From: Chthoniobacter flavus
Lineage (GTDB): Bacteria; Verrucomicrobiota; Verrucomicrobiia; Chthoniobacterales; Chthoniobacteraceae
NCBI GenBank assembly: GCA_945861435.1
Contig: CAMAUX010000031.1
Coordinates: forward strand, 1 to 59,565
DNA: 59,565 bases
Reading direction: 5' to 3'
Positions 1 through 59,565 of this stretch are shown piece after piece. The position numbers and the translations under genes are program-made. How positions within the stretch are numbered: position 1 is the stretch's first letter; every line of letters starts with the position of its first letter. The notes beneath the pieces were generated by a model. The model worked only from the letters and a program-made list of their open reading frames with translations. It ran no database searches and was not told the origin of the DNA.

Positions 1-499
1 CAGCGTAAAGCTCATGGGACAGCATCCGCCCGAGAAAGAAAATCCCGCTCGCGAAAGCTGCAATTGCCTCCGCTCAAATTTCGCCGCCCTCCCTCTGTAA
101 AAGTCCCTTCAGAACCTCGGTTTCCTCAGGCTGTGGGATGGCTGTGAAAGGAATTCGTAAGATTCAGCCATCTCCCCGCGCTCTTGCCTCCACGCCGACA
201 ACGCTGGACAACCCACACCCGCGGAAAACCTCACCCGCGAGCTTGGTCAGCCTCATCGCAGGAAGAATGGCTTTCGCGCCCGGCGAACCGAAAACGGTAA
301 GAACTCGGAGGGGCGTCGGGGAGTGAGGGGGGCTGATTTCGCCGATCACATTGGCCGCGGCGACCTGTTGGACGAGTTCGTCTGAGACGAGTGTCATGGG
401 GTATCTGGGAGGGAATACAGAATACCGTCTATGCGGGGAGCACCGCTCATGACGAAAGGGAAGGAAAGGTTGGATCCTAACCCATACAGAGCCCGTCTT
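1..499. other. No supported gene
   Basis: I see no convincing gene here. The best candidate is a 77-codon minus-strand ORF (164-397) beginning MTLVSDELV. It has no clear ribosome binding site, no recognisable domain and a proline/alanine-rich composition, so it is more likely chance or a decayed remnant. The window may start inside an intergenic region. Confidence 0.4.
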
Positions 500-1270
500 C
501 TATTTTCGCTTAGCTGCTGCGTCTGCGCGTTCGAGGAGTGCCTTTATGGTGGGCCACGTCACAGCCAGGCTCCCTTCCTTCGATGGATGTGTGCCATCGG
601 GAACGAAACGTTGATAGCGCGATTGATCCGATTCCTTGAGCTTCAGCCACACAGAAAAGTGGTCGATGAACGGCAGTCCCTTTGTTGCCGCATAAGTGCG
701 GTAGTTTTCGTTGAAGGCGCTTAATTCCGGGCGAACACTCTGACTCAGTTTTCCATTGGGAGCATCCCAACCCACATTCATCACCTGAAGCACAATGTCG
801 CAATCCGGCCGGCTGGCTTTGATCGCATCCACTATTTTGCCGAGGTTTGCGGCCCCACGAGAGACCGGCATCTTAAACTTCTCGTGGGCGTCATTGTATG
901 AAAATTCCGCCACAACAAGGTCTGGCAGGTGGCTTAGAACGCGTTCCTGAAGATGAAGCAGTCCCCAATCTGAGTTTTGCCCCGGACCCGCAGCATTAAA
1001 AAAAGAGACCTGTCCGGGGAATTGCGCCTCGAACCATTCTTTCATCGCTACAGCCCAAGCCCCTCCCGCGGTGAGGCTCGTTCCGTAGAGCACCACCGTT
1101 TGCTTTTGTCCCGCGCGCAGATTCGAAAAAACTTTCACAGGCAGAACGTCTTCCCCCCGGGCCATGGCGGCTGAAATTAAAAGGCCGGTGGCAATCGCCA
1201 TGAATGCCAGCAATTGAGTCAACTGGCACAAGGAACCGAAGGTCCGGGGGGTTGCAGGGGAAGATGTCAT
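500..1270 (-). CDS. Secreted SGNH/GDSL-type hydrolase
   Basis: Predicted exported esterase or lipase of the SGNH hydrolase fold, 256 residues. A hydrophobic N-terminal segment (about residues 17-36, ending ...AAMARGED) looks like a signal peptide, so it should act in the periplasm or outside the cell. Block I is present as YGTSLTAGG near residue 62 (nucleophile Ser), an Asn-containing GPGQNS lies near residue 95, and the C-terminal DGTHPS supplies the Asp and His of the catalytic site near residue 226. The substrate is unknown; in this group such enzymes often deacetylate carbohydrates. It stands alone, with no operon partner within 500 bp on either side. The ATG at 1270 is the only start that keeps the signal peptide. 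Confidence 0.8.
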   Translation of the reverse strand: MTSSPATPRTFGSLCQLTQLLAFMAIATGLLISAAMARGEDVLPVKVFSNLRAGQKQTVVLYGTSLTAGGAWAVAMKEWFEAQFPGQVSFFNAAGPGQNSDWGLLHLQERVLSHLPDLVVAEFSYNDAHEKFKMPVSRGAANLGKIVDAIKASRPDCDIVLQVMNVGWDAPNGKLSQSVRPELSAFNENYRTYAATKGLPFIDHFSVWLKLKESDQSRYQRFVPDGTHPSKEGSLAVTWPTIKALLERADAAAKRK

Positions 1271-1857
1271 TAGGTGGGGAGGGTGTCTTGATTCTACTTA
1301 CAAGGTGGCGGGTGATTTTTGTTTTTGCGAACTCATCGGGTGAGCTGCAAATGCGCCGCGCGTTACGACCCATATCTCCTTTTCGCTGATGTTTCCGTCG
1401 ATGAAATAACGGGAGACACAGGGCCGGGTGGGGCCGCGGGTGGAATGGAAGCAGTCGGCCAACCGCACCCGTCGGCGGGCGTGGCTTTTATTGCTCGAAC
1501 TTTGCTTTCACGCACGGTGGACCGGGAATGGTCGGAGCGCTTACGGGCGTCGGGGAGGGATGGGGGCGCAGCGCAAACCAGCAAGGCGCAGAGCAGGCCG
1601 CCATGCAGCAACGGCCTTCGGCCCAGCCGACACCTGATCCACAGGAGGCTGCGCGCAACAAGGCCCTCGAAGACGTTAAAACCCCGCAGCGATAGGCTTT
1701 TGATCTGGCGATTTCCGGCCCCCCAGCGGACTTCGCGTTTCAGCGTGAGAGCTTCTTTTTTGAGGCCTCGGAGTTCGCCTTAAAAGGAGCGGCATTCAAG
1801 ACCGGGCGGGGCCCCATTTGCGATGAACGGATGGGGGACGCTTGAGGAGGGGGGCAG
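1271..1857. other. Gene-poor stretch with possible coding remnants
   Basis: No intact gene is supported. A plus-strand frame 1528-1695 (55 codons, starting MVGALTGVGEGWG and ending ...VKTPQR) has a Gly/Gln/Ala-rich composition reminiscent of the tail of small glycine-zipper proteins, but the match is too weak to name. Other ORFs are low-complexity Arg/Pro-rich frames typical of chance reading in GC-rich DNA. Confidence 0.35.
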
Positions 1858-2037
1858 ATGGAAACGGACGTATCTGGACGCTTCGGAAAACTCAGTGATC
1901 AGCAAGACACCGACGACGTGTTGGCGGGGTTGGGGTCGTCGGAGCAGGGCTTGTCAGCCGCAAAGGTCTTGGAACGGCTTGCCGTGTATGGTCCGAACCG
2001 CTTCGGCGAGGAGAACCGGGCATGCTTGAATTCCTGA
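1858..2037 (+). pseudogene. P-type cation ATPase N-terminal fragment (59 aa)
   Basis: This 59-codon ORF starts ATG just after a GGAGGGGGGC purine run. Its C-terminal half reads GLSAAKVLERLAVYGPNRFG (about residues 31-50), the hallmark of the cation-transporting ATPase N-terminal domain, in which a Gly-Leu-Ser start, a Leu-x-x-Tyr-Gly-x-Asn stretch and a basic/Phe residue are conserved. A full ATPase has 800-900 residues; here the frame stops right after this motif and runs into the next gene, overlapping its start by 16 bp. I infer a truncated ATPase gene whose 5' end was joined to another gene. It could still be translated as a small peptide coupled to the downstream gene. Confidence 0.6.
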
Positions 2038-2420
2038 ATAAATTAGAAAAAGCGGTAACGCTCACACTGGTCGTATTGCTGACCGCGGTGGTGCTTCTGG
2101 CGACCATTGAACTGGCGTGGATTATTCTCAGGGATGTGTTCACGCCGCCGTTCCTTCTGCTCGAGATCAGTGAGCTGCTGGACATCCTGGGGCTTTTCAT
2201 GCTGGTGCTGATCAGCGTGGAATTGCTCGAGACGGTCAAAGCCTATCTCAAGGAGAACGTGGTTCACTTCGATGTGGTCCTCACCGTTGCGCTGATCGCC
2301 ATGATGCGGAAGATCATCACGCTCGAGATCAAGGACCTGCCTCCACTGACGCTCGTAGGCATTGCATCCATCGTTTTGTCGCTGGCAGCGGCGAAATACT
2401 TCTTTCGGAAGGCGAGGTGA
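2022..2420 (+). CDS. PsiE-like small integral membrane protein
   Basis: A 132-residue protein with four predicted membrane helices: about residues 10-33, 44-65, 78-98 and 108-127. Length, helix pattern and the acidic ISELLDILGLF and LLETVKAYL stretches fit the phosphate-starvation-inducible PsiE family, whose biochemical role is unknown. Its ATG lies inside the end of the upstream ATPase fragment, so translation may depend on reading through that fragment; no strong separate ribosome binding site is seen. No phosphate gene is adjacent, although a pst operon lies about 36 kb away. The gene appears intact although it sits among decayed genes. Confidence 0.65.
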   Translation: MLEFLNKLEKAVTLTLVVLLTAVVLLATIELAWIILRDVFTPPFLLLEISELLDILGLFMLVLISVELLETVKAYLKENVVHFDVVLTVALIAMMRKIITLEIKDLPPLTLVGIASIVLSLAAAKYFFRKAR

Positions 2421-2703
2421 ACAGAAGGCGGGGCAATCAGGGCACCTCCAAGGGCACCTTCAACGCAGTCGGATTCCATCTCGTGCTTGCGAACTGGAAC
2501 GGTCAGTGGGGGCGGGTCAGCGTCCGCCGTACAGCACTGTGGCGACCGCGAGATCGTTGTAGATCCCATGGACGAGCATTGGGGCCATAACCGGCCTGTT
2601 TTTTCGAGGACCGGAGCCGCGACACTTCCCGTGCCGAAACAACGCGACCGCGCCTCCCGGGGGATGCTGAGGAACTTTTGCCTGTCCCTATCGGCTTTAC
2701 CCT
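2421..2703. other. Intergenic stretch with a gene tail
   Basis: No complete gene. It contains the CPBP-like C-terminal remnant on the minus strand (2517-2600) and, at 2681-2695, a 15-base word CCTGTCCCTATCGGC whose reverse complement recurs at the junction of the duplicated element near 38.2 kb. Confidence 0.4.
2517..2600 (-). pseudogene. CPBP-type membrane protease C-terminal remnant
   Basis: The minus-strand frame ending at the stop codon 2517-2519 reads NRPVMAPMLVHGIYND and then a short hydrophobic tail ending YGGR. This matches the last conserved helix of CPBP (CAAX protease/bacteriocin self-immunity) proteins, where a His follows 'ap-x-x-x-H' and an Asn lies four residues later. Upstream in the same frame the reading becomes Arg/Gly/Pro-rich with no membrane helices, so only the end of the gene survives. 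The identification depends on a short motif. Confidence 0.35.
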
Positions 2704-2934
2704 TCAGACGGGCACGACCAGCCCTTCTGCCTCGGCGAGCTTTTTCTGGTTCGCGTGAAAAGTCAGGAACTGTCGGGCTTTGAGTTGGGTGGCTGCGGCG
2801 ATGTGAAGCATGTCAAAGCCCCGGTGCCCCCCGGCCAAGGTTTGCGTGGCCGAGAAGCGCTTGGCCTCGTCGAGGACTGCGGCCAGATTACAGGCCCTGA
2901 CGTCGAGCCGTCCGCTTATCCCTATCGGCTTCAA
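2704..2934 (-). pseudogene. PIN-domain (VapC-like) toxin, C-terminal fragment
   Basis: The 76-residue frame carries FDMLHIAAATQLKARQFLTF (about residues 40-59) and ends ...KLAEAEGLVVPV. This is the usual last third of VapC-type PIN ribonucleases, with the Asp of the third acidic block (D-x-x-H) and the 'LTF-x-x-x-Q-x-x-LA' block. A normal VapC has about 130 residues; the first acidic Asp and the N-terminal half are missing, so catalysis is not expected. A short repeat TCCCTATCGGCTT occurs both just outside its 3' end (about 2685) and at its 5' end (about 2920), consistent with a rearrangement. No antitoxin is adjacent. Confidence 0.6.
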
Positions 2935-2989
2935 CCGATATCCGCAGACTCGGATTCGATATCTGACAGGTGACGTTCAACTCTTCATG

Positions 2990-3328
2990 TCACGGCCGAT
3001 TGATCCGGACCAATTGCCCTTCCAGCGATGAGCAGGAGCGCACGGCGAGATGAATTCTCAGTGCCAGCGCTTCAAAAGTTGGATCTTCAGAACAAACAAG
3101 GATGCCGCGACGGATCGCTGACTGTTTGTGTAAGCGCAAAAAATGCAGACGGTTGAATGTGAGAACGGCCCTCGATTCTTGCCGCGCAAATTCGAGGACT
3201 TGTTCATCGGAAATTCGTTGATTGGCCCTCCCCGCCTCCAGAGAGGTGAGCACATCATAGCCCAGTGAACGGAGCTGTTCGACGGCTCCCAGATGAAAGT
3301 TTTCGTTGGAGTAAAATTTGGGCCGCAC
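2990..3328 (-). CDS. DUF5615 PIN-like toxin of a DUF433/DUF5615 pair
   Basis: Putative ribonuclease toxin of a type II toxin-antitoxin module, about 112 residues from a GTG start chosen because the family begins immediately before the FYSNENF block; the frame is open further upstream to 3391, inside the antitoxin gene. Visible family blocks are FYSNENF near the N-terminus, RISDEQVLEFARQESRAVLT in the middle, and a downstream LHFLRLH and GILVCSEDP. The acidic residues of classical PIN domains are replaced by Asn here (SNEN, TFNRLHF), which I believe is normal for this DUF433-linked subgroup. The start lies 4 bp after the antitoxin stop, so the two are co-translated. Confidence 0.75.
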   Translation of the reverse strand: MRPKFYSNENFHLGAVEQLRSLGYDVLTSLEAGRANQRISDEQVLEFARQESRAVLTFNRLHFLRLHKQSAIRRGILVCSEDPTFEALALRIHLAVRSCSSLEGQLVRINRP

Positions 3329-3332
3329 GAAC

Positions 3333-3674
3333 CTAGGCCTCCTCGTTTTGAAGGATTGCCTGCTCAATCTCCGCACGGTGCGTGAGGACATACCCCCAAG
3401 CAGCTTCCAAGTCCTGTTGCCGCAGTGAAGGGTAGTTCCTCAGGATAACCTCGTCTGAGAGCCCGAGCCGGCGCGCCTGCTCTAGTGACCACACGGGTAT
3501 CCGGGTGCTCGCGATGCACGGATCCCCACCGCAGACCCCTTCTGTCTTCTCAACTCCAGATTTTTGGAGCATCTGACGGCTTTTGACGAAGAGCAGAAAA
3601 TCCAGCAACTCCCGCTGCACCGGTTCTGGCGAGGATTGAATCTCGGCCCACAAGGTCTGCGTCACATCACTCAT
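3333..3674 (-). CDS. DUF433 antitoxin
   Basis: A 113-residue protein with the DUF433 signature in its second half: GGDPCIASTRIPVWSLEQ (about residues 49-66), followed by a DEVILRNYPSL helix and LEAAWGYVL. DUF433 proteins have a winged-helix-like DNA-binding fold and are the usual antitoxins of DUF5615 toxins, probably neutralising the toxin and autorepressing the operon. The N-terminal 45 residues (MSDVTQTLWAEIQS, then LLDFLLFVKSRQ) form a DUF2281-like helix pair. It is the first gene of the pair, with the toxin starting 4 bp downstream. Confidence 0.75.
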   Translation of the reverse strand: MSDVTQTLWAEIQSSPEPVQRELLDFLLFVKSRQMLQKSGVEKTEGVCGGDPCIASTRIPVWSLEQARRLGLSDEVILRNYPSLRQQDLEAAWGYVLTHRAEIEQAILQNEEA

Positions 3675-4196
3675 CGCTTTCAGGATATTCCAAATTCAAG
3701 CAGGGAACAATCGGCGACCTTTGACCGGAATTCTCACAGCTTCTGGCGCGATGATTTTCAGCGGGTTCTTTCTTTCAAAGGCGCCCCCTTGGAGAGGGGG
3801 GACATCCGAGCGCTTGCTGCACTCTCCATCCGCCCCCAGCCAATCCTTCCCAGTGTGAAAACTGATGAGGGGTTCGCCTACTCCCCAAAATCGGAGATCA
3901 ATGCGCAGCGCGTCTGGGAAAACGGCCTGTGTGCGGGAGGTTCCTCGGCTGCCCGGGTAGGAAGATGGATCGGCGGGAGGGCTGAAAAGCGCGGGATAGA
4001 CGCCATTCAGGGTCTCGAAATGGCGGGATGGATGCCTGCTGTGGGGCGCTCGGGATGGAGTGAGGAATGGGATGAGGAGGCGCTTTGGTTGTGAGGTTTT
4101 TGGGTTTGGGCCGAGGGGTGGTGAAGGGTGGGAACGGGAGGAAAAAGAGCTTGGCCGATTAATACGCAGACGTATAAATGAAGCCCAATCCGCCTC
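3675..4196. other. Intergenic region upstream of the aromatic operon
   Basis: About 520 bp with no supported gene; both strands carry open frames, but they are compositional shadows. It separates the minus-strand toxin-antitoxin pair from the plus-strand operon beginning at 4197, so it must hold that operon's promoter. A GC-rich palindromic patch (CCCCCTTGGAGAGGGGG) lies near 3784. Confidence 0.45.
4162..4175. promoter_or_regulatory. Small inverted repeat upstream of the aromatic operon
   Basis: ATACG-CAGA-CGTAT is a perfect 5-bp inverted repeat 21 bp before the first ATG of the operon, in an AT-rich patch of an otherwise GC-rich region. It could be a regulator binding site or part of the promoter region; the sequence alone does not decide. 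Confidence 0.3.
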
Positions 4197-5630
4197 ATGA
4201 ACCTCCCTCATCTTCCTGTCATCCGCCGCGGCGTCCCCTACCGCTCCCTCGACTCCGTCGAAGTCCTCAACCACCGCACCGGCCAACCCATGGCAAGGGT
4301 GAGCCAGGTGAATGCGGGCATCCTCCGGAAGGACCTCGCCAAGATCGGTCAGGCACGCGAGGCGCTGAAGAAGTTTACGGTCTCCGAACTCATCGAGATC
4401 TCCTCGAAGGCCGGTGAACACTTTCTCAACGGCACCCTGCCGCTCGGCGATGAGGGGCACACGCAGAATGCGGAGGATTATGTGCGGACGCTTTCGGCCA
4501 GCAGCGGCCTGCCCTTCGTGATGGTCCGCCGCAACATGGTGAAGATTCACTACGCGCTCACGAACATCCGCACGGTGCTCAACGGACTCACGCGCGGGTT
4601 GCCCTTGGACGTGATCGACCGCGGGTTCGGAGAGCAGAGCGGCGCGGCCGTGAGCTATTATCCGACGACCAACGCCCTGGGCCTCATCATGCCGAGCAAC
4701 TCGCCGGCGGTGAACTCGCTGTGGTTGCCGGCGGTGGCTCTCAAGACACCGGTGATCATCAAGCCGGGACGCGAGGAGCCGTGGACTCCTTACCGGCTCA
4801 TTCAGGCTTTCATCGCGGCGGGAGCTCCGCCGGAGGCTTTCGGATTTTATCCCACCGACCACGAGGGTTCGGGCGAGGTGATGAAGATGTGCGGCCGCGC
4901 GCTGATCTTTGGCGACGCCAGCACGGTGGAGCAGTACCGCAACAATCCGAAGTTTTCCGTGCACGGTCCCGGGTTCAGCAAGGTGCTGATCGGCGAGGAC
5001 CAGATCGAGCAGTGGCCGGAGTATATCGATATCATTGCGCAGTCGATCGCCGACAACGGCGGGCGTTCCTGTGTGAACGCATCGGCGGTGGTGGTGCCTC
5101 GTTACGGTGCGGAGATTGCCGACGCCCTTGCACGCAAGCTCGGGCCGGTGGTGCCGGAGGCGCCTGAGAGCGAGGACGCGCGGCTTTCGGGCTTTGCGAA
5201 TCCGAAGATGGCGGACTTCATCGACGGGGCGATCGAGGATGCGCTGGGCACGCCGGGTGCCACCGATGTGACGGCGAAGTACCGCGGGGGTCCGCGCCGT
5301 GTGGAGTTTGAGGGGGGCGTTTATCTGCGGCCGACGATTGTGCACTGCGAGTCGTTTGCGCATCCGCTTTCGAACCGCGAGTTTCTGTGTCCGTACGCGA
5401 GTGTGGTGGAGGTGCCGCAGGATCAGATGCTGGCGCAGGTGGGGCCGTCGTTGGTGGTCACGGCGATTACCAAGGATCCGGCCTTTAGTGCGCAGCTGCT
5501 GGATTCCCCGCTGATTGAGCGGCTCAACCTCGGGCCGGTTTCCACGATGAAAATCTCGTGGGATCAGCCGCACGAGGGCAACATGTTTGAGTTCCTCTAC
5601 AAGCGCCGCTCGATCGAGCGGGCATGGTGA
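4197..5630 (+). CDS. Aldehyde dehydrogenase superfamily, likely CoA-acylating type
   Basis: A 477-residue NAD(P)-dependent aldehyde dehydrogenase fold enzyme. The cofactor-binding region is seen at GLIMPSNSPAVNSL (about 162-175) and VIIKPG (186-191), and the catalytic cysteine is Cys292 in NGGRSCVNAS. Hydrolytic aldehyde dehydrogenases have a general-base Glu in an 'ELGG' motif; here the aligned position reads VHGPGFSK (residues 255-262) with no Glu, as in CoA-acylating members such as EutE/AdhE. I infer reversible acyl-CoA to aldehyde chemistry, which fits the CoA ligase encoded later in the operon and the alcohol dehydrogenase directly after it. First gene of the operon; its stop overlaps the next start (ATGGTGA). 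The substrate is not visible from the sequence. Confidence 0.75.
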   Translation: MNLPHLPVIRRGVPYRSLDSVEVLNHRTGQPMARVSQVNAGILRKDLAKIGQAREALKKFTVSELIEISSKAGEHFLNGTLPLGDEGHTQNAEDYVRTLSASSGLPFVMVRRNMVKIHYALTNIRTVLNGLTRGLPLDVIDRGFGEQSGAAVSYYPTTNALGLIMPSNSPAVNSLWLPAVALKTPVIIKPGREEPWTPYRLIQAFIAAGAPPEAFGFYPTDHEGSGEVMKMCGRALIFGDASTVEQYRNNPKFSVHGPGFSKVLIGEDQIEQWPEYIDIIAQSIADNGGRSCVNASAVVVPRYGAEIADALARKLGPVVPEAPESEDARLSGFANPKMADFIDGAIEDALGTPGATDVTAKYRGGPRRVEFEGGVYLRPTIVHCESFAHPLSNREFLCPYASVVEVPQDQMLAQVGPSLVVTAITKDPAFSAQLLDSPLIERLNLGPVSTMKISWDQPHEGNMFEFLYKRRSIERAW

Positions 5631-6802
5631 ACCTGAGCGCCGCCACCCCCATGAGCGCGCCTTTCACCCCAGCCTTCGATTATCAGCCGCGGACCCGCAT
5701 CGTGTTCGGTGCGGATGCGCTTGAGCAGGTGGGTGTGCTGGCGCGCGATCTTGGTGCACGGCGGGTGCTGCTGGTGACCGACAAGGGGATAGCCGCAGCC
5801 GGGCATCCCGCGCGCGCTACGTCGTTCCTTGAAGCGGCCGGGATGCAGGTGGCGGTTTTCGACGAGGTGCGCGAGAATCCGTCGACGGCCGACATCGACC
5901 GGTGCGTGGCGGTGGCGCGCGAGTCCGGTGTGGACTTCCTTGTGGGACTGGGCGGGGGGAGCAGCATGGACACCGCGAAGGGTTGCAACTTCCTGCTCAC
6001 CAATGGCGGTCGGATCCAGGATTACTGGGGTGTGAACAAGGCGCGCAGCCCGATGCTGCCCCTCATTGCGATCCCCACCACCGCGGGAACCGGGAGCGAG
6101 TGCCAGTCCTTCGCGCTGATCTCCGACGCGGACACCCATCAGAAGATGGCGTGCGGCGATGAGAAGGCGGCGGCGCGCGTGGCGATCCTTGATCCGCTGC
6201 TGACGGTCTCGCAACCGGCACGCGTGACTGCTTGCACGGGCGTTGATGCGCTGGCGCATGCGCTGGAGACGGCGGTGACGAAGCGGCGCAGTCCCCTTTC
6301 CGGGCTCTTTGCGCGTGAAGCATTCCGGCTCTGTGTCGGCGCGCTGGAGCGCGTCCTTTCGCAACCGGGCGATGTGGAGGCGCGCGCGTCCATGCAGCTC
6401 GGCGCGGCATATGCCGGCACGGCGATCGAGAATTCGATGCTCGGTGCTGCGCATTCCGCTGCCAATCCGCTGACCGCGCATTTTGGCATCGTGCACGGGC
6501 AGGCGGTGGGAGTGATGCTACCCGCGGTCATTCGGTACAACGCGGCGGATCCTGGTGCGCAGGCGCTTTATCTGGAGCTCGCGGTGCAGGTGGGTCTCGG
6601 ATCGGTCGGGGCGCTCGTGGAGCGGGTGGAGCAGTTGCTGGACGCGGCCGGGATGCGCAAGGATCTGAGGGCGCGAGCCATTGATCGGAGCCTGGTGCCG
6701 GTGCTTGCGGCAGAGGCTGCGAAGCAGTGGACGGCGGGCTTCAATCCGCGCCCGATTGCGGCGCACGATTTTGAGGGGCTTTACGCGGAGGTGCTGGGGT
6801 GA
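5624..6802 (+). CDS. Iron-containing alcohol dehydrogenase
   Basis: A 392-residue group III (Fe-type) alcohol dehydrogenase. NAD-binding residues appear in GLGGGSSMDTAK (about 109-120) and PTTAGTGSE (about 150-158). The metal-ligand region is represented by an Asp near TGVDALAHALE (about 206-216) and by His residues in GAAHSAANPLTAHFGIVHG. It should reduce an aldehyde to an alcohol or the reverse. Its position straight after the acyl-CoA-reductase-like enzyme suggests that together they take an acyl-CoA through an aldehyde to an alcohol. The ATG at 5624 overlaps the preceding stop by 7 bp; a second Met at residue 10 (5651) is an alternative. The stop overlaps the next GTG start (GTGA). Confidence 0.85.
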   Translation: MVNLSAATPMSAPFTPAFDYQPRTRIVFGADALEQVGVLARDLGARRVLLVTDKGIAAAGHPARATSFLEAAGMQVAVFDEVRENPSTADIDRCVAVARESGVDFLVGLGGGSSMDTAKGCNFLLTNGGRIQDYWGVNKARSPMLPLIAIPTTAGTGSECQSFALISDADTHQKMACGDEKAAARVAILDPLLTVSQPARVTACTGVDALAHALETAVTKRRSPLSGLFAREAFRLCVGALERVLSQPGDVEARASMQLGAAYAGTAIENSMLGAAHSAANPLTAHFGIVHGQAVGVMLPAVIRYNAADPGAQALYLELAVQVGLGSVGALVERVEQLLDAAGMRKDLRARAIDRSLVPVLAAEAAKQWTAGFNPRPIAAHDFEGLYAEVLG

Positions 6803-7932
6803 AGGGTGCCGGGTTGTTTCATGCCGCCGCGTTCGCATGGTTGGCGCTGGGTGCCGGCTTGAAGTTGCATGCGGGCGAGTGGCCGATGCACCGCGGAGGC
6901 CCGCAGTTGCAGGGTGTGGCGGACATGGCTGCGCCCGCCAAGGCGCACCTCGCGTGGACGTTTTCTGCAGGCAAGCCCGTGAAGGGTTCCGCCGCGATTG
7001 CGGGTGGACGCGTGTTCTTCGGAGACGACGCCGGTATCGTGCATGCGCTGGGTCTGATGGATGGTCGCGAACAGTGGACGTTCAAGACGGAGTCGGCGGT
7101 GGAGGCCACGCCGCTGGTGCTCGGAGATGCTGTGTACGTGGGCTCCGGCGACGGTCGGTTTTACGCGCTCGACGCGGCGACGGGGGCGTTGCGCTGGAAG
7201 TATGAGACGGGGGACAAGATCAACGGCGGCGCGAGCCATGTGCCGAGTCCGGATGGCAAGGGGGACTGGATTCTTGTGGGCAGTTACGACGCCTCGCTTT
7301 ACTGCATTGAGTCGGCCACCGGGAAGCTGGTCTGGAGCCATTCCACGGACAATTACATCAACGGCACGCCCGCCGTTTTTCCGACGGGCGAGGTGGTGTT
7401 TGGCGGGTGCGATGCGATGATTCATGTGCTCTCGCTGGCCGATGGCAAGGAGGTGCGTCAGATCGATGCCGACGCTTACATCGCCTCCTCGGCTGCAGTG
7501 GCGGACGGCATTGGTTACGTCGGCAATTACGGCAATGTCGTCATCGCCTTCGATCCGCGCGAAGGGCGTGTGCTTTGGAAATATCGGGACCGGAACTTCG
7601 CCTACTATTCCTCCGCGGCGATCGCGGGCAATCGTCTGCTGATCGGCGGTCGTGACAAGCAATTGCATTGCATCGACCGGGCGAAGGGCGAGGCTCTCTG
7701 GAAATTCCGTGCGCGTGGAGTGATCGACAGTTCGCCCGTGGTGTGCGGCGATGCGGTGGTGGTGGGATCGGAGGACGGCCGGCTTTACTGCATCGCCCTT
7801 GAGGACGGTTCCGAGCGCTGGGCCTACGAGATCGGCGCGCCCATCACCTCCTCACCCGCGGCCGCGAGCGGGCGCATCGTGGTGGGGGCTGAGGACGGGA
7901 ACGTCTACTGCTTTTCCGCGGCGCAGCCCTGA
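6799..7932 (+). CDS. Exported PQQ/BamB-like beta-propeller protein
   Basis: A 377-residue protein with a hydrophobic N-terminus (residues 5-24) typical of a signal peptide, followed by a series of PQQ-type propeller blades. Blade motifs recur as ALDAATGALRW (about 123), CIESATGKLVW (about 168), AFDPREGRVLW (about 250), CIDRAKGEALW (about 290) and CIALEDGSERW (about 330). No catalytic residues of PQQ alcohol dehydrogenases (such as the vicinal Cys pair) are visible, so it is more likely a binding or scaffold protein resembling BamB. It starts with GTG overlapping the dehydrogenase stop. A second propeller gene lies 3 kb downstream in the same operon; the pairing suggests a periplasmic function tied to the pathway. 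Confidence 0.75.
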   Translation: MKGAGLFHAAAFAWLALGAGLKLHAGEWPMHRGGPQLQGVADMAAPAKAHLAWTFSAGKPVKGSAAIAGGRVFFGDDAGIVHALGLMDGREQWTFKTESAVEATPLVLGDAVYVGSGDGRFYALDAATGALRWKYETGDKINGGASHVPSPDGKGDWILVGSYDASLYCIESATGKLVWSHSTDNYINGTPAVFPTGEVVFGGCDAMIHVLSLADGKEVRQIDADAYIASSAAVADGIGYVGNYGNVVIAFDPREGRVLWKYRDRNFAYYSSAAIAGNRLLIGGRDKQLHCIDRAKGEALWKFRARGVIDSSPVVCGDAVVVGSEDGRLYCIALEDGSERWAYEIGAPITSSPAAASGRIVVGAEDGNVYCFSAAQP

Positions 7933-7947
7933 ACCCATCGCAATCCC

Positions 7948-9288
7948 ATGAGCTCCGATATCCTCAACATCCTTGATCACGAGCAGGACCGGGACAACAC
8001 CGAGGCCGGGAATTACTTCGTGGCGAACTATCCGCCGTTTGCGTACTGGACGCCGGAGGCTGGAGCGGGCGTGCCTGCGCTGCTGGAGCGCGCATCGACG
8101 CCGGAGGTGCCGCTGGGCGTGTATTTCCACGTGCCCTTCTGCCGGAAGCGCTGCCACTTCTGCTATTTCCGCGTGTACACCGACAAGAACGCGGATGAGA
8201 TCAAACGGTACCTGGACGCTGGACTCGCGGAACTGGCGCTTTACGCGAAGGCCCCGTTGTTCGCCGGGCGCAAACCGAAGTTCGTGTATTTTGGAGGAGG
8301 CACGCCGTCGTACCTGTCGGTGAGCCAGCTGCAGGCGCTGACGCGCGGGATGAAGGAGTTGATGCCATGGGACGAAGCCGAGGAGGTGACGTTCGAGTGC
8401 GAGCCCGGCACATTGACGGAGCAGAAGCTGGCGGCTCTGCGCGAGATTGGAGTGACGCGGCTTTCGCTGGGGGTGGAGAACTTCGACAGTCACATCCTTG
8501 AGATCAACGGGCGTGCGCATCGGACGGTGGAGATCCACCGGGCGTACGACTATGCGCGGTCGATTGGGTTTCCGCAGATCAACATCGACCTGATTGCGGG
8601 GATGGTGGAGGAGACGGATGAGAACTGGCGCGAGAACGTGCGCAAGACGGTGGAGATGCAGCCCGACAGCGTGACCATTTACCAGATGGAGGTGCCCTAC
8701 AACACGGGCATCTATCGCGAGATGAAGGCGGCCGGAAAACTGGTCGCGCCGGTGGCCAACTGGCAGACCAAGCGGGCGTGGGTCGATTACGCGTTCAGCG
8801 AGCTTGAGAAGTGCGGCTATTCCGTGACGAGCGGGTACACGGCGGTGCGCGATGCGAGCCGATCGAAGTTCGTCTACCGCGACCAGCTCTGGGCGGGCGC
8901 GGATCTTGTGGGGCTGGGCGTCGCCTCGTTCTCGCATGTGGCGGGGACGCATTTCCAGAACCTGCCGGAATTCAGCCAGTACCTTGAGGCACTGCAGCGC
9001 GGGGAGCTGCCGGTGTCGCGTGCGCATGGGACGACGGCCGAGGAGCGGATGATCCGGGAGATGATCCTGCAGCTGAAGCTCGGGCGTGTGAGCCGGGATT
9101 ACTTTGAGCGGAAGTTTGGGGTGCGTATCGCCGAGCGTTTCAGCCAGCAGTGGGCTGATCTTGCGGCCCGCGGGCTTTTGCACGAGGAGGGCGATTTGCT
9201 GGTGCTCTCACGCGCGGCGCTGCTGAAAGTGGACACGTTGCTTCACGCCTTCTTCCTGCCTCAGCACAGGGGCGGCCGCTACACATGA
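7948..9288 (+). CDS. HemW/HemN-like radical SAM enzyme
   Basis: A 446-residue radical SAM protein. The [4Fe-4S] ligands are Cys65, Cys69 and Cys72 in FHVPFCRKRCHFCYF, followed by the GGGTPSYLS glycine motif for SAM binding (about 114-122) and SLGVENFD (about 173). The C-terminal part (RMIREMILQLKLG onward) has the HemN C-terminal domain pattern. True HemW inserts or chaperones haem and HemN oxidises coproporphyrinogen; many HemN-like proteins in biosynthetic clusters are class C methyltransferases or cyclopropanases. Placement between pathway enzymes favours a tailoring role on the product over haem synthesis, but this is inference. It ends overlapping the next gene by 4 bp (ATGA). Confidence 0.8.
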   Translation: MSSDILNILDHEQDRDNTEAGNYFVANYPPFAYWTPEAGAGVPALLERASTPEVPLGVYFHVPFCRKRCHFCYFRVYTDKNADEIKRYLDAGLAELALYAKAPLFAGRKPKFVYFGGGTPSYLSVSQLQALTRGMKELMPWDEAEEVTFECEPGTLTEQKLAALREIGVTRLSLGVENFDSHILEINGRAHRTVEIHRAYDYARSIGFPQINIDLIAGMVEETDENWRENVRKTVEMQPDSVTIYQMEVPYNTGIYREMKAAGKLVAPVANWQTKRAWVDYAFSELEKCGYSVTSGYTAVRDASRSKFVYRDQLWAGADLVGLGVASFSHVAGTHFQNLPEFSQYLEALQRGELPVSRAHGTTAEERMIREMILQLKLGRVSRDYFERKFGVRIAERFSQQWADLAARGLLHEEGDLLVLSRAALLKVDTLLHAFFLPQHRGGRYT

Positions 9289-9830
9289 GCGACGTTTCCG
9301 GAGGCAGGGACCTGCTTTATCCGCTGAGCCTGTTCCGGCGCGACGGCGGTGCGCCGCTGCCCGGGTTCACGGTGGTGGAGGGCGGGGCGATGCCGGAGCC
9401 GTTTCATTCGCTGCTGGTGCACCACGGTGACATGACCTCGAGGCTTGAGGCGCACTTTGGCGCGCCGATCACGCTGCGCGTGCTGCACTGTGAGCAGCGT
9501 CCGGGACAGTATCTGCGGGAGGTGGTGCTGTGCGCAGGGCCGGAGAAGATGCCGGTGGAGTATGGGGCCATCGAGATCGATCTCGATGCATTCAGCTCGG
9601 AAGTGCGGGCCTTGATCGTGGAGGGGCGCGAGCCTCTTGGCGGGCTGCTCAATCGCTTTGCCATCGAGTACCGCAGCGAACCGCGCGTCTTTATCACGCT
9701 CGGGCCAGATCCGGGGATGCGCGGTCACCTTGGTGCGCCCGCTGCGTCCGTGTTTCATGGACGTTGCAACGTGCTCCTTGGCGCGGGCGGCCGAGTGCTT
9801 GCTCACATCGTGGAGATCCTCAAACCCTGA
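9285..9830 (+). CDS. Chorismate pyruvate-lyase-like (UbiC fold) protein
   Basis: A 181-residue protein whose motif order resembles the chorismate lyase superfamily. UbiC converts chorismate to 4-hydroxybenzoate and pyruvate. Key positions appear to be kept: Arg78 in YLREVVL (Arg76 of E. coli UbiC), a REPLGGLLN segment at 115-123, an HGRCNVL segment at 158-164 and the penultimate Glu177 in HIVEILKP (Glu155 in UbiC 'SEVFLP'). Related members also make 3-hydroxybenzoate. No signal peptide is seen, so a cytosolic enzyme is expected. It would supply the aromatic acid for the CoA ligase at 13.7 kb. It overlaps the radical SAM gene by 4 bp, so the two are co-translated. Its specificity cannot be set by eye. 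Confidence 0.65.
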   Translation: MSDVSGGRDLLYPLSLFRRDGGAPLPGFTVVEGGAMPEPFHSLLVHHGDMTSRLEAHFGAPITLRVLHCEQRPGQYLREVVLCAGPEKMPVEYGAIEIDLDAFSSEVRALIVEGREPLGGLLNRFAIEYRSEPRVFITLGPDPGMRGHLGAPAASVFHGRCNVLLGAGGRVLAHIVEILKP

Positions 9831-9909
9831 AACCACAGCGACCCATGACTGAATCTTTCGAGTGTGCCCGAATGACGCTGGGTGTAAGCCGGACGCGCCA
9901 CGGGTTTGA

Positions 9910-11289
9910 ATGGAAACCATGAACGCGCGACTGATTCACCTGCTGCGGAACGTTGCATTGACGGTGGTTGCCGCGTCGGTGATGGACGCTGGCGCGTCTG
10001 CTGCGGACCCTGTTTTTTATCATGCGCCGAAGCCGCTGGCGTCGGATGCGGTGGTGAGCGACTGGCCGCGTTTTCTTGGTCCCTTGCACAACGCCACGTC
10101 GCCCGAGACCCGCCTGCTACGGGGTTGGGGGGACAAGGGGCCGACGCGTGTCTGGGAATATCCCAAGGGCCTCGGACACTCCGGGCCAGCGATCGCGGAC
10201 GGCCGCGTGGTTCTTTTCCACCGGGTCGGCGACGAGGAGGTGGTGGACTGTCTGGAGGCGGAGACGGGCAAGCTGTTGTGGAGCCACCGGGACAAGGCGC
10301 CGTACCGGGACCGCTACGGTTCGGGGGATGGTCCGCGCAACAACCCGGTGATCGGAGGCGGCAGCGTGTTTGTGTCCGGGATCACAGGGCATCTCCGTTG
10401 CATCGCGCTTTCCAGTGGGAATCTGGTTTGGCAGCGGGATCTGGTCAGCGATTACACGCCCGGGAAGAATTTCTTCGGACTGGGCTCCACGCCGCTTTTT
10501 CTGGAAGGACGGCTGGTGCTCAATGTGGGAGGCGCCGGGGATGTGTGCGCGGTGGCGCTGGATCCGGCAACGGGCCGCGAGGTGTGGCGTGCGCGGCATC
10601 CGTGGGGTGCGAGTTACGCATCGCCCATCCCGGCGAAGCTTCACGGACGCGAGTGCGTGCTCATCTTTGCAGGGGGCGAGAGCCGGCCGCCGACGGGCGG
10701 TTTGCTGACGCTGGATGCGGCTACAGGCGAGGTGCTCAATGCCACGCCGCACCGGGCCGGGATCGCGGAATCGGTGCATGCGTCGTCGCCGGCGGTGGAT
10801 GGGAACCGGGTCTTTGTGGGCGAGGCCTATGGCGCGGGCGGGCTGATGGTGGAGGTCGGCGCGGACTTCAAGGCGAAGCAGCTTTGGAAGGCGGACCGTT
10901 TCTCAGTGTATCTGATGACGCCGGTGGTGCGGGACGGCTTCCTGTATGGGTTTGATGGGCAGAGTCCGCGGCTCGCGGAGCTGGTGTGCTACGAGTCGGC
11001 GACGGGACGCGAGCGCTGGCGGGATGATCTTGGCGGCCAGTTTCAGCGTGGAAGCCTGCTCGCGGCCGACGGGGGCGTGTTGTGCCTTGGGGAGAACGGT
11101 CGCCTTGCGTGGATGGAGCTTTCGCCGGAGAAGGCGCGGGTGGTTGAATCGGCTGCCCTGTTTGCCGCGCCGGAAACTTGGACGCTGCCGGCGCTGAGTC
11201 ACGGCCTTCTGTATGTGTGCCAGAACCAGCGCAGCGGAGCGGGCGATGGGCCGCGCCTGATTTGTTTCGACCTGCGCGCGACGCGCTGA
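9910..11289 (+). CDS. Second exported PQQ-type beta-propeller protein
   Basis: A 459-residue protein (456 if the second ATG at 9919 is used). The N-terminus to about residue 33 is a signal peptide ending ...GASAADP. A DWPRFLGPLHN segment (about 53-63) is the 'WP-x-F-x-G' start typical of PQQ-repeat proteins of this phylum. Blade motifs include CLEAETGKLLW (about 114), ALDPATGREVW (about 216), LDAATGEVL (about 267) and CYESATGRERW (about 360). It probably forms an eight-bladed propeller in the periplasm. An 80-bp gap separates it from the upstream gene, so a secondary start signal is possible. The role is unknown; the position suggests handling of the exported product or cell-envelope assembly. 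Confidence 0.75.
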   Translation: METMNARLIHLLRNVALTVVAASVMDAGASAADPVFYHAPKPLASDAVVSDWPRFLGPLHNATSPETRLLRGWGDKGPTRVWEYPKGLGHSGPAIADGRVVLFHRVGDEEVVDCLEAETGKLLWSHRDKAPYRDRYGSGDGPRNNPVIGGGSVFVSGITGHLRCIALSSGNLVWQRDLVSDYTPGKNFFGLGSTPLFLEGRLVLNVGGAGDVCAVALDPATGREVWRARHPWGASYASPIPAKLHGRECVLIFAGGESRPPTGGLLTLDAATGEVLNATPHRAGIAESVHASSPAVDGNRVFVGEAYGAGGLMVEVGADFKAKQLWKADRFSVYLMTPVVRDGFLYGFDGQSPRLAELVCYESATGRERWRDDLGGQFQRGSLLAADGGVLCLGENGRLAWMELSPEKARVVESAALFAAPETWTLPALSHGLLYVCQNQRSGAGDGPRLICFDLRATR

Positions 11290-11294
11290 ATGGC

Positions 11295-12602
11295 ATGAGG
11301 ATCGTGCTGCTCACCCCAGGCACCGGCAGTTACTACTGCGGTGTGTGCATGCGCGACAATGCGCTCGCCAAGGAGCTGATCCGCCAGGGGCACGATGCGG
11401 TGATGCTGCCGATGTACCTGCCGCTTGTGCTGGATGAGGACGCGGCGCGCGGACGCGGCGAGGTGTTTTACGGGGGCATCAACGTTTACCTGCAGCAGAA
11501 GCTGGCGTTTTTCCGTCACGCCCCGCGGTGGGTGGATGATCTGCTCAACCATCCGCTGCTGCTACGGCTGGCGGGGAGGTTCGGCGGGATGACCGGTGGG
11601 GCGTTGGTGGGGGAGTTGACGCACTCGATGCTGCTGGGGGAGGAGGGGCGGCAGGCGCGTGAGTTGCAGAAGCTCACGGAGTGGATGCGCGAGCACGGGC
11701 GTCCCGATGCGGTGTGGCTCTCGACCGCTCTGCTGGCGGGCCTCGCGAAGCCGTTGAAGGAGGCGCTGGGCGTGCCGGTGTTGTGTTCGTTGCAAGGGGA
11801 GGATGAGTTCCTCGATCATCTCGCGCCACCGTGGCGGGAGCGTTGCTGGGAGACGCTCGCGGTGCGTTCCGCGGCGGTGGATTTGTTCGTGGCGCCGAGC
11901 CGTTATTTCGGGGAGTTGATGGGGCGCCGGCTGCGGCTGGCGGAGGGTCAGGTGGCGGTGGTTCCCAATGCCATTGCGCTGCGGGATTTCGAGGGGCCGG
12001 AGCCTTCGGGTCCAGCGGTTCCGACGATTGGTTACCTTGCGCGCATGATTGCGGACAAGGGGCTGGGGATCCTTGTCGATGCGTTCATCCTTCTGAAAAA
12101 GCGCGGTCGTTTTCCGAAGGCGCGCCTGCGTTGTGCGGGTGCGATGACTGCGGGGGACGAGGTGTATGTGGCGGAACTTCAGGCGCGGCTTGCGGCTGCG
12201 GGAGTTGCGGATGAGGTGGATTTCCTGCCGAACATTTCGCGGGAGGAGAAGGTGGCGTTTCTGCGGAGTCTGAATGTGTTTTCAGTTCCTGCGACGTACA
12301 GTGAGGCGTTTGGGTTGTACCTGCTGGAGGCGCTTGCGGCGGGAGTTCCGGTGGTGCAACCGCGGCATGCGGCGTTTCCCGAGGTGGTGGAGGCGACGGG
12401 CGGTGGCGTGCTTTGCGATGTGGGTTCCGCGGAGTCGCTTGCGGACGGAATCGAGAAGATGCTGGGGGATCCGGTGGCTGCGCGCGCGATGGGACGGGCG
12501 GGACGTGATGCGGTGTTTGCGCGTTACGGGATGGGGAATCTGGCGGGTGCGTTTCTTGGGCTGACAAGCGAAAGGATCGACGCAGGCGCAGTGCGCGACT
12601 AG
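11295..12602 (+). CDS. Family 4 glycosyltransferase
   Basis: A 435-residue GT-B-fold glycosyltransferase. The ATG at 11295 is chosen because MRIVLLTPGTGSYYCGVC gives the typical GT4 first strand; the frame is open upstream only over the end of the preceding gene. The N-terminal domain has a longer helical insert (about residues 75-135) than simple GT4 enzymes. The C-terminal nucleotide-sugar domain is seen at GYLARMIADKGLGILVDAF (about 245) and YSEAFGLYLLEALAAGVPVV (about 340), containing the E-x7-E motif. It should transfer a sugar from a nucleotide donor to the pathway product or to an envelope polymer. Starts 5 bp after the propeller gene stop. Confidence 0.8.
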   Translation: MRIVLLTPGTGSYYCGVCMRDNALAKELIRQGHDAVMLPMYLPLVLDEDAARGRGEVFYGGINVYLQQKLAFFRHAPRWVDDLLNHPLLLRLAGRFGGMTGGALVGELTHSMLLGEEGRQARELQKLTEWMREHGRPDAVWLSTALLAGLAKPLKEALGVPVLCSLQGEDEFLDHLAPPWRERCWETLAVRSAAVDLFVAPSRYFGELMGRRLRLAEGQVAVVPNAIALRDFEGPEPSGPAVPTIGYLARMIADKGLGILVDAFILLKKRGRFPKARLRCAGAMTAGDEVYVAELQARLAAAGVADEVDFLPNISREEKVAFLRSLNVFSVPATYSEAFGLYLLEALAAGVPVVQPRHAAFPEVVEATGGGVLCDVGSAESLADGIEKMLGDPVAARAMGRAGRDAVFARYGMGNLAGAFLGLTSERIDAGAVRD

Positions 12603-12617
12603 TTTTCCCGGCCATTC

Positions 12618-13079
12618 ATGGAATTCGAATTCAAGCTGCGCCGGAGGATCGAGTTCGCTGAGACGGACATGGCCGGGATCGTGCACTTCTCCAATTTCTT
12701 CCGGATGATGGAGGTGACTGAGCACGCGTTCCTGCGTTCGCTGGGTTTCACGGTGCACGGGGAGGGCGAGGGAGGGACCACGGGATGGCCGCGTGTGAGC
12801 GTGAGCTGCGATTACTTCCGGCCGCTGCGCTTTGAGGACGAGGTGGAGATTCATCTGCTGGTTTCCGAGGTGCGCAACCGCTCCCTCCGTTACCAGTTCG
12901 TGTTCCGCAAAGTGGGCGAGGAGGCGGAGGTGGCGCGGGGCGCGGTGGCGGCGGTCTGCGCGACGGTGGACAAGGCGACGGGCAAACTGGGTCCGGTGCC
13001 GATTCCGGAGGCGCTGCGCGCAAAGCTTGTCGCGGCACCGGTGCATTTGCTGGAGAGCCGCCCGCCGGTGACGGCCTGA
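12618..13079 (+). CDS. Hotdog-fold acyl-CoA thioesterase (4HBT/YbgC type)
   Basis: A 153-residue single hotdog domain. The 4-hydroxybenzoyl-CoA thioesterase type active site is present: Asp17 in AETDMAGIVHFSNFF, followed by the hydrophobic MMEVTEHAFLRSLG helix. The length is normal for YbgC/4HBT proteins. It would hydrolyse an acyl- or aroyl-CoA thioester to the free acid. In an operon with a PaaK-like ligase and a UbiC-like lyase, a 4-hydroxybenzoyl-CoA-like substrate is plausible and the enzyme may proof-read or terminate the pathway. It lies 15 bp after the glycosyltransferase and 52 bp before the membrane protein. Confidence 0.8.
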   Translation: MEFEFKLRRRIEFAETDMAGIVHFSNFFRMMEVTEHAFLRSLGFTVHGEGEGGTTGWPRVSVSCDYFRPLRFEDEVEIHLLVSEVRNRSLRYQFVFRKVGEEAEVARGAVAAVCATVDKATGKLGPVPIPEALRAKLVAAPVHLLESRPPVTA

Positions 13080-13131
13080 AATTTTTAAGACTGAAACCAA
13101 CCAACCCCAAACAACGAAAGACCCCACACCC

Positions 13132-13695
13132 ATGCAATCCGCACCTGCTCAAAACTCCATCGCCTGGCTGCTCTTCGCCCTTCTCACGGTAGTGTCGTGG
13201 GGGGTGTACGGCGTGTTCCTGCACAACGGACAGACCAACATGGGGGACATGGTCAATGGCCGGTACAAGGCGTTCCTGCTTGTGGGCGTGGCCTACTTCC
13301 TTGTGGCGATCCTTGGGCCTCTGGCGATGTTGAAGGCGGCGGGTGCTGACTGGCGTTTCTGGAGCTATCCGCCGAAGGGGCTGTGGTGGTCGCTGATCGC
13401 CGGTGGTGTGGGCGCGATTGGCGCGTTTGGGGTTTTGCTGGCGTTTGGTGCCGCGCCCAAGCCGGTGCCGGTGTATGTGCCGGTGATCATGAGCATCATC
13501 TTTGCCGGAGCGCCGATCGTGAATGCGTTTGTCTCGATCGCTACGCATCCTCCCGAAGGTGGGATGGGCGCGATTCCGTGGCAGTTCTGGCTCGGGATTC
13601 TGCTGGCGGCTTCGGGAGGCGCGTTGGTGACCAAGTTCAAGCCGGGTACCGGGCCTGCGCCGAAGCCTGCGGCGGCGATTGAGAAGAAGGGCTGA
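13132..13695 (+). CDS. Integral membrane protein, DMT-transporter-like
   Basis: A 187-residue protein with about five membrane helices: residues 9-28, 46-67, 85-107, 115-135 and 151-168. The N-terminal AWLLFALLTVVSWGVYGVF resembles the first helix of DMT/EamA-type small-molecule transporters, but it has about half of their usual length, like small EamA-like or SMR-sized relatives. The C-terminus is a Lys/Pro/Ala-rich cytosolic tail (...KPAAAIEKKG). It probably moves a small molecule or serves as a membrane partner for the pathway. The function is not assignable. Its ATG follows a GAAAG-type ribosome binding site. Confidence 0.6.
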   Translation: MQSAPAQNSIAWLLFALLTVVSWGVYGVFLHNGQTNMGDMVNGRYKAFLLVGVAYFLVAILGPLAMLKAAGADWRFWSYPPKGLWWSLIAGGVGAIGAFGVLLAFGAAPKPVPVYVPVIMSIIFAGAPIVNAFVSIATHPPEGGMGAIPWQFWLGILLAASGGALVTKFKPGTGPAPKPAAAIEKKG

Positions 13696-13715
13696 GGTAG
13701 CAGACCGCCCCGCCT

Positions 13716-14969
13716 GTGAGCTTTCGCTCCGAGGCAGACGAGCCATTGGAGAAGATCCGCGCCCTTGTGGGGGCGTTGGTCCCGCGCAATCGTTTTTACA
13801 CGGAGCGTCTGCGGGCGGCGGGTGTGACGGCGGCGAACATCGCGTCGATGGGGGATTATGCGGCGCGTGTTCCGCTGACGACGAAGGAGGAACTGGTGGC
13901 CGACCAGTGGGGGAATCCGCCGTACGGCAGCAACCTCACAGCGCCGCTTCGCGAGTACAGTCGGTTCTGTCAGACGAGCGGGACGAGTGGTGCGCCGCTG
14001 GTGGTTCTGGACACGGCGGAGAACTGGCGCTGGATGCTGGGCAACTGGCGCCGGATTTATGAGGCGGCCGGTGTTGCTGCAGGTGATCGCGTGTACTTCG
14101 CGTTTTCCTTCGGGCCGTTCCTTGGGTTCTGGACCGCGTTTGAAGCGGCTTCGGCACTGGGATGCCTGTGTATTCCGGGTGGTGCGCAGGGCAGCGAGGC
14201 GCGGCTTGGGATGATTCTGAAACATGAGGTGGAGGTGCTCCTGTGCACGCCCACCTATGCGCTGCATCTTGCGGAGGTGGCGCATGCAAGCGGCGTGGAT
14301 CTCTCGCGCAGCGCCGTGCGCAAGATCATCGTGGCTGGGGAGCCGGGGGGCAGTGTGCCGGAGGTGCGTGCGCGGCTGAGCGCGGCGTGGAATGGGGCCC
14401 GGGTGTTTGATCATTACGGGATGACGGAGGTGGGGCCTGTCGCTTTTGAAGACGCGAGTCGGCCGTGTGTGCAGACGGTGCTTTCGGAGAGCTACTGGCC
14501 CGAGGTGATCGACCCGCAGAGTGGGCTGGCGGCTGAACCGGGGGCGGTGGGCGAGTTGGTGCTGACTCCATTGGGGCGCCATGACACTCCGCTGCTGCGT
14601 TATCGCACGGGCGATCTGGTGCGGGCGGTCCATGGTTCCCGAGGGCTGGAGCTGCACGGTGGGATCCTTGGACGCGCGGACGACATGGTGGTGGTGCGCG
14701 GGGTGAATCTCTATCCCGGCGCGGTGGATGCGGTGGTGCGAACGGTGCCGGCGATCACGGAGTACCGGGTGCATCTGGAGCGGCGCGGGGTGCTGGCCGA
14801 GGTGAGCATTGAGGCGGAGAGCACGGCGGCGGGGGCTGCTGTGGAGCTGGAGCGGGCGCTGGCTGCGGCGTTCTCGCTGAGGATTCCCGTGACGCAGATG
14901 GTAGCGGGAAGCCTGCCCCGTTTTGAACTCAAGGCGCGCCGCTGGGTGGTGCAACCAACACAATCCTGA
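13716..14969 (+). CDS. PaaK-like aryl/acyl-CoA ligase (AMP-binding enzyme)
   Basis: A 417-residue adenylate-forming enzyme of the phenylacetate-CoA ligase type. The P-loop is CQTSGTSGAP (about 85-94), the A5 motif is YGMTEVGP (about 234) and the A7/A8 region is LLRYRTGDLV with GRADDMVVVRGVNLYP (about 293-330). The catalytic C-terminal Lys is probably in FELKARRW near the end. The reaction is acid + ATP + CoA to acyl-CoA + AMP + PPi. With a chorismate-lyase-like gene in the operon, a hydroxybenzoate is a reasonable substrate; this is inference. The GTG at 13716 is the start. It ends 2 bp before the ABC ATPase gene, so the exporter is translationally tied to it. Confidence 0.8.
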   Translation: MSFRSEADEPLEKIRALVGALVPRNRFYTERLRAAGVTAANIASMGDYAARVPLTTKEELVADQWGNPPYGSNLTAPLREYSRFCQTSGTSGAPLVVLDTAENWRWMLGNWRRIYEAAGVAAGDRVYFAFSFGPFLGFWTAFEAASALGCLCIPGGAQGSEARLGMILKHEVEVLLCTPTYALHLAEVAHASGVDLSRSAVRKIIVAGEPGGSVPEVRARLSAAWNGARVFDHYGMTEVGPVAFEDASRPCVQTVLSESYWPEVIDPQSGLAAEPGAVGELVLTPLGRHDTPLLRYRTGDLVRAVHGSRGLELHGGILGRADDMVVVRGVNLYPGAVDAVVRTVPAITEYRVHLERRGVLAEVSIEAESTAAGAAVELERALAAAFSLRIPVTQMVAGSLPRFELKARRWVVQPTQS

Positions 14970-14971
14970 AC

Positions 14972-15664
14972 ATGCTTCTGCAATTTGAAAAAGTGACCAA
15001 GCGGTACAATCCGGTGCAGGGAGGGGAGCCCGTGGAGGTGCTGCGCGGTGTGGATTGGACTTTGGATGCCGGGGAGAGCGCGGCGATTCTTGGTCCGTCG
15101 GGTTCCGGCAAGAGCACACTGCTCAATCTTGCGGGCGCGCTCGACCGGGCCGATGGCGGAGTGGTGCGTGTGGAGGGGCGGGATATTGGCGCGTTGGACG
15201 ACGCGGGGCTGGCGGCGCACCGGAGTCGCACAGTGGGCTTTGTGTTTCAGCTGCATCATCTGCTGCCGCAGTGCAGCGTGCTGGAGAATGTGCTGGTTCC
15301 CACTCTTGCGCTGCCGGGGGGGACGCCGCGAGAGGCGGTGGGGCGGGCGGAGGAGTTGCTTGCTGCGGTGGGTTTGGAGCATCGACGCAACCACAGGCCG
15401 GGAGAGCTTTCGGGCGGGGAGCGTCAGCGGGTGGCGGTGGCGCGTGCGCTGATCAACGGGCCGCGGTTGCTGCTGGCGGACGAGCCGACGGGGGCGTTGG
15501 ACCGCGAGAATGCGGCGCGGCTTGTGGATCTTTTGTTGGAGCTCAACGCGGGACGTAAGCTTGGGCTGGTGGTGGTGACGCACGCTCTTGAGGTGGCGCG
15601 TCGGATGCAGCGCGTGTGGCGGATCGAGGACGGCAGGCTCGTGGCGGTGGAACCCGCTGCCTAG
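14972..15664 (+). CDS. LolD/MacB-type ABC transporter ATPase
   Basis: A 230-residue ATP-binding subunit with all motifs intact: Walker A GPSGSGKST (about 41-49), Q-loop VFQLHHLLPQCSV (about 92-104), signature LSGGERQRVAVARAL (about 147), Walker B LLLADEPTGALD (about 168) and the switch His in VVTHALEVA (about 200). The sequence type is that of LolD/MacB/FtsE ATPases, which power mechanotransmission permeases and not ordinary importers. It pairs with the large FtsX-domain permease starting 5 bp downstream. Together they probably release or push the pathway product, or a lipid/lipoprotein, across the envelope. Confidence 0.88.
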   Translation: MLLQFEKVTKRYNPVQGGEPVEVLRGVDWTLDAGESAAILGPSGSGKSTLLNLAGALDRADGGVVRVEGRDIGALDDAGLAAHRSRTVGFVFQLHHLLPQCSVLENVLVPTLALPGGTPREAVGRAEELLAAVGLEHRRNHRPGELSGGERQRVAVARALINGPRLLLADEPTGALDRENAARLVDLLLELNAGRKLGLVVVTHALEVARRMQRVWRIEDGRLVAVEPAA

Positions 15665-15669
15665 TGCCC

Positions 15670-18600
15670 ATGAGTTTCTGGAGGCTTATCTTTTGCAGCG
15701 CCCGCTTTTACTGGCGCTCGCAGCTTGGAGTGGTGTTGGGAACCGCGGTGGCGACGATGGTGCTGGCGGGTTCGCTTCTTGTGGGGGATTCGGTGAAGGC
15801 CACGCTGCGGCGTCAGGCGCTGGATCGTGTGGGGCGCGTGGAGTCGGCGTTGCTTGGAGGGGAGGGCTTTTTCCGGGAGGCGCTTGCGGAAGAGGTGGGG
15901 GGCGGTAGTGCGCCTGTGCTGCTGCTGCGTGGGAGCGCGGCGCGCGTGGATGGTGCGGCACGGGTGAATCAGGCGCAGGTGCTTGGGGTGGATCCACGGT
16001 TCTGGAATCTTGCGCCCGGGCCGTCTGGAGCGGTGGGCGCCGGGGTGTGGCTCAACGAGCAGGCGGCCGCGCAGTTGCATGCGCGCAAGGGCGACACGGT
16101 GGTGGTGCGTGTGGAGAAACCGGCGTTGTTTTCACGCGATGCGCCGCTTTCCGGGGAGGAGAGCCAGGTGGTGGCGCTGCGTCTGGAGGTGGCCGGGGTG
16201 GTGGGGGACGCGCAGTTCGGAAGGTTCGGTCTGCAGGCTGCGCAGGTGCCGCCGAGCACGGTGTTCGTCCCGCTGGGTCTGCTGCAGGAACGGCTGCAGA
16301 TGAAGGGGCGTGCCAATGTGCTCCTCGCCCCGGGGATGAGCAGTGATCAGCTTTCCCGGGTGGTCAGCCCGCTCTGGCAACTGGCGGATGCAGGGTTCGA
16401 GTTACGCGCGCTTCCAGCTGGGAGGGGAACGGAGCTGCGTTCCAGCAGGGTTTTCTTTCATCCAGTGGACGCGGGGCGGGCCGGGCGCGGGACCGATGCG
16501 CTGACGTATCTGGTCAATGAGATCGCGGCTGGTGGGAAGACGGTCCCGTACTCGATAGTTTCGGCGACGGATGCGGCATCCAGCGGGTTCCTGCCGGCGG
16601 AGTTGGCGGATGATGAGATCGCGATCAACCAGTGGCTGGCTGAGGATCTTGGGGCGGCGCTGGGGGACTGGGTGACCCTGAAGTATTTTGCGATGGGCGA
16701 GCGGCGGGAGCTTGAGGAGCGCACTCGCCGGTTCCGTGTGTTTGCGGTGGTGCCGATGGATGAGCCGCAGCTCGATGGGACGTGGATGCCGGATTTTCCG
16801 GGGCTTTCGGACAAGAAGAGTTGCCGGGACTGGAAGCCGGGGTTCGCGATGGACACGACGCGTTTCCGGGACAAGGACGAGCAGTACTGGGCGCAGCATC
16901 GCGGGACGCCCAAGGCGTTTGTGAACATCATGGTGGGGCAGGAGATGTGGGCGAACCGGTGGGGCTCGCTCACTTCCGTGCGGTATCCCGGCGGGACCGA
17001 TGCGTCTGCGCTCGAAGCGGAATTGCGGTCGGTGTTGCGGCCGGAGTCGGCGGGTGCGCGCTTTCTCGCGATGCGTGAGCAGGCGCTGGCTGCGACGCGC
17101 GCGCCGGTGGATTTCGGCGAGTTGTTTGTGAGCTTCTCGTTCTTCCTCATCGTTGCGGCGGCGGTGCTGACCGGGATGTTGTTTGTGTTTTCTGTCGAGC
17201 AGCGCCGGTCCGAGGCTGGGCTGCTGCTGGCGCTGGGCTGGCTTCCAGCGCGGGTGCGTCGGTTGTTTCTTGCGGAAGGACTGGTGCTCGCTGCGGCGGG
17301 GGTTGTGGCGGGGGCGGCGGCGGCGGTGGGATTCACGAGGGGTGTGTTGCATGCGCTCGAGACGGTGTGGAGCGGAGCCGTAGGGTCTGTGAGTTTCGTG
17401 CTGGAGGTGCGTCCCGGGACGCTGGCTGCAGGCGGGATGGGAGCGCTAATGCTTGCCGGATTGGCAATGATGCTGGCGGCGCGGCGTCAGTTTTCGGTGA
17501 GCCCCAGCGTGTTGCTCAGCGGTGCTCCAGCGGGCGTGGTGGCGCGAGGCGGAGGGACCGGGAGAGGGCGTTGGATCTGGATTGCAGGTTGGAGCTGTGT
17601 GGTGGGGGCCGGGTTGCTGGCGGCTGCGGATGCGGGGCCCGGAGCGTTTTTCGGAGCGGGCGGGTTGCTGCTATGCGCGGGGCTTGCGGGCTGTGTGTGG
17701 TGGCTGCGCAGGACGGAGGGGGAGGCGGGAGCGGGCGTTGCGCTGACGATTGGGCGTCTTGGGGTTCGGAATGCGGCGCGTCGGAGCGGGCGGAGTCTTG
17801 CGACGGTTTCGGTGCTCGCGAGCGGGATCTTCATTGTGGTGGCGGTGGACAGTTTCCGGCAGCGGCCTGGGGAAGGGGCTGCCGGGCGGGACTCGGGCAC
17901 TGGCGGGTTTGCGCTGGTGGGGGAGTCTGCGCTCGCGGTGTACGAGGATCTCAACACTGCGAAGGGGCGCGAGGCTTTCGCGTTGTCGGAGGAGGTGCTG
18001 AAGGGGGTGGGGTTCGTGCCGATGCGGGTGCGGGACGGGGACGATGCGAGCTGTTTGAATCTGAACCGGGCGTTGGAGCCGCGGCTGCTTGGGGTGCGTC
18101 CCTCGGACCTTGCAGGGCGCGGGGCGTTCCGGTTGAGCTGGCCTGGGAACAAGGACTGGCTTGCGTTGGATGAGGTCGGGACTGATGGGGCGGTGCCCGG
18201 CGTGGTGGACGAGGCCACGCTTCAGTGGGCGCTGCAGAAAAAGATTGGCGATGTGATTGAGTACCGGGATGAGGGCGGGAAGCCCTTCATGGTGCGGGTG
18301 GCGGCGGTGCTCAAGGGGTCGATGTTGCAGGGCTCAGTGCTGGTGGCTGAGAAGCGGCTTGTGGAGCGGTACCCGAGCCACGGTGGGTACCGGTTCTTTT
18401 TGGTGGACGTGCCGGAGGGTCGACTGGAGGCGGTGGCTGCGGAGCTATCGAGGGCGTTGCAGGACCGGGGGTTGGAGGTGGTGCCGGCGTGGAGGCGGTT
18501 GGCCGGTTTCCATGCGGTGGAGAACACTTATCTGTCGATATTCCAGGTGCTCGGGGCGCTGGGGTTGGTGCTGGGGAGCGCGGGGCTGGCGGTGGTGGTC

Positions 18601-18906
18601 GTGCGCAACATGCTGGAGCGCCGTGCTGAGTTTGCCCTGCTTGCCGCCCTCGGGTTCCGGCCGGGCCAGATGCGCTGGATGGCGTTTGCGGAGTATGGGC
18701 GCTTGATTGTGATGGGAGTGGGAATTGGAGCCGGCAGTGCGGTCCTTGCGGTGTGGCCTGCGCTGCGGGAGCGGGCGGGCGGGTTTCCCGGGTTGGAGCT
18801 TTGGGTGCTGGCGGGTGTGCTTCTGGCGTGGTCGGTATTCTGGGCGTGGGTGGCGATTCGGTTGGCGCTGCGCGGGGTGGGGGTGGGGGCGTTGCGCGGG
18901 GAATAG
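15670..18906 (+). CDS. Large FtsX/MacB-type ABC permease
   Basis: A 1078-residue membrane protein. One helix near the N-terminus (about 17-37) is followed by a very large periplasmic region to about 480, then three helices with the FtsX signature (FFLIVAAAVLTGMLFVFSVE near 487, then RRSEAGLLLALGW), more helices to about 720, a second periplasmic domain, and a C-terminal FtsX block near 960-1075 (VVVRNMLERRAEFALLAALG). This two-FtsX-domain layout is that of YbbP/MacB-like permeases. The ATG at 15670 is chosen over an upstream in-frame Met inside the ATPase gene. Last gene of the operon; a 137-bp gap follows. Confidence 0.85.
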   Translation: MSFWRLIFCSARFYWRSQLGVVLGTAVATMVLAGSLLVGDSVKATLRRQALDRVGRVESALLGGEGFFREALAEEVGGGSAPVLLLRGSAARVDGAARVNQAQVLGVDPRFWNLAPGPSGAVGAGVWLNEQAAAQLHARKGDTVVVRVEKPALFSRDAPLSGEESQVVALRLEVAGVVGDAQFGRFGLQAAQVPPSTVFVPLGLLQERLQMKGRANVLLAPGMSSDQLSRVVSPLWQLADAGFELRALPAGRGTELRSSRVFFHPVDAGRAGRGTDALTYLVNEIAAGGKTVPYSIVSATDAASSGFLPAELADDEIAINQWLAEDLGAALGDWVTLKYFAMGERRELEERTRRFRVFAVVPMDEPQLDGTWMPDFPGLSDKKSCRDWKPGFAMDTTRFRDKDEQYWAQHRGTPKAFVNIMVGQEMWANRWGSLTSVRYPGGTDASALEAELRSVLRPESAGARFLAMREQALAATRAPVDFGELFVSFSFFLIVAAAVLTGMLFVFSVEQRRSEAGLLLALGWLPARVRRLFLAEGLVLAAAGVVAGAAAAVGFTRGVLHALETVWSGAVGSVSFVLEVRPGTLAAGGMGALMLAGLAMMLAARRQFSVSPSVLLSGAPAGVVARGGGTGRGRWIWIAGWSCVVGAGLLAAADAGPGAFFGAGGLLLCAGLAGCVWWLRRTEGEAGAGVALTIGRLGVRNAARRSGRSLATVSVLASGIFIVVAVDSFRQRPGEGAAGRDSGTGGFALVGESALAVYEDLNTAKGREAFALSEEVLKGVGFVPMRVRDGDDASCLNLNRALEPRLLGVRPSDLAGRGAFRLSWPGNKDWLALDEVGTDGAVPGVVDEATLQWALQKKIGDVIEYRDEGGKPFMVRVAAVLKGSMLQGSVLVAEKRLVERYPSHGGYRFFLVDVPEGRLEAVAAELSRALQDRGLEVVPAWRRLAGFHAVENTYLSIFQVLGALGLVLGSAGLAVVVVRNMLERRAEFALLAALGFRPGQMRWMAFAEYGRLIVMGVGIGAGSAVLAVWPALRERAGGFPGLELWVLAGVLLAWSVFWAWVAIRLALRGVGVGALRGE

Positions 18907-19043
18907 GCTTGGGGCGGGGGGGGCCGGGGTTTGGAAGGTGGTGCCTAAGAAGTGAAAGAAATTTTGACTTAAAAGGGGGTGCGTGTCGTCAATGGGGGTA
19001 GCAGCCTCGTTGACGGCTGTAACAACCCCAACCTCCAAACCAG

Positions 19044-19466
19044 ATGAAAAGACTCTTCACCCTCCTCGCAGCACTCACCCTCGGGCTTAATTTTGTTCAC
19101 GCGGAAGACGAATCCCCGCTGGGCAAGGCGATGTCCGGCTTCAACAAGAACCAGAAACTGCTGAAGAAGCAGGTGACCGATCCCGCCAAGAAGGCGGATA
19201 ATCTTCAGTTGATCGTCAAGATCAAGGCCTCGCTCGAGGAGTGCAAGAAGCTGGAGCCCTCGTGGACGAAGAAGGTGCCTGCGGCCGACAAGCCCGCGTT
19301 CCTTGCGAAGTTCAAGGAGCAGATGGATGACGTGGCCAAGTCCTACGCCACCATCGAAACGGCGATCAAGGCCGACAAGTTGGACGAAGCCAAGGCGGTG
19401 TTCGAGAAGCTCGCTGACCAGAAGGAAAAAGGTCACAAGGATTTCCACGCGGACGACGACAAGTAA
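19044..19466 (+). CDS. Periplasmic cytochrome b562-like four-helix protein
   Basis: A 140-residue protein with a clear signal peptide (residues 1-20, ending VHA-ED). The mature part is Lys/Glu-rich and all-helical, consistent with the cytochrome b562 four-helix bundle. The expected axial ligands have candidates at both ends: Met30 early in helix 1 (PLGKAMSGFNKN) and His131/His135 in the last helix (KGHKDFH). Some members of this family in this phylum lack haem, so haem binding is probable but not proven. It lies 137 bp after the ABC permease, on its own likely promoter, and is followed by a GC-rich hairpin. Confidence 0.65.
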   Translation: MKRLFTLLAALTLGLNFVHAEDESPLGKAMSGFNKNQKLLKKQVTDPAKKADNLQLIVKIKASLEECKKLEPSWTKKVPAADKPAFLAKFKEQMDDVAKSYATIETAIKADKLDEAKAVFEKLADQKEKGHKDFHADDDK

Positions 19467-19492
19467 GCCGCGCATTTAAGAAGTTTTCGACA

Positions 19493-19524
19493 GGGGCGGC
19501 CCGCCGTGAAAGGTGAGCCGCCCC
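19493..19524 (+). terminator. GC-rich hairpin after the cytochrome b562-like gene
   Basis: GGGGCGGC (19493-19500) can pair perfectly with GCCGCCCC (19517-19524) across a 16-base loop, 26 bp after the stop codon. The following bases are C/T-rich and not a T run, so it is a weak candidate for intrinsic termination but could protect the transcript end. Confidence 0.4.
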
Positions 19525-19561
19525 TTCCCATCCCTCCCAATCCGCAGTCCCTCTTTTCTCC

Positions 19562-19834
19562 ATGAACCGGCAGCAGGTGCTCGACCTTTACTTCATGGAT
19601 GCGCGTTCGAAGCTCATCGACATCGCGGCGTTTCTGGACCGCGTGGAGCGAGCGGAAGGTGAGGCGGATTTCCGGTTGGATGCGCTGCGCAAGGCGCTGG
19701 AGTTGGTGGGTTCCGGAGAAGGCGACAAGGCGCGCCGGGTGTTGCTTTCGTTGAGCGATCCGACCACGGATCCGATCGCGAAAGCATTTGGCAAGGGGGC
19801 TTGCGGGGCGTGGCCCGGGCCGCCGAAGGAGTAA
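19562..19834 (+). CDS. Small uncharacterised protein preceding EboB-like gene
   Basis: A 90-residue, mostly helical, charged protein: MNRQQVLDLYFMDARSK, then LIDIAAFLDRVERAEG, ending with a Gly/Pro-rich tail. No domain is recognised. It sits 29 bp before the TatD-like gene, in the position where eboA precedes eboB in other bacteria, but it is much shorter than EboA proteins known to me and no clear match is visible. It may be a small partner of the hydrolase. The good start context and tight spacing make it likely to be expressed. Confidence 0.55.
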   Translation: MNRQQVLDLYFMDARSKLIDIAAFLDRVERAEGEADFRLDALRKALELVGSGEGDKARRVLLSLSDPTTDPIAKAFGKGACGAWPGPPKE

Positions 19835-19863
19835 GAGAGCGGAGCAAGCGCGAGGTTTTTCCC

Positions 19864-20670
19864 ATGCGATATATCGAACCCCACGGACACATGGTGAGCA
19901 GGACCACGGACGACTATGAGGCCATGGTCTATGCGGGGTGCGCGGCTGTGTGCGAGCCGGCGTTTTGGGCGGGCTTTGATCGGAGCGGGGTGGAGGGTTT
20001 CCGGGACTATTTTTGTCAGCTGACGGATTACGAGCCCAAGCGGGCGGCGAAGTTTGGGCTGCCGCACTTCTGCTGGCTGTGCATCAATCCGAAGGAGAGC
20101 GAGGACACGGTGCTGGCGGAGGAGGTGATTGCGATCATCCCGGAGTTTCTGGATCGGCCGACGGTGCTGGGGATTGGGGAGATTGGGTTGAACAAGAACA
20201 CGCGCAACGAGCTGAGGATTTTGGAAAGGCACATTGATCTCGCGGCGCGCAACGGGCAGCTGGTGCTGGTGCACACGCCGCATCTTGAGGACAAGTTCAA
20301 GGGGACGCGGTTGATCCTAGATGCGTTGAAGGCGGACGGGCGGATCGCGCCGGGCCGGGTGATCATCGACCACTGTGAGGAGCACACGATCGGGATGGTG
20401 CTGGACGCTGGTTACTGGGCGGGGATCACGCTTTACCCGGAGTCCAAGACCACGCCGGCGCGAGCGGTGGACATGTACGAGGTGTACGGGCTGCAGAACA
20501 TCTGGCTCAACAGCGCGTGCGACTGGGGCCGCAGCGATCCGCTTTCGATTCCCAAGACGGCGCTGGAAATGAGGCGGCGCGGGCATTCCGAGGCGACGAT
20601 CGATCAGCTGGTTTATCAGAACCCGGTGCGGTTCATGAGCCAGAGTCCGCGCTTCACGCTGGGAGCCTAG
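19864..20670 (+). CDS. TatD-family metal-dependent hydrolase, EboB-like
   Basis: A 268-residue amidohydrolase-fold protein. Metal ligands are visible in order: HxH in EPHGHMVSRTTDDYEAM (near 6-10), Glu in GIGEIGLN (about 107), His in LVHTPHLED, His in IIDHCEEHT, and Asp in SACDWGRSDP (about 220). The N-terminal 'HGHMVSRTTDDYEAM' and the EPAFW motif closely resemble EboB, which in cyanobacteria and other phyla belongs to ebo clusters needed to move aromatic or terpenoid-like precursors to the periplasm. The start at 19864 is preferred to the upstream in-frame one because family members begin 'MR(Y/F)I(E/D)PH'. It lies downstream of the proposed aromatic operon; no UbiA-type eboC is in the window. 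Confidence 0.75.
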   Translation: MRYIEPHGHMVSRTTDDYEAMVYAGCAAVCEPAFWAGFDRSGVEGFRDYFCQLTDYEPKRAAKFGLPHFCWLCINPKESEDTVLAEEVIAIIPEFLDRPTVLGIGEIGLNKNTRNELRILERHIDLAARNGQLVLVHTPHLEDKFKGTRLILDALKADGRIAPGRVIIDHCEEHTIGMVLDAGYWAGITLYPESKTTPARAVDMYEVYGLQNIWLNSACDWGRSDPLSIPKTALEMRRRGHSEATIDQLVYQNPVRFMSQSPRFTLGA

Positions 20671-20756
20671 TTGTTTGCTGGGTTCTGCGGGGGCTGGGAA
20701 TTTTTGCGATAAAGCGTTGGCGCGCTGGAGAGTCGCGTGAGAGGGGAGGGACCTTC

Positions 20757-21140
20757 ATGAGTGTATCCTTCCTTTGTATGATGGCTGGTGGCGGGCTGCT
20801 GCGACTTCTGGCCTCGTGGTCGCGGAGGATGTTCTGTGAGCGTCAGCGGGGGCTTTTCCAGCGGGAGGTGCTGCCTGGGCGTACCACGGCGTTGCTGGCT
20901 CATTTTCCTGAAAAGGCTCCCGGTTTTCGTGCGCGTGTGCTGCCGATGGCGGTGGTTCAGACGGTGTTGGATGCGGTGGCGGGGGGCAGCATTCTCAGTG
21001 CGCTTTTTCTGTTTCCTCCGCAAAACTTGGGGGCTGCAGATCTTTGGTGGCTGCAGCGGGGAGGAAGTCTTGCGGTGGCCTTTGCGCTGGTTTGGGAGGT
21101 GGTGCGGCTCGTGCGTTGGTTCCGAGCCAGCGCCCGTTAG
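20757..21140 (+). CDS. Small membrane protein of unknown function
   Basis: A 127-residue plus-strand ORF. It has an N-terminal hydrophobic segment (FLCMMAGGGLLRLLASW, about 5-22), a central LPMAVVQTVLDAVAGGSILSA segment (about 62-82) and a C-terminal helix (about 97-115) followed by basic residues. No family is recognised. The start at 20757 follows a GAGGGGAGGGA purine-rich stretch, which supports translation; a start at Met8 or Met9 is possible. It stands between the EboB-like gene and the exopolysaccharide module, with about 160 bp to the next gene. Confidence 0.45.
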   Translation: MSVSFLCMMAGGGLLRLLASWSRRMFCERQRGLFQREVLPGRTTALLAHFPEKAPGFRARVLPMAVVQTVLDAVAGGSILSALFLFPPQNLGAADLWWLQRGGSLAVAFALVWEVVRLVRWFRASAR

Positions 21141-21303
21141 GAATCGGTGGAGCGCTTTGGCTCCCACGGTGGTGACATTGGGAGGAGCGGGCTGATCGGA
21201 ATCGTGGGCTGGCGTTGCGTGGCAGGAAGCGATTTGCCTAGGGGCCCATTGGTGGTTAGATCTCGGGCGCTGCGACCCGAAGGAGGGCGCGGACCACCCC
21301 TTG

Positions 21304-22692
21304 ATGAAATGCTCCCGGCAAAAGCTCTGGCGGCCGAAAGCCGTGGTGGCGCTGGTATTGGCGATGGTGGTTCCGATACGGGGCGGTGTGTGTGCTGAGG
21401 AGCGTACGGGGTCTGAGGCTGCTGTTCCCGCCACTGTGCCGCTTGTTCCGTCGTCTTCTTCCTTGCTGGGTGGGGGCTTGGTGGAGGGAGGTGCGCGGGT
21501 GGTGCCGGAGTCGGAACCTGTTTTTGTGCTGCCGGCGATCTACGGCACGACACCGGCCATTCTCACGGGCGGAGCGGGTCGGTTGGGCAAGGAACGAGTG
21601 ACGCTGAGTGGTTCCGTGTCGGTGGGGTATGACGACAACGTGCTGCAGACGCCTTCGCACAGCCTTTCCGTGAATGGGCCGAAGCCTGTGGGTAGTTTGT
21701 TTCAGCAGGCGGGTGCGGGGGTGCAGTTCCAGATGTTTGATAAGCGCTCCCTGTTCACGATGGATGCTTCGCTGGGGGCGATGCGGTATGCGGAACGCGG
21801 GGGTTTGAAGAAGGACGACCTCAACGGGGGGCTGTCGGCGAGTTACCTGTACAAGTTCACGCCGCGGCTTCAGTTCACGGCGCAGCTGAACTCGGCTTAT
21901 CTTTCCCAGCCGGATCTTTCGCGTGCCAATACGCCGCAGAACCAGCTCGATTCAGAGTTCCTGAGTGCGAGCACGCGGATGGACCTGTCCTATCGATGGA
22001 GTCCGCGGTTCACGAGCGTGGTGAGTCTGAGTGATAACCTGCTGAAGTTTCAGAGCCGCGCGCAGCAGGTGAGCGACTTCAACGAGACGATCGTTGGCAC
22101 GGAGCTGCAGTATCTTATCGGGCCGCGGTGCACGCTGGTGGGCGAGGTGCGTGCGGGGAGGGTGGTGTATCCGGAGGATGCTGCGCGCGATTCGCGAACG
22201 GCCTATCTGCTGGGCGGGACGGATTTCCGGTTGAGTCCGCGGCTTTCCGGGACGCTGCGGGCGGGGCAGTCGGTGAGGTCGTTTGCTGGGATGGGGGGTG
22301 GGCAGGCGTCCCCGCATTTGGAGGGGAGTCTTTCGTACCGTGTGAATCCCGGGGGGCGTTTTACGATGCAGACGCGGCTGGGGTTTGAGGAGCCTGGGGC
22401 GGCGGGGCAGGAGCGTCAGGTGTGGCGCACGAGCGTGAGTTATGTGCAGGCGTTGTCGGCGAGGTTGAGCGCTTACGCTGGGGTGAACTATCTGCACCAG
22501 ACGGACCGTGGGATTGGGGGGGGCGAGGCGCAGGGGAGCGACACGGTGGAGGGGAGCGTGCGGCTCCAGTATTTCCTCACGCGGAGGGTATCGTTCAATG
22601 CGGGCTGCACGCACACGATGCTGCGGGCCACCCAAGCGGGGCGGGACTATGCGCGCAACCGGATGTCGTTGGGGATGGAATACCAGTTTTAG
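21304..22692 (+). CDS. Outer-membrane beta-barrel protein of exopolysaccharide module
   Basis: A 462-residue exported protein. A signal peptide covers about residues 8-31 (VVALVLAMVVPIRGGVCA). From about residue 100 onward there are alternating amphipathic strands (SGSVSVGYDDNVLQT, FTMDASLGAMRY, RLQFTAQLNSAYL and others) and the chain ends in Phe (GMEYQF), the classic outer-membrane insertion signal. The 'GYDDNVLQ' start strand is typical of the barrel proteins (BBP2/EpsL-like) in bacterial exopolysaccharide clusters. It probably forms a secretion pore or accessory barrel. A TTG at 21301 directly before the ATG is an alternative start. The tyrosine kinase gene follows after 81 bp. Confidence 0.7.
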   Translation: MKCSRQKLWRPKAVVALVLAMVVPIRGGVCAEERTGSEAAVPATVPLVPSSSSLLGGGLVEGGARVVPESEPVFVLPAIYGTTPAILTGGAGRLGKERVTLSGSVSVGYDDNVLQTPSHSLSVNGPKPVGSLFQQAGAGVQFQMFDKRSLFTMDASLGAMRYAERGGLKKDDLNGGLSASYLYKFTPRLQFTAQLNSAYLSQPDLSRANTPQNQLDSEFLSASTRMDLSYRWSPRFTSVVSLSDNLLKFQSRAQQVSDFNETIVGTELQYLIGPRCTLVGEVRAGRVVYPEDAARDSRTAYLLGGTDFRLSPRLSGTLRAGQSVRSFAGMGGGQASPHLEGSLSYRVNPGGRFTMQTRLGFEEPGAAGQERQVWRTSVSYVQALSARLSAYAGVNYLHQTDRGIGGGEAQGSDTVEGSVRLQYFLTRRVSFNAGCTHTMLRATQAGRDYARNRMSLGMEYQF

Positions 22693-22773
22693 AATGTTCC
22701 CCGACGGAGTCGGTTCCGCCGTTGCGGTTTGGAGGTGTGGTGCGTATTCTTGCGCTGTGGTTGGCAATCTCCC

Positions 22774-24903
22774 ATGAACGACGCAGGCGAGGCGCAGCTG
22801 CATCTGCTCGACTACTGGCGCATCCTGCGTTTGCGGGCGAGTCTTGTGACGCTGGTGCTGCTGGTGGTGATGACGACTTTTGGCGTCACGATCTCGTTTC
22901 TGCCGAGGGAGTATTTCTCGAAGGTGACGATGGAGGTGAAGCCGGACAAGTCGGGTTCGATCGACGTGTTCGGGACAGCGGGGCGGGTTTTCAATGACCC
23001 GACTTTTGTGTCCACGCAGTTCCAGATCCTGCAGCGCACGGAGATTCTGTATCCGGTGATTGAGTCTCTCGGGTTGGTGGAGGCGTGGAAGGTGGACGGG
23101 CGTCAGATGCCTTTGCTGGATGTGTACGACAAGCTGGTGCGCAAGATGGATCTGCGCGAGGTGCGCAACACGGGGTTGATTGAGGTGGGGGTGTACAGCA
23201 CTGATCCGAAGGAGGCGGCGCTCATCGCCAACCGGATTGCGGTGGTGTACCGGGACAAGCGGCTTGCGGACATGAAGCAGAACGTGGACCGGGGGCTTGG
23301 CCAGCTGCGCGAGGAGGTGGAGAAGCAACGCAAGCGCGTGGAGGAGGCGGCGGCGCGGATGGCGGAGATTCGTCTGCGGGACGCGATCAACGATCCAGAT
23401 CCTGAGAGTTTGAATTCCACGCTGAGTGCGTCGGATCGGAATCTTGTGGCGATGGAGCAGCAGCTCAACGAGCAGCGGTTGGTGGTGACGAAGCTTGGGG
23501 GGCAGCTGGAGCAGATTGCCAAGATGAAGCCCGAGGAACTGAAGGAGGTCCTGCGCACGCTCAACATTGAGGATCAGACGGTGGTGAAGATGGTGAGTTC
23601 GCTGCAGGACGCCATCGCGGACGAGGCGAGGCTGCGGGCCAACGGGCTTGGCGAGAATCATCCCCGGATTCGTGCGCTGAGTTCGCAGCGGGAGGTGTAT
23701 GCGAGGCAGCTCTCCGAGTCGTTGGAGACGGTGCGTCAGAGTCAGAAGCACAAGCTGGAGATTGAGACGCGGACCTTCGATGCGTTGAAGGACAAGTTCA
23801 CGGAGGCCAAGGCGGGCCAGATTCAGGACAAGCAGAAGATGGGTGCGTACTCGGATTCCAAGAGCCAGTACCTGCAGTCGAAGAAGATCTTTGAGGCCGC
23901 GCAGATCAAGTATTCGACGGAGCTGCTGGAGCGCGGGATTGATTTTGAGCCTGCCAAGATCTGGGAGAATGCGGAGGCGGCGCTGCGTCCGAGCCGGCCG
24001 CGGATCCTTGCGTACATGAGCCTTGCGCTGTTGCTGGGGCTTGGAATGGGGGTGGGGCTGGCGTTCTTCATCGAGTATCTGGATACGAGCGTGAAGACGG
24101 TGGACGACGTGGAGGGCTACTTGCAGGCGCCGGTGCTTGCGAGCATTCCGCGGCACTTCTCAAGCGTGCCCGGTGCTCATCCGCACTCGGCGGAGGCGGA
24201 GGCGTTTCGGATTTTGCGCACGAACCTTGAGCTGCGTAAGCCGGCTCCGCATGCAAACACATGCACTCTGGTCAGTGGCGGGCCGGGGGAGGGGAAGTCG
24301 ACCACGCTGCATCATCTTGCGCGGGTGAGTGCTGCGGGCGGGAGCCGTGTGCTGGTGGTGGATGCGGATCTGCGGCGTCCTCGGCAGCATGAGCTTTTCG
24401 AGCAGGAGAAAGCGCCGGGTTTGAGCGACTGCCTGCTGGGGCGGGCGTCGGTGGATTCCGTGGTGCGCTCGACGGGTCATGAGAATCTCTCCTTCATTGC
24501 GAGCGGCGAGTTGCCGGATGAGGCGCTTGGGATTTTGAGTTCGCAGCGGATGGTGGAGTTGGTCCGGGCGCTCAAGGGGCGTTACGATCTGATCCTGTTT
24601 GATTCGCCGCCGATCCTTGGGGTGAGCGACGGGGCGGTGCTGGCTGCGCAGTGTGAGATGGCGGTGATGGTGGTGCAGTACCGGCGTTTCCCTCGTTCGA
24701 TGTTGCAGCGTGTGCGTCAGGCAGTGCTGCAGGCGGGCGGGCGGTTGGTCGGTGTGGTTCTCAACCAGGTCGACGGGCGTCATGACGACGTCTACGGCTA
24801 CGCGGAGTATCACGGGTACGGGGCGCCCGCAAAGGAGCGTGCAAAGGATGGAAGGAAGCCTGTGAACTCTGTCGCTTCGGCGCCTTCAAGCGAGGATTAC
24901 TGA
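22774..24903 (+). CDS. Polysaccharide co-polymerase/tyrosine autokinase (Wzc-type)
   Basis: A 709-residue BY-kinase. The N-terminal Wzz domain starts with a membrane helix (about 22-44), then a long periplasmic coiled-coil region (EEVEKQRKRVEEAAARMAEI and neighbours), then a Pro-rich second helix near 410-430 (SRPRILAYMSLALLLGLG). The cytosolic kinase has Walker A SGGPGEGKST (about 500), Walker A' VLVVDADLRRP (about 526) and Walker B LILFDSPP (about 607). The C-terminal tail carries a Tyr cluster, DDVYGYAEYHGYG, for autophosphorylation. It regulates chain length and export of an exopolysaccharide with the barrel and Wza-like neighbours. The ATG at 22774 is chosen over an upstream in-frame one because the Wzz domain begins there. 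Confidence 0.88.
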   Translation: MNDAGEAQLHLLDYWRILRLRASLVTLVLLVVMTTFGVTISFLPREYFSKVTMEVKPDKSGSIDVFGTAGRVFNDPTFVSTQFQILQRTEILYPVIESLGLVEAWKVDGRQMPLLDVYDKLVRKMDLREVRNTGLIEVGVYSTDPKEAALIANRIAVVYRDKRLADMKQNVDRGLGQLREEVEKQRKRVEEAAARMAEIRLRDAINDPDPESLNSTLSASDRNLVAMEQQLNEQRLVVTKLGGQLEQIAKMKPEELKEVLRTLNIEDQTVVKMVSSLQDAIADEARLRANGLGENHPRIRALSSQREVYARQLSESLETVRQSQKHKLEIETRTFDALKDKFTEAKAGQIQDKQKMGAYSDSKSQYLQSKKIFEAAQIKYSTELLERGIDFEPAKIWENAEAALRPSRPRILAYMSLALLLGLGMGVGLAFFIEYLDTSVKTVDDVEGYLQAPVLASIPRHFSSVPGAHPHSAEAEAFRILRTNLELRKPAPHANTCTLVSGGPGEGKSTTLHHLARVSAAGGSRVLVVDADLRRPRQHELFEQEKAPGLSDCLLGRASVDSVVRSTGHENLSFIASGELPDEALGILSSQRMVELVRALKGRYDLILFDSPPILGVSDGAVLAAQCEMAVMVVQYRRFPRSMLQRVRQAVLQAGGRLVGVVLNQVDGRHDDVYGYAEYHGYGAPAKERAKDGRKPVNSVASAPSSEDY

Positions 24904-24904
24904 A

Positions 24905-25573
24905 ATGCACTTTTTCCGAATTCCCGCTTTCCTGTTTGCGTTGATTTTCATGCTGGGGGCCATACCTCGTCCGGTCGTTGCGCAGAGTGCCGGCCGCTCC
25001 GCGAAGGCGGAGTCTGCGCGCGGGAAGGAGTCCGGTGCGGAATCCAAGGCGGACCGGGTGCCAGAGGTGCTGCCTGCGCTGCCTGTGAACCGTGAGAGCG
25101 CGACCTTCCGCCCGGGAGACACCTTTGAGCTGCGCTTGAGCGGGATGCCTGCGGAAGATGCGCTGCCCTTTGCCCAGCAATTCACGGTGGGCGGGGATGG
25201 GTACGTGAACATCCCGCTGGGGGGATTGGTGAGGGCGGCCGGGTTGACCCAGAGCGAGTTGGAAGGGGCGATCGAGAAGAAGTTGGTGGAGCAGAAGATT
25301 TTCACGAGGCCGACGGCGACCATCAATGTGGCGGCACAGTCGCGCTTTGTGACAGTGGGCGGGCAGGTGCGCGCGCCGCAGCGTCTTCCATGGTCAGCGG
25401 ATCTCACACTGCTGTCGGCCATCAGCGCCGTGGGTGGTCCGGCGGACTTTGCCGGAAGCAAGGTGAAGCTGACCCGCGGTGGCAAGGTGCAGACGTTTTC
25501 AAGGCGGGAACTGGATCGGAGTCCGGAGCGCGATCCGAAGCTGTTTCCCGGGGATCAGATCGAGCATCTCTGA
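24905..25573 (+). CDS. Polysaccharide export protein (Wza/SLBB type)
   Basis: A 222-residue exported protein beginning 1 bp after the kinase stop. Residues 1-26 form a signal peptide (ending RPVVAQ) without a lipobox Cys at the cleavage site. The Poly_export domain begins at about 68 (FRPGDTFELRLSG), continues with the VGGDGYVNIPLGG strand (about 98-110) and ends with one SLBB-like domain (SRFVTVGGQVRAPQR, then DLTLLSAISAVGGPADF and a GDQIEHL end). It is short compared with full Wza (about 380 residues), like many accessory export proteins. It should form part of the periplasmic/outer-membrane channel for the exopolysaccharide. Confidence 0.85.
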   Translation: MHFFRIPAFLFALIFMLGAIPRPVVAQSAGRSAKAESARGKESGAESKADRVPEVLPALPVNRESATFRPGDTFELRLSGMPAEDALPFAQQFTVGGDGYVNIPLGGLVRAAGLTQSELEGAIEKKLVEQKIFTRPTATINVAAQSRFVTVGGQVRAPQRLPWSADLTLLSAISAVGGPADFAGSKVKLTRGGKVQTFSRRELDRSPERDPKLFPGDQIEHL

Positions 25574-25718
25574 GGAATCGGAGTTGGTGGCCACGGGCGG
25601 CCGGGAAGTTTCTGAGCAGGCGGGAGGTGAGCGGAAGGGGGGTGTTGACCGCCTGATAGGGTGCCCGCATAGTGATGGGCTAGGGCAGCCCTGGTTTTTG
25701 GGCGCACGAATTTTTCCC

Positions 25719-27521
<1,803 letters not shown>

Positions 27522-27555
27522 GGACAAACCGGGGGCGCGGCGGCTCGTGGCTTCC

Positions 27556-27587
27556 GTGTGGGACGAGGGGCGTGTGGGACGAGGGGC
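27556..27587 (+). repeat. 16-bp tandem duplication
   Basis: The unit GTGTGGGACGAGGGGC is present twice in a row between the convergent lepA and carboxypeptidase genes. It probably arose by slippage; no function is evident. Confidence 0.8.
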
Positions 27588-27660
27588 GAGTTGCTCCTGC
27601 TTTGGCGGTTTTTTATGGTGCCGGCCCGGGGATGGGGGGAGGGGAAGTGCAGCTCAGTCG

Positions 27661-27684
27661 GGTTCCGCTCTGGTTCCGCTCTGG
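27661..27684 (+). repeat. 12-bp tandem duplication
   Basis: GGTTCCGCTCTG occurs twice directly adjacent, in the same intergenic region as the 16-bp duplication. Likely slippage product. Confidence 0.8.
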
Positions 27685-27777
27685 ATCATTTCTCTTCGCG
27701 TCTTGGACGGGAGGTCGTTTCCGCCGGGCGGTGTCTGTGTTTTCCGGCGTACTGTGTATGAGTGAGACGCCTGTGGC

Positions 27778-29259
27778 TTATCGCAGGTACAGCGGCGCAT
27801 AGCGTTCTTCGAGGTAGCGCAGCAGATATTTTGGAGTGAGTTCCTCGCCGGTCACGCGGCGGACCAACTCGAGCGCGCCGTAGCGGCGGCCTTGCTGATG
27901 GATCTCCGCACGCAACCACGCGAGTAGCCGGGAGAAGTCCCCGCGCTCAAAGTCAGCGTCCAAGCCGGCGCACGCCTCTCGCACAGTGAACCAGAGCTGG
28001 GAGGCGATCATGTTGCCGAGGCAATAGCTTGGGAAATAACCGAAAGCCCCGCCGGACCAGTGGACGTCCTGAAGGACTCCCGTGCGGTCGCTAGTCGGAG
28101 TGAGTCCCAGCAACTCCTGCGAGAGTGCATTCCATGCTGCAGGCAGGTCGGCCACGGTGAGCTCCCCTGAAAACAAGCGCCGCTCCAAGGCAAAGCGGAG
28201 GAGAATGTGGAGGTTGTAGTACACCTCGTCGCTATCGACCCGGATGAGGGTGGGGGCGACTTGGTTGACCGCGAGATACAGCGCGTCCGACCCCACGCCC
28301 GCGAGTTGTGCGGGGAACCTTGCCCGCAATCGTGGCTCGAAATGATTCCAAAAGGAACGGCTGCGGGAGACTTGGTTTTCCCACATGCGGCTCTGCGATT
28401 CATGGACGCCCATGCCGGCGTTTTGGCCGAGCGGCGTTCCTTGCGCGGCGAGTGGCATGCCCTGCTCGTAGAGGCCGTGGCCGGTTTCATGAATTGCCGA
28501 GAACAAGGAGTCGAGTGGGTTGTCGACGTCAAAGCGCGTGGTCATGCGTACGTCCGCGCCCGCGCCCTCGCAGAAGGGATGGAGCGACACGTCGATGCGC
28601 CCGCGCCGATAGTCGAACCCCATCCGAGCGGTGACCTCGTGTAGGAATTCGCGCTGGGCGTCGACCGGGAAGGCTCTGAAAATCCCGGGATTTGCGCGCA
28701 CTGGAGATGCCGCGATTGCGCGCACCAAGGGCACAAGGCCGGCCTGCAGTTCATCGAATAGCTCGGTGAGTCTTGCGGCGGTCAGGCCGGGGTCATGCTT
28801 GTCGATCGCGTAGTCGTACGGCCTGTCGCCCCAGCCAAGGTAGGCAGCTTCACGATGCGCGAGAGCCAGATGCTTTTCCAAGTGCGGGGCGAAAGCGGTG
28901 AAGTCGTCGGCTTCCTTGGCGGCGGCCCAGGCATGGTATGCGGCGCTGGAATGGCGGGCCTTTTCGGCGACAAACTCAGAGGGAAGCTTCACCACGCGCT
29001 CGTAGTCGCGCCGTGCTTCGCGGATCACGACCTCCTGTGCTGCATCGATGGGCGTGAGGGAATCGAGCAAGCGACCGATCTCCGGGTCGGCGGCTGCGGC
29101 GTGCTGCAGTTCAGCAATGAGCGCGAGCTGTTCGGCCCGCTGGTCGGCGCTGTCAGGGGGAAGATGGACCTGTTCATCCCATCCCAACAGGCCCGCCACC
29201 GTTCCCAAGTGATGCACACGCTTGAGCTTTTCTAGCAGGCGTTCGTAGGAGCCGGACAT
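27778..29259 (-). CDS. M32 family (Taq-type) metallocarboxypeptidase
   Basis: A 493-residue cytosolic zinc carboxypeptidase that removes C-terminal residues from peptides. The zinc-binding motif is HETGHGLYEQG near residue 255 (HExxH with the following Gly), and the M32 landmarks FRAFPVDAQREFL, DVSLHPFCEG and ESQSRMWENQ are present in order. The length matches the family. The start at 29259 (MSGSYERLLEKLKRVH) is preferred over an in-frame Met 22 codons upstream because family members begin there. No signal peptide. It lies 89 bp downstream of the DUF1501 gene and may be transcribed separately. Confidence 0.92.
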   Translation of the reverse strand: MSGSYERLLEKLKRVHHLGTVAGLLGWDEQVHLPPDSADQRAEQLALIAELQHAAAADPEIGRLLDSLTPIDAAQEVVIREARRDYERVVKLPSEFVAEKARHSSAAYHAWAAAKEADDFTAFAPHLEKHLALAHREAAYLGWGDRPYDYAIDKHDPGLTAARLTELFDELQAGLVPLVRAIAASPVRANPGIFRAFPVDAQREFLHEVTARMGFDYRRGRIDVSLHPFCEGAGADVRMTTRFDVDNPLDSLFSAIHETGHGLYEQGMPLAAQGTPLGQNAGMGVHESQSRMWENQVSRSRSFWNHFEPRLRARFPAQLAGVGSDALYLAVNQVAPTLIRVDSDEVYYNLHILLRFALERRLFSGELTVADLPAAWNALSQELLGLTPTSDRTGVLQDVHWSGGAFGYFPSYCLGNMIASQLWFTVREACAGLDADFERGDFSRLLAWLRAEIHQQGRRYGALELVRRVTGEELTPKYLLRYLEERYAPLYLR

Positions 29260-29348
29260 CGGACCATAGCAGCACAGCCAGTCTGGGGGGCGAAGGGTAA
29301 AGTCGCCCGACCCGCGACGTCCCAACGCCGCGTGCGGGGCTCTGCTCC

Positions 29349-30479
29349 TCAGCCGTAGAGCGGTAGTGGTTCGATCGTGAATCCCGGGAAGACCTTGGAA
29401 AGATGGGCGTCCTGGAGTCCGTGGCGCGCGAGAATGGGAGCGAGGACGTTGCGGTAATTATTTCGCACAGGGAGGTCGCCCGGTCCTTCGAGGGTGGCGT
29501 CGTCGAGTCCCTGCCACGGGCCGAAGACGCGTCCCCCCTTGATGCCGCCGCCGAGTGCGAACATCACGGATCCGCGACCGTGGTCGGTGCCGAGCGAGGA
29601 GTTCTCGGCGACGCGGCGGCCGAACTCGGTCATCACCACCACGGAGGTGTTTTTCATGAGCGGGCCGAGGTCTTGGTGGAAGGATGCGAGGCCGGTGGCG
29701 AGACGCGCGGCGAGGGGGTCGAGCACGGAGGCCTGCGTGAAGTGGGAGTCCCATCCACCGAGGTCGATGGACACGGCTTCGAGGCCCGCAGAGGCCTTGA
29801 TCAGACGGGCCACCTCGCGCAGCGAGATGCTGAATTCGTCCGTTGCATACACCGCGCCATGGGTGGGGCGGTACGGAGTGCTTCGCATTTCCTCGATTCT
29901 TGCGAGTGCGTCGAAGGTGTCCCGCGCGGCGCCGCCGAGCTGGCCGGATTCGAGGGAGTACAGCTGGCGGAGTCCGTCGAGCAGGGCTGGTGATTTTGCA
30001 CCGAGTGCGAAGTCGTCCACGGTCTGCATCAGGGTCACGCTGGGTGCGCCGAGGAGCGACTCTGGCAGGGCTTTTCCGAGCGCCACGCAGCCCAGAGCGC
30101 CGTGGGTTGAGGCGGGGCGCGTCCGCAGAAAACGGCCGAGCCATCCACCGGCAACGATGCCGCCGTGTTCCATCAAATCCTGCGCTTCGAAGTGCGAGCG
30201 CGTCTGATCCTCGCTTCCGGCGGCATGGACGACCGCCAGCTCTCCATTCGCAAACAGCGGCTGCAGGGGCGCGAGCTTTGGATGCAGCCCGAAGAAACCG
30301 TCGAGAGGCGCGGCGTCCTTTTTGGAAACAGCGAGGCGCGGGCGTGCGCGGTAGTAGGCATCGTCCTCCAGAGGCGGCACGAGAGCGAGTCCGTCGGCGC
30401 CCCCGCGCAGGAACACCACGACGAGGGTGCGCGGCTGCTCGGTTCCCGGTGAAAGAAGGATCTGGGCCTTGTCCATCAT
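29349..30479 (-). CDS. DUF1501 protein
   Basis: A 376-residue DUF1501 member; the family has a sulfatase/alkaline-phosphatase-like fold. Landmarks are VVVFLRGGADGLALVPP near the start, the HAAGSEDQTRSHFEAQDLME block, LGGWDSHFTQ (about 220) and TEFGRRVAENSSLGTDHGRG (about 270). Unlike many members there is no N-terminal Tat signal in the chosen frame, so it may be exported with its DUF1800 partner or lack export. It starts 2 bp after the DUF1800 stop (ATGATG at 30479/30476). DUF1501/DUF1800 pairs are abundant in this phylum; their function is unknown. Confidence 0.9.
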   Translation of the reverse strand: MMDKAQILLSPGTEQPRTLVVVFLRGGADGLALVPPLEDDAYYRARPRLAVSKKDAAPLDGFFGLHPKLAPLQPLFANGELAVVHAAGSEDQTRSHFEAQDLMEHGGIVAGGWLGRFLRTRPASTHGALGCVALGKALPESLLGAPSVTLMQTVDDFALGAKSPALLDGLRQLYSLESGQLGGAARDTFDALARIEEMRSTPYRPTHGAVYATDEFSISLREVARLIKASAGLEAVSIDLGGWDSHFTQASVLDPLAARLATGLASFHQDLGPLMKNTSVVVMTEFGRRVAENSSLGTDHGRGSVMFALGGGIKGGRVFGPWQGLDDATLEGPGDLPVRNNYRNVLAPILARHGLQDAHLSKVFPGFTIEPLPLYG

Positions 30480-30481
30480 GG

Positions 30482-32035
30482 TCAGCAGCGCTGGAATGCG
30501 GGGGCGGCGACGAGAAGGGCGAGACCGCCACCTGAGGAGGCATGGGCCGAGCGCTCCAGGTCCGTGGGTGCGCGGCCGAAGAAGGTGGCGATCAACTCCG
30601 GATCCCCGCCCAGCCTTGTGCGCAGGTCCGCGGGATCTACCGCTGTGCCCGGAATTCTGTTCTCTGCAAGTGCGGTGGCGAAGTTCCATCGCCAGAGCAG
30701 GGCGCTCTGCCAGTGCACGGCTTCCTCGGGATAACCGTCCGGCGTTGGATAGCGGAAGGGCGCGTGGCCGAGGCGCAGGAGGTAATCGACCAGCGCCGGC
30801 GCCGCATCGGTGCGGGCGTTGGCGGCCCTGAGCGCTGAGACGACGAAGTGCATGGGGCGCTTGAATTTTACGCCCCGCGTTTGTGGGGCCCAGAATTCCG
30901 GGCGGTCGAGGATGGTCTGGAGTGTGGCGCGGATGGAGCCGTGGGTTGCGAGGAATGTCTGCGCGGCAGACTCGACGGCGGCCTGTGGGGGTTCGTCCGC
31001 GATGAATTTTCGGCAGAGTTTCTCGGCCAGATAGCGGGCGGTGCTGGGATGGAGGGCGACGATCTGGAGCACGTCGTCGAGGTCCTTGGCGCCGCCGCCT
31101 GCGGCGATTTCGTGGCCGAGGACGCGCTTGGCGCCGTTGTCGTGTTCGTGTGCATGGAACTCGATGCGGCCGCGGAAGAAGCGTTTGCGGTCGCGCACGG
31201 TCCAGCCGGTGAGGCAGCGGGCGACTTCCATCACATCGGTCTGGGTGTAGCCGCCGTGGACGCCGAGGGTGTGGAGTTCGAGCAGTTCGCGCGCGTAGTT
31301 TTCGTTGGGTTTTTCCGCGGGGTGGTGGACGCGGTTGACGCGTCCGTCGAGGTACCAGAGCATTGCAGGGCTGACGGCGCTTGCGCGGAGGAGGGCGGGG
31401 AAATCGCCGAGTGCGTGGGCGCGGATGACATCGCGATCATCGGCGGCCTTGAGCCATTTGCACTCGCCCTTGGAGGGGTCGATGTTGAAGTGGTCGGTCC
31501 AGAAATTGACCATCACCTCCGCGAGTTGGCGGCGGCTGTAGACGGCGCGCAGAAGGGTGGCGCGCGTGAGGCTTGTGAGCAGCGCCTTCTCTTTCCACTC
31601 GTACAATTCGCCCACGCGCCCCCCGCCATCGCGTAATTCGGGAAAGAGCTGTTGCAGCGGATCGTCTCTGCGCGACTCGGCTCGGAAGAGATGTCCGCGG
31701 GGATCCTCGAGTTCGGAAAAACCGTGACGGATCAGGCGTTCACAAACCCAGTCATCCAGCGCGGCGGGCTCGAGTTGTTCTGCGATGAAGGCGCGTGCGC
31801 CGAGGGCGGTGACGCGGGCGTGATCTCCGGGACGCGCGCCGTAGGTCAGCCTCGCGAGGACGTGCGCAGCCTCATCGATGGTGTCTGCGCGCGGCGCCGT
31901 GAGAGGGTCTGCGAGGTCCGGGGAGGTGGGCAGTCCCACCCAACGGCGCGCGTCCGAAAGGGGCCCGCGGTCACATCCGGTTGCGCAGAGCGCCGCAACG
32001 CCCGCCGCGACGAACTCGCGCCGGGAGACGCTCAT
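30482..32035 (-). CDS. DUF1800 protein, probably exported lipoprotein
   Basis: A 517-residue protein with the full DUF1800 pattern: LARLTYGARPGDHARV (about 61), VNFWTDHFNID (about 175), ENYARELLELHTLGV (about 247), YTQTDVMEVARCLTGW (about 265) and the C-terminal LGHAPFRYPTPDGYPE. The N-terminus SRREFVAAGVAALCATGC resembles a Tat signal followed by a lipidation site at Cys21, implying an envelope location. It is translationally coupled on both sides: the small membrane protein stop overlaps its start by 4 bp and the DUF1501 gene starts 2 bp after its stop. The biochemical role is unknown. Confidence 0.9.
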   Translation of the reverse strand: MSVSRREFVAAGVAALCATGCDRGPLSDARRWVGLPTSPDLADPLTAPRADTIDEAAHVLARLTYGARPGDHARVTALGARAFIAEQLEPAALDDWVCERLIRHGFSELEDPRGHLFRAESRRDDPLQQLFPELRDGGGRVGELYEWKEKALLTSLTRATLLRAVYSRRQLAEVMVNFWTDHFNIDPSKGECKWLKAADDRDVIRAHALGDFPALLRASAVSPAMLWYLDGRVNRVHHPAEKPNENYARELLELHTLGVHGGYTQTDVMEVARCLTGWTVRDRKRFFRGRIEFHAHEHDNGAKRVLGHEIAAGGGAKDLDDVLQIVALHPSTARYLAEKLCRKFIADEPPQAAVESAAQTFLATHGSIRATLQTILDRPEFWAPQTRGVKFKRPMHFVVSALRAANARTDAAPALVDYLLRLGHAPFRYPTPDGYPEEAVHWQSALLWRWNFATALAENRIPGTAVDPADLRTRLGGDPELIATFFGRAPTDLERSAHASSGGGLALLVAAPAFQRC

Positions 32036-32544
32036 GATGCGACGGGGAGGGATTCCGCGGTATCAGTGGCGGGGCGCCGGGAGGCGAGCAGCGCGCCGAA
32101 TCCGGCGAACAACGCGAGGGGGAGGACCACGAAGGTTCCGGCGAAAGGGAGGACGAACGTGAGGCCGAGGACGACGCCCCCGCGGAAGACGCGGCGCCAT
32201 GGTTCTGCGGTATCGCGTGTGGAGGGGAGGCCGGTGCCGATGCGCAGTGCGAGGCCGGCGGAGCCGAGGAGCGCGGCGATGAAGAGGCAGAGGACGAGCG
32301 CCAATCCGAGGACTTTCACAGCGCCGTTGCCCGCCTTGCTGACAACGAGGAGTCCCAGCACGAGGAGCGGAACCAGCGTGAGTGCGCCGGTCAGCGTGGT
32401 CCTTACAGGACGTGTGCCGATGCGTTCGCTGCAGCGTTCCACGAATGCCGGGAAGAGACCGGCCGCGAGGAGCCAGTACCCGACCATCACGGCGAGGGTT
32501 CCGAGGACGGAGAAGAGAACGGTGAAGACGTCGGCGAGGTTCAT
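32032..32544 (-). CDS. Four-helix membrane protein upstream of DUF1800
   Basis: A 170-residue protein with about four membrane segments (residues 6-31, 48-70, 75-98, 125-155). No family is recognised. The ATG at 32544 (MNLADVFTVLF) is chosen because upstream sequence in the frame is not gene-like. It overlaps the DUF1800 start by 4 bp (ATGA), so the three genes form one unit. It may anchor the DUF1800/DUF1501 system in the membrane. Confidence 0.65.
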   Translation of the reverse strand: MNLADVFTVLFSVLGTLAVMVGYWLLAAGLFPAFVERCSERIGTRPVRTTLTGALTLVPLLVLGLLVVSKAGNGAVKVLGLALVLCLFIAALLGSAGLALRIGTGLPSTRDTAEPWRRVFRGGVVLGLTFVLPFAGTFVVLPLALFAGFGALLASRRPATDTAESLPVAS

Positions 32545-32691
32545 GGGGGGAGAGGCTCCACCCCTGCAGACGCGGGCTTGAACGAGGAAGTTACAGACAG
32601 GGCAATCAGGCGCGGCCGATGGGGGTGGTTCGGCTGCAGACTGCCAGCGGCTCATCCTCCACGCCACAGGAAGATGGCGCGAAGTGCGCCG

Positions 32692-32979
32692 CTACTTCTT
32701 CTTTTTCCGGCCAGCGGGGACCTTGGCGGCGGCCACTTCGGATTCGGAGAGCTTGCCATCGTGATCGGTGTCGAGAGCTGAGAGCGCCGAATAGATCGCG
32801 ATCACGCGTTCCGATTCCGCTGAGTCGAAGGAGCCGTCGTGATTGCGGTCGAGGCGGGCGAGTACGCTGGCGCCGCCCTTTGATCCCTTGGCACCCTTCT
32901 TGCCTGCGCCTGCATGGGCGGGAAGTACAAGCGCTACGAGGAGGCCAAGGCTGAGGGCGAGGATTCGGGAGGTTTTCAT
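32692..32979 (-). CDS. Secreted EF-hand protein
   Basis: A 95-residue protein with a signal peptide (residues 1-24, ending AHAGAG) and a basic linker. Two calcium-binding loops are seen: DRNHDGSFDSAE (about 44-55) and DTDHDGKLSESE (about 70-81), each with the expected Asp/Asn/Asp, central Gly and final Glu. The C-terminus is Lys-rich. It is probably a periplasmic or extracellular calcium-binding protein. It lies 147 bp upstream of the membrane/DUF1800/DUF1501 genes on the same strand. Confidence 0.8.
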   Translation of the reverse strand: MKTSRILALSLGLLVALVLPAHAGAGKKGAKGSKGGASVLARLDRNHDGSFDSAESERVIAIYSALSALDTDHDGKLSESEVAAAKVPAGRKKKK

Positions 32980-33182
32980 AAAGGATGGGTGGTGCGGTGC
33001 CGGGAGCTTTGAGACCGGTACTGCGGGAGATGTGTTGTTGTCTGGGAAATAGCGTCCGCACTCGGGATTGGGACATGAAAAACGCGGGGGCCATGGATTT
33101 CATGAACGGGGCGTGATTGCAGGCATGCGGCCAAGGCGCGGAGCCGGGGGATGATGCATCGCAGGCCGGTGGGGTGCTCGTT

Positions 33183-33232
33183 GCATGGACGACATGGACG
33201 GCATGGACGGCATGGACGGCATGGACGGCATG
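33183..33232 (+). repeat. 9-bp tandem repeat upstream of sulfatase
   Basis: About five and a half copies of the unit GCATGGACG (one copy reads ACATGGACG). The repeat is in frame with the following sulfatase ORF, encoding (Met-Asp-Gly) repeats, and offers a series of ATG codons 70-120 bp upstream of the likely true start. Confidence 0.85.
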
Positions 33233-33304
33233 CGCCCAGTGAGTGCCATGGATGACCCCCGCAACTTCTCCGAATGTACGTGGTTTATTTCCAGCCCTCC
33301 TGTG

Positions 33305-34693
33305 ATGAAGATTTTTCTCCTTCTTATCTCGTTGCTCCTGATGATCGCACCCTCCTCAGAGGCGCGACCGCCGAATGTCCTCGTTATCTTTGCGGATGAT
33401 CTTGGTTACGCGGATCTCGGCGTGCATGGCGGACACGATGTGCCGACGCCGCATCTCGATGCGCTGGCTGCGTCCGGCGTCCGGTGCACGAGCGGCTATG
33501 TGACGGCGCCCTACTGCAGCCCGTCCCGGGCCGGGTTTCTCACCGGACGGTGTCAGACGCGGTTTGGCCACGAGTTCAACCCGCACGTGGGCGATGAGAA
33601 AACCCTGGGTCTGCCGCTTTCGGAGAAGACCATTGCGGATCGGTTGCGGGGCGCGGGTTATTCCACGGCGCTGGTGGGCAAGTGGCACCAAGGATTTGAT
33701 GCCGCCCATCATCCGCAATCGCGTGGGTTTGATGAATACTTCGGGTTTCTGGTGGGCGGGCACAATTACCTGCTGCACAAGGACGCTGAGGCCAAGTTCG
33801 GCTCCGGGCACTCACACGACATGATCTACCGGGGACGCGAGGTGCAGAAGCTGGAGGGATATACGACGGATCTGTTCACCGAAGAGGCGCTCGCTTTTGT
33901 GGACCGGCACCGTGCAGGGCCTTGGTTTCTCTACCTCGCGTACAATGCGGTGCATACGCCGCTGGAGATCGCCGAGCATCTGCGGGCCCGCGTTCCTGCT
34001 GGAATCACGGACCCGGCGAGGCGGGGCTACCTGTCGCTTCTGCTTGGGCTGGATGACGCCATTGGGCGGATCACGGCGCATCTGCGCGAGACTGGGTTGG
34101 AAAAGGACACCCTCGTGTTTTTCGTGAGCGACAACGGCGGGGCGGGTCGCAAGCCGTTCCTTGCGTACAACACCGGGGTCAACGCACCGCTGCGGGGCGA
34201 CAAGGGACAGACCCTTGAAGGAGGGATCCGCGTTCCATTTTTTGTGTCGTGGCCCGGGAAGATCCCCGCAGGCGGCGTCTACGCACAGCCCGCCAGCACC
34301 CTCGACATTCTTCCCACCGCCTGTGCCTTGGCTGGGGTCGATCCGGGTCCGGGAATGGACGGCGTGCACCTGCTCCCTTTTCTTCTTGGTGAAAAACAAG
34401 CCGCTCCGCACGAGGCGCTGTACTGGCGGTTCGGTCCGCAGAAGGCGGTGCGCAAGGGGCAGTGGAAGCTGGTGGATTGGCGGGACTTTGCGACCAAGCA
34501 GCAAAGTGGGTGGCAGTTGTACGACCTCGACGCAGATCCCGGTGAATCCCGCGACCTCGCTGCGCAGAATCCCGTGCTGACAGCCGAGCTCGTAAAGGCA
34601 TGGGAACGCTGGGACGCCGGTAATGCTGCTCCGCTCTGGCACGGCTCGCTGACGGAGGATCCCACGGCGCCTCCGCCCGCCTCCGCCCGCTGA
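33305..34693 (+). CDS. Secreted sulfatase (formylglycine type), copy 1
   Basis: A 462-residue S1-family sulfatase that hydrolyses sulfate esters. The start at 33305 gives a clean signal peptide (MKIFLLLISLLLMIAPSSEA). Metal ligands appear in FADDLGYADLG (about 29-39); the formylglycine site is Cys in YCSPSRAGFLTGR (C-x-P-x-R, about 70); GKWHQG (about 118) and FVSDNGGAGR carry further active-site residues. The substrate is probably a sulfated polysaccharide, but that is inference. The frame is open 40 codons upstream through a 9-bp tandem repeat. A second sulfatase of similar layout follows 81 bp later. Confidence 0.9.
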   Translation: MKIFLLLISLLLMIAPSSEARPPNVLVIFADDLGYADLGVHGGHDVPTPHLDALAASGVRCTSGYVTAPYCSPSRAGFLTGRCQTRFGHEFNPHVGDEKTLGLPLSEKTIADRLRGAGYSTALVGKWHQGFDAAHHPQSRGFDEYFGFLVGGHNYLLHKDAEAKFGSGHSHDMIYRGREVQKLEGYTTDLFTEEALAFVDRHRAGPWFLYLAYNAVHTPLEIAEHLRARVPAGITDPARRGYLSLLLGLDDAIGRITAHLRETGLEKDTLVFFVSDNGGAGRKPFLAYNTGVNAPLRGDKGQTLEGGIRVPFFVSWPGKIPAGGVYAQPASTLDILPTACALAGVDPGPGMDGVHLLPFLLGEKQAAPHEALYWRFGPQKAVRKGQWKLVDWRDFATKQQSGWQLYDLDADPGESRDLAAQNPVLTAELVKAWERWDAGNAAPLWHGSLTEDPTAPPPASAR

Positions 34694-34774
34694 TTTCCGC
34701 TCTTACTCTTACTCCTACTCGTACTCATCCGCAGAGTCGTACTCCTCCCATTTCCCCCCTCCTCATCCCTATCC

Positions 34775-36208
34775 ATGACTCCCCGCCGTCTTCTTCTTTC
34801 CCTCGTTGCATGCCCGCTGTTCCTCGCTGCAGCGGAGCCCGCCCGTCCCAACATTCTCCTGATCGTGGGAGACGACATGGGCTATGCCGATGTCGGTTTT
34901 CACGGGTGCAAGGATATCGCCACTCCGCACCTTGATGCGCTCGCGGCCGCGGGTGCACGGTTTACGAACGGCTATGTGTCCGGCCCGTACTGCTCGCCCA
35001 CGCGCGCCGGGTTGCTGACCGGCCGCTACCAGACGCGCTTCGGCCACGAGTTCAACCCGGGCGGCGGCGGCGCCGAGGGGCTGCCTCTTGGGGAGAGCAC
35101 CATTGCCGACCGGCTCAAGGCTGCAGGTTATGCAACGGGCCTCGTCGGCAAGTGGCACCTTGGCAGCCGGGCGGAGATGCATCCGCAAAAACGCGGCTTC
35201 GATGAGTTCTTCGGTTTTCTGGGAGGGGCCCACAGTTATGTGCAGGCGGGTGGAATCCTGCGTGGCAGTGAGCCGGTGAAGGAGCTCGACTACACCACCG
35301 ATGCGTTTGGGCGCGAGGCGGCAGACTTTGTGGGTCGGCACAAGGATGCTCCATGGTTCCTCTACCTCGCCTTCAATGCGGTGCACACGCCGCTGCAGGC
35401 GACGGACGACCGGCTCGCCAAGTTCCCGAACGTGAGTGATCGGCAGCGTCGGACGTACGATGCGATGATGCTCGCGATGGACGAGGCGGTGGGACGAGTC
35501 CGTGCAAAGATTGCCGAGACGGGGCAGGAGAACCGGACGCTCGTGGCGTTCATCAGCGACAATGGCGGACCGACAATGAAAGGCGTGACGGTGAATGGTT
35601 CGATCAACACACCCCTGCGCGGGAGCAAGCGGACCACGCTCGAGGGCGGGATTCGCGTTCCGTTCCTCCTCGCGTGGCCGGGCCGGATCCAGCCCGGCGT
35701 GTACGCGCAGCCCGTGATCCAGCTCGACCTGCATGCCACCGCACTCTCCGCCGCCGGCATCCCCGCTGATCCCGGGTGGAAGCTCGAAGGCGCGAACCTT
35801 CTGCCCCTCCTCTCAGGAGCAGCCAACGGAGGCAGCGGCCACGCACTTCCGCATGACGCCCTTTTCTGGCGTTTCGGTCAGCAGATGGCGGTGCGCAGCG
35901 GCGACTGGAAGCTCGTGCGTTACGATTCGAATGCCGACACCCAAAGCGGGAAGTCCGAACCCGTGACAGCGCCGCGTCTTTACAACCTTGCGACCGACAT
36001 TCACGAGGATCACGACTTGAGCGCTGCGCAGCCCGAAAAGGTGCGTGAACTCCAGTCCCTTTGGGACACATGGAATCAGGCCAACATCCGGCCGCTTTGG
36101 GGAAACCGAGGGGGCGATTCTGATGGTGCGGAACCCGGTGCGCCGGCGAGGCGCGGGAAGCGCAGGGCGGCCAATGGTGGTGTGGACGGGAAGCCAGTTC
36201 AGCCGTAG
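34775..36208 (+). CDS. Secreted sulfatase (formylglycine type), copy 2
   Basis: A 477-residue S1-family sulfatase with signal peptide (residues 1-20, ending FLAAAEP). Active-site landmarks: GDDMGYADVGFHG (about 31-43), YCSPTRAGLLTGRYQTRFGH (C-x-P-x-R), GKWHLGSRAEMHPQKRGF, and SDNGGPTMKG. It is clearly related to the adjacent upstream sulfatase (same 'TRFGHEFNP' after the active site), so the two likely arose by tandem duplication and diverged. The 81 bp between them contain a pyrimidine-rich stretch of CTTACTCTTACTCC type. The C-terminus is Gly/Arg-rich. Confidence 0.9.
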   Translation: MTPRRLLLSLVACPLFLAAAEPARPNILLIVGDDMGYADVGFHGCKDIATPHLDALAAAGARFTNGYVSGPYCSPTRAGLLTGRYQTRFGHEFNPGGGGAEGLPLGESTIADRLKAAGYATGLVGKWHLGSRAEMHPQKRGFDEFFGFLGGAHSYVQAGGILRGSEPVKELDYTTDAFGREAADFVGRHKDAPWFLYLAFNAVHTPLQATDDRLAKFPNVSDRQRRTYDAMMLAMDEAVGRVRAKIAETGQENRTLVAFISDNGGPTMKGVTVNGSINTPLRGSKRTTLEGGIRVPFLLAWPGRIQPGVYAQPVIQLDLHATALSAAGIPADPGWKLEGANLLPLLSGAANGGSGHALPHDALFWRFGQQMAVRSGDWKLVRYDSNADTQSGKSEPVTAPRLYNLATDIHEDHDLSAAQPEKVRELQSLWDTWNQANIRPLWGNRGGDSDGAEPGAPARRGKRRAANGGVDGKPVQP

Positions 36209-36262
36209 GACGCGGAGATCAAGGCGCTGGCGGGCGATCCGAAGCGGCCTGCACGCTTGAGA

Positions 36263-36496
36263 TTACTTTATAGGTTCTTGATTTGAGTCGTCCCCGGGGG
36301 TGCCTTTTTTCAAAAAGATGAACCGGGTCGTCGTTGGAGTGGAGCGATCCTTGTTTTGTGGAGCCAGGGTCGCGGTCACTCCGAATTCTTGAGCTATTTG
36401 TTGAAGCGCTTTGAAATGCTCGGTCATTTTCGGAGGGAGATTCTGTAAATCTTCCGAGGGATTGCTTGGGTCTTGGCCTGTCGTTTTCTCTGTCAT
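36263..36496 (-). CDS. Small uncharacterised protein
   Basis: A 77-residue hydrophilic protein, rich in Thr, Gln, Lys and Asp, with an amphipathic middle helix (KMTEHFKALQQIAQEFGV). No domain is recognised and no signal peptide is present. It lies 125 bp downstream of the 209-residue gene on the same strand. Its base composition is less GC-rich than the neighbouring sulfatases, which suggests a different origin for the pair. Confidence 0.5.
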   Translation of the reverse strand: MTEKTTGQDPSNPSEDLQNLPPKMTEHFKALQQIAQEFGVTATLAPQNKDRSTPTTTRFIFLKKGTPGDDSNQEPIK

Positions 36497-36621
36497 AAAA
36501 ACGCGCTTGGACTGCGGGGACTTTGTCTTCGTGGCCGGCGCACCGGGAACGGAGGGAGGGCGGACGGGCGTCGTTGAGTGGGCGCGGCCGTTTGTGCGCC
36601 GAAATCGGGTGGCAACCGGGA

Positions 36622-37251
36622 TCAGAGCTTCTGCCGGGAATAAAAGGTGCGGAAGTGATTATACAGCTGCGGGTAGATGCTGGAGCTGATGGTTGTGAAG
36701 TAACGGAGGGTCTCGGGATCGAAGGATTCACTCTCGAGAAACTCCATCAGATTGTACCAGGTGTAACCGGTATCCAGGGTGCCGCCGAGTTCGTGCAACC
36801 TGCCCTGCTCAAACTGGGTGATTAATTCAGCAAGCGTCAGAGGGCGCGCCGATCTCCGGATCGGCAAGGTGAACTTCCCGTTGTATTCATCGACCATCCG
36901 GTACGCGATTCCCTCCGGTGCCGGCCGCGCGTGGAGGCTGACGACGTCGGCGGTGGTTGAATCCAGCGTGATTCGGGCGATCTCGACTTCCAGCGGAAGG
37001 TATTCAGGCAGGAATTCGCCGCCCAGAAGCGAGGGATGAATTGAGCCGAGAAATGTGCGGACCTCGGGGGCCAACTCGTCTGTGAGAAGAGAGGGATCCA
37101 GCTGGTCCAGGGTGTTGTGCTCCCAGTGATGCGTAATCAGCTGACGCCGGTTCTCTCCGGTCACGTTCCGAAGAATGGCCCCAAGCGGGTTTTCCTCCTG
37201 CCAGTAGTTCTCAGGACGGAACTGATAACGGATGCCGCGGTACTTTTTCAT
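36622..37251 (-). CDS. Uncharacterised cytosolic protein (209 aa)
   Basis: A 209-residue protein starting MKKYRGIRYQFRPENYWQ, with no signal peptide or membrane helix. The central part (ADVVSLHARPAPEGIAYRMV, then DEYNGKF) and the C-terminal GGTLDTGYTWYNLMEFLESE look like a conserved, structured protein, with mixed alpha/beta composition. I do not recognise a named family. It is the first gene of a two-gene minus-strand unit next to non-coding DNA and a duplicated element. Confidence 0.6.
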   Translation of the reverse strand: MKKYRGIRYQFRPENYWQEENPLGAILRNVTGENRRQLITHHWEHNTLDQLDPSLLTDELAPEVRTFLGSIHPSLLGGEFLPEYLPLEVEIARITLDSTTADVVSLHARPAPEGIAYRMVDEYNGKFTLPIRRSARPLTLAELITQFEQGRLHELGGTLDTGYTWYNLMEFLESESFDPETLRYFTTISSSIYPQLYNHFRTFYSRQKL

Positions 37252-37775
37252 CGGACACCTCCATGGGAAAGGGTCTTGAGTCCAGGTTTAGGAACGGTCC
37301 GGACGGTTTCGCGAAGAGCCCGGAATGGATCCGGGTGGGATAGGGAAGGGTGGGGTTTCATGGTTTTCAGAATGGGCACCAGGAGTCCGGACTTTCCCAC
37401 TGCCGGGCGTGAACGCGCGGACAGGCGAGAAAACGTTTTTGTTGTTCGGGCCCTGCGGCCCGCACATCGCCTGATTTCTCAGGCAAGCCACCGTGGGAGT
37501 TTCTCTCAATCCTCGGTAGGCACCCTGCAGCTGATTTCAGCCGCAGGAATTCCCGATGCGTGGTGCCAGACTAATAGGTTCCCCGGTGCCGGCAATTGCG
37601 GGGTGTGTCATAGGGGCGCGGTGTGCCCTCCAAATCTTCGACGCGGGCCCTGTTCTATTACTCCGGCCTCAACACACGAGCGGCTGCGGGGGGTGATTTT
37701 GTGACGCTTGGGCAGTGTGCATTGTCTTCATTCCTGGCTGGCCGGGAATCGAGACGCTGCGGAGATGATAGAGAT
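37252..37775. other. Non-coding stretch before the duplicated element
   Basis: About 520 bp without a supported gene; open frames in it are short or compositional. It lies upstream of the minus-strand 209-aa gene, so it should contain that gene's promoter. Confidence 0.45.
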
Positions 37776-38209
37776 GATAGGGACAGGGAAAATATTCTCG
37801 CGTCCTCGTCCTTCTCGCGCCCCTGACCGGGGCGCGTCGCGTGGGGAGATGCGATCCGGTGGTTCCCTGCGTCCGCGCTGCGGACTGCGATCACCACCGG
37901 CTATTGGCTCTCATGCCTCCGGCATGCCGGCGTTGCGAGTGCCTGTTGCCTGGTCGGGTTTCCTCAATGAGGCACGAGCGATGCCCTAAACTCGGTGCCA
38001 GTTTTGTCTGTCCCTCAAGCCGCTGAAGCCGAGCGGTCAAGACCGGAAGCTTGGTGCGAGTCAGTGGCGCGCGGTGATTGGGGCGTGCAGGGGATGGAGA
38101 ACGTCGCCGATCGCCGCGTGGCGGACTCTCATTTCCCGTCTCCTTGGTGCCATTGTGCCTTGGTGTGAGAACCCGCGGCTGAAAGCGCACACGACGGCAC
38201 CAAGGAGCC
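37776..38209. repeat. Duplicated non-coding element, unit 1 (434 bp)
   Basis: First of two head-to-tail copies with a 434-bp period. It begins GATAGGGACAGGGAAAATATT and ends GGCACCAAGGAGCC. Inside are a perfect 8-bp hairpin CGCGCCCC-TGACC-GGGGCGCG (37816-37836), a 12-bp palindrome CCGGCATGCCGG near 37918, and a 12-bp inverted repeat CTCCTTGGTGCC (38140-38151) with GGCACCAAGGAG (38196-38207). It encodes no convincing protein; the 61-codon ORF near 37841 is present in both copies but lacks protein character. Confidence 0.85.
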
Positions 38210-38640
38210 GATAGGGACAGGGAAAATATTCTCGCATCCTCGTCTTCCTCGCGCCCCTGACCGGGGCGCGTCGCGTGGGGAGATGCGATCCGGTGGTTCC
38301 CTGCGTCCGTGCTGCGGACTGCGATCATCACCGGCTATTGGCTCTCATGCCTCCGGCATGCCGGCGTTGCGAGTGCCTGTTGCCTGGTCGGGTTTCCTCA
38401 ATGAGGCACGAGCGATGCCCTAAACTCGGTGCCAGTTTTGGCTGTCCCTCAAGCCGCTGAAGCCGAGCGGTCAAGACCGGAAGCTTGGTGCGAGTCAGTG
38501 GCGCGCGGTGATTGGGGCGTGCAGGGGATGGAGAACGTCGCCGACCGCCGCGTGGCGGACTCTCATTTCCCGTCTCCTTGGTGCCATTGTGCCTTGGTGT
38601 GAGAACCCGCGGCTGAAAGCGCACACGACGGCACCAAAGA
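38210..38640. repeat. Duplicated non-coding element, unit 2
   Basis: Second copy, about 98% identical to unit 1; I count fewer than ten substitutions and no indel. It keeps the 8-bp hairpin (38250-38270) and has one mismatch in the right arm of the 12-bp inverted repeat (GGCACCAAAGAG). It ends about 10 bp from the stop codon of pstB2, so the pst transcript must read into it unless it terminates transcription. Confidence 0.85.
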
Positions 38641-38650
38641 GGGAGGAGGG

Positions 38651-39421
38651 TCAACCGTAGCGGCCCTCGATGTACTCGGCGGTCCGGCTTTCGCGCGGGG
38701 TGAGGAACAGATCCTCGGTGCGGGAATGTTCGATGAGTTCGCCGAGCAGCATGAAGATGCACTCGCTACTCGCGCGGCGCGCTTGGGCCATGTTGTGCGT
38801 CACGATGAGGATGGTGTAGCGGCCCGCGAGGCTCCACATCAGTTCCTCGATGGCCCGGGTGCCCTCGACATCGAGGGCGGAGCAGGGCTCGTCCATCAGG
38901 ATGATCTGGGGTTTGAGCGGCAGAAGGCGTGCGATGCAGAGTTTTTGCTGCTGCTCCAACTGGAGGCCGATCGCCCTGTCGTTGAGGCGGTCCTTGAGAT
39001 CCTTCCACAAGCCGACCTCGGTCAGCGCTTTTTCGACCGCGTCATCGAGATCGCGGCGGGAGGGTTTGTTCTCCGAGTGAATGAGGAGGCCGAACACGAC
39101 GTTCTCGTAGATCGAGATGGGAAGCGGGTTGGGGCGCTGGAAGACCATGCCGATGGCCTTGCGCAACTCGATCAGGGAGACGTCGGGGTCGTAGATGTTC
39201 TTGCCCAGCAGTTTGATCTCCCCGGTGGTGGTGACGTTGCCGTAGCGCTCGTTGATCCGGTTGAAGCAGCGGAGGAGGGTGGTCTTGCCGCAGCCGCTGG
39301 GGCCGATGAGCGAGGTGATCATCCCGCTCTTGATGTCCAAGTCGATGCCCTTGAGCGCCTGGAACTTTCCGTACCAGAGCTTCAGGTCCCGCGTGGTGAT
39401 GCTCATCCGGGTGTCGCTCAT
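38651..39421 (-). CDS. pstB: Phosphate ABC transporter ATPase PstB, copy 2 (degenerate signature)
   Basis: A 256-residue PstB, last gene of the phosphate operon. Walker A GPSGCGKT (40-47), Q-loop VFQRPNPLPISIYENV (Gln95), Walker B ILMDEPCSALD (catalytic Glu178) and switch His209 in IVTHNMAQA are canonical. The ABC signature, normally LSGGQ, is LQLEQ here (153-157) although the flanking QQKLCIAR is kept, so this subunit should not complete the partner's ATP site properly. The start ATG at 39421 overlaps the stop of the first pstB copy by 4 bp (ATGA). Taken with the complementary defects in that copy, a heterodimer with PstB copy 1 is predicted. Confidence 0.92.
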   Translation of the reverse strand: MSDTRMSITTRDLKLWYGKFQALKGIDLDIKSGMITSLIGPSGCGKTTLLRCFNRINERYGNVTTTGEIKLLGKNIYDPDVSLIELRKAIGMVFQRPNPLPISIYENVVFGLLIHSENKPSRRDLDDAVEKALTEVGLWKDLKDRLNDRAIGLQLEQQQKLCIARLLPLKPQIILMDEPCSALDVEGTRAIEELMWSLAGRYTILIVTHNMAQARRASSECIFMLLGELIEHSRTEDLFLTPRESRTAEYIEGRYG

Positions 39422-40176
39422 CCGAAAATTCCGTTTACGTAGTCGTAGGTTCTGCGGTCCTTCGGGTTGTCGCTGAAGACCTCGCTGGTGGGCCCGATTT
39501 CGACGATCTCGCCATTCCAAAGGAACATGGTGCGCGCTGCGAGGCGGCGGGCTTGTTGGACGAGATTTGTGACGAGGATGATGGTCATCTCTTTCTTCAA
39601 TTCCTTGAGCACGTCCTCGATGCGCATCGTGGTGACCGGGTCGATGGCGATGCTGAATTCGTCCAGGCAAAGGATCTGGGGGCTGTGGGAGAGGGCGCGC
39701 GCGATGGTGAGGCGCTGCTGCTGGCCGCCGGAGAGCTTCGTGCCGAGGCTGTCGAGGCGGTCTTTGACCTCGTCCCAGAGGGCGGCCTGGCGGAGGCAGC
39801 GTTCGACGATTTCATCGAGAGCGGCGCGCTGGCGGACTCCGGCGTTGCGGGGGGCGAAGGCGACGTTGTCGTAGATGCTGAGCGGCAGGCCGACGGGGAG
39901 TGGGGCGACCATGCCGACCTTGCGCCGGAGGGCATAGACATCCCGCATTTGGGAAACGTCCTCGCCGTCCACGCGGATGGTACCGGTCTGGCGGGTGTTG
40001 GTGGTGAACTCGATGGTGCGGTTGATGCAGCGCAGCAGGGAGGTCTTGCCGCTTTGGGCCGGCCCGATGATGCCGAGGATCTCGTTTGGCTCGATGTGGA
40101 AGCTGATCCCGTGAATGACTTCCTTGGGGCCGTAGCTCAGCCGCAGATTTTCGACCTGTACCTTGGGTGTTACCAT
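39418..40176 (-). CDS. pstB: Phosphate ABC transporter ATPase PstB, copy 1 (altered Q- and H-loops)
   Basis: A 252-residue PstB paralogue. Walker A GPAQSGKT (38-45) and the signature LSGGQQQRLTIAR (148-160) are intact, and Glu173 of Walker B (LCLDEFSIAID) is present. The Q-loop reads MVAPLPVGLPLS: Gln is replaced by Pro92. The switch His is replaced by Asn204 in LVTNLVQQA. The D-loop region also departs from the usual 'SALDP' (SIAIDP). The ATPase should bind ATP but hydrolyse poorly at its own site while offering a good signature to its partner. It overlaps pstA by 7 bp and pstB copy 2 by 4 bp. The ATG at 40176 is chosen; upstream in-frame sequence is inside pstA. Confidence 0.92.
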   Translation of the reverse strand: MVTPKVQVENLRLSYGPKEVIHGISFHIEPNEILGIIGPAQSGKTSLLRCINRTIEFTTNTRQTGTIRVDGEDVSQMRDVYALRRKVGMVAPLPVGLPLSIYDNVAFAPRNAGVRQRAALDEIVERCLRQAALWDEVKDRLDSLGTKLSGGQQQRLTIARALSHSPQILCLDEFSIAIDPVTTMRIEDVLKELKKEMTIILVTNLVQQARRLAARTMFLWNGEIVEIGPTSEVFSDNPKDRRTYDYVNGIFG

Positions 40177-41081
40177 TTTTTGCGTCCGCGCAGCCACGAG
40201 CGGAGGAGGATGGCGGTGAGGTTGACCATGAGCACGAAGCCGAGAAGCACCGTGGCGATGGCGAAGGGGAGGGCGTGAGGGGCGTTGGTCACCTGTGTGG
40301 TGACGGTGAAGAGGTGCATCGACAGGGCCATGCACTGGTCTGCGAGGCCGTAGGCGAAGAAGTTTCCTTCCTCGATTTTTCGGTAGAAGACGGCGCCCGT
40401 GAACATGATGGGGGCGGTCTCGCCGGCGGTGCGTGAGACTTGGAGGATGACGCCGGTGAGGATGCCGCTGATGGAGTTTGGCAGGACGATGTGCCAGATG
40501 GTCTGCCAGCGTGTGGCACCGACATTCCAGCAGGCCTCGCGGAACTGGCGTGGTACGGCGGCGAGGGATTCCTTTGTGGAGGCGATGATGACGGGCATGG
40601 TCATGATCGCGAGTGTGAGGGATGCGGCGATGATGCTGCGGCCCATGTGGGCGAAGAGCACGAAGGCGCCGAGGCCGAAGAGGGCGTGGACGATGCTGGG
40701 AACGCCGGCGAGGTTGACGACGGCGAGGTTGATCACGCGGTTGAACCAGTTGTCCTTCGCGTATTCGTTGAGGTAGACGGCGGCGAGAACGCCGATCGGA
40801 GCGCTGATGCACAGGGAGGTGCCCACGAGCCAGAACGTGCCGAGCAACGCGCTCCAGATGCCGCCCTTTCTCATTCCGCCGACCGGGTTTGTGGTGAGAA
40901 AATCCCACGAGATCAAGGGGGCGCCTTCCTTCACGAGATAGCCGACGATGAGGAAGAGCGGGATGACGATGCACGCGACCATCCCGGCGAAAACGGCGAA
41001 GGCGATTTTCTCGCGGCGGCGCTTGCTTCGCGTGAAGGGAGTCTCGCCGAACGTGACCGGGGGTGGTGATTGGGAGTGCAT
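40170..41081 (-). CDS. pstA: Phosphate ABC transporter permease PstA
   Basis: A 303-residue inner-membrane permease with six predicted helices, beginning with a cytosolic N-terminus of about 27 residues and a first helix at about 28-52. The EAA-type coupling loop that contacts PstB is visible at REACWNVGATRWQTIWHIVLP (about 183-203), followed by SRTAGETAPIMFTGA, typical of PstA. It forms the channel with PstC. The start lies 2 bp after the pstC stop, and the gene overlaps the first pstB. Confidence 0.93.
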   Translation of the reverse strand: MHSQSPPPVTFGETPFTRSKRRREKIAFAVFAGMVACIVIPLFLIVGYLVKEGAPLISWDFLTTNPVGGMRKGGIWSALLGTFWLVGTSLCISAPIGVLAAVYLNEYAKDNWFNRVINLAVVNLAGVPSIVHALFGLGAFVLFAHMGRSIIAASLTLAIMTMPVIIASTKESLAAVPRQFREACWNVGATRWQTIWHIVLPNSISGILTGVILQVSRTAGETAPIMFTGAVFYRKIEEGNFFAYGLADQCMALSMHLFTVTTQVTNAPHALPFAIATVLLGFVLMVNLTAILLRSWLRGRKKW

Positions 41082-41083
41082 CG

Positions 41084-41983
41084 CTACTTTCTATTGATGC
41101 CCCTCACGACGAGGTCGGCGACGAGGTTGACGATGAACGTGAGGGTGAAAAGGAGGATGCCGATGAGGAAGAGCACGCGGTAGTGTGGCGAGCCTTGGCT
41201 GGCTTCGCCGAGTTCGGCGGCGATGGTGGCCGTGAGAGTCCGGACGCTGTCGAAGATGCTGTGCGGCACGTTGACCGCATGGCCTGTCGCCATCAGCACG
41301 GCCATCGTCTCGCCCACGGCGCGGCCCACGCCGAGAAGCACGGCGGCGAGGAGGCCGTTTTTGGCGGCTGGCAGCAGGATGCGGTAGATGACCTGCCAGC
41401 GGGTGGCGCCGAGTGCGAGGGCGCCCTCCCGGTAGCTGTCGGGAACGGCTTTGAGGGCATCCTCGCCGATGCTGACCATGACGGGGATGCTCATCAGGGC
41501 GAGGAGGAGGGCGGCATTGAGGACGTTAAGGCCGACTTGGACGTGAAAGACGGTCTGGATGAGAGGGTTCATCACCGTGAGGCCGATGAAGCCCCAGACG
41601 ATGCTGGGGATGGCGGCGAGCAGTTCGATGATCACCTTGAGGGATTCGCGGAGTTTACCGGTGCAGAACTCCGAGACGAAGACGGCTGCGCCGAGGCCGA
41701 AGGGCACGGCAATCAGCATGGCGACGCCGGTGACGCTGAGCGTGCCGGCGATGAGAGCGAAGGTGCCGTAGCGCACGTTGCTCATCGAGGTGGGATACCA
41801 CTCCGTGCTGGTGAGGAAGCGCCAGAGGTTGAAGCCCGGCTCCCGGAGGATGGGGGCGCCCTCGCGGAAGAGGAAAAAGAAGATCGCGAAGACGAAGATG
41901 ATCGCGCTCACGCCGCAGATGCGGATGAGCCATTCGATGGCTTTCTCTCCGTAGAGACTGAGCTTTGAGCGCGAACTGATCAT
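41084..41983 (-). CDS. pstC: Phosphate ABC transporter permease PstC
   Basis: A 299-residue permease with six predicted membrane helices (first at about 20-41). PstC landmarks are FREGAPILREPGF early in the protein, IPSIVWGFIGL (about 126), the coupling loop GALALGATRWQVIYRILLP (about 185-203) and GVGRAVGETMAVLM. It pairs with PstA to translocate phosphate. It lies 60 bp after pstS on the minus strand. Confidence 0.93.
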   Translation of the reverse strand: MISSRSKLSLYGEKAIEWLIRICGVSAIIFVFAIFFFLFREGAPILREPGFNLWRFLTSTEWYPTSMSNVRYGTFALIAGTLSVTGVAMLIAVPFGLGAAVFVSEFCTGKLRESLKVIIELLAAIPSIVWGFIGLTVMNPLIQTVFHVQVGLNVLNAALLLALMSIPVMVSIGEDALKAVPDSYREGALALGATRWQVIYRILLPAAKNGLLAAVLLGVGRAVGETMAVLMATGHAVNVPHSIFDSVRTLTATIAAELGEASQGSPHYRVLFLIGILLFTLTFIVNLVADLVVRGINRK

Positions 41984-42043
41984 GGTGCAGAAGGTGGGCG
42001 GGCGGCAGGGTGCCGCCCGCCCGTGAACTGTTGCGTAAGTGGA

Positions 42044-42952
42044 TTACTTCGCGTCCTTGGGAGCGAAGGCTTCGAGCGGGATGTACCCGTTTTCGATCAC
42101 CAGTTTCTGGCCGGGCGCGGACAGGATCCACTTGATGTAGGATTCGACCTCGGGCTTTGCGGCCGGGGGCGTGTACATGAACATGGGGCGTGAGATGGGA
42201 TAGCTCTTATCGAGCGTGGAGCGGATGCCCGGCTCGACTGCGGGCTCGCCGGTTTTCTTGGAGACCTTGAGGACCTTGACCTTGTCGGTGCGGTAACCGA
42301 TGCCGCTGAAGCCGATGGAGCCCGGGGTGCCGGCGACCAGTTCGACGACTTCCTTGGAGCCGTTCATGTCGCGCGAACCCGCTTTGAAGTCGTTCTTCTT
42401 TCCGACCACAGCCTCGCGGAAATAGTGGTAGGTGCCGGAGTTGTTCTGGCGGCTGGCGCGGACGATTTCATCTGTGCCTCCCGGTGCAGCGATGCCGAGT
42501 TCGCTCCACTTGTTGATCTTCCCGCCCTCCTTGTAGATCTCGCTGAGCTGTTCGATGGAGATTTCATTCAGGGGGTTGCTCGGGTGCACGTAAATGGCGA
42601 GGGCATCCCAGCCCACTTGGTGCTCGGTGGGGTGCTTGCCCTCGTACTTTGCGGTGGCTTTCTCCTCCTCTTCCTTTTCGAGTTTCCGCGAACTGTTGGC
42701 GATGTCGCAGGTGCCATTGATGAGGGCCGCCACACCGATGCCGCTGCCTCCGCCGGAGACTTCGACAGAGACACCTGGGACGGCGTGCGCGTATGCCTCG
42801 GCCCATGCTTGGGCGAGGTTGACCATGGTGTCGGAGCCGATGTTTTGAAGCGAGATGCCGGCAGGCTTGCCTTCGCCGCTGCCCTTGCCGCCACAGCTTG
42901 CGAGCAATGCGGCAGCGAGGATGGTGGTTGTGTGGGTGAGGATACGTTTCAT
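42044..42952 (-). CDS. pstS: Phosphate-binding lipoprotein PstS
   Basis: A 302-residue periplasmic phosphate-binding protein. A lipoprotein signal ends at the lipobox LLASC (Cys about residue 19), so it is lipid-anchored. Phosphate-contact regions are seen at NIGSDTMVNLAQAWAE (about 36-51), VSGGGSGIGVAALINGTCD (about 63-81) and ASRQNNSGTYHYF (about 165). It delivers phosphate to PstCA. The start used is the ATG giving MKRILTH; a GTG 19 codons upstream is less likely. It follows the phoU-fusion gene after a short gap and precedes pstC. Confidence 0.93.
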   Translation of the reverse strand: MKRILTHTTTILAAALLASCGGKGSGEGKPAGISLQNIGSDTMVNLAQAWAEAYAHAVPGVSVEVSGGGSGIGVAALINGTCDIANSSRKLEKEEEEKATAKYEGKHPTEHQVGWDALAIYVHPSNPLNEISIEQLSEIYKEGGKINKWSELGIAAPGGTDEIVRASRQNNSGTYHYFREAVVGKKNDFKAGSRDMNGSKEVVELVAGTPGSIGFSGIGYRTDKVKVLKVSKKTGEPAVEPGIRSTLDKSYPISRPMFMYTPPAAKPEVESYIKWILSAPGQKLVIENGYIPLEAFAPKDAK

Positions 42953-42975
42953 GGGTGTGTTGTCTTGGTTGGCAA

Positions 42976-44073
42976 TCAGGCAATGCGGTCGCCGAGGACG
43001 GCGTCGCACAGTTCGGTAATATGTTCCCGGAGGAAGTGGTATGCGGACTCGTACGCGGCGCTTTTTTCCTCCGGGGTGCCGGTGGCAAGCGACGGGTCGG
43101 GAAGGCTCCAGTCCAGGCAGATGGCCTTGGTTGGTTTCGGGAACGCTTTTTTCGCCGCGGGCGAAAGGGCGACGATGATCTGCGAAGCGTCGAGGTTGGG
43201 GAGTTGCTCGACGCTGCGGGTGGTGACGTTGGAAAGGGCGACCCCCTTGTTCTGCAGGAACTCCACCGTGCCGGGATCGATTTCGGTGGGGGTGAGGCCG
43301 GCGCTCGCGAACACAAACTGCGGGCGGTTCATGGAGTTGCCAATGGCCTCGGCCATCTGGCTGCGGCAGCAGTTGCGGTCGTCGATGAAAACCATCCGCC
43401 AGATTTCCCCGGTGAGTTTCCGGGGGTATTCGCCGGTGACCATGTAGATGACCTCTTCGCAGATATTCGTGGCCTGATCGGACACGCGCTCGAAGCGACG
43501 GGCGATGGTGGTGAGCGGGGTGAGTGCCTCCAGCGGGATGCGATTTTCCTGACGGAGCGCGAAGAGTTCCTTGTCGATGCTGTTGCGGAGGGCGTCCACC
43601 TCCTGTTCGCGGGAGATGACGTCGCGAGCCAGAGCCTCGTCTCCTGTGACGAACGCCTTCACGGCGTCGCGCAACATGGGGATGCTGAGGCTGCCGATCT
43701 GCTGGAATCGATCGAGCGGGATGTAGCTGTTCATCCCGGCCAGTTTCAGAGTCTGCCGGGCGATGCTTTCCGCGTAGTCGCCGATGCGCTCCAGCTCGAG
43801 GTTCACGCGGATCGTGATGTAGGCGAAGCGAAGGTGCCGTGCGACCGGTTGCTGGCGGATGATGAATTCGAGGCAGAGCCGGTCGACTTCCTTCTCCAGT
43901 TCATCGATGCGCCGGTCGCGGAGGATGACCGTGTAGGCGAGCTGGCGGTCGACTGTTGCCAGCGCGGTCAGGCATGCCTGAAGAGCATTTTCCGCGAGTT
44001 TCTCCATCTCGGAAATCTTCGTCAGGATCCGGTCTATGTCCTGTTGGAGGGAGTCTTCGTAGTGGGAAGGCAT
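42976..44073 (-). CDS. phoU: PhoU fused to an inactive LMW-phosphatase/ArsC-like domain
   Basis: A 365-residue protein. Residues 1 to about 217 form a complete PhoU, with two three-helix repeats and metal-binding E/D-x3-D motifs (ELERIGDYAESIA near 94-106, RRFERVSDQATNICEE near 192-207). PhoU represses the Pho regulon and restrains Pst uptake. From about 224 to the end lies a low-molecular-weight phosphatase/arsenate-reductase-like domain with P-loop FIDDRNCCRSQMAEA (229-243). The nucleophile Cys of this family aligns with Asp231; the two redox Cys of thioredoxin-coupled ArsC align with Ser304 and Phe311. The oxyanion-binding loop with Arg237 is kept. I infer a phosphate-sensing pseudo-enzyme. 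It is the first gene of the pst operon. Confidence 0.88.
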   Translation of the reverse strand: MPSHYEDSLQQDIDRILTKISEMEKLAENALQACLTALATVDRQLAYTVILRDRRIDELEKEVDRLCLEFIIRQQPVARHLRFAYITIRVNLELERIGDYAESIARQTLKLAGMNSYIPLDRFQQIGSLSIPMLRDAVKAFVTGDEALARDVISREQEVDALRNSIDKELFALRQENRIPLEALTPLTTIARRFERVSDQATNICEEVIYMVTGEYPRKLTGEIWRMVFIDDRNCCRSQMAEAIGNSMNRPQFVFASAGLTPTEIDPGTVEFLQNKGVALSNVTTRSVEQLPNLDASQIIVALSPAAKKAFPKPTKAICLDWSLPDPSLATGTPEEKSAAYESAYHFLREHITELCDAVLGDRIA

Positions 44074-44096
44074 GAGATGCGAGTAGGTAGAGTGTT

Positions 44097-44124
44097 TCAG
44101 TTCAATGTTACGATTGGGTGACGC
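44097..44124 (-). promoter_or_regulatory. Candidate PHO box upstream of the phoU-pst operon
   Basis: On the minus strand GCGTCAC-CCAA-TCGTAAC-ATTG-AACTGAA gives three 7-bp words at 11-bp spacing, the layout of PhoB sites (repeats like CTGTCAT separated by 4-5 bases). The words match the proteobacterial consensus only partly. The site ends about 24 bp before the phoU start codon. PhoB/PhoR genes are not in the window. Confidence 0.4.
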
Positions 44125-44191
44125 TCGGGCTCCATTCCTGCAAAAAAAGATTCGGTCGAGGGGCGTCGGTTGGGAAAAGGCGTGGTGCGGT

Positions 44192-44683
44192 TCACTTGAC
44201 TGGTAGCGCCTTGCGGATGGGGGGCTCGGTGCGGCTTCTGGAGGAGGCGGGGGTGGAGGCTGTCTGAACGATCGGCCTTTCTGCTGCATCGTAGTCAGCG
44301 ACTTGGGCGCGCCCCTTGGCGTCGTAAGTGTAGACTCTCCTTCCGAGGGGTGAGCCATTGGGGGAAAACAGTTTGGATTCAGCGACTCGGCCGAGAGAGT
44401 CCCTTGTGTAGGATTCGCGGTAGCGCAAGGCGCCTGCGGCGTCGAAGTAACTCGCCCCGGAGTACTGGCCGTCCGGGGCGAGGGTGTAGATGGTTTTCTT
44501 GAGGACCTTGCGATTGGAGTCGGTGATGATTTCCTCCGCGGTGCCTTTTTCGCGGTCGGTGATGACGGTGGATTCCGATCCGTCGGGGCGGTGTCGGACG
44601 ACGGCACGGACGGTGGCGGAGCTCTGGGCGAGGGCGTCGCCGAGAAGGCTGAGGAGAGCGAGCAGGGGGAGCAGGGGTTTCAT
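44192..44683 (-). CDS. Small secreted protein with YD/RHS-like repeats
   Basis: A 163-residue protein with a signal peptide (residues 1-19, ending GDALAQ). The mature part has repeated short beta motifs such as YTLAPDGQYSGASYFDAAG, RYRESYTRDSLGRVAES and VYTYDAKGRAQVADYDA, resembling single YD/RHS-type or MORN-like strand pairs. It is too short to be an RHS toxin and has no toxin domain. The C-terminus is Pro/Arg-rich. It lies 38 bp after the MsbA-like gene on the same strand and may be co-transcribed with it. The function is unknown. Confidence 0.6.
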   Translation of the reverse strand: MKPLLPLLALLSLLGDALAQSSATVRAVVRHRPDGSESTVITDREKGTAEEIITDSNRKVLKKTIYTLAPDGQYSGASYFDAAGALRYRESYTRDSLGRVAESKLFSPNGSPLGRRVYTYDAKGRAQVADYDAAERPIVQTASTPASSRSRTEPPIRKALPVK

Positions 44684-44721
44684 GGCGCAGGAGGGGATGC
44701 GGCGGGGGGGCTGGAGAGTCT

Positions 44722-46605
44722 CTAGGCTGAGGGGGCGGCGGCGAGCGCGGGCATTTGGGAGCGGTTAAACTGAAGATCGCAAAGTTTCCGGTAGTAGGAG
44801 CTTTTTTCGAGGAGTTCGTGGTGGGTGCCGACTTCTTTGACTGCGCCGTTTTCCATGACGACGATCTGGTCGGCGTTGAGGATGGTGGAGAGTCGGTGGG
44901 CGATGGCGATCACGGTGCGTCCGCTGGAGAGGGTTTCCAGAGCGGCTTGGATCTGGGATTCGCTTTCGCTGTCGAGGGCGCTGGTGGCTTCGTCGAGGAG
45001 AAGCACCGGGGCGTTTTTGAGGAGTGCGCGTGCGATGGAGAGGCGCTGCTGCTGGCCTCCGCTGAGCTGGCAGCCCTTGTCTCCGACGATGGTGGAGTAG
45101 CCTTGGGGCTGCTGCTGGATGAAGCCGTGGGCGTTGGCCTGGCGTGCGGCCTCCTCGATATCGGGCTGTGTGGCGTCGAGTCTGCCGTAGCGGATGTTGG
45201 AGGCGATGGTGTCGTGGAAGAGGAAGGTATCCTGGCTGACGGTGGCGATGTTTTCGCGGAGCGAGTTCTGGGTGACGGAGCGCAGGTCGTGGCCGTCGAT
45301 GCGGATGGAGCCTGTCTGGACCTCGTAGAGGCGTTGGAGGAGAGCGAGCAGGGTGCTTTTGCCTGCGCCGCTGGCGCCGACGAGGGCGCAGCTGGTGCCT
45401 GCGGGGATGCGGAGGTTGACCCCGGCGACGGCTGTCTGATCGTTGCCATAGGCGAAGGAGACGTTTTCGAAGACGATCTCGCCGCGTACTTGGGCGAGAG
45501 TGAGTGCGTCCGTGCTGTCGACGATGGTGGGTTTGCGGTCGATGATTTCGAAGACGTTGCGGGTGGAGACGAGGCACTGCTGCATTGTGAGGTAGATGCG
45601 GCTCATGGCCTTGAAGGACGGGTAGAGCATGATCATGCCGCCGTTGAGGGCGATGAACTTGTCGATGCCGAGTTTATAATGCCATGCCCAGAGGAGGGCG
45701 CCTGCGATGCCGAGTGAGGCGATGGTTTCGACCATGGGGCCTGTGAGTTCCATGGCTTTGCGAGAGCGCATGATGAAGCTCATGATTTTCCAGTTGGCCT
45801 CGTTGAAGCGCCCGGATTCATGGGACTCGCGAGCGTGTGTCTTGACGACGCGGATGCCTGCGAAGGCCTCGTGCATGATGACCATGATCTGGCCTGCCTC
45901 CTCGACCTCCTTGCCGCTGGCCTTGCGAACCTTGCGGCTGACATGGGCCACTGGGACGATGCACAGGGGGAAGATGATGAGGGCGAAGAGGCAGAACTGC
46001 CAGTCGAGCACCGCCAAGGTGACCACCGCAGCGAGGATGGACACGGGTTGCTTTACAAGGTCGCCGGAGATGGTGGTGAGGGCCTGCTGAGCCGCGCGGG
46101 TTTGGTCGAACACGGCTTGGATCAGTTCGCCGACCTTGGCTTTGTTGAAGAAGTCCATGGACTGAGCAAGGGTACGTTCGAAGGCTTCCTTGCGGATGTC
46201 GTCCAGTACGCGGACGCTGACCCAGAGCATGAAGTAGGTGTTCAGGTAGCTGCAGAGGCCGCGCAGCAGCATGATCAGCGGGATGCTGGTGCAGATGAGG
46301 GCCACCGCGCCGAATCCCGTGCCGATCTGGAGGTCTGCCAGCCACGGAAACCATTCCAGCGCTCGCGGCCCGAAGAAGATTTTCCCGTCGGAAAACACCG
46401 CGCCCGCGACGAAGCGCACATCGAAGATGAGGAGCGCCTGGACTGCTCCGAAGAGGGCGCCGAAGAGGATGCCAAGTGCGAGGCGCCCGCGGTAGGGGCG
46501 CATATAGGAGAACAGCCGCCGATAGGGTTCGCGGCTTGCCTCCAGAAACTCGCGGAATGACATCCGGGCAATGTCCTTTCGGGTGGGCTTCGGGGAATTG
46601 GACAT
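44722..46605 (-). CDS. MsbA-like ABC exporter (fused permease-ATPase)
   Basis: A 627-residue type IV ABC half-transporter that works as a homodimer. Six membrane helices lie between about residues 45 and 350; the ATPase domain has Walker A GASGAGKST (about 410), signature LSGGQQQRLSIARALL (about 510), Walker B VLLLDEATSALD (about 534) and the switch His in IAHRLST (about 568). The family exports lipid A, lipids or drugs. The neighbouring glycosyltransferase and methyltransferase suggest a glycolipid or polysaccharide intermediate as cargo. The start at 46605 (MSNSPKPTRKDIARM) is chosen over upstream in-frame Met codons in the gap and the previous gene. Confidence 0.9.
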   Translation of the reverse strand: MSNSPKPTRKDIARMSFREFLEASREPYRRLFSYMRPYRGRLALGILFGALFGAVQALLIFDVRFVAGAVFSDGKIFFGPRALEWFPWLADLQIGTGFGAVALICTSIPLIMLLRGLCSYLNTYFMLWVSVRVLDDIRKEAFERTLAQSMDFFNKAKVGELIQAVFDQTRAAQQALTTISGDLVKQPVSILAAVVTLAVLDWQFCLFALIIFPLCIVPVAHVSRKVRKASGKEVEEAGQIMVIMHEAFAGIRVVKTHARESHESGRFNEANWKIMSFIMRSRKAMELTGPMVETIASLGIAGALLWAWHYKLGIDKFIALNGGMIMLYPSFKAMSRIYLTMQQCLVSTRNVFEIIDRKPTIVDSTDALTLAQVRGEIVFENVSFAYGNDQTAVAGVNLRIPAGTSCALVGASGAGKSTLLALLQRLYEVQTGSIRIDGHDLRSVTQNSLRENIATVSQDTFLFHDTIASNIRYGRLDATQPDIEEAARQANAHGFIQQQPQGYSTIVGDKGCQLSGGQQQRLSIARALLKNAPVLLLDEATSALDSESESQIQAALETLSSGRTVIAIAHRLSTILNADQIVVMENGAVKEVGTHHELLEKSSYYRKLCDLQFNRSQMPALAAAPSA

Positions 46606-46673
46606 GGAGTGTCGATTCTCGCGCCAACGCCTGTGAAGGGAAGAGGATTTTCGGCGTCGCCCGGTCCTTCGGG

Positions 46674-47591
46674 TCAGGGGGTGTTTTTTTGTACAAAAAG
46701 GAACAGATACCATCCGAGCCAGCGTGCCAGGGGGCGTTCCAGTGGTCTCGGGAACCAACTCCAGTACCGCGAGATGGGGAGGTGGGCGACCTCCATGCGC
46801 ACAGAGGCGAACTGGGAGAAAAGGGCGGCGGCTTCTGCCCGGCTGAATGCGTGGGCCACCGGGCACTCAGGCCCGTCCGTGGCGTGATGCGCGAAGTTGC
46901 GTGCCCGCAGGTAACGCCACCCATGGGACAGAAAGTTGCGGTAGTGGAGATCCCAGACACGGGGGTGCGCATTGCCTCGCACTCCTTCCGGTGGATGGAT
47001 TTTCTGGCGGTCGGAGGCCCAGCGGCCGATGCGGGAGAGGATTTTCAGAAGGACCCGGGCGCGGAGGTAGCCCTGGATGCGGACGAGGTAGTTGAAGCTG
47101 CGCCGGTGGTAGAGCATCACGACTGCGCGACCTCCCGGCTTCAGGACCCGGTGCACTTCGCGGACGGCCTGCTGCGGGTCGGGCGTGTGATGCAGGACGC
47201 CATGGGAGTAGACCCAGTCGAAGGAGGCGTCCGTAAAGGAGAGGGCTTCGGCGTTCTCCTTTTGAAAAGTGCCTGCGAGTCCCAGACAGGCGAAGTGGCG
47301 GCGGGCGGAGTCGATGGCCGCCTCGGTGAGGTCGACGCCTGTGTAAACCGCGCCGTGCTGGGCGAAACGAGCGCCGTCCGCGCCGTGGCCCGTGCCGATT
47401 TCGAGCAGGCGGCAGCCCTTGGTTTCAGCGAATGGGACGAGTTCTGGAAGGTGCCATTCGGTGGCATCGCGGTAGGTGCGCAGCCGTTCGTAGAACTCAC
47501 AGGGATCCGCTGCCGGTGGGACGAAGTGGGTGCCGCAGGGCTCGGTGTTCCAGAAGGCGTGGACCTCCGGGAGGCTGGGCGGTGTGCTCAT
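46674..47591 (-). CDS. SAM-dependent class I methyltransferase
   Basis: A 305-residue methyltransferase. SAM-binding motif I is LLEIGTGHGADGARFAQHG (about 62-80), motif II YTGVDLTEAAID (about 83-94), a post-motif ENAEALSFTDASFDWVYSHG (about 112-131) and motif III VLKPGGRAVVMLYH (about 149-162). The C-terminal third is Arg/Trp-rich with a short hydrophobic end (WLGWYLFLFV), suggesting membrane association. The substrate is unknown; family members in such settings methylate sugars or lipids. It starts 26 bp after the glycosyltransferase stop and precedes the exporter by 68 bp, so these three probably work together. Confidence 0.8.
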   Translation of the reverse strand: MSTPPSLPEVHAFWNTEPCGTHFVPPAADPCEFYERLRTYRDATEWHLPELVPFAETKGCRLLEIGTGHGADGARFAQHGAVYTGVDLTEAAIDSARRHFACLGLAGTFQKENAEALSFTDASFDWVYSHGVLHHTPDPQQAVREVHRVLKPGGRAVVMLYHRRSFNYLVRIQGYLRARVLLKILSRIGRWASDRQKIHPPEGVRGNAHPRVWDLHYRNFLSHGWRYLRARNFAHHATDGPECPVAHAFSRAEAAALFSQFASVRMEVAHLPISRYWSWFPRPLERPLARWLGWYLFLFVQKNTP

Positions 47592-47617
47592 GCGCGGCGG
47601 GGCGGGAGGCGCGCTGG

Positions 47618-48703
47618 TCACGCGGCCAGGCCGAGGGCGGCGAAGGTCTGGCGAAGGTTTTCTTCGATGGTGAAGCGGGAGGCCAGTGTGCGGGAGGCGG
47701 CGCGGGCCTCGGTGCGTCGCTGGGGGGCGGCCCAGTGCCGGATCGCAGCCGTGAGCGCGTCGATGTCTCGCGGGTCGGCGACGATGCCGGCGTCGAGTTC
47801 GGGGCCTAGGATTTCGGAGAATCCGTTGGCCCGGGAGGTGATGACGGGAAGTCCCGCATGGAGCGCCTCGAGACAGGCATTCGAGAAGGGGTCGTAGATG
47901 GTGGGAAGGATGAAGGCATCGGCCGCCTGCATCAGTTCCGCCACATCCCTGCGTTGTCCGAGGAACAAAACCTGCGGGCTGCGGGGCAGGTTGCGACTGT
48001 TGCCGCGGCCGGCCACGAGCAGGGTGGCGCCGGGCATGTCCTGAACCGCGCGGATGGCAAAGCGCAGTCCTTTGCGCTCCCAGCCCGAACCGACAAAGAG
48101 GAGCACGTAGTCCTGAGCGCCGATCCCGAGGGTTTCTCGGATCGCGGCGCGGATCTGGTCCGGCGTGTGGGCGGGGTCCGTGATGGGAAGGGGCAGCCCG
48201 TTGTAGACCACGGAGATTTTTTCGGGAGCGAGGCTGAAGTGGGCTTGGATCTCGCGCCGGACGAGCTGGCAGTTGGCGATGACGTGTCCGGCGCCGGCGT
48301 GGGCGAACAGGCTGCGTTCGAGCTCGAGCAGGGCGCGGTGTTTGGGGTTGAAACGGCGCAGCCAGTTGCGCCAGCGGGGTTCGATGGCGGCGCGTCGCTG
48401 CAGCCATGCGGCATGCACGCCGTCGCCCGCCCGGTAAGCATCGCAGCGCCAGACCCGTTCGAGGCTCAGGAGGAAGTCGCAGTGCTCCTTTGGGCGGGCG
48501 GCTTCGAGTCCGTCGGCAAAGGCGCGCGGATCGGAGCCGCGGACGCGGACTGACTCCGCATTCCATGCATCAGCCGGCCATGGGGAGTCGGTGAAAAGGA
48601 CGCAGGGGTGGCCGGCTTGGGTTGCGGCCCGGGCGAAACGCTGGAGGTAGGCTTCAGCGCCTCCGGTGGGGGAGAACCCGCGGCGGACCAGTCCGATCTT
48701 CAT
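47618..48703 (-). CDS. WaaG-like family 4 glycosyltransferase
   Basis: A 361-residue GT-B glycosyltransferase similar in layout to lipopolysaccharide core glucosyltransferase WaaG. The N-terminal MKIGLVRRGFSPTGGAEAYLQ contains the Gly-Gly acceptor-site loop; GVHAAWLQRR (about 95-104) and VVYNGLPLP (about 164) are WaaG-like. The C-terminal donor domain shows LLFVGSGWERKGLRF (about 200) and PTIYDPFSNACLEALHAGLPVI (about 264-285) with the E-x7-E-type motif. It probably adds a hexose to a lipopolysaccharide core or glycolipid. It starts 39 bp after the YebC gene stop, upstream of the methyltransferase and exporter. Confidence 0.82.
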   Translation of the reverse strand: MKIGLVRRGFSPTGGAEAYLQRFARAATQAGHPCVLFTDSPWPADAWNAESVRVRGSDPRAFADGLEAARPKEHCDFLLSLERVWRCDAYRAGDGVHAAWLQRRAAIEPRWRNWLRRFNPKHRALLELERSLFAHAGAGHVIANCQLVRREIQAHFSLAPEKISVVYNGLPLPITDPAHTPDQIRAAIRETLGIGAQDYVLLFVGSGWERKGLRFAIRAVQDMPGATLLVAGRGNSRNLPRSPQVLFLGQRRDVAELMQAADAFILPTIYDPFSNACLEALHAGLPVITSRANGFSEILGPELDAGIVADPRDIDALTAAIRHWAAPQRRTEARAASRTLASRFTIEENLRQTFAALGLAA

Positions 48704-48742
48704 GGGAGGCCGGTGGGCCGTGGGGTGGGAGGTGTGCGGCCG

Positions 48743-49477
48743 CTATTTGAGGGCGGCCCAGACGCGGTGGACATCGTCGTGGTCCTCGACCTGCTGGAGG
48801 AATTCGCCGACCTCGGCGCGCTGTTCCTCGGTGAGGGACGGGAAGTTCTTCGCGACGTAGCCCAGTTCGCTGGCGGTGATGGTCCAGCCGTTGGATCCGA
48901 GCCATTTGGTGACCGTGTGGAGGTCGGGGCAGTTGGTGACGAAGCGTGCGCCGGTGGTGCCTTCGGGGATGTCGTCGTTCTCGGCGTGGGTGAGGGACTC
49001 GACATTCTGCGCGCCGGCCTCGATGGCGGCGCCTTCGATGTCCGTCGCGGAATCGGCGTGGTGTGCTTCCACGAGGCCGACATGGTCGAAGAGGAACTTG
49101 TTGCTGCCGGGCGATCCGAGCTGGCCGCCCTCCTTGAAGATCACCCGGATTTCCGGGGCGGTGCGGTTGTTGTTGTCGGTGAGGACCTCGATGATGACGG
49201 GGACTTTGTGCGGGGTGTAGCCCTCGAAGACGAGGTGTTCCATCACCAGTTTCTCGCTGCCGATGCCTGCGCCCTTTTTGATGCCGCGCTCGATGACATC
49301 GCGGGTGACGGAAGCCCTGCGCGCCTTTTCCACGGCGGCGAAGAGGCGGGCGTTCGAGGCGGGATCGGCACCGCCGAGCTTGGCGGCGACCATGATTTCC
49401 TTCACGAGCTTGCCCACCACCTGACCTTTTTTGAGGTTGGCGACTTCACGTTTAGCCTGCAGCCATTGGCGACCCAT
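48743..49477 (-). CDS. YebC/PmpR family DNA-binding or translation regulator
   Basis: A 244-residue YebC-family protein. Family landmarks: MGRQWLQAKREVANLKKGQV at the start (using Met7 of the longer frame), the KLVKEIMVAAKLGG helix, NARLFAAVEKAR, the VIERGIKKGAGIGSE stretch, YEG-like FEGYTPHKVPVIIEVLTDN, NRTAPEIRVIFKEGG and the C-terminal acidic region ending VEDHDDVHRVWAALK. YebC proteins act as transcription regulators and, in more recent work, as ribosome-associated factors that relieve Pro-rich stalls. It lies between the third sulfatase and the glycosyltransferase group, all on the minus strand. Confidence 0.92.
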   Translation of the reverse strand: MGRQWLQAKREVANLKKGQVVGKLVKEIMVAAKLGGADPASNARLFAAVEKARRASVTRDVIERGIKKGAGIGSEKLVMEHLVFEGYTPHKVPVIIEVLTDNNNRTAPEIRVIFKEGGQLGSPGSNKFLFDHVGLVEAHHADSATDIEGAAIEAGAQNVESLTHAENDDIPEGTTGARFVTNCPDLHTVTKWLGSNGWTITASELGYVAKNFPSLTEEQRAEVGEFLQQVEDHDDVHRVWAALK

Positions 49478-49617
49478 AGACGCGCGATTTACCACGGGGC
49501 AGTCTGCCCGGCAAGGACGGCGTGGAGGGGCGAGGACCGGCGGGGTGCGCGGATGCGGTCCACGCGGAGTGGGAGATCAACGCGCCTGCAGGCCCTGCGC
49601 TCCTGCACCGCCCGGAG

Positions 49618-51159
49618 TCACTGTCCCGTGCCCTGTTCCAGCTGCGAGAGGGCGCGTTCGATGGAAAAGGTGCCCGGCTTTTGACGTGGCGGAAAATCCC
49701 GGTAGGTGGCGAGGTGTTCCGCGACGAACTGCTGCGCGGGAACCAGTGCGAAGGCATGGTCCACGCGCCAGCGGGCGTAGTCGCCGGCCTCGTGGTCGGC
49801 GCGTTCGAAGGGGTCCGTTCGCAGGCAGAACAGTTTGGGAAAACGCAGTGTGACGGGCGGTTCCTCCCAGATCTGCAGCCCGTGGGCGCGCTGCTCTTGG
49901 AACACGACCTTCCATCGGTCGTAACGGAGGGCGGCGAGGCTGCCGTCGTCCGTCCAGTAGAAGAACGCATGGCGCGGCGGTTCCGTGGTGTCGCCCCGGA
50001 GGAACGGCAACAGGTTGTATCCATCGAGGTTAACGCGGTAATCGCGTTCGATGGCTCGGTGGCCTGCGAGCAGCTTCTCCTTGATGTCCTCTTCGCCGGC
50101 GGCGGCCAGCAGAGTGGGCAACATGTCCTCGTGGGAAAAGACTGCGTTGTGGACCGTGCCGGGTGCGATCACGCCGGGCCAGCGGATGAGGCAGGGCACG
50201 CGGTAGCCGCCCTCCCAGTTCGAATTCTTCTCACTGCGGAACGGGGTGCAGCCGCCGTCGGGCCACGAGAAGCATTCGGCGCCGTTGTCGGTGGCGTACA
50301 TGACGATGGTGTCCTCCTCGAGGCCGAGCTCCTTGAGTTTGTCGAGCAACCGGCCGACGTGCGCGTCGTGCTCCAGCATCCCGTCCGCATGGATGCCGAG
50401 TCCCGAGCGGCCTGCGGCCTCCTTGGCGAGGTGGGTCCAGATGTGCATCCGCGTGGAGTTCCACCAAAGGAAGAACGGCTGACCGGCCTTCGCGGTGCGC
50501 TCCATGAAGCCGAGCGCGGCGTCCGTGACCTCGCTGTCGATGGACTTCATCCGCTCGATGGTGAGCGGTCCGGTGTCCTCCACCGTGCCGTCCGAGGTGG
50601 ACTTGATCACGCCGCGCGGGCCGAATTTTTTTCTGAAAGCCGGATCCTTTGGGTAATCGGGATGTTCGGGTTCCTGCTCTGCATTGAGGTGGTAGAGGTT
50701 GCCGAAGAACTCGTCGAACCCGTGGTTGGTGGGGAGCATTTCATCGCGGTCGCCGAGGTGGTTTTTCCCGAATTGCGCGGTGGCATAGCCTTGGTTTTTG
50801 AGAAGCGCTGCGATGGTGGGATCCTTGATTGAGATGCCCTCCTTTGCGCCGGGGAGGCCGACCTTCAGGAGACCGGTGCGGAAGGGGCTCTGGCCGGTGA
50901 GGAAGGCGGCGCGTCCGGCGGTGCAGCTCTGCTGTCCGTACCAGTCGGTGAACAGGGCGCCTCCGCGCGCGAGCCGGTCGATGTTCGGCGTCCGGTAGCC
51001 CATCATCCCGCGGTGGTAGCAGCTTGGGTTGTTCCAGCCGATGTCGTCTCCCCAGAGGATGAGGATGTTGGGGCGTTGCGCCGCGGCGAGCGCGCCGGGG
51101 TCAAGGCTCGCGGCCAGCCAGAGGAGGAGCAGGAGACGGAGGAAGCGGTCGGTTTTCAT
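49618..51159 (-). CDS. Secreted sulfatase with C-x-A-x-R site
   Basis: A 513-residue S1-family sulfatase. The start at 51159 gives a signal peptide (residues 1-27, MKTDRFLRLLLLLWLAASLD onward). Metal-site motif LWGDDIGWNNPS (about 34-45) is followed by the formylglycine site SCTAGRAAFLTGQ (about 79-91), which is C-x-A-x-R and not C-x-P-x-R. Further landmarks are FGKNHLGD (about 134), FLWWNSTRMHIWTH (about 230) and YATDNGAECFSWPDGG. The layout (GDDIGWNN, then a CTAGR site) matches the arylsulfatase subgroup with a Trp-Asn pair. It is not linked to the two other sulfatases and shares a divergent promoter region with the sigma factor at 51332. Confidence 0.88.
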   Translation of the reverse strand: MKTDRFLRLLLLLWLAASLDPGALAAAQRPNILILWGDDIGWNNPSCYHRGMMGYRTPNIDRLARGGALFTDWYGQQSCTAGRAAFLTGQSPFRTGLLKVGLPGAKEGISIKDPTIAALLKNQGYATAQFGKNHLGDRDEMLPTNHGFDEFFGNLYHLNAEQEPEHPDYPKDPAFRKKFGPRGVIKSTSDGTVEDTGPLTIERMKSIDSEVTDAALGFMERTAKAGQPFFLWWNSTRMHIWTHLAKEAAGRSGLGIHADGMLEHDAHVGRLLDKLKELGLEEDTIVMYATDNGAECFSWPDGGCTPFRSEKNSNWEGGYRVPCLIRWPGVIAPGTVHNAVFSHEDMLPTLLAAAGEEDIKEKLLAGHRAIERDYRVNLDGYNLLPFLRGDTTEPPRHAFFYWTDDGSLAALRYDRWKVVFQEQRAHGLQIWEEPPVTLRFPKLFCLRTDPFERADHEAGDYARWRVDHAFALVPAQQFVAEHLATYRDFPPRQKPGTFSIERALSQLEQGTGQ

Positions 51160-51331
51160 GGGAGTCCGCGGGTCGCGCCAATGGCGTGCCTGCACTCCTC
51201 ATCGGCAGGCGGCGCTGCGGGCGCGGCCTGAATCCTCCCTGCGTGCCGCACTTCTGCATGCGGTCGCAGATTTTTCAGACAAAAGGGTCGAACGGCTACG
51301 CCATCCCGGTTGAATCGATGAATTCCGCTCT

Positions 51332-51826
51332 GTGCACCACGAAACCTCCCCTGATGAATGGCGCAGCTGGCTCCGGCTCTGCGGGCCGCGCTTCCGCCTG
51401 TATGCGCGCCAGCAGACGCGCACGGATCAGGATGCGGAGGATGTGCTGCAGGAGGCGCTTGTCGAGTCATGGAGGCGCGAGGGAGCGGTGCCGCCGGACG
51501 CGCTTGTCTTCGCCACCATCCGGCGGAGGGCCATCGATCTTGCGCGCAGCAACGAGAGCCGGGGTGAACGCGAGATGGTGGCTGGAAAACCGGAGGTGGA
51601 ATGGTTCGCGCCGGACGTCGAGGAGCGGGAAACCCAACGCCTGCTGGAGGACGCCGTGAAGTCGCTGCAGCCAGGCTATCGCGAGGTGGTGACGCTGAAG
51701 GTGTGGGGCGGCCTGACGTTTCAGGAAATCGCCGATGTCACCGGCGTCCCGCTCAACACTGCGGCGTCGCGGTACCGGTATGCGCTCGAGGATTTGCGCG
51801 CGAACTTGAAGGGAGTACTTCGATGA
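51332..51826 (+). CDS. ECF-type RNA polymerase sigma factor
   Basis: A 164-residue sigma-70 family factor of the ECF class. Region 2 is seen at DQDAEDVLQEALVESWRR (about 32-49), and region 4 at LQPGYREVVTLKVWGGLTF (about 113-131) with the helix-turn-helix QEIADVTGVPLNTAASRYRY. The GTG start at 51332 is used because region 2 begins shortly after; the spacing to it is normal. It is translationally coupled (ATGA) to a one-helix membrane protein that is likely its regulator, and followed by a PDZ protein. A stress-type envelope response is plausible. Confidence 0.88.
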   Translation: MHHETSPDEWRSWLRLCGPRFRLYARQQTRTDQDAEDVLQEALVESWRREGAVPPDALVFATIRRRAIDLARSNESRGEREMVAGKPEVEWFAPDVEERETQRLLEDAVKSLQPGYREVVTLKVWGGLTFQEIADVTGVPLNTAASRYRYALEDLRANLKGVLR

Positions 51827-52353
51827 ACGTGCGCGACCCCATGGATCCGATGGATCCCGCCGAGGATCCCATCGCGGATGCGTTGTATAAGCTGCGGCCG
51901 GCGGCGTTGGAATCCCCGCTGATGGTGCGGCTCACGGCGGCGCGGCCAAGGGGCGCTGAACTGCGGGAGAGGGTGTCGTGGCGGGAAGTGCTGCTGCGCT
52001 GGCTGATGCCGGCCGCGACGGGTGCGTGCGCCGCGGTGGTGGTGTTCGCCATTCTTGAAAACCGTCGCATGCGCGATGTGCAGAACCCTGTCGAGCGCCG
52101 TGGAGCGCTTGTGGGGGAGGGGGCGATGTCGGCCGGTGTGGAAGCCGGGGATCTTCTGCCCGTGGAGAGTGCGGATTATCTTTTGAGCGTGCGTCCCATG
52201 GGGATCATGGTTGCCCCGGACCATCGGCCCTACCGGATCATGGACGTGGAGTGGATCGAGCATGAGACCGTGCGCATGTGTGCGGACGGCACGGAATTCC
52301 ACACGGCGACCGTGCGGCGCGATGTGATTCCGGTGGCGCTCGAGCTTTATTGA
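51823..52353 (+). CDS. Single-helix membrane protein, likely anti-sigma partner
   Basis: A 176-residue protein: an N-terminal cytosolic part starting MNVRDPMDPMDPAEDP, one membrane helix at about residues 60-78 (LMPAATGACAAVVVFAIL), and an extracytoplasmic part of about 95 residues. Its gene overlaps the sigma factor stop by 4 bp. The topology and position fit an anti-sigma factor, but the His-x3-Cys-x2-Cys zinc motif of common anti-sigma domains is absent, so its binding domain would be of a different kind. The extracytoplasmic half has a conserved-looking DHRPYRIMDVEWIEHE region. Confidence 0.6.
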   Translation: MNVRDPMDPMDPAEDPIADALYKLRPAALESPLMVRLTAARPRGAELRERVSWREVLLRWLMPAATGACAAVVVFAILENRRMRDVQNPVERRGALVGEGAMSAGVEAGDLLPVESADYLLSVRPMGIMVAPDHRPYRIMDVEWIEHETVRMCADGTEFHTATVRRDVIPVALELY

Positions 52354-52408
52354 ACAAGCCGGAAACCCTGAGTCAGTCTTGAATTCAACCCCTTATTCCA
52401 ACACCTCC

Positions 52409-53488
52409 ATGAAACCCAACATCCTCATTCATTCCATCGCGGCGTTGCTCGCTGTGCTGCCGTTTTCCCATGCCGAAGAGAAAAAAGCGGAGGAGAAGGC
52501 AGGGAAACCTCCGGAGAACGAGAAGCGGGAGAAGTCTGAAAAGAAGGGGGCTTCTTCTTCTGCAGCGACAGTGGTGTCCACGGACGGGACGGCGACGATC
52601 ACGATTGATGTGAATGGGAGGAAGGAGACGCGCACCTTCACGCTCGGCGAAGGAAAGGGTGGGAAGGCGGGAGTCGTGGTTGGGTCTGGTGGAGAGGTTT
52701 TTGTGAGCACGGAGCCGGGTTCTCCTGATGCCAGAAAAAAAGGGGGCGGCGAGAAGAAGGCGGAGAAGGGGCCGTGGCTTGGGATCGCGATGGAGCCGGT
52801 CGGAGAAGTGGTTCGTGCGCAGCTGCCGCTCGCGCCTGGCGAGGGCATCGTTGTGAGCCATGTTGCGGCCGAAGGACCGGCGGCGAAGGCCGGGCTTCAG
52901 GCGAACGACATCCTGCTGCGTTTCGACGATCAGATTCTGGTGGAGCCGACCCAGTTGAAGAAGCTGATCGCGATGAAGAAACCGGGGGAGGGTGTGAAGC
53001 TCACCTACCTGCGCAAGGGCGCGCAGAAGTCGGCCGATGTGACTTTGATCGAGCACGAGTTGGAGCCGGGGGATGGTGGCGGCGTCCGGTTTGAAACGAA
53101 ATCCATGACGGTCGCAGGTGCTCAGGCGGAGGTTCAGAAGAAACTTGAGGCGGTGCGGGATCAGCTTCGGCAGGCGAAGGATTCCGGGTTGGTCGTGGAC
53201 AAGCGCGAATGGTTCAGCGGCGCGGCGGAGCAGGCTCTTAAAAGGATCGAGAAGCTGAAGGAGAGCCTGAAGGATGCCTCCATTCCGAAGGAGGAGACGG
53301 AGCAGATCATCAAGGATCTGGAACGGATGCAGCGCGAGAGCGGCGAGGCGATCGAGCGCGCAAAGCGCAGCGCCGACGAGGTCGTGAAGAACGTGCAGCG
53401 CGCGATGGAGGAGGTTTACAAAAACATCCAGACGCGCAAACAGCAGGAGAAGGAAAAAGCCGAACCGAAGAAGAAGCCGGGCGAGTAG
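52409..53488 (+). CDS. Exported PDZ-domain protein with coiled-coil tail
   Basis: A 359-residue periplasmic protein. Signal peptide at residues 1-22 (ending FSHAEE), a Lys/Glu-rich linker, then one PDZ domain at about 119-210 (GPWLGIAMEPVGEVVRAQLP, VAAEGPAAKAGLQANDILLR, LRKGAQKSADVTL). No trypsin-like protease domain precedes it, unlike DegP/MucD. The C-terminal 130 residues are a charged coiled coil (EKLKESLKDASIPKEETEQ and similar). It may bind misfolded proteins or peptides in the envelope stress circuit of the upstream sigma factor. The ATG at 52409 is chosen over an upstream in-frame TTG. Confidence 0.75.
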   Translation: MKPNILIHSIAALLAVLPFSHAEEKKAEEKAGKPPENEKREKSEKKGASSSAATVVSTDGTATITIDVNGRKETRTFTLGEGKGGKAGVVVGSGGEVFVSTEPGSPDARKKGGGEKKAEKGPWLGIAMEPVGEVVRAQLPLAPGEGIVVSHVAAEGPAAKAGLQANDILLRFDDQILVEPTQLKKLIAMKKPGEGVKLTYLRKGAQKSADVTLIEHELEPGDGGGVRFETKSMTVAGAQAEVQKKLEAVRDQLRQAKDSGLVVDKREWFSGAAEQALKRIEKLKESLKDASIPKEETEQIIKDLERMQRESGEAIERAKRSADEVVKNVQRAMEEVYKNIQTRKQQEKEKAEPKKKPGE

Positions 53489-53786
53489 GGGCGATTTTTC
53501 CGGCCATGCCCGGGGTGCTGTTTTCTTTGGAGCCGCATGCAACTTGATCGGGCCGTTTCAAGAGTGGCGGGAGGCTCTTGAGGCGGTTTGTTTGCCGGCG
53601 GGCCCTCGCGGCACTCGACGGATCGCACCCCGGGGACGGTTCTGGCGTGCCGGACTCGCGGCGCAGTTGGCCGACGGGTTACTGGCCTGAGGCATGTCCT
53701 GCGGCATGGAGGTGGATGCCGAGGCTGAGGATCCCGAGGAGTCGTGTCGGGCGATGCTGCATGGATGGTATTTTTTGGGGGGCGGA
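53489..53786. other. Intergenic region between convergent genes
   Basis: About 300 bp with no supported gene; it lies between the stop of the PDZ gene and the stop of the minus-strand YkgJ-like gene. A possible hairpin near the end was not clear enough to call. Confidence 0.5.
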
Positions 53787-54416
53787 TTAGTGGGCGGGCG
53801 TGTGGGAGGCGCGGAGGAATGCTTTCTCACGGGCGCGCCAGCGTTGCCAGCAGGCGGGGTCGGTGAGTGCCTCCCAGAGGGCGGAGCCGAGTTCGTAGAT
53901 GGTGGGATCGTACCCGAGCTTGCAGTAGATATCGTGGGTTTCGGTCATGCGTTCGGTGCAGAGGCCGAAGATGGCTGCGTCGTGTCCGGCGGGGGCTTGG
54001 AGGTCGGTGGGGTTTTCGAAGGTGTGGATGCAGGCGTTGAGGTCGGTGGAGTGGTGGCGGCGGCAGGCTTGCGGGCGTGCGGCGTAGGCGCTGCAGCGGC
54101 CGTCGACGAGGAGTGGGCAGGCGATGTTGCGGGTGGCGTGTTCGAAGACCGTGAGTTGGGTGACGGTGGTCGCGTGTGTTTGAAGACGCTGGAGGAGTGC
54201 GTCCTTTTGATCCTGGGGCAGGGGCTCGAGGGCTTGGGCGAGGAAGAAGACCTCGTGCGCCCATGTGTCGACGCGCAACCAGCAGCACAACGAGCAGCCT
54301 TCGCGGCAGTCGGTCTGGTGGGGTGAACTAATGAGGTCGAAACTAATGACTGCGTTGCGCCATGCTGCGTGGAAGTGTGCATCCTCAGTGGCGCTGGCGA
54401 GCTGCTGCTCAAGCAT
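53787..54416 (-). CDS. YkgJ-family cysteine cluster protein
   Basis: A 209-residue protein with the zinc/iron-chelating cysteine cluster DCREGCSLCCWL (Cys37, Cys41, Cys44, Cys45) and a second set of Cys in NIACPLLVDGRCSAYAARPQAC (split here as about residues 98-103 and 107-117). This is the YkgJ (UPF0153) pattern, in which eight cysteines bind an iron-sulfur or zinc centre; the function is unknown. No signal peptide. It converges on the PDZ gene and is divergent from the peptidyl-prolyl isomerase gene. Confidence 0.85.
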   Translation of the reverse strand: MLEQQLASATEDAHFHAAWRNAVISFDLISSPHQTDCREGCSLCCWLRVDTWAHEVFFLAQALEPLPQDQKDALLQRLQTHATTVTQLTVFEHATRNIACPLLVDGRCSAYAARPQACRRHHSTDLNACIHTFENPTDLQAPAGHDAAIFGLCTERMTETHDIYCKLGYDPTIYELGSALWEALTDPACWQRWRAREKAFLRASHTPAH

Positions 54417-54505
54417 GGCGGGAATGGGGTGTGACGGCAGGGTTGGGGTGGGGGAAATACCGCTTTCCTAATAAGTTGGCGCGTGTAGCGTCTGCGACCT
54501 CTCCC

Positions 54506-55594
54506 ATGAAATTCAAGACCCGGTTTAGTTTGTCGATCGTTCTCTCGCTTTTCACCGCTCAGGCGTTGATTGCGGCGGATGCTAAGAAGAAGGGCGGCGC
54601 ACCCGCCGGCGCCCCGGTTCCGGAGTCCGTATCCGCAGCCTTGGGCGGCGGGGCGGCCCGGCCGGAGATCAAGGATCCCGTGGCGGTGGTAGACGGCGAG
54701 GAGATCAAGCTTGCAGACTTGGACCAGATGCTGGCGCAGGTGCTTGCGCAGCAGGGGCAGCCGCCGACAGCGGTGCCTGAGGATCAGCGGTTGGGTGTGT
54801 ATCGGATGCTGTTGGAGAATCTCATCGCGGAGCGCTTGGTGAACAAGAACTCGGCGGGGATCAAGGTGTCGGATGAGCAGGTGGACGCGATTTATCAGCA
54901 GTCGGTGGGCGGCATTCCTGCGGAGGAACTCAAGGAGCAGATGGCCAAGCTGGGGCAGACGGAGAAGAAGTTTAAGGAGGAGATTCGCACCAACATCCGG
55001 CAGCGCGAGTGGATGGACAAGCAGGTGCAGGGCAAGGACGAGGTGTCCGACGCGGACGTGGAGAAGTTTTACAAGGAGAACCTGGAGCGGTTCAAACAAC
55101 CCGAGCAGGTGCGTGCGAGCCACATCCTCCTGAAAGTGGGCGCTGATGCGACTCCCGAGGTGGTGGTCGAGAAACAGAAGGCTGCCAAGGCCCTCTACGA
55201 CCGGGCCAAGAAGGGGGAGGATTTCGCGGCGCTGGCCAAGGAGTTTTCCGAAGACCCGAGCGCCAAGCAGAACTCGGGAGACTTGGACTTCTTCGCCAAG
55301 GATCAGATGGTGCCGGAGTTTTCGGACGTGGCGTTTGCGTTGAAAAAGGACGAGTTGAGTGAGCCAGTGCGCAGCCAGTTCGGTTACCACATCATCAAGG
55401 CTGTGGACCGCAAAGACGCGCAGACACAGCCTTTGGAAGAGACCAAGCCCCGGTTGGTGGCTTTTCTCAAGAACCAGAAGAAACAGGAGTCATTCCGGGT
55501 GGTGGTGGAGGGACTCCGGGCGAAGGCCAAGGTGAAGATCAACCTGCCCGAGGCTCCCGCCCAGCCGGGCGCGGCTCCTGCGGGCGCAAAGTAA
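54506..55594 (+). CDS. Periplasmic SurA/PpiD-like peptidyl-prolyl isomerase
   Basis: A 362-residue chaperone-type parvulin. Signal peptide at residues 1-24 (ending ALIAAD), SurA N-terminal-like helical region at about 55-185 (VVDGEEIKLADLDQMLAQ near the start), and a parvulin domain at about 208-310 (VRASHILLKVGADATPE, then EDFAALAKEFSEDPSAKQNS, FFAKDQMVPEFSDVAFAL and SQFGYHIIKAVDRK). It probably assists outer-membrane protein folding. The start at 54506 is chosen for its signal peptide; upstream in-frame codons are not signal-like. The C-terminus is Pro/Ala-rich. Confidence 0.9.
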   Translation: MKFKTRFSLSIVLSLFTAQALIAADAKKKGGAPAGAPVPESVSAALGGGAARPEIKDPVAVVDGEEIKLADLDQMLAQVLAQQGQPPTAVPEDQRLGVYRMLLENLIAERLVNKNSAGIKVSDEQVDAIYQQSVGGIPAEELKEQMAKLGQTEKKFKEEIRTNIRQREWMDKQVQGKDEVSDADVEKFYKENLERFKQPEQVRASHILLKVGADATPEVVVEKQKAAKALYDRAKKGEDFAALAKEFSEDPSAKQNSGDLDFFAKDQMVPEFSDVAFALKKDELSEPVRSQFGYHIIKAVDRKDAQTQPLEETKPRLVAFLKNQKKQESFRVVVEGLRAKAKVKINLPEAPAQPGAAPAGAK

Positions 55595-55646
55595 GGCGCG
55601 GTGATCCGGGCTTTATTCCGGTGTTATTCAGCGGGGCTATCTAATT

Positions 55647-56522
55647 ATGGCCGACAAACCTTCCGTGGGAGTTTTCGGGTTGGGGATCATCGGCGCCCAG
55701 GTGGCGGGACACCTGCGTGAAGCCGGATACCGCGTGGCCGTGTGGAACCGTACTCCAAGGGCGGAGGAGGGTTTCCGCGCTTCGCCAGCGGAGGTTGCTG
55801 CCGAGTGCTCGGTGCTGCAGTTGTTTGTGGCGGATGCGGAGGCGGTTTTCTCCACTCTGGAAGCCTGCGGCGATGTTCTGGGGCCTCAGCATGTGGTGGT
55901 CTGTTCCGCCACGATCGGCCACGAGGCGACTATGAAGGCGGCGGCGATGGCGCAGGCAAGGGGAGCGCGTTTTCTGGACGCTCCGTTTACCGGGAGCAGG
56001 GGGGCTGCACAGCGACGCCAGTTGGTGTATTACGTGGCGGGTGAGCAGGAGGCCTTTGCGCTGGCGCGTCCGGTGCTCGAGGCCAGTAGTCGCGCGGTGG
56101 TGCATCTGGACAGGGTGGGGGACGCGGCGGTGGTGAAGGTGGCCACCAATCTGATTGCGGCCGTGAGCGTGCAGGCGTTGGCGGAGGCCTTTGCGCTTTG
56201 CCAGAAGGCGGGCGTGGACGTGGCGCAGTTCACCGCGGCCCTCGCGGAGAACGCCTGCCGTTCAGGCACCATGGATCTGAAGCTGCCGAAGATGGTGCAG
56301 GGCGATTATGAGCCGCACTTTTCCCTGAAGCACATGTCGAAGGATGTGCAGCTGGCGCTCTCGCTGGCGAGGCAGCTCGGGGTGGATGCGCCCGCCACGG
56401 AGTGCACTGGTGAATTGATGCTGCGCGGACTTTCGCACGGGTGGGGCGATCTCGATTTCGCGGCTCTCTTCCAGACCTACGGGGAACCAGCTCCGGGCGG
56501 CGACGATTCCCGGAAGGCATGA
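55647..56522 (+). CDS. NAD-binding beta-hydroxyacid dehydrogenase family protein
   Basis: A 291-residue enzyme of the 3-hydroxyisobutyrate/6-phosphogluconate dehydrogenase type. The N-terminal Rossmann motif is GVFGLGIIGAQVAGHL (about 8-23) followed by VAVWNRTPRA with the Asn-Arg-Thr for NADP preference. The substrate motif DAPFTGSRGAAQ (about 112-123) and the catalytic Lys in GDAAVVKVATNLIAA (about 153-167) are both recognised. The C-terminal domain carries HMSKDVQLALSLARQLGV. It should oxidise or reduce a small beta-hydroxyacid or semialdehyde. It overlaps the YgfZ gene start by 4 bp (ATGA), suggesting co-translation. Confidence 0.85.
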   Translation: MADKPSVGVFGLGIIGAQVAGHLREAGYRVAVWNRTPRAEEGFRASPAEVAAECSVLQLFVADAEAVFSTLEACGDVLGPQHVVVCSATIGHEATMKAAAMAQARGARFLDAPFTGSRGAAQRRQLVYYVAGEQEAFALARPVLEASSRAVVHLDRVGDAAVVKVATNLIAAVSVQALAEAFALCQKAGVDVAQFTAALAENACRSGTMDLKLPKMVQGDYEPHFSLKHMSKDVQLALSLARQLGVDAPATECTGELMLRGLSHGWGDLDFAALFQTYGEPAPGGDDSRKA

Positions 56523-57463
56523 AGGCGCCTGACGCTGCGGCCGAGGCGCAGTATCGCGCGGCGATGGAGGCGGGCGCCGTAGCCGATCTTGGTGGGCGCG
56601 TCCTGCTGGGGCTGCGCGGGGCCGATCGGGTGCGGTTCCTGAACGGGCAGGTGACCAGCGATGTGAAGGCGTTGGGGGAGTGGACGAGCCAGCCTGCTTG
56701 TCTTACCAACGCGAAGGGGCGGCTTTGCGCCGAGGTCCGGATCACCGCGGTGCCGGAGGCCTTTCATCTCGATGCGGAGGCGGGTCTTGCCGATGCACTG
56801 CAGGCGCGTCTGGAGCGTTACATGGTGGCGGATGACGTGGCGCTGGCGCTCCTTGAGGGGATGGCCTTGTTGCACGTGGTGGGGCCGAAGGCGCGGGATC
56901 TGAACGCGGAGTGGCTGCCGGGAGGAGTGCACGCAGTGACGGCGAGGCGGTTTGGGATCGATGGCTGGGATGTCTGGCTGGACACCGCTCGCGCCGGGGA
57001 GGTGCTTGCGAGGGCGCGGTCGGCGTCGGTTCTGCTGGATGAAGAGGTTTTGGAGGCGATTCGAGTGGAGCGCGGGGTTCCGCGCTGGGGCTTTGAGCTC
57101 GGGGAGGACACGCTGCCGCCGGAAGCAGGGCTGGACCGCACGCACATCGACTATCACAAGGGCTGCTATGTGGGGCAGGAGGTCATTTCGCGGATCAGAA
57201 GCGTGGGTCACGTGAACCGCAGTCTGGTCGGTTTTGCCGCGGACGACGGGCAACTTCTGCCGGGGATGACGCTTTGGAGCCCAGCCCAGCCGGACCGTCC
57301 CGTGGGCAGTGTTACCAGTGTGGCGTGGAGTTTTGCCTTGGAGAAGCCCGTGGGCCTCGGCTACCTCAGGCGCGGAACCTTGGTGGGCGGGCTGACTGCC
57401 CGGCTTGAGGGAAGTCCCCCCCTGTCGGTTCATTTGCGAGAATTGCCCCAGCCATCCCCATGA
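56519..57463 (+). CDS. ygfZ: YgfZ-type folate-binding iron-sulfur cluster repair protein
   Basis: A 314-residue GcvT-like protein. The YgfZ hallmark KGCYVGQE is at residues 214-221 (with the conserved Cys216), preceded by a LDRTHIDYH stretch. The N-terminal folate-binding domain shows LRGADRVRFLNGQVTSDVK (about 39-57) and LTNAKGRLCAEV (about 64-75). YgfZ supports tetrahydrofolate-dependent maintenance of some [4Fe-4S] enzymes; the window includes a radical SAM protein that would need such a cluster. The ATG at 56519 is the coupled start with the upstream gene. The stop overlaps the cyclophilin start. Confidence 0.9.
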   Translation: MKAPDAAAEAQYRAAMEAGAVADLGGRVLLGLRGADRVRFLNGQVTSDVKALGEWTSQPACLTNAKGRLCAEVRITAVPEAFHLDAEAGLADALQARLERYMVADDVALALLEGMALLHVVGPKARDLNAEWLPGGVHAVTARRFGIDGWDVWLDTARAGEVLARARSASVLLDEEVLEAIRVERGVPRWGFELGEDTLPPEAGLDRTHIDYHKGCYVGQEVISRIRSVGHVNRSLVGFAADDGQLLPGMTLWSPAQPDRPVGSVTSVAWSFALEKPVGLGYLRRGTLVGGLTARLEGSPPLSVHLRELPQPSP

Positions 57464-58110
57464 AAAAATCGATCCTCAGCCTTCTTTTGCTGGTTTCCGG
57501 AGCCGCCTCCCTGCGTGCGGACGAAGTGGCACTGCTGAAGTTCCGTGTCGGCAAGGAGGATGCTCTGCGTCCGGTGGCGATTGAGTTTTATGAGGCGGAT
57601 GCGCCCGGACATGTGGCGAGTTTCAAAAAGCTGGCGAGGTCTGGTTTTTACAAGGGCACCAGCATCCATCGGTTGTTTGCGCACACGATGGTGCAGATGG
57701 GGGACCCGCTCTCGAGCGGCAAAGACCGGTCTTCCATCGGCACCGGCGGGCCGCAGTTCACGCTCACTGCGGAAATTAGTCGCAAGCATGAAGAGGGGGC
57801 GGTGGCTGCCGCGCGACTGCCCGACAAGCTCAACCCTTCCCGGCGCTCCAATGGGAGCCAGTTCCTCGTCTGTCTGAAGCCGATGCCTGCTTACGACGGG
57901 CAGCAGACGGTTTTCGGGCGCGTGCTCTACGGGTTGGAGGCCCTCGACTCCTTGAGTGCGAAGCCCGTCGACAGCAACGACGATCCGGTTGAGCGGATCA
58001 CGCTGGTTTCGGTGAAGATCCTGGATCGGCAAAAGCTGCCGCCTGCTCCGCAGCCCCCGGCACCCGGGGCCCCGGCAAAGTCTGCAAAGCCGTGGTGGCG
58101 GTTTTTCTAA
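57460..58110 (+). CDS. Exported cyclophilin-type peptidyl-prolyl isomerase
   Basis: A 216-residue cyclophilin fold enzyme with a signal peptide (residues 1-20, MKKSILSLLLLVSGAASLRA). Visible family motifs are DAPGHVASFKKLARSGFYKG (about 47-66), SIHRLFAHTMVQMGDP (about 68-83) and SNGSQFLVCLKP (about 128-139) with QTVFGRVLYGLE (about 148-159). The Arg in the 'HR' motif and the QF-type pocket are retained. The C-terminal tail is Pro/Ala-rich and ends PWWRFF. It should isomerise Xaa-Pro bonds of envelope proteins. It overlaps the ygfZ stop by 4 bp. Confidence 0.9.
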   Translation: MKKSILSLLLLVSGAASLRADEVALLKFRVGKEDALRPVAIEFYEADAPGHVASFKKLARSGFYKGTSIHRLFAHTMVQMGDPLSSGKDRSSIGTGGPQFTLTAEISRKHEEGAVAAARLPDKLNPSRRSNGSQFLVCLKPMPAYDGQQTVFGRVLYGLEALDSLSAKPVDSNDDPVERITLVSVKILDRQKLPPAPQPPAPGAPAKSAKPWWRFF

Positions 58111-58166
58111 GAAATCCTTGCACGGGCAGGGGGGGGCCGCTAGTAGCGAGGGCCCGCAATTTCAAA

Positions 58167-58249
58167 GGGTAGATACCGAAGTGGCCAAACGGGGCGGACT
58201 GTAAATCCGCTGGCTTACGCCTTCGCTGGTTCGAATCCAGCTCTGCCCA
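58167..58249 (+). tRNA. tRNA-Tyr (anticodon GTA)
   Basis: An 83-base class II tRNA with long variable arm. The acceptor stem GGGTAGA (58167-58173) pairs with TCTGCCC (58242-58248) with one G-U, followed by discriminator A. The anticodon loop is CTGTAAA with GTA at 58201-58203. The TpsiC arm carries GGTTCGAATCC. CCA is not encoded. It lies alone between the cyclophilin gene and the octapeptide-repeat gene. Confidence 0.95.
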
Positions 58250-58543
58250 TTTTCTTGTTTCGAGGGGGGGCGCGTCCATGGGAGGACGGCAAATATAATT
58301 TCGGTTCGTGGCGTGGTCTGTGCTTTGCAGGGGCGACTCGAGATGATCAACCAGCGCTCATGGCACTCCAGTTTATCCCCAGATTTGAGGGGCGGGGGTC
58401 GGGCTTTGCTTCGCTCGACAATCTCACCTCCACTTGGAATTCGCCTAGATTAGGCTCCATCTGAAAGACCTTGAGCTATATAGACATTTTCACTAGTCAC
58501 TTCCCCGATCCTATCTAAAACCCGCCCGTAATCGCACTCTCGT
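58250..58543. other. Intergenic region before the repeat protein
   Basis: About 290 bp after the tRNA with no supported gene. It should hold the promoter of the repeat-protein gene. Its A+T content rises near the end (about 58440-58540), which fits a promoter and leader. Confidence 0.45.
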
Positions 58544-59565
58544 ATGGCCAATCTTAATTTCCTTTCCCTCTCCACGACGACTGTCTCGCAACTTGACTCG
58601 ACAGTTATTTCCGGTCTCTCGACCACGTCGGTGGCGACCATTTCGAGCGAGCTGATCTCTTACCTTTCAACTTCCGGTCTGGCTGTCTTTTCGAGCGCGC
58701 AAGTTGCCGCGCTTTCCTCTTCAGCGATTCCTGGGCTTGCTTCCTCTCAAGTTGCCGCGCTCAAGACCTCTGCGGTCTTGGGCTTTACCACTTCGCAGAT
58801 CCCCCTTCTATCCACCGACGCGGTCGCTGGTCTGACAACTGGCCAAATTCGAGTGCTGGGGTTGGGGCAGGTCCGTGCGCTCTCGGCTGGAGTGGTTGGC
58901 AGCCTGACTTCCGATCAGGTGGGAGCGATTTCGACTGTATCGATTGCAGGCCTGACCACGAGTCAGGTTGTGGCGCTGACGACGGATTCTGTGGCTGGTC
59001 TGACGAGCAGCCAGATTGGTGTGCTGAGCTCCACGCAGGTGCGTGCTTTTGAGACGGACGACTTTGCGGCGCTGAGCTCCTCGCAGATCGGGAGGCTGTC
59101 CGTGTCTGCGGTGGCCGGTCTGACGACGACCTTGGTTGCTGTGATCGACAGCACGGACATCGCGGCGCTGACCTCGACGCAGTTGGCTGCGCTGGGGACG
59201 ACCCTTGTGGGTGCAATTACGACCGATGCCGTGGCTGGTCTGACGACTGGTCAGGTGCGCGCGCTCACTGCTGTGCAGGTTGGGGCTCTGTCGACCGGAG
59301 TGGTCGGCAGCCTGACCTCCGATCAGGTGGGTGCGATTTCGACTGGATCGATTGCAGGCCTGACCACGCGGCAGGTTGTGGCCCTGACGACGGATTCTGT
59401 GGCTGGTCTGACGAGCGGTCAGATTGGTGTGCTGAGCTCCACGCAGGTGCGTGCGTTTGAGACGGACGACTTTGCGGCGCTGACTTCCGCGCAGATTGGC
59501 AAGCTGTCCGCCTCTGCGGTGGGTGGCCTGACGACGACCTTGGTTGCTGTGATCGACAGCACGGA
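58544..59565 (+). CDS. Octapeptide-repeat protein, start of a long gene (runs off the window)
   Basis: 340 codons are present and the frame is open at the window end. There is no signal peptide. From residue 9 onward the chain is an unbroken register of octapeptides, consensus L-[ST]-[ST]-x-x-[VI]-x-[AG] (for example LSTTSVAT, LTTGQIRV, LTSDQVGA), with Leu/Ile/Phe at position 1 and Val/Ile at position 6. Forty-two complete octads are visible. A higher-order repeat of 17 octads (136 residues, 408 bp) starts at octad 16. Such regular hydrophobic-spaced octads predict a beta-solenoid or similar stacked fold; similar repeats are known in large surface or adhesin-like proteins, but without the C-terminus the function is open. 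Confidence 0.8.
   Translation, partial: MANLNFLSLSTTTVSQLDSTVISGLSTTSVATISSELISYLSTSGLAVFSSAQVAALSSSAIPGLASSQVAALKTSAVLGFTTSQIPLLSTDAVAGLTTGQIRVLGLGQVRALSAGVVGSLTSDQVGAISTVSIAGLTTSQVVALTTDSVAGLTSSQIGVLSSTQVRAFETDDFAALSSSQIGRLSVSAVAGLTTTLVAVIDSTDIAALTSTQLAALGTTLVGAITTDAVAGLTTGQVRALTAVQVGALSTGVVGSLTSDQVGAISTGSIAGLTTRQVVALTTDSVAGLTSGQIGVLSSTQVRAFETDDFAALTSAQIGKLSASAVGGLTTTLVAVIDST
58901..59565 (+). repeat. 408-bp coding super-repeat
   Basis: Sequence from AGCCTGACTTCCGATCAGG (58901) recurs with few changes at 59309; GAGACGGACGACTTTGCGGCG at 59051 recurs at 59459. The period is 408 bp, exactly 17 octapeptide codon blocks. The second copy is cut by the window end. Confidence 0.9.

Follow-up and report, generated by a model that had tools for sequence, protein, structure and literature searches.

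A split-motif pair of PstB homologs in pst operons of Verrucomicrobiota and Acidobacteriota, and its predicted assembly into an asymmetric phosphate importer ATPase

Introduction

Phosphate pumps are normally driven by two identical ATPase subunits, and most descriptions of ABC importers are of symmetric machines that use two ATP. The PstB entries in the PDB each contain two identical chains by their chain counts (9k3x and 9k3y, two entries with four chains; 9k3s, one entry with two). In an ABC dimer each ATP site takes its Walker A, Q-loop, Walker B and switch residues from one subunit and its signature from the other. A pst operon of Chthoniobacter flavus (assembly GCA_945861435.1) ends in two adjacent pstB-like genes, and each product has lost motifs that the other retains. 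The question is whether these genes encode two separate ATPases, a duplicate on its way to being lost, or the two unlike halves of one importer. The stretch of DNA analysed, here called the window, is contig CAMAUX010000031.1; it is 59,565 nucleotides long, is one complete contig, and belongs to a 5.35-Mb genome in 105 contigs. A first-pass annotation of this DNA had proposed a heterodimer whose two ATP sites differ, one being consensus and the other degenerate.

Results

The pst operon and its two pstB genes

All genes of the operon are on the minus strand, in the order phoU-pstS-pstC-pstA-copy 1-copy 2, so that the PstB copies close it. PhoU (42976-44073, start chosen at MPSHYED) ends in a fused LMW-PTP/ArsC-like domain (42979-43407) in which the catalytic Cys is missing. 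It is followed by the phosphate-binding protein PstS (42044-42952, start chosen at MKRILTH), PstC (41084-41983) and PstA (40170-41081). PstB copy 1 (PstB1, 39418-40176) has 252 amino acids and copy 2 (PstB2, 38651-39421) has 256. This gene order was also found in 36 of 43 named loci; of the remaining seven, five lack phoU and pstS, and two lack copy 2 in the stretch examined. The best NCBIfam model for both copies is PstB, TIGR00972, with 319.4 bits for copy 2 and 282.4 bits for copy 1. Both scores are below the curated cut-off of that model (343.2 bits), which places the two proteins outside the PstB equivalog, and by this measure they are divergent PstB relatives.

A 434-bp tandem duplication (two copies, 98% matches) occupies positions 37776-38641, directly downstream of copy 2. 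Elsewhere in the window, the 9-bp repeat GCATGGACG (5.6 copies, 33183-33232) lies at the start of a frame that was assigned as sulfatase-like by reading (33185-34693), and would give its product an MDG-repeat leader if the first ATG is used. A similar second frame follows at 34775-36208.

Motifs are split between the two copies

When the translations were read again, every residue that the first-pass annotation had assigned was recovered. Copy 2 has a canonical Walker A, Gln95 in the Q-loop, the Walker B Glu178 and the switch His209, and its signature is LQLEQ (residues 153-157, 38951-38965) in place of LSGGQ. Copy 1 has a consensus LSGGQ (residues 148-152, 39721-39735), with Pro92 at the position of the Q-loop Gln (codon 39901-39903) and Asn204 at that of the switch His (codon 39565-39567). 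Copy 1 has additional changes that the annotation had not listed: the middle Gly of Walker A is replaced (GPSGCGKS to GPAQSGKT), DEP is DEF, the D-loop SALD is IAID, and the NPF after the Q-loop is VGL.

These features were followed in a set of 128 copy 1 records, reduced to 89 non-redundant genes at 99% identity. The partner of each was taken to be the closest PstB-like frame that follows it on its own strand, and the signature played no part in this definition. A partner is present for 87 of the 89 genes; the other two (L079 and L080) stop at contig ends. One partner (L273) ends before its signature, leaving 86 that are readable, and one copy 1 Walker A is unreadable, leaving 88.

LSGGQ, the Q-loop Pro and the switch Asn are each present in all 89 copy 1 genes. 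Their Walker B is LDEF without exception, so that the Walker B Glu (E173 in the window) is always retained, and the 88 readable Walker A motifs have all lost the middle Gly and kept the Lys. The partners show the converse. Both signature glycines are absent from 86/86, with L-E or L-D in their place; 62 have QLEQQQ, 12 SLEQQQ, 5 SLEEQQ and 7 other sequences. The Q-loop Gln and the Walker B Asp-Glu are found in all 86 partners and the switch His in 85, the single exception being a Tyr in an acidobacterial locus (L218). The split that the annotation had suggested looking for in related operons is therefore found in every readable pair, and a pair in which both paralogs keep the consensus, which it had named as evidence to the contrary, does not occur among the 86. 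A sequencing error at the signature, also raised there, is ruled out by the recurrence of the same split in five related genomes and in the 89-gene set. Separately, four of the 89 copy 1 genes have the P-loop GPAQSAKTS, in which the last glycine is also gone, a further degeneration in the same site.

A comparison by alignment column (89 copy 1, 86 copy 2 and 75 canonical PstB rows; positions at least 90% conserved in the canonical rows) gave the same division. The losses of copy 1 fall in Walker A, the Q-loop with the NPF that follows, DEP, the D-loop and the switch, and none falls in LSGGQ. Copy 2 has lost both signature glycines, the Arg four residues later, the Gln three residues past the switch His, and scattered other residues; the Q-loop Gln, Walker B and switch His are retained. 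Its Walker A differs at just one position, by a conservative replacement of the Ser after the Lys with Thr. Copy 1 shares this replacement, and also a Phe to Leu change five residues after the Q-loop Gln. The cis motifs of a degenerate site are thus lost in copy 1 and its signature in copy 2, with one exception: the copy 1 D-loop, expected to face the consensus site, is also altered (SALD to IAID or IAVD), and for this reason the split is not perfectly complementary.

PstB proteins outside the split pair gave a different result. Thirty-three single PstB proteins from the phylum, hand-picked from match lists (13 from genomes with the pair and 20 from others), have the consensus at all five motifs in 33/33 cases. 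Adjacent pstB pairs occur in 5 of 26 Bacilli genomes, and all ten of their proteins are consensus; copies 1 and 2 are not such a tandem pair of consensus proteins. Both PstB paralogs of E. faecalis likewise retain the motifs, according to the accessible part of PMC12096839.

Spacing of the two genes

The reading frames of copies 1 and 2 share 4 bp (39418-39421), as had been annotated, and this overlap had been taken as support for obligate pairing. The argument holds fairly well, and is not general. By predicted starts, an in-frame copy 2 start codon that gives exactly the 4-bp overlap is available in 47 of 87 pairs, and other short overlaps, several of them 8-29 bp, are possible in about 20 more. 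In five of the 87 pairs about 280-1051 bp separates the genes. The spacing therefore favors coupled expression in most pairs, not in all.

Extra DNA of about 295 bp lies between the copies in L010 (2266-2560) and, at identical coordinates, in L011, and about 736 bp in L013 (759-1494). On an impression from its sequence, the L013 insert looks like a small element of the toxin-antitoxin type. The copies are also far apart in L043 and L119.

Distribution

Tandem genes of this split type occur in soil and water bacteria, within the pst operons of Verrucomicrobiota, of Acidobacteriota and of some further groups. Among 37 other related genomes, five hold both genes, each with the same split. A scan with the copy 1 alignment over 84,980 species, one genome per species, gave 67 loci. 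Copy 1 is present at 64-87% identity in 43 of these (L039-L080 and L093). The other 24 (L081-L105 minus L093) are distant; an ABC ATPase frame could be read in 16 of them, none with the split, and eight have no frame above threshold. The taxa on the labels of the 43 loci, which can be wrong, are Verrucomicrobia and subgroups, Acidobacteria, Holophagae and Thermoanaerobaculaceae, and also Chitinispirillaceae, Polyangiaceae, Lentisphaerae and one alphaproteobacterial metagenome-assembled genome. By such labels, most of the named relatives are metagenome-assembled genomes.

A sample of the class comprised 384 genomes, of which 27 have copy 1, and a 28th (G128) has a copy 1 cut at a contig end. 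The scores in this sample are bimodal, with 350-558 bits for the 27 and at most 263 bits among the other matches listed. A sample of the phylum had copy 1 in 7 of 387 genomes; the class and phylum counts both include the genome of the window. The count for Acidobacteriota is 29 of 297 genomes, two already known carriers included. Two genomes, G661 (of L070) and G663 (of L076), appear to hold two split pairs each, and one of the pairs in G663 is cut at the contig start.

Phylogeny and selection

Phylogenetic reconstruction used 83 rows, namely 78 PstB proteins, among them both copies from 20 of the 89 pairs, and five ABC ATPases of the amino acid type. The PstB rows, both copies included, separate from the five with 100/100 support. 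Copy 1 forms one clade and copy 2 another, each with 100/100 support and both inside PstB, in a tree whose bootstrap had not quite settled. Neither clade contains a Bacilli row, and the deeper branching is poorly supported. Because each copy forms a single well supported clade, the split appears to have a single origin, and either to be old or to have moved between phyla.

Both pstB genes are under purifying selection. In four comparisons for each gene dN was 0.07-0.13 and dS 0.69-0.99, and dN/dS is well below 1. Sixteen of the 27 pair genomes have a canonical PstB elsewhere. The other 11, the genome of the window among them, have no further PstB at or above the TIGR00972 cut-off, and their next match has at most 197 bits. 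The pair must therefore do the work of PstB in these 11, unless a gene is missing from an incomplete draft or another importer has taken over.

An altered coupling helix in PstA

The coupling helix (EAA) of PstA in the window is REACWNVGA, with W185-N186 encoded at about 40524-40529. The Trp is present in all 71 pair loci, as Trp-Asn in 70 and Trp-Ser in one (pair loci are counted for PstA and PhoU per locus, duplicates included). It was found in none of the 30 readable single-pstB operons (33 examined) and in none of the 25 readable Bacilli and other loci (33 examined); E. coli PstA has Tyr-Ala at the corresponding position. The PstC coupling helix is ordinary in the window (REGALALGA), and PstC showed no comparable shift between pair and other loci. 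In the class sample the pair-type PstA is found in 28 of 384 genomes, and these are the same 28 that have copy 1 (G128 included).

In type I importers a groove next to the Q-loop receives the coupling helix. This points to copy 1, whose Q-loop groove is altered, as the subunit that would dock on the altered PstA helix, with copy 2 on PstC. The PstA change is probably a single evolutionary event, and for this reason it serves as a consistency check and not as independent covariation.

A pseudo-phosphatase domain fused to PhoU

The C-terminal domain of PhoU in the window matches PF01451 with an E value of 6.5e-8. PhoU lies in the stretch examined at 52 of the 71 pair loci, and 48 of these 52 proteins carry the fused domain; those at L145, L147, L148 and L271 are ordinary. 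What we take to be the position of the catalytic Cys, assigned from the C(X)5R motif, is Asp in 45 of the 48 domains, Glu in two and Gly in one, and in none of them Cys. The Arg of the P-loop is retained in 25 of 48. These substitutions suggest that the PhoU of pair loci usually (48/52) carries a pseudo-phosphatase, that is, a dead LMW-PTP/ArsC-like domain. None of the 29 PhoU proteins found at the 33 single-pstB loci has the fusion. Matches to the domain of at least 92 bits occur in 27 of the 384 class genomes, namely 26 of the 27 pair genomes (all except G224) and G128, and the next-best match has 66 bits. Within this 384-genome sample the domain hardly occurs outside genomes that have the split PstB pair.

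Discussion

These features are best explained if PstB has been divided into two specialized subunits that would together form the ATPase half of the Pst importer. We infer an obligate PstB1-PstB2 heterodimer under PstC-PstA, in which one ATP site is consensus and the other degenerate, and assign this reading a probability of about 0.85. Since each site combines cis elements from one subunit with the signature from its partner, only the heterodimer would provide a consensus site; either homodimer would have no complete one. The consensus, hydrolyzing site would consist of the cis motifs of copy 2 and the LSGGQ of copy 1. The degenerate site would consist of the cis motifs of copy 1 and the LQLEQ of copy 2, and would bind nucleotide with slow turnover or none. 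Even this site may hydrolyze, because copy 1 keeps the Walker B Glu (89/89) and the Walker A Lys (88/88 readable). Copy 1 would lie under the PstA coupling helix and copy 2 under PstC, and coupling to transport would presumably be affected. AlphaFold models of the monomers, made from six-row alignments, had mean pLDDT values of 41.7 (copy 1) and 40.3 (copy 2), and no claim is based on them.

Other arrangements have to be weighed against the heterodimer. The PstB paralogs of E. faecalis have non-overlapping roles, and extra PstB2 compensates for the loss of PstB1 (PMC12096839, accessible part), which is the precedent for two separate homodimers, each serving PstCA, with their non-consensus motifs tolerated. 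The E. faecalis proteins retain their motifs, unlike copies 1 and 2. In the present case signature glycines would be missing from both sites of a copy 2 homodimer, and both sites of a copy 1 homodimer would lack the Q-loop Gln and the switch His; moreover, 87 of the 89 copy 1 genes have a downstream partner and the other two are at contig ends. Two homodimers are in our judgment improbable. About equally improbable is a division in which one copy drives transport while the other, a regulatory pseudo-ATPase, stays outside the importer core and acts for instance with PhoU and the Pho two-component system. An interaction of PhoU with PstB is known (PMC12096839, accessible part), and the extra pseudo-phosphatase domain in the PhoU of most pair operons indicates that signaling parts have changed too. 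However, the set of motifs is incomplete in both copies, so the one left in the importer would need to function as a homodimer with non-consensus motifs, and the altered PstA helix points to a change within the importer core itself.

Decay after duplication, with one or both copies being lost, would account for the four copy 1 genes of 89 that lack the last P-loop glycine (GPAQSAKTS). It is contradicted by conservation, as the Pro and Asn are invariant in 89 copy 1 genes from several phyla, dN is far below dS, and 11 of 27 genomes have no other PstB at the cut-off; we give it hardly any credence. The heterodimer accordingly remains the preferred reading. A bolder extension of it is that these operons encode a separate, asymmetric class of Pst importer, in which PstB1 is locked to the PstA helix and the non-hydrolyzing site has a regulatory or sensing role that is read by PhoU, whose pseudo-phosphatase domain, present in most pair operons, may sense phosphate. 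We put this forward tentatively and think it rather doubtful as it stands. If it were true, one ATP would be used per transport cycle and signaling would be split onto the second site.

A consensus/degenerate split that is strictly conserved in an importer would allow a test of whether one hydrolyzing site suffices for import, and of the purpose of the second. The pair also offers a natural means of telling which PstB belongs to PstA and which to PstC. The Pho regulon receives the phosphate status from Pst and PhoU, and for this reason the pair may in addition separate transport from signaling, which is hard in the canonical Pst system. Degenerate ABC sites are already known. A split-motif PstB pair appears to be new: among the matches listed in the open-licence literature, by their titles and the beginnings of their abstracts, no description of one was found, which is weak evidence for absence.

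Compared with the canonical PstSCAB system of E. coli and most bacteria, copies 1 and 2 have the same operon partners and belong to the same sequence family. The difference is that the canonical PstB homodimer is built from one consensus subunit, and here there are two divergent subunits with the motifs split between them. The tandem PstB genes of Bacillota (PstB1/PstB2 of E. faecalis, PstBA/PstBB of B. subtilis) are adjacent, as here, but both of their copies keep the motifs and copies 1 and 2 do not.

CFTR and TAP are ABC exporters of the heterodimeric type with a degenerate site. Heterodimeric exporters with one degenerate site are established in TM287/288 and BmrCD, and the TM287/288 substitutions affect Walker B and the switch of one subunit (PMC4046567, accessible part). 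These exporters have two different NBDs and one consensus plus one degenerate site, the arrangement proposed here for an importer. The likeness to TM287/288 and CFTR that the first-pass annotation had drawn holds for this layout and fails residue by residue. Copy 1 keeps E173, and the non-canonical Walker B of the TM287/288 type is not found, Asp-Glu being present in 89/89 copy 1 genes; what copy 1 has lost is its Q-loop Gln and its switch His, and the partner has lost its signature. A survey of B. subtilis modeled PstBA/PstBB as one NBD pair, and described RbsA and NupO as importers with fused NBDs and one degenerate site (PMC11466899, accessible part). The latter two resemble the proposed pair in being importers with one degenerate site, and differ in being type II, with both NBDs in one chain. 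Among their changes, the second domain has lost its Walker A Lys, the residue that copy 1 keeps.
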